Both the position numbers and the translations under genes were made by a program. A stretch of DNA of 30,404 nucleotides from Prototheca cutis (taxonomy: Eukaryota; Chlorophyta; Trebouxiophyceae; Chlorellales; Chlorellaceae). The stretch is from contig BCIH01000008.1 of the NCBI GenBank assembly GCA_002897115.2, positions 775,485 to 805,888 on the forward strand, given 5' to 3'. A model generated the notes under the pieces. That model had not been told where the DNA came from. It did no database searches and saw nothing but the letters and a program-made list of their open reading frames with translations. Positions 1-30,404 of this stretch are shown one piece after another (the stretch's first letter is position 1; the number at the start of each line of letters is the position of its first letter).

Positions 1-19
1 AACAACAACAACCACCCAC

Positions 20-3000
20 CAAAACTGCCGATTTTCTTGTTGATGGCGGAGACGAGCCAGTCAAACAGGCGGGCATAGATGGTCTTGGCCAGGGCGTCCC
101 GGGATTCGCTGGCGGCTTGGGGGTCGAGCGTCTTCTCGATGCGCTCACCCCGCGCCTCCAGCACCCGCCGGGTCAGGGCTGCAAACAGCGCCTCGGGCAT
201 CACCCCCAGCAGCCGAGCCGCGGTCTCCAGCGAGTCCTCGGCCTCGGCGTCGGCAAGCATCGTGTCGTCGGTGCCGTCCTCAGCCGTAAACACGCAGTTG
301 CCCAGGTGCAGCACCGCCGCCACACAAGAAAGCACAGCGTGGACGTCGTCATCACCCAGACCAATCACGCGCATTGCGTCCAGGGTGTGCCTGCAGGGTG
401 ATGAGACAAGGGTTTAGGTCTCAGGGTTTGAGTGGGGATGTTGTCGTGTGAGATGGTCGGGGAGAACGAGCGACTGCGACCCCAACCCCCGTGCAAGCCC
501 AGTCCGAGTCCGAGTCCTCACCAGTGCCGCCAGCACCCCCCCCCCCCCCCCCCCCAAACACACACGCGCGCAGGGGGGAAAGAAAAGAAAAGAACGAACC
601 AGAAGCGAGCGACAGAACGCACCCAAACTCCTCGGCGTCGTCGACGTGCTGCAGCAGCACGGCATCCGATTGTGCAAGGTACCGGAAGCTAGAGACACCA
701 CCCTCGAGCCTGCGGTGATGTCATCGTTGTCAGGGGTGTTTTCCGGTTCGTGATGGGTGCATCGCGGATTGCAAGGCCAACCACTGTGCACTGCCACCGG
801 TCAGCATGCCATGACCCCAGCCAGCTAGCCAGTCTGTCCCACCAAGAACCCACCCAAACTCGCGGCGCTGGTCCGGGGAGGAACCCTCGAGCAGTTGGTA
901 AAAGATGTGGTAGCTGCGCTCGGGTGTCTTGATGCTCACCACCCGAGACCTGGTGGCGTCGAAGGGAGGGCGGGTTTGACAGAGCAGGGTTGCTGCAGCC
1001 TGGACAGCAATGTCCTCGAAATCACAACCCCACCTGCCCTCCTGGCCAACAGGCCAGCATCAACAACCATAACACTGCATGACGATCGACCAGGGCCCCA
1101 CGCAGCACACCTTTCCAGCAGGTAGGTTGAGATCGAGGCACCTACCACACGCCCCACCACGTCAAAATCGATCTGGACAAACTTGCCTGTACGGGGTTGG
1201 GGGGATGTAGCAGGGGTAAGCGGGTGCGCTTGGGCATTGCGAGGCAAGGACAGGCTGTGTACTCTCGCATGCACAGACATCACGCACCCCAGCCGGAACC
1301 CTGCAGAATTGATTCCGTCCTGCGCCCCCCCCCCCCCCCCCAACACCCACACAAACACAACCAGGCTAAAAATACCATCTCACCAAAACGCGAGGAGTTG
1401 TCGTTACGAGAAGTCTTGGCATTTCCAAAGGCCTCCAGCAGTGGGTTGGACTCCAGCACCTGCTCTTCCACGGGCGCCGCGTAGCCCAGCGCCCCCACGC
1501 TGGCAGTACGGCCACCCAGGCCCCGCGCCATGCCCGGGGCCTCAGTGTTCGGGATGACACGTGAAGAAAGCCCGGCGCCGGCACCAGCGGCTCCGGAACC
1601 GGCCCGGTGGGCAAGGTACTGCATCACCAGCTTGGCGCTCTCCGTCTTGCCAGCGCCCGACTCGCCCGAAATCAGGATGGCCTGGCGCTGCTCGTCCATC
1701 ATCATCGCGCTGTACGCCTGCAGGTGAGTGTGATTTGAAGGGGAAGGTTGTGGTACAAGTGAGCAGGCCACGCCACAGTCGGCGGCGGTCGTGGTGGCAG
1801 CGGGCAAGTAACGCAGTGAAGTTATGTAATCCCCGCACCCATGAGTCACCGACCTGTTCAGCGATGGCATACACGTGCGGGCTCAGCTCGCCCAGGGGGA
1901 CGCCACGGTACTGCGCCATCATGCGCTGGCCATACAGGCCGCGTACCTTCTTGTGTGGGTTGACCTGTACAGTTTTGCTTTGTTTTGTTTTGTTTTGTTT
2001 GTTTGTTTGTTTGTTTTTTTTNGGGGGGGGGGGTCGCGCGGAGGAATAAGAGGCATAAGTAGTTATGCCCAGCGTCCTTGTTCGTCACGGGAACCCCCGA
2101 CAATCCCCCAAGAGACATTCATCATCCCCCCTTCGGAGGCCCTGCAGTCCACAATCCCAGCACAGACATCCGCCACTCACCGCGATTAGGATGGTCCCCG
2201 AGTAGGTGTAGATGGCATCCAGGCCATACCGGACCTGCAGAGTGTGCAGGATCCTGCAGACAGTGGGGTGAGGGGATGCGGGATGAGTGTGCGTCAATGG
2301 TTGGCATGCAAAGGATGCACAGAGATACGGACTGGAGGTTGCGCTGTCGCCACAAACGAATGCACACAAACTACCCCTCTCCCTCCAATCCCGCGTATCC
2401 CAACACAGCCAAAAGCCCCTACCCTGGCTCGTGTAAAAAGTCAGACTTGACCAGGTCGTCGATGACGTCATCACGCTCATTCTGCAGACGGCACACGCAT
2501 ACGTTTGAGGGCTTCGGTGTCCGCGCATGTACAGACGCATGCAGCCATATTGCAGCCTGACGACTGTGCCGCGTCCTCTCCCCCTCCTCCAGCCACCAAA
2601 AAAAAAAGCTCTCAAACCCAACGTCGCACCCCAACAATAATTTCGACATGGCGCACCTGGAGATGGGCGGTGTCAGCGTTGATGTGCACAGTCTCCCCAT
2701 TCGACAATCGGATGGTGAGCTCCAGGCCTTCTGATGTCCTTGATACCGTCTGCGTTGCGTGGGAGGTGCCACACGGTTGCATCCAGTACCTTCCAGCCAC
2801 GGAGAAGCTGGGCCCCTCCAGTCCCACTGTACACTGCCGCCAAATACTCCCTGTGCCCTGTCCGTCCCATCCCCCTGAGGCGTACAACGCCATGCATACC
2901 CTCCAAAAGAGGATTCCCTCAAAAAATCACCACCGGCAAGGTCCTCCATGCACGGATCATGCAATGGAACATTGTTGGCGTCACAGCTCGCAACCGCACA

Positions 3001-3124
3001 CCTGCACATAGCCAGCCAGCCACTGCGTGGTCCTCTTCTTGGTGCCGTCTGCAGCGACACGACCCGTGAAAATTTCCTTTGGAGCCCATACCGCCGCGCC
3101 TGGATGGTAGACCTGCGCGAACAT
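20..3124 (-). CDS. Myosin heavy chain, class XI-like, motor-domain N-terminal part (partial)
   Basis: Actin-based motor ATPase. Ten exons on the minus strand read in phase: 3124-3002, 2749-2657, 2481-2423, 2253-2181, 1964-1854, 1717-1384, 1186-1111, 949-854, 688-623 and 390-20, about 467 residues; a GT donor at 19-18 shows it continues past the left edge. The start at 3124 ([13 protein letters not shown]) is the first Met of a short N-terminal region. Visible motor motifs are [28 protein letters not shown], the P-loop [10 protein letters not shown], switch [11 protein letters not shown], then YLLERSRVV and an LFDWLV helix near the last exon. Switch I and YLLERSRV resemble plant class XI. Loop 1, after the P-loop helix (MQYLAHRAG...), is unusually long and Gly/Ala-rich, about 40 residues before [19 protein letters not shown]. 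Neck, coiled coil and tail lie outside, so the class is provisional. Divergent from the allantoate gene. Confidence 0.93.
1971..2033. repeat. TTTTG/TTTG simple repeat followed by poly-G inside a myosin intron
   Basis: Pentanucleotide TTTTG units pass into tetranucleotide TTTG units, a T run, one ambiguous base at 2022 and a G run. It lies between myosin exons 4 and 5. The ambiguous base sits at the T/G homopolymer junction, a typical sequencing weak point. Similar C/G runs occur in other introns of this gene (about 538-555 and 1326-1341). Confidence 0.8.
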
Positions 3125-4268
3125 TGCAGGTGGCCGCGGACCAGGGTGGTTATGGCAACGCCCTCGGGCACATCCCGCAGCAGTCCGCGTTCACATGCGA
3201 CTCCCTTGCACCGACCTGGGAAAGAGCCCTTTGCAGTGGCATATTGCCACTACCTTTCCTCAAAGTTGCTCGGGACTGTGTCATGCTCCCTGGCTCCCTG
3301 CATGCGCCGGGTCGCCGGTGCTCTTGTCACTCGACAGCTCCGGCACCCCGTGGAGCCAACGCAAACAAAGAGGCGCCGCTCTATCAAAGTCCTTCGTCTG
3401 TCATGAACATATCGACAATAAATTGCTTCGGTCATTGAGAGCCACGCTCTTCGCAACTCCTGGGCGTGGGTGCTTTTTTGATCTGGGCGAACTATGGTTG
3501 CCGGAGAGTCCCGCCGATCTGAGGGCGCCCAGCGAGGCGCGACGGGTGCGAACAGCCCATGTCTCGGCTCGGCGTCGCTTCAATCCCGCAAACGCGTTGA
3601 CGGGCAAGTTTCCAGCACAGAGTTGTGTTTCAAGTATTACACTCGCCCGGAATCGGGGAGGATCGTGTCGTACGTTTGAGCCGCCCAAGCCGCCTGAGGC
3701 CATCGACGCTTTGTGCATGTTGGAGGCACTGAGCGATGGTATTGGGCATTATGGAGCTTCCATAGTGATTGAGATCTATAGCTCGTTGCCCACAATGGCT
3801 CATGATGGGGTTGGGGCCTCGCTACTGTCCATGGAGCGGGCCCATACTGGTGGTTGCGCACACCGTCGCTCCGTCGCGCAGGAATGCGAACAATGTTCCA
3901 TTAAAAACAAGCGACGACTGCTCCAACTGCTTTTGAACATGAGGAAAGAAATCACGCTGCTGTGATGAACTTGCATGCGTGCAGGCCCGAGGGGTATGTC
4001 GCCCGCTAGCTAGGGTTTGGTGTCACGTTTGGGGGCTGAACACACCCGGAAGCTCCTGAGGGCTTGCCAGGGACCGAAACCGTCGTCATCGGTACACGGG
4101 CAGCGGTGATGTGCACTGATCAGCATTTTAGCTTCTTCGCATCTACTGCTGATCTCAAGATTTGGCCTGCGTGGCCCGGCGAGGAGAGGATTTGTTTTGT
4201 TGCCGAGATTTTCACTCCCCTAAGCTGACGGCTTGACGGTGGGGGTGCTGCGCGGGCACGAACTCGGC
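3125..4268. other. Intergenic region between divergent myosin and allantoate amidohydrolase genes
   Basis: This 1.1 kb stretch separates the two start codons and must hold both promoters and 5' UTRs. An open frame of 256 codons runs on the plus strand at 3195-3965, but its composition looks random and it shows no recognisable motif. I see no tRNA, repeat or clear core promoter element. Confidence 0.5.
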
Positions 4269-6299
4269 ATGGCCCGCGCATCAGTGACAATCATTTGTAC
4301 ATGTGCATGTTTACTTTCTCTATGTTTACTTGGCGCTCATGCGCAACAGCAGCTGCCGCCAGAGCTCCTTAGGAAGATCCTCCATGAGGTCAGTCGTGCC
4401 AGGCTAGGAAGCATGGGTTGGACGTGCTGAAGATCCGTGAGCATGCCGTTCAGGGAGTCGAGTTTCTTTTACTTGGGATTCACTTGTTACAATTCTGCTG
4501 CTTCAAATCATGCTGCAGGAGCCAAATTATATGCTTCAAGAGTTGGCCAAGGTGGGTGGGCGCTGTTCGTCGGCTGATGCCATGTGCGGCTTGGCATGGC
4601 CTGCATGGTGCCAGGGCCTGCACTGCACCAGAGTGCACACGTGACCTTTGTCACAAACTCCCCTGCAGATTTCTGAGGAAGAGGGCGTGCTGACAAGGAC
4701 GTTCCTGAGCCCCGCCCACATCCGCGCCGCTGAGCAGGTGTGTGGGTGATGAATTGTAGAGAGAGTCTGGTTCATTTTGACCAGGGGCTTCTCCATCAAG
4801 GAGGTTCTGCATGCCAATGAATTCCAGCAGCCCTGACACAGCTCAAGGAATGGATGGCTGGTGCCGGCCTGACGAGCTGGATCGACGGCGTGGGCAACGT
4901 TCATGGCCAGCTGTCTGGGAAGAACGCTGCTGCCGACGAGCCCCTGCTGGTGGTGGGGTCACACTACGACACCGTGCGTGACGGCGGCAAGTATGACGGT
5001 GCGCTGGGAATCATCTCCGGCATCGCCGCGGCCAAGGCGCTGGCGATGACGGCTGCGCTGGAGGCCGGCGCCCTGCGCTGGCCCCGCGATTTTGCTTCAA
5101 GTATGGATGGACCGAGTGACGACAGGGCAGGCGATGATGAGTGTGGCACGACACGTATTGCTGCCAGGATCGACATGGCGGCGCCACTGCTGCAGCTTCC
5201 CGCCGACATCGCGTCGACCCTGACTGGGCCCCTGCGGCCGGTGCGGGTGGTGGGATTCACGGACGAGGAGGGCGTCCGGTTCGGGTCGACGTACCTGGGC
5301 AGCCGTGCACTGACGGGCCACCTGGCTGGCAGTGGTGCGCTGGATTCGCGCGACCGCAGCGGCGCCAGCCTTGCCGAGGCGCTCGCGGCCCGCCCCGGCT
5401 TGGGGCCCGATGCGGACGGCACCGCTCCTGCGTTGGGACAGCTGTCCCTCGGCCCGGGGAAAATCCGTGCATACGTGGAAGTGCACATGGAGCAGGGACC
5501 TGTGCTCGAGGCAGTTGGCCAGCCTCTGGCTGCGGTGTCGGGCATCGCCGGCCAGACCCGCCTGGCGCTGGTCCTGGCGGGTGAGCAAGGACACGCAGGG
5601 ACGGTGCCCATGGCCACGCGCCGCGACCCGCTGCCGGCCGCCGCGGAAATTGTCCTGGCTCTAGAGCGGCGCTGCAACGGTGGGCTGGTGGGAAGCGCTG
5701 GTGAAGACGACAACAACAGCAAGAACAACTCCCGGGCCCCCTCAACCACTACGGGGCTGGTGTGTACGGTGGGGACGCTAGAGGCCTGGCCGGGAGCGAG
5801 CAACGTCATCCCCGGCTCGGTGAAGCTGAATGTCGACATCCGGAGCCAGTCTGACGAAGAACGCGAACTGGTGGTGGCAGACACGATCCGGGGATTAGAG
5901 GATGTCTGCGCACGGCGCGGGCTGCGCTGCGAGTGGGAGCAGACGCACGCCGCGCCTGCCGTGCTGGCCGACGCTGCCCTGGCCGAGGCCCTCACCGCCG
6001 CAATCCGGGACAGCCGCGGCCTGGTGGAGGGAGAAGACGTTGCTGAGGAATCAAACGACGCCGGCCCAACAGCGAAGAAAGCGGCAGCCCCAAATGCCCC
6101 AGGTCCACTGGTCAGCGGTGCGGGGCACGATGCAGCAGAGATGGCCAGTATTGCGCCTATGGGCATGATGTTTGTGCGCTGCAGGGCCNGCGTGAGTCAC
6201 AGCCCCGAGGAGTACGTTGCGCCCGAGGACGTCGGTGCTGCCACAGCCGCACTCTACACCTTTCTCCAGGCAGACCAGAAGCAGCAGCAGAAGGACTGA
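4269..6299 (+). CDS. AAH: Allantoate amidohydrolase (allantoate deiminase), secretory-pathway form
   Basis: M20-family metal-dependent hydrolase that releases ammonia from allantoate in purine/ureide breakdown; the plant enzyme acts in the ER. Exons 4269-4388, 4519-4551 (33-nt microexon), 4669-4737 and 4842-6299 all join in phase 0, giving 559 residues, near the usual plant length (about 525). The start at 4269 gives a signal peptide: MARAS, a hydrophobic Cys/Leu core, then GAHA followed by QQQLPPEL. Metal and catalytic motifs in order: GSHYDTV with GGKYDGALG, GFTDEEGVRFGSTYLGS, EVHMEQGPVLE, GQAGH-type GEQGHAGTVPM, GTLEAWPGASNVIPG, SGAGHDAAEMA and SHSPEEYV. Two insertions interrupt the family pattern: Asp-rich (around 5090-5190) and Ala/Lys-rich (6040-6105). 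An ambiguous base at 6189 falls where family members have Gly. A TGTAA at 6374, the green-algal poly(A) signal, may end the transcript. N-carbamoyl amino acid hydrolases are the main alternative; the signal peptide favours AAH. Confidence 0.93.
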
Positions 6300-6922
6300 T
6301 CACATGGCAGGTTTCTGGTCTTTGTACTGCTGAGCGAACACCAGTATTGATAGACGACTCTTTCTGGGCCTGGTGTAACAGGTGTCCTTGGACTGTGGGC
6401 CAAATACTCGCCGGAACAGCCCTTCCTCAAGTGACCATGCCATGCAAGCGTGCATGTATGCCGGTGAGAAGGCGGAAGCAAGGCAGCAGGGCAACTTCAT
6501 TTTCACGAGGTGTCTGTCACCAAAGACAAGGATAATGCCAGAGACAGTGCAAGGCGGGCGCTGCTGCAACGGCCTGGCCAGCTCCATGCTGGAGCAGCAA
6601 ATACTGCCGCAGCATGCAATGCCAGTCCATGAAATTTCAACCCTGATATCAGGTCTAGAGGGCAAAGATGCTGTTCCGCCAGCTGGGGCCTAAGAGTTTG
6701 ACAAGTTCCCTGAGCGACAGCACAAGGTTATGGACTGCCTGAGGCGGCGCCGACACAAGGCGCACCAAATCCCTGCATTACGTTGGAAGTGGAGCTGATG
6801 ACATGATGGAACCGGGGTCGATGCACAGCCTTATGAGTACGGGGACAAAAGGGCATCCAGTGACTCGCTTGCAGACCTGCCCACCAAAGATGGCACCTCG
6901 ACTGTCCGCAGCTCGCAACCAC
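6300..6922. other. Convergent 3' region between AAH and ATE1
   Basis: No gene recognised. It contains the 3' UTR of the plus-strand allantoate gene, including TGTAA at 6374-6378, and probably the 3' UTR of the minus-strand ATE1. Open frames here are short and motif-free. Confidence 0.5.
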
Positions 6923-9900
6923 TCACGCGATGCGCACGAGTTCGTCCGTCGTCGACGATGGCGTGGGCCTGCTCAGAAGAATCTTTCCCTCAAGGGCCAG
7001 CTCCCTGGCGCTGGGTGGCGCCCACGACTGGGACGTTGGTTGGTTGGAGAGAAGGTGGCGCACGTACTTTGTCATCAGGTGCTGGGCTTGCAAGCGAGAT
7101 GCAGGCAAATTCTTCACATCTCTACAACAACACACAGACAAACACCTGCTTCAAGACAAGCAAGCAGACAGGGCAACTCATGACCTGAAACACAAAAACC
7201 AGCAGCATCCTTGCCTCAGACAGCATGACGTGGGCAGGGCTGCTTTGTTCGATGCCGCTCCCGCTGGATCCCGCCTCCGTTATCATGTCAGCAAGGTTGT
7301 GCTTGCCAGGCTGTTATGTCATTGGCAGTGGATGCAGTGTGGGCAGCAGAGGTTGCAATAGAATTGCCAAGTAGAGTGCCGTTAAACTTGTTCATCCTCT
7401 GGCTTTGGTCGGAGGCATCCTTAGCCCTCCACCATCCTACAACCCTTTCCCCCCTTCACCACACACACACCTGAGCGAGGACAGACTCCACTTGCTGGAA
7501 CGGCACCCATCGTAGCGTCGTGGGGCACAGCAACTCAGATGGCTGGTATTCTCCCTGAGGGATGGCAATGAGAAGCATGTGTCAACAGATGGACAACCGT
7601 TTGCTCTGATCAGCCATTCTTTTCCTCCCTGTCGTGGTGGTGCAGCTCTCTGCACGATCAAAAAACAGATACCCTTCCAACCTTGTATCGCATGCGATGG
7701 CATGTGTGAAGATAGAAGCCCAGGTAATAAAATTGGAAATCTGGCGATGCAGCACTGCTTCGCTTGATCCAGTCAATCTCAAGCAGGCTCGACGCTTTGC
7801 CGAGCGCCAGGTGGCCCAGGTCTGGCAACAGCAGGGGAGGTCGTCGTGCTCGTGAAGGCAGGCAGATGACAGATCAAGCATTGCGTGCTTGGAAGGGTTC
7901 ACAGGCGTTTTCCAGGCAGCCTTCACGTGTGTTCAAAGTCCGCGACCAGAACACCCGCGAGGCATGAAAAACCAACAGACCTGGGTCCCAGAAAAAGTAG
8001 ACAGAGGACATGCACCGTGGCAGGATGTCAATCACGCTGACCGCCACAAGCCGGTCTGCAAGGCATTCGAGCATTGCTGTTGTTCAAGCGTTTTGTTTCA
8101 AGTGATGCTCTTCTGTCCAGCCAACTCGGTGGCAGAGTGCCATCAACACCTCAAATACCTGCCCCACTCCTTCTCGCTCGCACCCACCCACCTCCAAGCC
8201 AGTACTGGTGATGAAAGGAGCCAAACCCCTGGGTCAGGCACGATTCTGGGGCCACCCCCTGCGGCGCCGGACTGCGAATGAGCGGCGTCTTGCAAAGAAA
8301 GGAAGAAAATTTGGATGGTGTGACAGTTTCCGGGTCCTCCTTGTGGTGTTCAACCTGCAGGTGTCATGGTAGTGTAAAGACAAGGCAGTTTCCATGCGTT
8401 CGGCGCAAGGCTTCAGGTGGCTTCGATGGACGATGACGCCCAGCTGCACTCTGGCCCAAACAGCACCCCGCTTTGGAAATATCTCAACTCTCCTGATACT
8501 TTCTGAACAACGAAAACTCTTCCTCCACGAGGGCAGGAGAGCTGGGCACGAGTCGGAATCGCAAAAAAGTGCCCTTGCCCGAGTCGGATGCATCTGATCG
8601 CCCGATGCCCTGCTTGCGATGCATGAGCGAGGCCGGTGTTTGAGGGGAGCGTGTCTGAATTTCGCAGCCTTGCCGGCAGCAGCAGGGTTTGTTCAGTCCG
8701 GCTCAAGCAAGGTGCATGGGCTTGCTTTTGCCCCCCTACAGCCTATCACAATATCCCCATAAAAAACAGAGTGACAGCTCTTACCTGTGCGTTGAGTGTC
8801 ACCGGGGTTGGCAGCCGTGGCGGATGATCGCTCGCTGTACCTGGACCTTGAGCTGGTTGTGGTAGACCCATCGCAACAGCTGCCGTGCTTGCACTAGCAT
8901 TGGATGGCGGCGCAAAAAAATTGAGGTAGCCACGCTCCGCGGCAGCTGTCCAGCCGACAGGCAGCTTCACCTCAGCTTCCAGTGCTTGAACGATCTGGTC
9001 TGGGCTCACCCGTTCCTGCCCGGCCGGCAGAGCGCCACCGGCCTGCTGCCGGCGAAGCTTGGAGGCCCATGCGGCCAGCGCAAAGGCATAGGCCGTCGTC
9101 AGGGAAGGGCCGGGGGCATGGGCATCTGTGGCCCGTCGGCGGCTGGCAGCAGAAGGGACACAGACGTGTGGAGTGGGAGGCACAAGCCCAGCATTGTGGT
9201 CGCTTTCTGCTGGCTCGCTCCCCTGGACCCCCCCGGCTGTGAGACTTGGCAACATGCGGCCCACAGCTGCGTGGACAGCTGTCTCCAGCGCCCGCGCTGC
9301 GTCATCCAGTTCGGGGGGGACACCCTCGGACCGGACACGCTTGAGCCTCCCCTTGACAGTACTAGTCTCGGCGGCACCCATCTGTGAGGCCGCTCCCGAA
9401 TCCCCCGGTCTCTCCGCTGTCTCGCTGGGGCCTCCTCGCCGTTCCAGCGGCAGCGGGGCCGTGCCCGAAGCGTACCGCTGCCAGGATGTCCACAGGCGGT
9501 GCTGGGCTTTGCTTGGCCTGAACCGATCCGCGGCCAGGCGGATGCTGATGAGCTGGCAGCAGGTGTGTCCGTGGTCTGGACGGTACAGGTAGCGTCCCGA
9601 CCGGCGCCAGCCCCTGCAGTCAGTGTGTGATCCGTAGATCGCCCACACAACATTGACAAATGGTGACCACATTGTGATAGCAGCATGTTCTATCGCAGTT
9701 CCCTTCTCTGGAGCAGGCAAGGCCAGCTCTCGCGCAGGCCCGCTTCCTGCATGACGGGACGGCTCGCTACCGGGTCAGGCACTCCAGGACACCGCCTTGT
9801 CAGCCGGTGCACACACCTGTCCAGGAGGTCGTTGTAGACATCTACAGGCATTTGCAGCGCCATCATGCCGTGGGACACGGAGCAAGATTGGCCCTCGCAG

Positions 9901-9968
9901 TAGCCGCACTCGCCGGCATGGACGCCATAGTCTCGTATCACAGCCTTGCCCCCAAAGCCCGCCGTCAT
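6923..9968 (-). CDS. ATE1: Arginyl-tRNA--protein transferase (ATE1)
   Basis: Transfers Arg from Arg-tRNA to N-terminal Asp/Glu/oxidised Cys, marking proteins for the Arg/N-degron pathway. Well-supported exons (minus): 9968-9817, 9613-8785, 8654-8493, 8354-8192, 8055-7981, 7821-7682 and 7554-7471, together 535 codons. The N-terminal ATE domain shows GECGYCEGQSCSVSHG, then GWRRSGRYLYRPD, HTCCQLISIRL and RFRPSKAQHRLW, including the conserved Cys residues. A variable linker follows, then the C-terminal acyltransferase domain: FRLVPSSPALVEEEFSLF, GSFHHQYWLGDRLVAV, DILPRCMSSVYFFWDPDLG, LEIDWIKR, YYLGFYLHTCHRMRYKGEYQ and PSELLCPTTLRWVPF. Exon 3 to exon 4 (KYQ|VEHHKED) needs a non-GT donor. The C-terminus after 7471 is not resolved; an open segment at 7141-6923 with HLMTKYVRHLL and ending in TGA could be the last exon. 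Confidence 0.93.
8355..8492 (-). other. ATE1 intron 3 with apparent GA donor (GA-AG)
   Basis: Family sequence continues exactly across this gap in phase 0 (FRKYQ before, VEHHKEDPETVTPSKF after). The base pair after the CAG ending the upstream exon is GA, and the acceptor is a normal CTGCAG. A GT lies upstream at AAA|GTATCAG and another downstream at GAGA|GTTGAG. Neither gives an in-frame join: the first drops the Tyr-Gln codons and changes phase, and phase-compatible upstream acceptors for the second run into TGA. Confidence 0.6.
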
Positions 9969-10271
9969 TGCGGCCTTCAGGGCATGCCTCGTGGGCTTTT
10001 GGTCGTGTTTCCTTGTGGTAAATGCTGTTGATTACAGAAGCAGACCGGGATATGCAACGCCGCAGGTCCCTTGGCGCGCGATCGCTCGACGGAAAATGGA
10101 TCGCTCAACAAGGTTTCCTCTTGGTTTCGGGGTTGGCCACGCGACACCAAGCGCGGGGGGTGCCTGGGCCTCGAACGAGCCAAGCAGCGCTCCCCCATCT
10201 CATCGCTTCAAGCTCCCCTGGACAATGCCGCCGGGAGCAACCGGATCCAACACAACACGCCACTCGAGCGA
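9969..10271. other. Short spacer upstream of ATE1, downstream of the CBS gene
   Basis: About 300 bp between two minus-strand genes. It must hold the ATE1 promoter and the CBS-gene 3' UTR. No motif recognised. Confidence 0.5.
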
Positions 10272-11775
10272 CTATCGCGCTAGCGGCGCGACGCAGCTGA
10301 GGATGTCGGTGAGCGTGATGACGCCCACGGGCCGCTGGCCCTCGTCGCAGACATACAGCCGATGCAGACCATTGCGTATGAGCTTGTGCACCACGACGCT
10401 GAAGCGGTCGTCGGCACGGCAGGTAACGAGGTCCTGACCCACCTCCGCACCAGGCTTGGATGGCCGCCGCGTCAAAAAGTCGTGCGCCGGCACGCTGCCG
10501 CCCTGTTCATTGTCGTTTCGGGGAGGGCAAGGGGTGTTATTTTAGGTTTATGCAAGGGACAGCGCGCATGGAAAGCACATGTGGGATCGTGGAAAGGGCA
10601 TGTGGGCAGCCCCCCCCAAATCAGAAAAAATCCCCCAATTCCCCCCAAAACAAACCCACCTCATCCTCATCCGCAGCAGCTTCAGTTTCTTCCTCCGTCT
10701 GGGCAGTGTACCCTGCGAATTCGGTGCCGTGTTCACGGGCAAGGTACTCCCCCACGGGCAGGGCCAGCGCCCCAAAGTGCTCGGCCAGCATCGTCCGAAG
10801 GTCGGAGGCTGAAAAGTTCCCGATCAGGCGGCCATCAGACGCTAGGACGGCGAGGGCGGAGACGCCGATGCGCCGCATCTCACGCAGGGCGTCCAGCGCG
10901 GGCGTGTCGGCCGGCACACCGACAACTCCACGCACGCCGAGGCCTAGCGCCGAGACGGGGGCGCTGGCCAGCGCCGGCATCGACTTGAGCGCGGCGCCCA
11001 ACCACCGCATGACGTCCGACTGCGTCACGACAGCTGTCAGGGCCCCGGAGCTCGGCGAGTCCAGCAGCCCCACGCGGTGCGTCACCGCCCGAGTCTTGGT
11101 CGGCCGATCGCCGCCGCCGGCCGCCGTCGACCGCGGCGGCGGGGGCGTAGCGCGCAGAAACACCTCGCGCAACATGTCGCCCAGCGGCCGCTCCAGCGTT
11201 GTGGCTAGGGGCAGCACCACGCCATCCGTGCCAAGGACGGGCAAGTCCAGTACGCGGCGCTCTGAAAAGGCCATGCCTAGCTCCTCCAGCATTCGCATGC
11301 GCCGAAGCATCGCCGTCGTCCCGGCCAGCACCTGATCACCCATCTCTGTGGAGCGTGGGTGATGCAATCGTGGATGCATGTTCGCGTGTATTGGTATGTG
11401 CGCTTTGGGGGCCTCCCTGCCACGGACCTCACTTGAACGCACAGGCTCCTCTTGCACACATCGTACCCTCCCCCACACGCACACAACACAGCATGTCACT
11501 CCTAATTCCAATCCAACAACCGACTGACCCTGCATGAAGCTGTTCAGCACGTCCCGAATGTCCATGAAGAGGAAGGGCGTGTCATCTGGCCGGCCCTCCC
11601 CAGGGTCCACCCGCACAGGCACGGACAGCAAGCGGTGCTCGGCCAAAGTGCGCAGCGCAACGTCGATGGTGGCATCAGAGCTGACGGAGATGATGTCCCG
11701 CTCCTTCATCAGCGCCGACACCGTAGTCGAGCGCAGGAGCTCGTGCAAGGGATGCAGGACTTCCAGGCCCGACAT
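10272..11775 (-). CDS. Four-CBS-domain protein, AMPK/SnRK1 gamma-like
   Basis: Three exons, 11775-11529, 11345-10660 and 10502-10272, join in phase to 387 residues ending in TAG. Four CBS units can be seen. CBS1 lies near residues 15-80 (TVSALMKERDIISVSSDATI, then HRLLSVPV and FLFMDIRDVLNSFM). CBS2 is weaker and holds a Gly/Pro-rich loop (ATPPPPRSTAAGGG) before TAVVTQSDVMRWL. CBS3 has VVGVPADTPALDALREM, IGVSALAVLASDGRLIGNFS and ASDLRTM. CBS4 is the last exon, DLVTCRADDRFSVVVHKLI with HRLYVCDEGQRPVGVITLTD. Paired CBS units form Bateman modules that bind adenine nucleotides, and four-CBS proteins of this layout in plants are gamma-like SnRK1 partners (PV42/CBSX5-6 type). Whether it binds AMP or a kinase cannot be seen. 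An acidic TEEETEAAADEDE stretch separates CBS3 and CBS4. The acceptor at 10503 was preferred to one at about 10440 because it keeps a longer linker; both are in frame. Confidence 0.85.
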
Positions 11776-12430
11776 GGTTGCGCCTGCTCGCGTCCGCCCA
11801 GACCTAAACAGCTGCTTTGGACGTCACCTGAAAAGAGATACATGCGGCTGGAAAACATGGGGTTGCTTCAGGCATCCGCATTCTCATCCCTCGAACTCGT
11901 GTCGGAGGTGGGGGCACGGATCTCCCAAATCTCTTTCAGGCCCTTCCGCGCAGCACCCCCCCCCTCGCACGACCGCGCGAAAATATTTATTCCGCACCAA
12001 AAATCCAGTCTGAGAACAGGGCGGGGTCGGAAAGGAGCGCGCTCGTGGGCAATTACCCTTCGACGGTCGGGTGCTGCGCAGCTGCGGGCGACGGGGCCAC
12101 CAAACAGCGTGTGCAGGCCCTCGAAGCGCCTGTTCACTCCAGAAATCAAGATAATGAAGCTATTTCGGGGATTGAGGATGCAAATGGGAGTTGTGTCTCC
12201 GCGATTATGTCGGCTTCTCGCTCGGCGGCCCTTGGCATTCTTCAAACGTGCCGGCAGTAAGCTCCTTGGGGTTGGCAAGGCCTTGGGGGTCACACACTGG
12301 TTGTTCCCCAGGGCAGGTGCTGTTTGGGCTGATTCCACAAGAAAATCTCCTCTCAAACTTCCATACCATCATTAAATTGGCCATTGCTGTCAAATCAAGG
12401 GGAGTACCATACATACAAAGACAGGTCAAT
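11776..12430. other. Upstream region of the CBS gene; no gene seen
   Basis: 655 bp between the start of the CBS gene and the stop of the next minus-strand reading frame, so it should contain the CBS-gene promoter and the neighbour's 3' UTR. Open frames on both strands are antisense shadows or motif-free. Confidence 0.45.
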
Positions 12431-13024
12431 CTAGGGATCAGATACAAGTTCAGCAACGGCCAACGTCATGGCCACCCATCTGGGCTCTGCAGCTGCGCCT
12501 GGCCTTGCTGTGGTCCTCCGCTTGTATTTCTGGCGGCTGCGTTCCCGCCGTCCGTTCTTCCGCTTCTTGGATCCAGAGCCTGAGTTGAGAGGTATCTCAG
12601 CCCAGAGCCCTTCTTCTTCTAGCTTTGCCGCGTGCTTGTCGATGGTTGCCGGAGACCATGTGCTCATCTTTGAGTGAGTGAATCGAAGAAGGTCATCCTT
12701 TGCTGCATGTGGGTCCTCCAGCATATAGCGCCGCACCAGACCGTCGATGACAGAGTCTTCCAGGGAGTGGCGAGCGGGCGGGGTTGAACGGCCAGCATCC
12801 TCCCCACTTGGAGGTGCCGCGCTCGGGGTCAGCGAGACCAGCTGGCTATCCACTGCAGCCTGCTGGGATCCGGCACCGTGGATGTCTCGTGGCGAATCCC
12901 GCTCAGCATAGCGGGGATTGGGCCGGCGCTGCCGGCTCCTGGCTCGGATCGTGCCATTCGTCCACGTGCTGGGCTTTGTCATCAGGCTGAGCAGCTGTGG
13001 TGGCTGGTGCCGGTTGACGTCCAT
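12431..13024 (-). CDS. Unrecognised basic protein with a possible helix-turn-helix-like segment
   Basis: An uninterrupted frame of about 197 codons, taking the ATG at 13024 (MDVNRHQPPQLL); it may instead be the last exon of a longer gene. I do not recognise the family. The N-terminal half is Pro/Ser/Arg-rich and looks disordered. Around residues 90-145 is a structured-looking segment (SVIDGLVRRYMLEDP, DDLLRFTHSKMSTWSPATID, KHAAKLEEEGLW) whose spacing is compatible with a small helical or winged-helix fold; that is a guess. It is followed by a strongly basic run, KKRKNGRRERSRQKYKRR, that would serve as a nuclear signal or nucleic-acid-binding tail. It lies 1.2 kb from the Fanzor, on the opposite strand, so it could be cargo of the same element or simply a host gene. 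Confidence 0.5.
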   Translation of the reverse strand: MDVNRHQPPQLLSLMTKPSTWTNGTIRARSRQRRPNPRYAERDSPRDIHGAGSQQAAVDSQLVSLTPSAAPPSGEDAGRSTPPARHSLEDSVIDGLVRRYMLEDPHAAKDDLLRFTHSKMSTWSPATIDKHAAKLEEEGLWAEIPLNSGSGSKKRKNGRRERSRQKYKRRTTARPGAAAEPRWVAMTLAVAELVSDP

Positions 13025-13335
13025 AGTCAAAAAACACCTTCTAATCCTCCTGCATTGAAGAGGACCATACGAATGGACAATGCAGCCACTGCATCAGACT
13101 GGTCGATGCGCCAGCTGTCGCAGCATCGAACACAGCACCCTGGTCGGCACCGGGCCGCCCCGCACAACGCACTGCTGCCACGTGAGCACGACCTCGAAGG
13201 GAGGGCTGCACCGGCGGCCGTCCTGGGACGTGCACGCCGGGGGTGGCATTGAGGTGGCCGACCATGCACAAGAGGCATGCCTTCGTGATGCGGCGGGGGG
13301 GGNGAGAAGACACCCACCCAGGGGGNACGCCGGCA

Positions 13336-13891
13336 TCAAGCGCGACGACAGGTGCTCCAGGCCGGGGCGAGGCCATTTGACGTGGCGTCCTGCGGTCGAC
13401 GGTGGCCCCCGTCCAGCAGCAGCACTGAGCGCAAGCCAAACAGCAGCACCGCCCGGTCGCCCCCAAGCAGGCGGCTGTCGTCCTTCCAAAGTGGAAGCAT
13501 ATACTGCGATGCAAGGCCGGGAGGGAGGCGTTGGCAAGCAGCGGTGAGGCACGACCAGAACGAAACCGGTGGAATCACATGGACACAGTTCGTCTCAGTG
13601 CTGCACACGATTTTCGGAGCCAGCCTAGATGCGAGGCTGCTTCAGATTGGATTGTGTGCTCGGCTGTCTATCTCTCCCACAAACACACACATACCTCGGG
13701 GGACGGGGTCCTGGTGGTGGCAGCGGTGTCTGCAGTGCCAGGATATTGTTGGCGAGCTCTAGGCCGGCATCCCCGACACTCGCCGGGCCATTGCAGGCGA
13801 TGCACTCTTCCTGCTCCTCTTCGAGGTTTATGGGATCGGCGTCCGCGGTCTGGGAGGGCCCGGCCCTCGCGCACGGGACCGGGACGGGCAT
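13336..13891 (-). CDS. Possible exons of an unrecognised minus-strand gene
   Basis: Two open stretches can be joined in phase. The first, ending at 13695 in AG|GTATGT, encodes INLEEEQEECIACN and then GLELANNILALQTP. The second begins after GTGTGCAG at 13600 and encodes ETNCVHVIPPVSFWSCL, LASQYMLPLWKDDSRLLGG and DRAVLLFGLRSVLLLDGG. Good splice sites and non-repetitive, protein-like composition suggest real coding sequence, but no family is recognised and the ends are not defined. Ambiguous bases at 13303 and 13326 obscure the downstream part. It may belong with the frame at 12431-13024. The alternative is chance open frames in GC-rich DNA. Confidence 0.3.
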
Positions 13892-14126
13892 CGAACCCTA
13901 GCCTTGAGTTATCGCAGCCAGGCGAGACAGCATTCCGACATCTCTTGGACGGTGTGCGGCGGCGGAAACCGAATGTAATGAATCCGTGCATTGAATGTGC
14001 CTGCGAGATGCGGGTCTGGTAGCCAGAATATGCATCGTGCTCGGTTGCACGGTCCTCGAACGGGCTCCTAGCGCATGGCCAGCGTCCAATGCGATAGATC
14101 CGGGCATCAGATGGACTCCAGGCCAG

Positions 14127-14146
14127 CGCCCGACAAGCGTCGGGCG
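14127..14146. repeat. Perfect 8-bp stem, 4-nt loop hairpin upstream of the Fanzor
   Basis: CGCCCGAC, loop AAGC, then GTCGGGCG: a perfect inverted repeat 39 bp before the Fanzor ATG. It could be a subterminal hairpin of a mobile element or a 5' UTR structure. In GC-rich DNA a single 8-bp stem can also arise by chance. Confidence 0.45.
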
Positions 14147-14185
14147 AGATACACGGCAGAACAATTTCCTGCTTAATTGTATACT

Positions 14186-17100
14186 ATGGTGACGCGCAAA
14201 AGAAAGCGCCCGAGGGAGGAATGGTGCGGGCGCGGGGCCGACTGCGGGTGTGCGGGTGCACGTCCCGCCTCAGCAGCTGCCGTGGCTGCAACCGCTCGTG
14301 CTGCAGGTGGCGGTGGTGAGGGTCCAGGCGCTGGCGGTTCCGACGGTGTCGGCGGCGCGAGCCCGGGAGGTGTCGGCGGCGCGAGCCCGGGTTCCGACGG
14401 TGTCGGCGGCGCGAGCCCGGGTTCCGACGGTGTCGGCGGCGCGAGCCCGGGAGGTGTCGGCGGCGCGAGCCCGGGTTCCGACGGTGTCGGCGGCGCGAGC
14501 CCGGGTTCCAACGGTGTCGGCGGCGCGAGCCCGGGTTCCAACGGTGTCGGCGGCGCGAGCCCGGGTTCCAACGGTGTCGGCAGCGCGAGCCCGGGTCCGG
14601 ACAACGGCCCTGTCGACAGCGGCCCGGGCGAGGGCGGCCAACCAGGGCCCTCGTCGCCGCCCGAGGAGCCCTGCACCCCCCCCGACACGGTCGAGGAGGA
14701 AAGTGCGGAAGGCAAGCACGTCACCAGGAAGTGTCCGCTGGCGCACCACCTGCGGGCGAACGTGTGCTCCGCGATCCTGGCTATGCTCAGCTGGAACGTG
14801 AAGTACTGAACAGGGCACATGCGCTTCGTGTCCGTGGTCACCCTCGAATATGTGCTGCGGAAGCTCGAAGGTGGCGAGGTGCCGGCGCAGCTGACCAAAG
14901 NAGAGTTCAGGAAGGCACTGAGCTACCTGTGTGGGAAGAACCACTACGGTGACGAGGGGCCAGACAACGTGAATGTGGCGGGCGAGTTGGCCAAGTTCAT
15001 TGNGAAGCACTATCGCTCGCGCGTGAGGCCGGCGGAGCATCAGTCCCGGCAATGTGATCTCCAGGCAGCGCAGCTCTACCAGGCGTACACGAGGCACCTC
15101 GACANGCACAAGCGGTCGTCGGCCCTGGGCCTGCTGGCTGCAAGCCTGGAAGCATGCGGGATGGGCGAAGGCGATGGGAGGGACATCGCGGAGCGCACGT
15201 GGTGCGACCTCGCGACTGGCATCAGACGCAGAGTCCGTGGGACGGACGACCTGGCCCGGCGACGCGGCCAGCTCATCGCCAAGATCGCTCCCCGGGCGCT
15301 GGAGAAGGCACTCGTTCAAGCTGCCGAGAAGTTTGGTCCNGGCTGGGAGGATGTTTTCGCTGACTTGGTTCCCGTCATCCGCCGCTGCGGCGCNGATGTG
15401 CCGTCGCCTGGAACCGTTCAAATGTCGTCTGACACGGATGCCGCCCAGGTGCGTNTGGNNNNNNTGGCNACNTGGCTCTCCNGCNTTTACGAGCTTGTTC
15501 TGCCACTGCGCGCAATATGGCTTTGGCCGATGGGATGCGGTCTTTGTACCGGGCTCAGCGCAGGCCATTCCCGCCCTCAAACAAGCCGTCCCGTCATTGC
15601 CGTCCCGTGCCTGCAGGTTGGCGCCGAGCCGGAAACACTCCGAATGGTGCCCAAGATGGTTGTGCCTCACGTGCCCCGCACCGAGGTGTGGTGTCGTGGA
15701 GCCCATCAGGCTGTGCTTGGTTTTGCGGGCGTGACTGGCGCGTGGGCAAGGCGTGATCGATGGGGTCCCTGGGAGGGGGGCATTCGCAGCGCAGAAATAT
15801 GCCCCGCCCTTGGCATTCCAGCGCCAGGCGACCCTGCCGCACAGCGTCAGCACGATCGCCGTCTCCCCCCCGCACAACTGCTGCTTGACGCCCACTGTTC
15901 CCACCCGCAGGCCGGCCCTGACCAGGGCGAGGGGGCCGGACAAGCTGCCCAGCAGGCAACCTCAGCGAGGTCTGGCCGGAGGAGGATCGGGGAGTGGCAG
16001 GGGAACGGCCGCCTGCACTGGCCGGNGGGCAAGGTGGAACGGGCCATGCCGCCCCGGCTCGACATGCTGTCGACCCACGATCCAGATGGCGTGGTCCACC
16101 TGGCATACGAGCTGCTGGCGATCTTCAAGCGTTGCGGCGACGAAGGCCGGCCTGTGCAGCTGCCCAAGGCCGACTGGTGCGCGATCATCCGCCCGATTGC
16201 CTCAGCGCTCATGTGGATCAGTACTGAGGCGCACAAGCTGTGCCTCCTGGCCACGGCTTCGGAGTTCATGTGGCGGACGAGGCGGTGGAAGCAGACGTTC
16301 ACCGTGCTGCCTGTGTGCCGCGCGTCGGCGCGGCACATCATCCTGGACACACATGCCCTGTGGCTTCTCTGCCAGCAAGCGGGTATCGAGGTCGGCACGC
16401 GGGATGCCTTTAGGGCAGGGGACCCGGAAAGCTGGAAGAGACTGTTCGACTTTCCCAGCACGTGGTTCGCGTCGGACCGCCGCGGCCGGGCCCGCATGCG
16501 CAAGAGGTTTGTGGGGTATGCTACGACCGACGGCGTGGCACTGAGCTTGGCCTTGGAGCGCGGGGGGGGCGCCAGCGGCGGGGAACAAGGCGGCTGCGTT
16601 CCCTGGCATGTCGCCAAGAAGGCCCGGAGGCGGGCCGCCGCGAAGGAGGCCAAGCAGGCCTCGTGGGATGTCAAGCAAGCCGCGAAGAAAGCCCAGGCGG
16701 CCACAAAGAAGGACAAGGAGGTGGTGGACAAGGCGCATGCGAAGAAGGTGCTGGGCGGCGGCGGCTGCTCGCTGGGCATCGACCCCGGCCGCAAGGTCAT
16801 CCTCACCTGCAACTACGGCGAGCAGAAGGGCGACACCGTGTGCATGACTACCAAGGAGTTCCGCCACAATGCGCACTTCAATAAGAACCGCGACACCCAC
16901 ATGAGGCTTCTGCGCGAGAACAAGGACCTGTGGGCCGTCGTGGAGAATGTGCCGTGGCTGGCGACCGGCCGCGCAGAGGACGTGTGCGACCACATCGACT
17001 ACATGTTCCAACCGTTTGACGGCGAGTGCACGCGTTTCGACGCCCTGCTCGACGTCACCTGCAGCTACAAATGGAAGAAGGCCGCGTTTGATGTGTACAT

Positions 17101-17796
17101 GATGAGGTACATGGCCATGGACAAATCCATCAAGGATGTCATTGCCTGCACAGGGCACCAGCCCAGCAGGCTTGTCGTGTTCATGGGCAATGCCAGCTTC
17201 AGGCACAACTCGCCCGGCCATCCTCCGAGCCTGGGGTGGCGCCGCTGGGCCAAGCGCATGCGGGAGGCACACGGACTGCTGGTGATAGAGGTCGACGAGT
17301 TTCGCACGTCGCAGGCACGCGCTGGGGTGGTTGCGCACGTGTGGGTGGGGGTGTTTTGTGGGTGCCGGGTTGGATGGGTGTGGGCAGTGGGCTGGGCGAG
17401 CAGGTGCAGAGGGGGTTGGAGCGGGCAGGTGCACGTACGCACACAGTGTAGCCACGGGCTGCTGGTCACACCGATCCCAAACGCGCAACGCCGCAGATTT
17501 GTTCGGCGTGCAAGGCGCATGCGCGCCTGGGTGGATGCAAAACCGCCCGGAACAAGTACGCCAAATGCGACCGCTGTGGCGTGGTGTGGAACCGCGACGT
17601 CAATGCCGCGCGGAACATCCGCCACCTGGGCGAGAGACTGGTCCTGACCGGCAAAAGACCGCCGCCTTTTGATCGCAAACCCGAGCTCGGGGCCCCCCTT
17701 TTTGCTGCACATCCCCCGTCTCCCAGGCGCTCCACCTGGTATGATTTCATCACCAAGATACTCCGCTGGCTCTGGCCTGCGGAACAGCACCATTGA
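14186..17796 (+). CDS. Fanzor (eukaryotic TnpB-like RNA-guided nuclease), interrupted by an in-frame TGA
   Basis: Fanzors are eukaryotic RuvC-fold DNA endonucleases guided by an RNA usually encoded at the gene's 3' side. Proposed exons: 14186-15448, 15911-17314 and 17497-17796; 988 codons with a TGA at 14807-14809, or 777 residues if translation starts at 14819. Order: basic start MVTRKRKRPREE (nuclear-signal-like), Ala/Gly region, nine GVGGASPG repeats, helical region, a Lys/Ala-rich basic coil (16610-16745), then the nuclease core. RuvC-I is GIDPGRK (Asp codon 16781). A GNASF...GHPPS segment precedes VIEVDEFRTSQ (Glu codon 17297, matching the relocated Fanzor glutamate). The zinc ribbon is ICSAC...CDRCG, and RuvC-III is NRDVNAARNI (Asp codon 17596). 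All catalytic positions are present. Spliceosomal introns and length favour Fanzor over a bacterial contaminant TnpB. The TGA may be a mutation or an error; the Fanzor1/2 class is undecided, length favouring Fanzor1. Confidence 0.9.
14336..14595. repeat. Coding minisatellite: nine GVGGASPG units
   Basis: A 23-bp core, GGTGTCGGCGG then CGCGAGCCCGGG, occurs nine times. Seven units are 30 bp (with SD or SN before the core) and two are 24 bp (without them). All units keep the Fanzor reading frame. Three consecutive units carry Asn instead of Asp, and the last has one Gly-to-Ser change, consistent with stepwise duplication towards the 3' end. The encoded stretch should be disordered and flexible. 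Confidence 0.9.
15449..15910 (+). other. Probable Fanzor intron containing an N run (assembly gap)
   Basis: Begins CAG|GTGCGT and ends CACCCGCAG. It is 462 bp, a multiple of three, so retaining or removing it keeps the frame, and it has no in-frame stop. The translated content looks non-protein (Trp, Cys and Pro scattered, no periodicity), whereas the joined product AAQ|AGPDQGEG continues smoothly. Ambiguous bases fall at 15455, 15459-15464, 15469, 15472, 15482 and 15485. It could also be retained coding sequence or an insertion. Confidence 0.5.
17315..17496 (+). other. GC-AG intron between RuvC-II and the zinc ribbon of the Fanzor
   Basis: The exon ends ...GAGTTTCGCACGTCGCAG (EFRTSQ), and the intron starts GCACGC and ends CGCCGCAG before ATTTGTTCGGCGTGC (ICSAC). 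The 182-bp length shifts the frame, so splicing is required to link the catalytic Glu to the zinc ribbon and last Asp. GC donors are a known minority class of spliceosomal introns. Confidence 0.85.
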
Positions 17797-18384
17797 ACAC
17801 GTGCTGTGAGGCCAGTTTTTTCTGGATTACCCTCGCGGATCTCGTGGGTGCGGCCCAGGGTGTCTGGGATCGTACCCCACCCGTTCGTGCGATGACCCCC
17901 CCCCGTAAGGGCGAATGTGGGGAAACACCATGTGCCGCCGATCTTGATCAAGAGGCAGCCAACTGTTGGTGCATGGACACTGTGGCTTTAATATTTAAAT
18001 TTCAGGATTATAGCTTGCGACACCGCGGGATTTAAGGGAATGGGGACCTGGCTGATTCCCCCTGGACCCAGCCAGTGTCACCAACGGTGTGTTGGAGGCT
18101 CATGGATACCCTGGCCACCCGGGGTTCATGAACCAAGTCAAAAAAGGTGAGCGTTGCCCCTCATTATCTAGTCTCTAGTGCATGATTCTTGCATGTGAAG
18201 AGGTTAATCATGGCATCATGTGCATTGTTAAATTACTGGCAAGCTTTTTTGACAGGTGGACTGCACGGCGCCCGGCGGTCACAAAGTGGGCAGCTGACAG
18301 ACGCGCCTCCCCTGAGCTGCTAGGTGCCAACATCAGGAGGGATGCCGTGGCGAGATCGCAGGCACGAGGCATACTCGAGTACGC
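17797..18384. other. Fanzor 3' flank with two adjacent palindromes; candidate guide-RNA or element-end region
   Basis: No protein gene seen in 588 bp. At 17942-17953 lies a perfect 12-bp palindrome, TCTTGATCAAGA, and five bases on, at 17959-17969, CCAAC-T-GTTGG. An AT-rich patch (TTTAATATTTAAATTT) follows at about 17987-18002. TnpB and Fanzor guide RNAs are commonly encoded at or after the 3' end of the nuclease gene, so this is the logical place for one; that is inference from position and small structures only. The right part also has to hold the promoter of the SnoaL-like gene. Confidence 0.35.
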
Positions 18385-19036
18385 ATGCTTATTCTGAAGG
18401 CTGCACCGCGAGTCATGTTGCGCAGGTTGCGCGGATTGCGGTGTCGACCGAACAAAATCCCCCCAGTCGACCACTTCCGCATGTCCCACTACAGGGCAGA
18501 TGATGGTGCTGCACTGAAAACCTTGCATGATGCCAATGCACGGTTCTACAATGCCTTTGCAAAGGCAGACCTTGAGGCGATGGGCCGTCTGTGGGCCCAG
18601 TCCGACCGGGCGCAAGTCCTACACCCTGGCTGCGCCTGCATCACGGGGTACCAGCCGGTGATGAGAAGCTGGGAGTACGTGCTGTCCAGCGGAGAAATGG
18701 ACATTGCCCTCAAGGATGTCCGGCTCTGCATCGTCGACAGGTGAGGGGTTCCTTCTTGGTGGGGACTCTTGGTCCCTGCTTCCCAGGCAAGGGGATTGCT
18801 CCAAGGCCGGGCAGTGCATACTTGCATGTTCCTGGCTTAAACGGGTGTGTTGCTGTCAGCGCTGCTGCAACACTCTGGCATTCCGTGTCGATGCTTGAAT
18901 CAGGGTAGGCTGGGTCACGTGCTTGGAGGTGACCAAGGCGGAGGATCACCAGGGCCGCGTAGCTGCCACCAACATATTCCTGATGGACGAGCAGGGTGAC
19001 TGGAAGCTGACCCTGCACCAAGGCAGCATCCTTTGA
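18385..19036 (+). CDS. SnoaL/NTF2-like small protein, possibly organelle-targeted
   Basis: Two exons, 18385-18740 and 18904-19036, join as GACAG|G (phase 2) and end in TGA, giving 162 residues. The core begins near residue 45: LHDANARFYNAFAKADLEAM, GRLWAQSDRAQVLHPG, ITGYQPVMRSWEYVL, then VTCLEVTKAEDHQG, RVAATNIFLMDEQGDWKL and LHQGSIL. This is the pattern of the SnoaL_3/DUF4440 branch of NTF2-like proteins, cone-shaped alpha+beta folds; plant members are annotated as NTF2-family proteins of unknown role. About 30 Arg-rich residues precede the domain (MLILKAAPRVMLRRLRGLRC), resembling an organelle presequence. A second in-frame Met at 18481 would give the bare domain. The substrate cannot be inferred. 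Confidence 0.85.
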
Positions 19037-19319
19037 CCATGTGTGGATGTGCAGCATCCCCTCCCCACCCATGGAACGACAGAAAAGACTGTCAACTACC
19101 CGGGGCTGGTGCCAGCGAGGGACCTGTTGTCAGCCTGATATTTCATTTGTTTGACTCCCATGGAATGGCCCCTGCGAAACTCATCAATCAACGCCACTAG
19201 TTCAGAACGATCACCGGAGTCGATCGTTTCATTGCATGAAGCAGATCTTGAGTCTGCACATTGACAGGACTGGCCAAGACACAGGGGGACCCCCCCCCAA
19301 ATATATCGAGAAAATATCC
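19037..19319. other. Convergent spacer between the SnoaL-like gene and UROD
   Basis: 283 bp holding both 3' UTRs. No structure or gene recognised apart from a short poly-C run near 19290. Confidence 0.5.
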
Positions 19320-20743
19320 CTATGCGTGCACGAGTTTCTTGGACAGATCAAACATGAATCCCACGCTTTCTTCTGGCGTGCCCACCAGCACGCCATGGCC
19401 CAGGTTGAGGATGTGGCCCCTCGGCCCTGCGGCCGCCACGCAGTCGCGAACAGCGGCCTCGATGGCTGCCTCTGGCCCAAACAGCACCGCCGGGTCGACG
19501 TTGCCTTGGACAGGGATGTCAGCACCCAGTCGCGCCCGGGCTTCGGCCATGTCCACGCTCCAGTCCAAGCCCACGACGTCCGCGCCCGTGCCGGGCAGGC
19601 GCTCCAGCATGCCTGCCGCCCCATTGATGTAGAGGCCCAGCGGCACGGTCGGGTGGACCGCCTTGAACGCCTGCACCACACGCCGAATGTACGGCGCGCT
19701 CCACGCCTCCCATTGCTGCCGAGGTGTTGCAGTGGCATTGCTGGGTCAGTGACTTGTGTGGCGGTTGCCGGGGCCTGTGAGGGCCCATGCCGTGCAAGGG
19801 CAGCACCTTTAACAACCCAAGCTTACCTTGGGGGGAAGTTGGCCGCTCCAGGAGTCAAACAGCATGACCATGTCCGCTCCGGCATCGGCTTGGTAGATGG
19901 CGTACTGGGCGATTGCATCCGCCAGGTGATCCAGCAGTGCCTTGAGCACCTCGGGGGCTGTGCAGTTGGAACAGGAGGAGGCTTCTGGTGAGAAAAGAAC
20001 AGAAGAAAACACAGGTCTCGATTCGGTTTGTTGACAATAGCACACATTCTCTTTATGGAAGACCAATCTTTGCTAAGGCAAACAGTATCCCTCCCCCACT
20101 CCATACCGGTGTAGCACATGGTCTTGATGGTGGTAAAGGTCCGGGTGGACTGGCCCTCTACGACATACGTGGCCAGTGTCCACGGGCATCCAACAAAGCC
20201 CAGCACGGCGGCATCGGGTGCCACCTCAGCACGCAGCGTGCGCAGCGCGTCGCCCACAAAGCTCAGTCGAGGCAGGTCTAGCTCGTGCAACTTGGCAGTC
20301 TGTTGCAAGCTCCGTATGGGGTCGGCAATCACGGGGCCCCTGTGGTCCTCTATGTCAAAATCAATGCCCACTGCCGGCAGCGGTGTCAGGATGTCACTGC
20401 ATGGTTTAGTTTTGGGAAGCGGGCATGTGAGGGTGAGTTGGTTCATGTGGTTTTTTGGGGGTGCAAAGAGGGGGGATAAGGTGGCGGCCTCTGTGTGCGT
20501 GCCTGCATTCACCAAAACACACGCAAGACCAGCACATCCATCCAGCGACCAGCAAACCTGAACAGGATTACGCCATCTGGCCGGAATGAATTCCAGGGCT
20601 GCAAGCTGATCTCCACAACGAGGTCCAGTGTCTCGGAGCGCTGGCGAAAGGAAGGGTACTGCTTTGTCAAGTCCCGATATGCCTGCTGGTAACGACCAGC
20701 TTGCCGCATCAACCTACAAGGGAGGGGGGGATGGGGTGGGGGG

Positions 20744-20776
<33 letters not shown>

Positions 20777-20781
20777 GGGGG

Positions 20782-20828
<47 letters not shown>

Positions 20829-21263
20829 GTTCTGACATCTATCATTGCAAATCTTCCTGTTCATGTAATAATAGACAAAAAGGTTTCATGACCCTACACG
20901 GCTGGGATCAAGCCATGTCATGAGCATGTTCTACGACCCGCGATAGGTAGATAGTCTCCAATGTGACCATCATGCACGCACCAACACGGGGTCCTCTCCA
21001 CTGCGTCGCCACGTGCTGCCCGAACCATGAGTGGCACAGTCTCGCCGCTTGGCGAGGCATCTGTGGTTGAAGGGCATGAAAAGCAAACACTGAGCGGGAG
21101 GTGGGTGTTGCGCAACTTGGGGAGCTTTATTTGCCAATAGCGTTTGCTGCGCCCACTCACAGCACGACATCACATTCAACCAACAGACCTGATGCTGATG
21201 ATGGACATGGCCGCTGCATCTGTGGGCGCTTGGACTGCTTGTTAACCTGGGACGGGGTGCCAT
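19320..21263 (-). CDS. UROD: Uroporphyrinogen III decarboxylase
   Basis: Converts uroporphyrinogen III to coproporphyrinogen III in haem and chlorophyll synthesis; in algae normally in the plastid. Exons (minus): 21263-21247, 21089-20982, 20713-20558, 20396-20107, 19957-19827 and 19715-19320, all in phase, 365 residues, the normal family size. Signatures: [31 protein letters not shown] (substrate-binding Arg), [16 protein letters not shown] with [55 protein letters not shown] and [14 protein letters not shown] (conserved His). [20 protein letters not shown] carries Ala where many members have Ser. Exon 1 (17 nt, MAPRP) is the least certain; it was chosen because its donor CCCAG|GTTAAC and phase match the next acceptor, and the first 30 residues are Ser/Thr/Arg-rich like a short plastid transit peptide. 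An alternative acceptor at exon 5 would add nine residues. Confidence 0.94.
20745..20829. repeat. Alternating (GT)n and poly-G tracts in a UROD intron
   Basis: Two (TG)n blocks, each followed by a G run, in the intron between UROD exons 2 and 3. On the UROD sense strand this reads as C runs and CA repeats just upstream of the acceptor, so it may double as the polypyrimidine tract. Such tracts can adopt Z-DNA or G-quadruplex forms, and their length is likely to vary between isolates. Confidence 0.9.
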
Positions 21264-21697
21264 GCCTCGCGGTCCGGCCGGCTGGCTGGGCCGGGCTCAG
21301 TACACTCTCCCGGCTCGCCATCCCCAGTGCATGCATTGCATACAACTAATACATTTACCTATGTGGACCACAATGCAGTCGCTCCGACATGGGTCTGAGG
21401 ATGTGCCGGTGATGCATCTTGTGGGACCCAAGCACGAGTTGCTTGCCTGCGATCCACTGAAACCCCGGACACGTCGGTGCGTGCGTCGCGAACATCACGC
21501 GGTCTCGGGGATATTCCGTCTGTGCGGGCTCGTTCCACGACAAGGCGCTGTTTTTAATGGTCTCAAGTATCATCGGAATATTTGCACCATATTTGGGTTG
21601 GTATCAGACGGCTGCAGTGTGCCTAGAGTCCTGTTCCACTGGTTCGACGAGCGGACCTTCCTGAAGCCTGCCGATTTTTGCCAGTGACAACCGAGCC
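21264..21697. promoter_or_regulatory. Shared upstream region of divergent UROD and CTL genes
   Basis: 434 bp between the proposed UROD ATG (minus) and the CTL ATG (plus). No clear TATA box; regulatory role is inferred from gene layout only. An open minus-strand frame upstream of the UROD ATG (MHALGMASRES) also reaches the same donor but in a phase that does not fit the next exon. Confidence 0.4.
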
Positions 21698-23622
21698 ATG
21701 GGGCGGTCTGAGGAGGCAAGGGAGGAGGTTCCGCTGGTGACGAGTCTCGGACCCTATCAGTTTCAGCGGAGCCCCAAGGATGTGTTCTGGGGCGTGGCCT
21801 TTGCCGTGGCCTATGCGGCCGTCCTGGTCATGGGCGTGTTCGCCTGGCGCAACAGGTGCGCCGGCGGGTAGAGGTGCCTGAGCAAATGTTTCAGAAACAG
21901 ATGGGGGTGGGGTGCTGTTGTATGTGTGTTTGGCGGAGGAAAAGGAGGGCCGACGTGCGGGGCCGTCGGGGTGTTGGGAACCCGGGCGGGGACCTGCCCG
22001 GAAGGCCCTCATCTCTCTTGAGGTTGGCGTGTGCGGGCCCGGGCGCAACAGTTCTCACGGGCACTTTGCGGCCTCCCTCCCGTTGGATGTGCTTCATGTT
22101 CAACAGCATGGTATCTATCCAACCGAAGAACACACCGGCACCCACTGCTCATTGGCCCTGCCGCAGGAACCCCGTGTTTAGCAAGATTGACCAGGGTTAT
22201 CTGGACGACCCCAAGCACTGTCCGCTGACCCCACCCCGGCTGCTACTGGAGAAGCCGCCGGAAGTCCCTGCCTTTGACCTGAGCGATTTCATGGCGCACG
22301 CCGCCACGTGGCTGGCGGTATCCTGCTGCCTGTCGGTGGTGCTGGGCGCGGTCTTTCTCCGTGCTTTCCAGCGCCTGCCCGACGTCATGACTCGGGCGAC
22401 GGTGTACGCGCAGGTCCTCGCCCCTGCACTCGCTGGCGGTGCGATGCTGGGTGCGGGGCAAGGCCTTGCAGCTTTGCTGCCGCTGGCGCTGGCAGGGCTC
22501 ACAGCTTTTGTGTTTTATCTGTGGCGGGACCAGATTGCGCTGGCGGCACGGCTGCTGGGCGTCTCGGCCCACGGCCTGGCGGCCAACCCGCACCTCATCA
22601 CGCTGAGCGTCGTGCTCAGTGTGGCCAGCGTGCTCGCCGCCACGCCCCTGGCTGGAGCATTGGCCTTGCTCGTCCTCAATGGCACCGTCACGCCCAACCC
22701 CGACCGGGATGTCAGCGCTGCGCCGGGCACCTGCGTCGACACCACGGGCCAGACAGTTATCTGCTGCCAATGGCAGGTGGACAGCTGGGTCGCCCCGGCG
22801 GCCGCAGCGGGTCTGCTGGTCCTGCTCTGGGCGCTGCTGCTGGCCAACCAGATCCGGGTCTTCGTCGTGTCGGGTGCCGTGGCGCAGTGGTATTTCGCCC
22901 GCCCCGGCGATGTGGCCGCGACGCAAGGCACCACGCTGCGTGCGCTACGCCACGCGCTGGGTCCGTCGTTTGGCTCGCTGGCCCTGGGCTCACTGGTTCT
23001 GGCGGTGGTGGAGACGCTGCAAAACGCGGCGCAGCGCAACAACGACGAGAACCAGGACGTGCTGTCCTGGATTCTGGCTTGCATTGCCAGCTGCGTTGCG
23101 GCCATCATCGAGTACTTGACGAAATTCGCCACGGTTTTCATGGCCATCACCGGGGACGCTTTCTTCGTCGCGGGACGCCGCGTCACGGATTTGTTGGCCC
23201 GGAACTTCCTCGACGCCTTTGCGAATACCATCTGGTTTACGCCCATGGTCATCCAGCTTGCCGCGCTGGGCCTGTCGGTCGCCTGGGGTGCGGGATCGGG
23301 CGGCACATACTACCTCCTCCACCGCGGCGGGGACCAAGCCGCGCTCGGAGTCAACTCCGCCGTCCTGGGCGTCATCGCGGGCTTTGCCGCGCTGTTTGTC
23401 CTGAATTTCCTCGCGGGTGTGCTGCTTGCAGTGCTGGACGCGGCATTCGTCTGCTGGGCGCTCGACCGCGACGCGCAGACCGTTTCCCACGCCGAGATTG
23501 CCGAGGCCTTTGAGTCCGTGCCGCTCAAGGAGCCCGACGGCGCGGTCGTGCAGCAGCCGGGCGGCGGGATGGCCTATGGTGGACTGCCCACCGATGCGCC
23601 CAGCGCCCAGCGCCTGGCCTAA
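21698..23622 (+). CDS. Choline transporter-like (CTL/SLC44) membrane protein
   Basis: Polytopic membrane protein of the CTL family. Exons 21698-21855 and 22167-23622 join as AACAG|G to give 537 residues. The N-terminal cytosolic stretch (MGRSEEAREEVPLVTSLG) leads to a first membrane helix (FAVAYAAVLVMGVF). A long loop follows (residues about 53-95: NPVFSKIDQGYLDDPKHCPL), then around nine further hydrophobic segments. Family hallmarks are QWYFARP, the long block ALRHALGPSFGSLALGSLVL, a cytosolic segment with AAIIEYLTKFATVFMAI, TGDAFFVAGRRVTDLLARNF and a last helix ending VCWALDRDAQTV. The luminal loop 22690-22790 has CVDTTGQTVICCQWQV cysteines typical of family disulphides. The C-terminus is short, Gly/Pro-rich and hydrophilic. 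Some family members transport choline; in algae the substrate is unproven. Transcribed away from UROD. Confidence 0.92.
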
Positions 23623-24051
23623 TACATGCCGAGTTGTTGTGCTGGTGACTGCATGCTTCATCGTTTGACGAGCCGGTCCTTTTGAACGTGCTGACTGTGG
23701 TTCTCTGGCTGCCGCTGGCGTCGATGAGGCCACAGCTTTGATTGACGGGGAGTCAGCCACCGGACACCCCCTGTCCAAATTCCCCCTTTCTTCTGTACCC
23801 CTGGAGATGATGAATTTTGGGGCCCTTCTTCTAGCAGGACACCCTTGCCCCTTCAGTTGTTTTGCGTGCCCCGCGTGCTGTGACATTTTGCCCTTGTGCC
23901 GCCGTCGCTGTAGTGAGTGAGGTTCAGTGTTGGCTGCGGACGGCAACGGTGCGGCCTCGCCAGCCTCAAGGGTCAGCGAACCACAGCAGGCGCTGCGGTC
24001 CTAGTGGCAGCAACGCCTTTCCAGGTCAATTCCATGCAGATGGAAAACAGA
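23623..24051. other. Convergent spacer between CTL and the WBP2-like gene
   Basis: About 430 bp with both 3' UTRs. No gene recognised. Confidence 0.5.
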
Positions 24052-24818
24052 TCAGAGGAGTGTGTACTGGGGCGGCGCAGAGGGCTTGGCTCGTTCCTCG
24101 GCTTCTGCGGGCTGTGTGAGGAACACACGAGTGGGATCACTCGGGTCCACAAACGCAGTCTGGAGGAAGGCCGGCGGCGCACTGGGCTCCTCTGCAACGC
24201 CCTCGGCCGAGCAGCTCGAACCCTTGGGTTCTGGCGGTGGGGCGGGAGCTGGAACCGGTTCGGTCGCCACAACCGCCGGCTGAGCACCAGAACCCTGGCT
24301 GTACGCCCGCAAGTAGGCATAAAACAGGGGCAGAAAGGTGCCAACACCTCCGGTCTTGAAGTAGACTGTCCATTTCAGCGGTCCAGATGCTGCCTCGTCA
24401 ACAATCTGACACAGGCCTGTGGGTGTGCATGCTTGGGGGGGGGGGGGGGGGGATGTGAAGCACGCGCTCATCAACAAGAACACCTGTGCACCCCAGGATT
24501 CCCGTGTCGTCGACAACGGCCCCCACCTGTGAGATTGTTGCAGCCCAGTATGGGCTGGTGGAAGGCCTGCTGTCGAATGTGCGCTAGGGGGAGGTCATAG
24601 GCTTGGAGCCCCGTGCGCTCATCCACGGAGTCTGCGATGAACGTCATGCGCAGGTTGGTCAGGAACAGCACGCCCCTGCGGTCCCAGCGCGCCGGGCCTC
24701 GGGGCAGGCCCTCCAGCCGGATCTCCACGCCCGGCCTGCAGAGGCCTACCCACTCCCCGGCGTATGGGCCAGGGAACACCCCCTGCGGGGTCTGCAGCAG
24801 TGGAGGGTTGGCAGCCAT
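24052..24818 (-). CDS. WBP2-like GRAM-domain protein with C-terminal PPxY motif
   Basis: Exons 24818-24527 and 24416-24052 join in phase 1 (ACAG|GC) to give 218 residues. The first 125 residues form a GRAM/PH-like domain: GEWVGLCRPGVEIRLEG, RRGVLFLTNLRMTFIADS, LQAYDLPLAHIRQQAFHQPI and LGCNNLTG. After the intron come KWTVYFKTGGVGTFLPLFYA and YLRAYSQG. The rest is a Pro/Ala/Glu-rich tail ending KPSAPPQYTLL, where PPQY is a WW-domain-binding PPxY motif. This matches the WBP2/UPF0664 family. In animals WBP2 links WW proteins such as YAP and Nedd4-type ligases; the algal partner is unknown. The intron contains a 16-base G run (plus strand, about 24437-24452). Confidence 0.9.
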
Positions 24819-25086
24819 TGGCTTGGGATGATATTTATGTATTAGGAAAATTCACAGATGGCCCCAGCGTGCGGGGTATGGCAACAGAGATACGGAAGCG
24901 AGGTCTTCTCCAACGCGGCTTGTCGAGAACTCGCTCCCCGTTGGATCGCTTTCTGCGTCGTGAAGCCAACCCTCGGCCATGCCTTGTGTGCAGTGGGCTG
25001 GGCAGCAGACCATTCGCAGCTGTCGTGGCAGGAAAAATGCGCAAAATCGCGACTTTCCAAATATGTAAAAATAGCCTTGGAAAACC
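24819..25086. promoter_or_regulatory. 268-bp bidirectional promoter region (WBP2-like / ALKBH8)
   Basis: The two start codons lie head to head with only this stretch between them, so both promoters and 5' UTRs must fit here or overlap. AT-rich patches (GATATTTATGTATTAGG near 24830 and CCAAATATGTAAAAATAG near 25060) sit close to each start; function is inferred. Confidence 0.55.
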
Positions 25087-27892
25087 ATGGCCATGTCCGA
25101 TGGCCCGGAGGAGGCGGCGCTCGTCTTCTGCAGGCCACAGCACAAGAGGCCCACGGCCCACCTGCGGCTCAGCGGCTGCGGGCCAGGCCTCGGCATTCCT
25201 CCCGACCAAATTTTCGAGCAACTGCTGCGCCCACTGCAATGCCTGCACCTTGCGCCATGGGAGGGGCGCCAAGCCCACTTGTTTGCCACTTTCCCTGATG
25301 AGCCGGCCGCAACACGCGCCCTGCAAGAGCTCGATGGCAAGCCATTCCTTGGCAGGAACATCAGTGCCAAGTATGCAGAGACCAGAGAGCCCAGGAAGGT
25401 ACTGCAGGATGGCGGTTGGTGAGGTGTGGGGTCCTGCTTGGCGCAGTGCATTGCTTGGGTTACAATCCTCTGGCAGATGGTGGTGGTCGTGGAGTCCTCG
25501 TGCTGCCAGCACAACGATGAGACCACTCTTGCTTGTCGACCTGTGTAAGGCATGCTTGCATCCATGTTTGTGTCTTGGGCTGTATGCGCTTTGATGCCCT
25601 GACAAAATCGAACCGGCTGCGTGTCTCTACGTCGCAGGCACGGCCTGCACCGCTGGTGTCTGCCTGTGTGGCGGCCTCAGACACTCGTGTCCCCGGACTG
25701 GCCCTGATTCCCGATTTTGTGACAGAGGAGGAAGAGACAAGCCTGCTACAGTTCATCGACAGCCAGCCCTGGGAGAGCTTGGCAAGGAGGCGGGTTCAGC
25801 ACTACGGCATGCGCTTTGAATACGCGGTAGGTTGACTGATGCACAGGGAGGGATGGGTGCCGGGCTGCTGCTGGGTTCCGTGCAATTAGCCGGCGGTGAT
25901 GTGACGTAATCTTGTCATTCCTTGCAACAGGCATTGGTGCTGGCACATGGGTGGCTTGGGTTCGGCCAGATGGCCAGTCTCGAGGGAGAACGCGCTGGTC
26001 CCATCTCTCTGCCCACAACACTGCAGACGAGGCACCTGGCAACAGAGATGGCGCAGCAGCCCTTTCCTCCCCCGATCCAGTCGTTTGTCGAGGCACGCCT
26101 CTCAGTCGGCAACCTCCCAGCAACAGATGTGAGTTGCAGCGGGGCAAATGGGTTGCTGTGATCTGGCGGCCCTGGTGCAAGAGTTGTTCCCCCGTCCGAC
26201 ACGCACTCATATTAATGACAAGACGACCCCCACACACACCATCCGGCATCGCCACAACAGGCATTTGATCAGTTGACGGTGAATGAGTATCGAACAGGCG
26301 TGGGGCTGTCGCCTCACGTCGACACGCACTCTGCGTTTGGTGACATCATCTTGTCGCTGTCACTCGGCGGCGCAGCAGTCATGGTGTTTCGAAAACCTGG
26401 CCGTGCTGATGTGGCGCTGGCCCTGCCCAGACGCTCCATACTGGTCCTGGCAGGCGAGGCACGGCATGCCTGGTATGACGTCTGGGCAGGGTGAAAAGGG
26501 GGAATCACAGACTGTGTTGTGCAGAGGCAAACTCAAAACGTGCTGTCCATGGTGGTGGTGCTGAGCAGGCACGCACTTTTAAACTCGCCCCTTACCCCTC
26601 AACGAACAAACAACATTGCCTCGCAGGCAGCACTACATCCCACACCGCAAAGCAGATGTCGTAGAGGGCACGCCTGTGCCCCGGGGACACCGCCGTATCT
26701 CGTTGACTTTTCGGCGCGTGCGGGCCGCCGGGGAGCTTTGCCGGTGCCCATTTCCTGAAGCCTGTGACAGCCAAGGGGCAGGCATCCCACCCACACGGAT
26801 GGCTGCTGGCGCAGCAGTGGCTGCTGCTGGTCGTGTGGGCAATGATGCTGGTAGCAAGGGGGGTGTCACTGTGGGTGAGACTCGAGGAGATGCTCATGCC
26901 ACAACCGACGACAGCACGCCATGCATTCCATGTAGCGCTGGTGCTCTTGAGGATGAGCACGTGAACGACGTCTACAACGCGATCGCACCCCACTTTAGCG
27001 CCACGAGGTGTGTGTGTGTGTGTGTGTGCATGTGTGTGTGATAGGGGGTTGGCAGGGGACAGTCAGCCATGACCTGGCAAGGTCGGTTCTCTCGGCCGCA
27101 TGTCGCTCTACTCCCTGCTACCCTAGCATGATGACCATGGGCTGCCCTTCACGACCTGTTTTATTTTCCCCACAATGCAACATCTCGACTCTGATGCACA
27201 GATTTGCCATCTGGCCGCGGGTCCGTGAGTTCCTGCTGAGCCTGCCACCCCACGCCATCATCGTCGATGTGGGCTGCGGCAACGGCAAGTACTTTGACGT
27301 TCGACCCGACGCGTATGTATTGGGCACCGACCGGTCGCTGGGCCTGTCGGCTGTCGCGGCGGCGCGGCTGGCCCCAGGGTCCGGGGTTCGGGGCACCCCA
27401 TCCGCGCTGCGCGCCGATGTGGCCACGGCCGACGCGGCGGCGCTGCCACTGCGGGCGGGTGCCGCAGACGCGGTGCTGTGCATCGCGGTGCTGCACCACA
27501 TGGGGACACCCGCCCGGCGACTAGCCGTGCTTGAGCAACTGCTACATACGCTCGCGCCGGGCGGACGCGCACTGGTGACGGTATGGGCCACGGCACAGGA
27601 GGGCATGGACCGCAAGCTGGCCCGCTGGCGTCGGCTTCCCGGGTCTGCGCCGAGCGACAACGACTACCTGGTGCCGTGGCACGTGCCCATGCATCGTGTG
27701 GAGGCCGCGGCTGCTGCGGCCCGGCCTCGGGCCGTGCTGGACGACAAGAAGGCCAGCGTCCGGTTTGAGCGCTACTACCACCTGTTCGAGGACGGCGAGC
27801 TGCAGGGCCTGGTGGCCAGGCTGCCAGGCGCGTGCCTTGTCGATGCCTTTTACGACAAGGACAACTGGTGCGTGGTGTTTGAGCGTGTGTGA
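25087..27892 (+). CDS. ALKBH8: ALKBH8: RRM + AlkB hydroxylase + Trm9-type tRNA methyltransferase
   Basis: Bifunctional wobble-uridine enzyme: the methyltransferase makes mcm5U from cm5U in tRNA and the AlkB domain hydroxylates it. Exons 25087-25398, 25638-25826, 25931-26128, 26261-26472, 26627-27007 and 27202-27892 join in phase to 660 residues. The degenerate RRM is residues 20-104 (AHLRLSGCGPGLGIPPDQIF, then RALQELDGKPFLGRNISAKY). AlkB is about 115-330: ALIPDFVTEEEETSLL, QHYGMRFEYA, NEYRTGVGLSPHVDTHSAFG (HxD iron ligands), LPRRSILVLAGEARHAWQHY (third His) and RRISLTFRRVR (2-oxoglutarate Arg), followed by CRCPFPEACDS. The methyltransferase is about 415-660: VNDVYNAIAPHFSATRFAIW, VDVGCGNGKYF (AdoMet motif I), VLGTDRS, AVLHHM, LAPGGRALVTVWA, DYLVPWHVP and RYYHLFEDGELQGL. 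The exon 4 donor TG|GTATGA was chosen because it restores HAWQHYIPHRK. A 60-residue Gly/Ala linker joins the domains. Confidence 0.95.
27008..27040. repeat. (GT)n tract at an ALKBH8 donor site
   Basis: The intron after exon 5 starts directly with a GT dinucleotide run, so several overlapping GT donors exist. Only the first (AG|GTGTGT at 27008) gives AG|A, restoring SATR|FAIW. Confidence 0.8.
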
Positions 27893-29598
27893 GGTGTGTG
27901 TGAGGTGTGGCAGAAGCCAGGTCATTCATTGGGACCTGGGAAGGACATGACAAAAGTAGGCCCGTGTCATGGGACGTGGTGCAGCCTGACAATTGACCTG
28001 GATCCTTGGCAATCCCTTTGATGGACCTCGGTCGAGAACGCTGTGCTCAGTAGTATCTAGGGGAAACCAGCATGTCATGGCTGGGTGGTGGGGCTTCAAG
28101 GCGTGCTAGGGGGTGTTAGATCCGAGAACTACCAGATGCAGCAGTGGCTGCGAAATAGGAAACAGACTTGAAAGTGCGACCGTCGCGGGAAAGGCGTTCG
28201 CAAACCCTGAAGCATCTCGTGCATTTTGACATGCGATACACGCCCTTACAGCTCTAACAGCGTCGAAAGCGCAGGGTCGGCGACAATCGACGTGGGCGCA
28301 GTGAACCTCGGTATTGGTCGGACGGTCCCACAGGGCTGTCAGCTGAAGTATGGCCATCAGCCCTGCAACACGAGGGGTGTACTCCGCGTGCAAATAATTC
28401 CTTTGAATCTAACCTTTCCGAACATGCTGCTAAGCACACATTGCCATTACAACATAATTACTCAGAAATGCACGGGAATTTGTGCCATCGGGTGCTCACG
28501 ACGTTGCGCTTCGTCCTGCGGTGCTTGTCAGGGGCTCCCGGGAATCTCGTGAGGAAGCCACTGCACCGGCACCCAAACGCACGGCCAGGACGACTCGAAA
28601 TTGAAATCGAATCATTGTCTACATTGCTTAACACTCGATAATGGGGCGTGTGAACCTGGATTGAGCCATTCGGGCTGCATGCTCGCTTCACCATACATCG
28701 AGCACAACAGGGACCCTGGTTCGGAGCATTCAGGCAAAGCATGAGAAATCGGAACCGTACACATCCAGCGACAATTCTTTGCTGCTACGTATTGATACAT
28801 TCTATACTCTGATTTGGGTGGCTCCACAGTGATCTGCGGGCGTCGAGCAACAGGCTGAGTCTGCGCTGCCTTCAGGATGCAAGGGAGCACTACCTGACTC
28901 GCCATCCCTGCTTTCGTAAGAATCACGAGATAGCGGCCCCACTTTTGTACCCCATATGACTATAATGCGTACACAGATGTTTTCACAACGTTGACTTCAG
29001 GATCCGCTAACATTTCCATCTTCGCGAACGCATGCAATACAGGGCAGTTGCTCGTGCCTTCTCCCATACTCACCGTTGTGCACGGCCGGCATGCGAAATC
29101 GACCCGCAGAGTCCTGATAACCCTTGCGACAGCTTGAAACGAAACATTGACCTGGTGAAAAAGGTATACGTTAATAATGCGTCATGCATGACTTCCATTC
29201 GGGCCAACTTTGCAATTCTCGGAATCGTCCGGGGGAGCCCCAGCTGACATGAGAGCCGTCGACGGAACGACCGGAAACCTTCTCAAAACTGCCGTCCTTG
29301 AATGCATCCGCTTGTAGGAATCAGGACGTTTCAGGCATGCTGGAGCCATGCGCATCCTGATTGTTAATAATTTGCACTGGAGCGCTGGAACCTTCATTCC
29401 CCCAGAATTTTCCTGTTGGAACGTTTCCCCCTGCAGAGCGCCAACCTTAAACACATCATGAATCAGCCCATCATCACATGAATAAATCGATAGATCGAAT
29501 GGTTCTGTGACCTGTTCCCAAACCTCGAAACCGGTCATCCGGATTCTGGTTGCAGGCGCCGTTGGCCTCCGGCTGCCCCCAGGGTTTGGTTCGCCAGT
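27893..29598. other. 1.7-kb region with no recognised gene
   Basis: The ALKBH8 3' UTR should occupy the first part and the promoter of the secreted-protein gene the last. Between about 28200 and 29500 the sequence is visibly more AT-rich than the rest of the window. Open frames on both strands are short, overlap each other and contain no motif I know. No tRNA-like cloverleaf or repeat array was found by eye. Confidence 0.5.
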
Positions 29599-30387
29599 AT
29601 GGGGACCGCAACCGCACGCGCCATGCTCATGGTGCTGCTGCTTCTCTGTGGCAGTCAAGTTCATGCGAAAGACATCTCAAGGTAAGCCTTGGTAGAGCCT
29701 GTTCTTGGATCTGTGAAGGGTTTCGGTTTCCAATGTGCGCCAGTCCCCGCTGGCAACCTGGGCCGCTCTGCCAGGCTGTTCGATAAACGCCGAAGTTACT
29801 TCAATGACAGTCTGCACGCCCTGATCTGCCTCCTCTCAGTCGAAAACTGCTGGATGCTTCTGGATCCGCGGCTTCCAGTGGTGGAACGGGTTCCGCACTG
29901 ACCGCGGGAATCTCTGCTACGGACAAGTTCACCGGTGCGTGCTCTTGCGTGTGGGACCCCGCGGCCTCGGGAAGATGAGACGGGGGTTGTCTGCTGCGGG
30001 GCGGGGCCTGTTCATCCATCGCGCACTGCGCCTTAACGATATCAAATGGACGGTTGTTTCAGCAGTGCACTGCATGAACAACTGCATGGAGCAAGTACAA
30101 GCCATTGGAAGACTGGGCCAACACCAAAAACCACCCACGTCCCACGACCCCATGCAGGCAGCCAAATCAATGCTCAGGTGGCAGGGGGTACAACGGGTGC
30201 TGGCAGTGTCCAGTTGGGTGCCCAAGCCAGCTCTGGAACTGGCAGTAACAAGGCCGATGCCTCCAGTTCCATCGGTGCCTCTGGGAGCGGCGTTGAGGCC
30301 GGGACTGGGGTCCTGGCCGTCACGACTCCGCGCACCGCGGTTGCTTCCTCCCTCGGCAGTGGCTCGGTGCGTTGGTCCGGGCCTTGA
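29599..30387 (+). CDS. Secreted Gly/Ser/Ala-rich low-complexity protein (probably continues past the window)
   Basis: Exons 29599-29681, 29840-29934 and from 30158 join in phase (TCAAG|T and ACCG|GC). The start gives a clear signal peptide: MGTATARAMLMVLLLLCGSQ, then VHA and a mature start KDIS. The mature chain is low-complexity and rich in Gly, Ser, Ala and Thr (LLDASGSAASSGGTGSALTA, ISATDKFTG, GGTTGAGSVQLGAQ, SSGTGSNKADASSS). No enzyme motif or cysteine is visible in the mature part. A stop at 30385-30387 would give 135 residues, but a good donor, CTCG|GTGCGT at about 30365-30370, precedes it and the residues after it (VRWSGP) break the pattern, so the gene probably splices onward. Likely an extracellular matrix or cell-wall component; that is inference from composition. 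Confidence 0.65.
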
Positions 30388-30404
30388 TTCTGAACCAGGC
30401 CTGC

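Follow-up and report, generated by a model that had tools for sequence, protein, structure and literature searches.

Structure of the gene

The window, i.e., the whole stretch of 30,404 nucleotides of Prototheca cutis DNA analysed here, contains a spliced Fanzor1 gene on the positive strand. Alignment of its copies resolved three exons (Table 1), and the gene start at 14186 and the stop codon were consistent with the other copies. The GC donor of intron 2 was identical in 8/8 aligned copies, and the E-x6-C spacing produced by the GC-AG splice is also kept in homologues; GT donors for this intron were discarded because they would break that spacing. In exon 2, the aspartate of GIDPG (RuvC-I) is encoded at 16781-16783 and the glutamate of VDEFRTS (RuvC-II) at 17297-17299, six residues upstream of the zinc ribbon; in exon 3, the aspartate of NRDVNAARNI (RuvC-III) is encoded at 17596-17598. 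The codons of the zinc-ribbon cysteines start at 17500, 17509, 17566 and 17575. An earlier note on this DNA had located these acidic residues and zinc-ribbon cysteines here, in this order and in a spliced gene; the position count confirmed the former and the splice sites (GT-AG in intron 1, GC-AG in intron 2) bore out the latter. The spliced protein matched the Pfam TNB domain with 54.3 bits (E 1.5e-14) and, given this score and the profile match to Fanzor1-like proteins (see below), the motifs and the zinc ribbon are not a chance occurrence.

Table 1 Features of the Fanzor1 element in the window.
Feature	Position	Strand	Remarks
Whole Fanzor1 transposon copy	11910..17882	+	5' boundary uncertain by ~15 bp; 3' boundary 17881/17882
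5' leader of the element	11913..14185	+	Apparently non-coding; presumably carries the promoter (putative)
Deletion family A, 5' terminal part kept	11913..12230	+	Joined to 17036-17882
Deletion family B, 5' part kept	11921..13456	+	Joined to 17542-17882
Exon 1	14186..15448	+	N-terminal part of Fanzor1; basic start MVTRKRKRPRE; variable GVGGASPGS repeats; from copy alignment
Intron 1	15449..15910	+	GT-AG, phase 0; splice sites kept in the copies with sequence there
Exon 2	15911..17314	+	Fanzor1 core: TDGV motif, RuvC-I D, RuvC-II alternative glutamate; from homologues and fold
Intron 2	17315..17496	+	GC-AG; from copy alignment and E-x6-C spacing of homologues
Exon 3	17497..17796	+	Zinc ribbon (TNB domain, PF07282) and RuvC-III; stop codon 17794-17796
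Right end, putative omega RNA scaffold	17784..17882	+	Up to three predicted hairpins; inferred
Host DNA past the right end, predicted guide stretch	17882..17905	+	Position only; length assumed from studied Fanzors

A repeated mobile element carries the gene

The Fanzor1 gene is carried by a repeated mobile element of ~5.97 kb, with dozens of copies in P. cutis, a colourless green alga, and it is the only recognisable gene of this element. When eight long copies were compared, the window copy included, similarity to the seven others began at 11910-11934 in six and at 11975 in one, and ended at 17881-17883 in all seven. Variable sites in the 5' leader showed no clear codon-position bias among copies. 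A minus-strand ORF (12431-13093) considered as a second gene was rejected, having neither codon bias nor a Pfam match. Two families of internally deleted derivatives retain both element ends: family A had one and the same junction in 8/8 copies examined, and the junction of family B was found in 3/3 copies read, with matches across it at 40/40 scored places (114 candidates, 40 scored). Exact target-site duplications of 8-11 bp, all at T|CG, flanked 5 of the 17 copies with both ends. The terminal inverted repeats are weak, as 2.85% of random pieces score equally, and many 5' ends carry a GGGAAT..ATTCCC-like sequence.

The window copy has an in-frame stop codon in exon 1 (14807-14809), absent from 6/6 other copies with sequence there, and its zinc-ribbon loop in exon 3 lacks 6 bp present in the other 17 aligned copies. 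The earlier description of a spliced gene in an algal nuclear genome holds; in addition, the gene is high-copy transposon cargo, in a copy interrupted by a stop. Six of the seven other long copies presented frame breaks, gaps or deletions, five long copies were only 90.5-91.8% identical to each other, and dN/dS among copies was mostly 0.35-0.7, i.e., not near zero. Together with the stop codon, these values speak for a family in decay: it would be of Fanzor1 descent, but no copy would now yield an active nuclease or guide RNA. On the other side, among the seven other long copies there is one whose reading frame is open across every exon, and the right end of the element is as little variable as the coding sequence. 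Some of the defects, moreover, may stem from the assembly, which was built from short reads, has N at several places and is listed with 650 contigs in Table 1 of PMC11302234, so that single-base defects may be errors. We consider decay of the whole family possible, at somewhat less than even odds. A frame of 2,483 aa at C4:886582 was discarded as artefactual, being due to a stretch of N.

Search for the mobilising enzyme

At E 0.001 the genome gave no match to the MULE transposase (PF10551; control positive in 3/14 genomes), although a divergent or unassembled gene could escape, nor to the IS1595/Merlin DDE transposase (PF12762; control positive in 1/14 genomes). The hAT dimerisation domain (PF05699) and the Helitron replicase (PF14214, Helitron_like_N) were without a genome match too, but with silent controls in both cases. 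One alternative to a cut-and-paste transposon is a Helitron2-like rolling-circle vehicle, as in the Chlamydomonas Fanzor1 families. The varying length of the duplications in the five exact cases, the ragged 5' starts of duplication-flanked copies (L040, L045 and L051) and the 3' terminal hairpin resemble what PMC3627910 describes for CRe-1 to 3. However, the P. cutis derivatives have lost internal sequence and retain both ends, whereas CRe copies are described as often truncated at the 5' end, with internal deletions occurring among them as well (PMC3627910), and the replicase domain lacked a match, under a silent control. A rolling-circle vehicle is possible, but less likely than not.

The right end and a putative omega RNA

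The stretch of 86 bp after the stop codon varied as little as the coding sequence, with 11/88 variable sites versus 99/462 and 47/176 in the introns. Its folding z ranged from -1.5 to -3.9 in the 12 copies tested, and the minimum-energy folds contained the terminal hairpin in 12/12 copies and the first hairpin in 7/12; a compensatory change was seen in 1/28 consensus pairs. An Rfam scan of the window gave no match at the gathering threshold. By position, and by analogy with studied Fanzors, the right end would be the scaffold of the Fanzor guide RNA and the host flank its guide. Instead, the hairpin could act in DNA form, as a signal that the mobilising enzyme (a transposase or a rolling-circle protein) recognises: it lies 2-3 bp from the element end, similar GGGAAT..ATTCCC sequences occur at many 5' ends too, both deletion families keep both ends and covariation is little. 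The low variation nevertheless spans ~85 bp back to the stop codon, longer than a short terminal signal requires, and the placement at the right end is that reported for the omega RNAs of characterised Fanzors (PMC10432273, PMC10711439). We hold a DNA signal in place of a guide-RNA scaffold to be rather unlikely.

Assignment to the Fanzor1 family

As judged by sequence profiles, predicted fold and tree, all of which prefer Fanzor1 to Fanzor2 and TnpB, the gene genuinely belongs to the Fanzor1 family. The earlier identification of a Fanzor in an algal nuclear genome is supported, the class being Fanzor1. A profile of five copies matched seven distant Fanzor1-like proteins with E 3.2e-36 over 369 columns. 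Fanzor1 was preferred over TnpB and Fanzor2 with one zinc-ribbon exception, profile A1 alone, whose best PDB match was a Fanzor2 on the zinc-ribbon region. Fold models were made for exon 2 of the window copy, i.e., without the RuvC-III of exon 3 (mean pLDDT 55.4; RuvC part mostly about 70-86), and for the homologue P0001. Solved Fanzor1 structures were the first matches of the predicted fold, in overall fold only, and the solved fold nearest to P0001 was also a Fanzor1. The tree, whose outgroup consisted of one Fanzor2 and two TnpBs and which had several long branches, recovered a clade of 19 rows including Spu, Pp and GtFz1 with support 100/99; placement as an early branch beside Fanzor2 and TnpB was not rejected.

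The Fanzor fingerprint of PMC10711439 combines the DPG of RuvC-I with a glutamate in RuvC-II that precedes the first CxxC by six residues; it was present (DPG and E-x6-CxxC) in 5/5 spliced copies. The strict published Fanzor search pattern failed in 9/10 Fanzor1-like homologues tested and in 5/5 copies, in the latter because their D-to-E spacing, 172, lies above the 120-160 that it allows. When relaxed, the Fanzor1 pattern of PMC3627910, D-X(125,275)-[TS][TS]-XX-C4 zinc finger-X(5,50)-RD, matched 5/5 copies and is unspecific, since 2/2 TnpBs match as well. Membership in another RuvC-like family (TnpB, Fanzor2 or Cas12) is very improbable: taken by itself, the zinc-ribbon part does match TnpB and Cas12f models, but the blocks LP..HI.ID and TDGV, upstream of RuvC-I, are common to the window protein and Fanzor1, a glutamate adjoins the zinc ribbon, and profile and fold comparisons prefer Fanzor1. 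With the window exon as single sequence, a protein search scored none of 7995 candidates and a PDB search gave no result; searches of viral contigs with two alignments gave 288 pattern matches for one and 43 for the other, of which none was confirmed as a relative. By its Fanzor1 membership, the protein of the window gene would be a putative RNA-guided DNA-cutting enzyme.

Proposed mechanism and significance

We favour, with a probability of roughly 0.75, the reading that the locus holds a DNA transposon of high copy number, here in an interrupted copy, with Fanzor1 as its sole recognisable gene, combined with a proposed retention of the element through omega RNAs. Under this model, the right-end transcript would form an omega RNA, with the host DNA immediately beyond the element as guide, and Fanzor from an intact copy would bind the omega RNAs of full-length and deleted copies alike. 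Once an element has left, Fanzor would cut the matching empty site, and repair from the occupied homologue would restore the element, while a transposase supplied from elsewhere would move the elements. The target-adjacent motif may be, as a guess, TCG or part of it. A further proposal, which we hold improbable, is that the members of families A and B serve as guides only: each of dozens of copies would make its own omega RNA against its own empty site, and all would share in trans the Fanzor of a few intact copies; if so, the genome would be a dispersed guide array keeping and spreading parasites of a parasite.

A natural test of what Fanzors do for eukaryotic transposons is offered by this small genome, in which full-length Fanzor elements stand beside amplified gene-less derivatives with both ends: should the derivatives produce guide RNAs, the nuclease would be acting in trans for element retention. 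Auxenochlorella, the photosynthetic sister genus in which efficient homologous recombination is described (PMC12633428), offers a laboratory host. The gene described here also adds a divergent green-algal Fanzor1 lineage.

Comparison with known systems

Green-algal Fanzors were reportedly tested in a 2023 Science Advances paper. The earlier suggestion of an undescribed system found no support: PMC3627910 lists Fanzor1 genes from Chlamydomonas, Volvox and Chlorella, and a preprint ranks an uncharacterised Fanzor element first in abundance among the repeats of Auxenochlorella (PMC12633428). The solved Fanzor1 proteins SpuFz1, PpFz1 and GtFz1 (8gkh, 9cf0-9cf3, 9cer-9cet) have the motif blocks and RuvC fold in common with the P. 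cutis protein, as well as a glutamate adjacent to the zinc ribbon, but identity is ~15% in structural alignments and both host and transposon are different. CMe-1A of the red alga Cyanidioschyzon merolae is likewise a Fanzor element of unknown transposon class, with ~150 copies; according to PMC3627910, its duplications could not be determined and its copies are ~80% identical to their own consensus. CRe-1, CRe-2 and CRe-3 of Chlamydomonas reinhardtii are described as high-copy, non-autonomous green-algal elements with intron-containing Fanzor1 genes and duplications of variable length, about 7-19 bp as against 8-11 bp in P. cutis (PMC3627910). Besides their frequent 5' truncation, where P. 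cutis shows internal deletions with both ends, they differ in being Helitron2 elements, whose insertions follow TTTT or T-rich tetranucleotides, whereas the resolved P. cutis cases lie at T|CG (PMC3627910). The repeat of Auxenochlorella UTEX 250-A, likened to the P. cutis element by description only, belongs to a lineage sister to Prototheca and carries a Fanzor gene; the genome is streamlined, and among its interspersed repeats this one is the most abundant (PMC12633428).

Gene structure and catalytic motifs

The model of the Fanzor gene was checked by aligning the window copy against seven further long copies found in this genome. The alignment bore out the earlier claim of RuvC motifs and a zinc ribbon in a spliced gene: there were two introns, and the motifs lay in exons 2 and 3. 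The RuvC-II acid was a glutamate six residues upstream of the ribbon, and the stretch expected by position to hold the TnpB-type glutamate, placed by hand, read VVFMGNASF. A DPG motif together with a repositioned glutamate has been described as the molecular fingerprint of Fanzors (PMC10711439), the catalytic glutamate sitting in the loop that precedes the TNB (zinc-ribbon) domain (PMC11423790). The D-to-E spacing was 172 residues, so the strict published search pattern (limit 120-160) was not matched; the same pattern was also unmatched in nine of ten Fanzor1-like homologues tested. A GC-rich repeat in exon 1 encoded GVGGASPGS-type units, whose number varied among copies.

Features of the Fanzor element and of its shortened derivatives (window positions, forward strand)
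Feature	Position	Remarks
Start codon	14186	ATG; consistent with aligned copies
Stop codon	17794-17796	Consistent with aligned copies
GC-rich repeat, exon 1	14350-14590
Intron 1	15449-15910	GT-AG
Intron 2	17315-17496	GC-AG; identical donor in 8/8 aligned copies
Exon 2 motifs		GIDPG and VIEVDEFRTSQ
Exon 3 motifs		C-x2-C ... C-x2-C ribbon and WNRDVNAARNI
Deletion family A	11913-12230 joined to 17036-17882	8 copies; single junction
Deletion family B	11921-13456 joined to 17542-17882	3 copies read; single junction; 9 bp common to both donors

Assignment to Fanzor1

Searches with single sequences gave no matches outside the zinc ribbon. A profile of exons 2 and 3 from five spliced copies (A1) retrieved 13 proteins with an E limit of 10, including five at 6.3e-9 or better, and a second search with homologues added yielded four more (P0014-P0017). 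The blocks LP..HI.ID, TDGV, DPG, G-x2-SF and E-F-x-TS were common to these proteins, to varying degree. Compared with protein sets themselves found with A1 or the enlarged profile A2 (two of ten rows from Prototheca), A1 matched seven of the more distant proteins retrieved at E 3.2e-36 over 369 columns and five TnpBs at 1.3e-12 over 89 columns. Against PDB, A2 ranked the three solved Fanzor1 proteins first (SpuFz1, 5.8e-42; PpFz1, 1.5e-28; GtFz1, 3.4e-24), followed by mimivirus Fanzor2 (4.1e-5) and a Cas12f (4.2e-4). The profile comparison proposed in the earlier note thus favored Fanzor1, except that A1 alone put mimivirus Fanzor2 first (2.8e-6) and PpFz1 eighth (0.0044), on the zinc-ribbon side.

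A tree of 22 rows, including four copies, one Fanzor2 and two TnpBs, grouped the copies with P0001, P0014 and P0002-P0004 (95/99), within a 19-row clade (100/99) that also held SpuFz1, PpFz1 and GtFz1 and was separate from Fanzor2 and the TnpBs; 8 of the tree's 19 inner branches were open, some rows were long and the Fanzor2 row covered 26% of columns only. The phylogeny favored a place for the copies within Fanzor1; an AU test did not reject the alternative of a branch beside Fanzor2 and TnpB (p 0.283).

Copy number and deletion families

Scoring of 150 out of 181 candidates gave 97 genomic matches to the TNB family; for the locus DNA, 40 out of 110 candidates were scored and 54 pieces matched. 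Across 20 loci, similarity started at 11910-11934 in 17 and ended at 17881-17884 in 15. Both deletion families retained the two element ends, and the family B junction was matched at all 40 scored places (114 candidates). With up to two mismatches allowed, the 3'-end motif occurred 72 times and its reversed control 6 times, and 40 scored places matched the 5' end. Identity was 90.5-91.8% for five long copies, 85.7-92.0% for the eight A copies and 86.7-87.9% for the three B copies. Since the first 2.3 kb showed no clear codon bias among copies, Fanzor seems to be the sole gene of the element.

The window copy had a stop in exon 1 and lacked 6 bp in the zinc-ribbon loop. Among the seven other long copies, only L039 had every exon open, N positions aside; the remaining six had gaps, deletions or frame breaks. 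Some of these defects may be errors, the assembly being from short reads: Table 1 of PMC11302234 lists Prototheca cutis JCM 15793 (GCA_002897115.2) as HiSeq 2500, 46 scaffolds, 650 contigs, 60.24% GC, longest scaffold 2,465,851 and scaffold N50 1,409,608. The genome searched here had 19,886,974 bases in 23 contigs. For exons 1 and 2, dN/dS among copies lay mostly at 0.35-0.7; for exon 3 it was scattered (0.17-1.76). These values point to some past selection on the protein.

Intron 2 of L039 and L042 contained poly-G runs, long in L039, perhaps expansions or assembly artefacts. The exon 2 region of L041 carried an N stretch and about 700 extra bases resembling a duplicated piece of exon 2, probably an assembly join. 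An open frame of 2,483 aa with a Fanzor zinc ribbon, located within 878300-888500 of contig C4 (L059 and L049), was rejected as spurious because an N run creates it.

Element ends, target sites and putative guide RNA

Terminal inverted repeats were weak. Exact duplications of 8-11 bp flanked 5 of the 17 copies with both ends (L040, L042, L045, L051 and L054), their first C possibly being part of the element's C run; weaker ones were found at L046 (six bases) and L052 (ten, one mismatch), and ten of the 17, including the window copy, had no clear duplication. A score of 8 was attained by four of the 17 copies and also by 3.7% of mismatched pairs. On visual reading of the junctions, all five exact duplications began with CG preceded by T, and G was the first base past the C run in 15 of 19 right ends (background 0.36, p 1.9e-4). 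Three copies flanked by exact duplications, L040, L045 and L051, were missing some 11-20 bp (counted by eye) at the start of the element, which indicates a 5' end without a fixed position.

Between the stop codon and the right end, variation affected 11 of 88 positions, compared with 206/1404 in exon 2, 99/462 in intron 1 and 47/176 in intron 2. In all 12 copies tested, out of 18 aligned, the right end folded more favorably than its shuffled versions did on average (z -1.5 to -3.9); the minimum-energy folds had the terminal hairpin in 12/12 and the first hairpin in 7/12. RNAalifold gave 28 pairs, of which one showed a compensatory change, so that support for the structure comes from energy and conservation and not from covariation. 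In characterized Fanzors the omega RNA occupies the corresponding place, with the guide in the flank (PMC10432273, PMC10711439). By analogy, the right end would be the omega RNA site, with the guide coming from the adjoining flank.

Genomic context and comparison with known Fanzors

Nine of the ten neighboring ORFs scanned matched Pfam families: CBS, URO-D (two ORFs), SnoaL-like, M20 peptidase, choline transporter-like, methyltransferase, ATE and myosin. A domain search of the genome returned no chlorophyll a/b-binding domain (PF00504; control positive in 1 of 14 genomes), as expected for a colorless alga.

Among the papers listed on Fanzor, alone or with Prototheca, green alga or Chlamydomonas, in a coverage that left out most subscription papers, no description of this Prototheca element came up; the only Fanzor paper listed that mentions Prototheca is an Auxenochlorella preprint that reports a Fanzor repeat (PMC12633428). 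Fanzor2 is known in Chloropicon (PMC10711439). The suggestion of an undescribed system is not supported, as Fanzor1 genes were already reported from Chlamydomonas, Volvox and Chlorella (PMC3627910) and a Fanzor repeat from Auxenochlorella.
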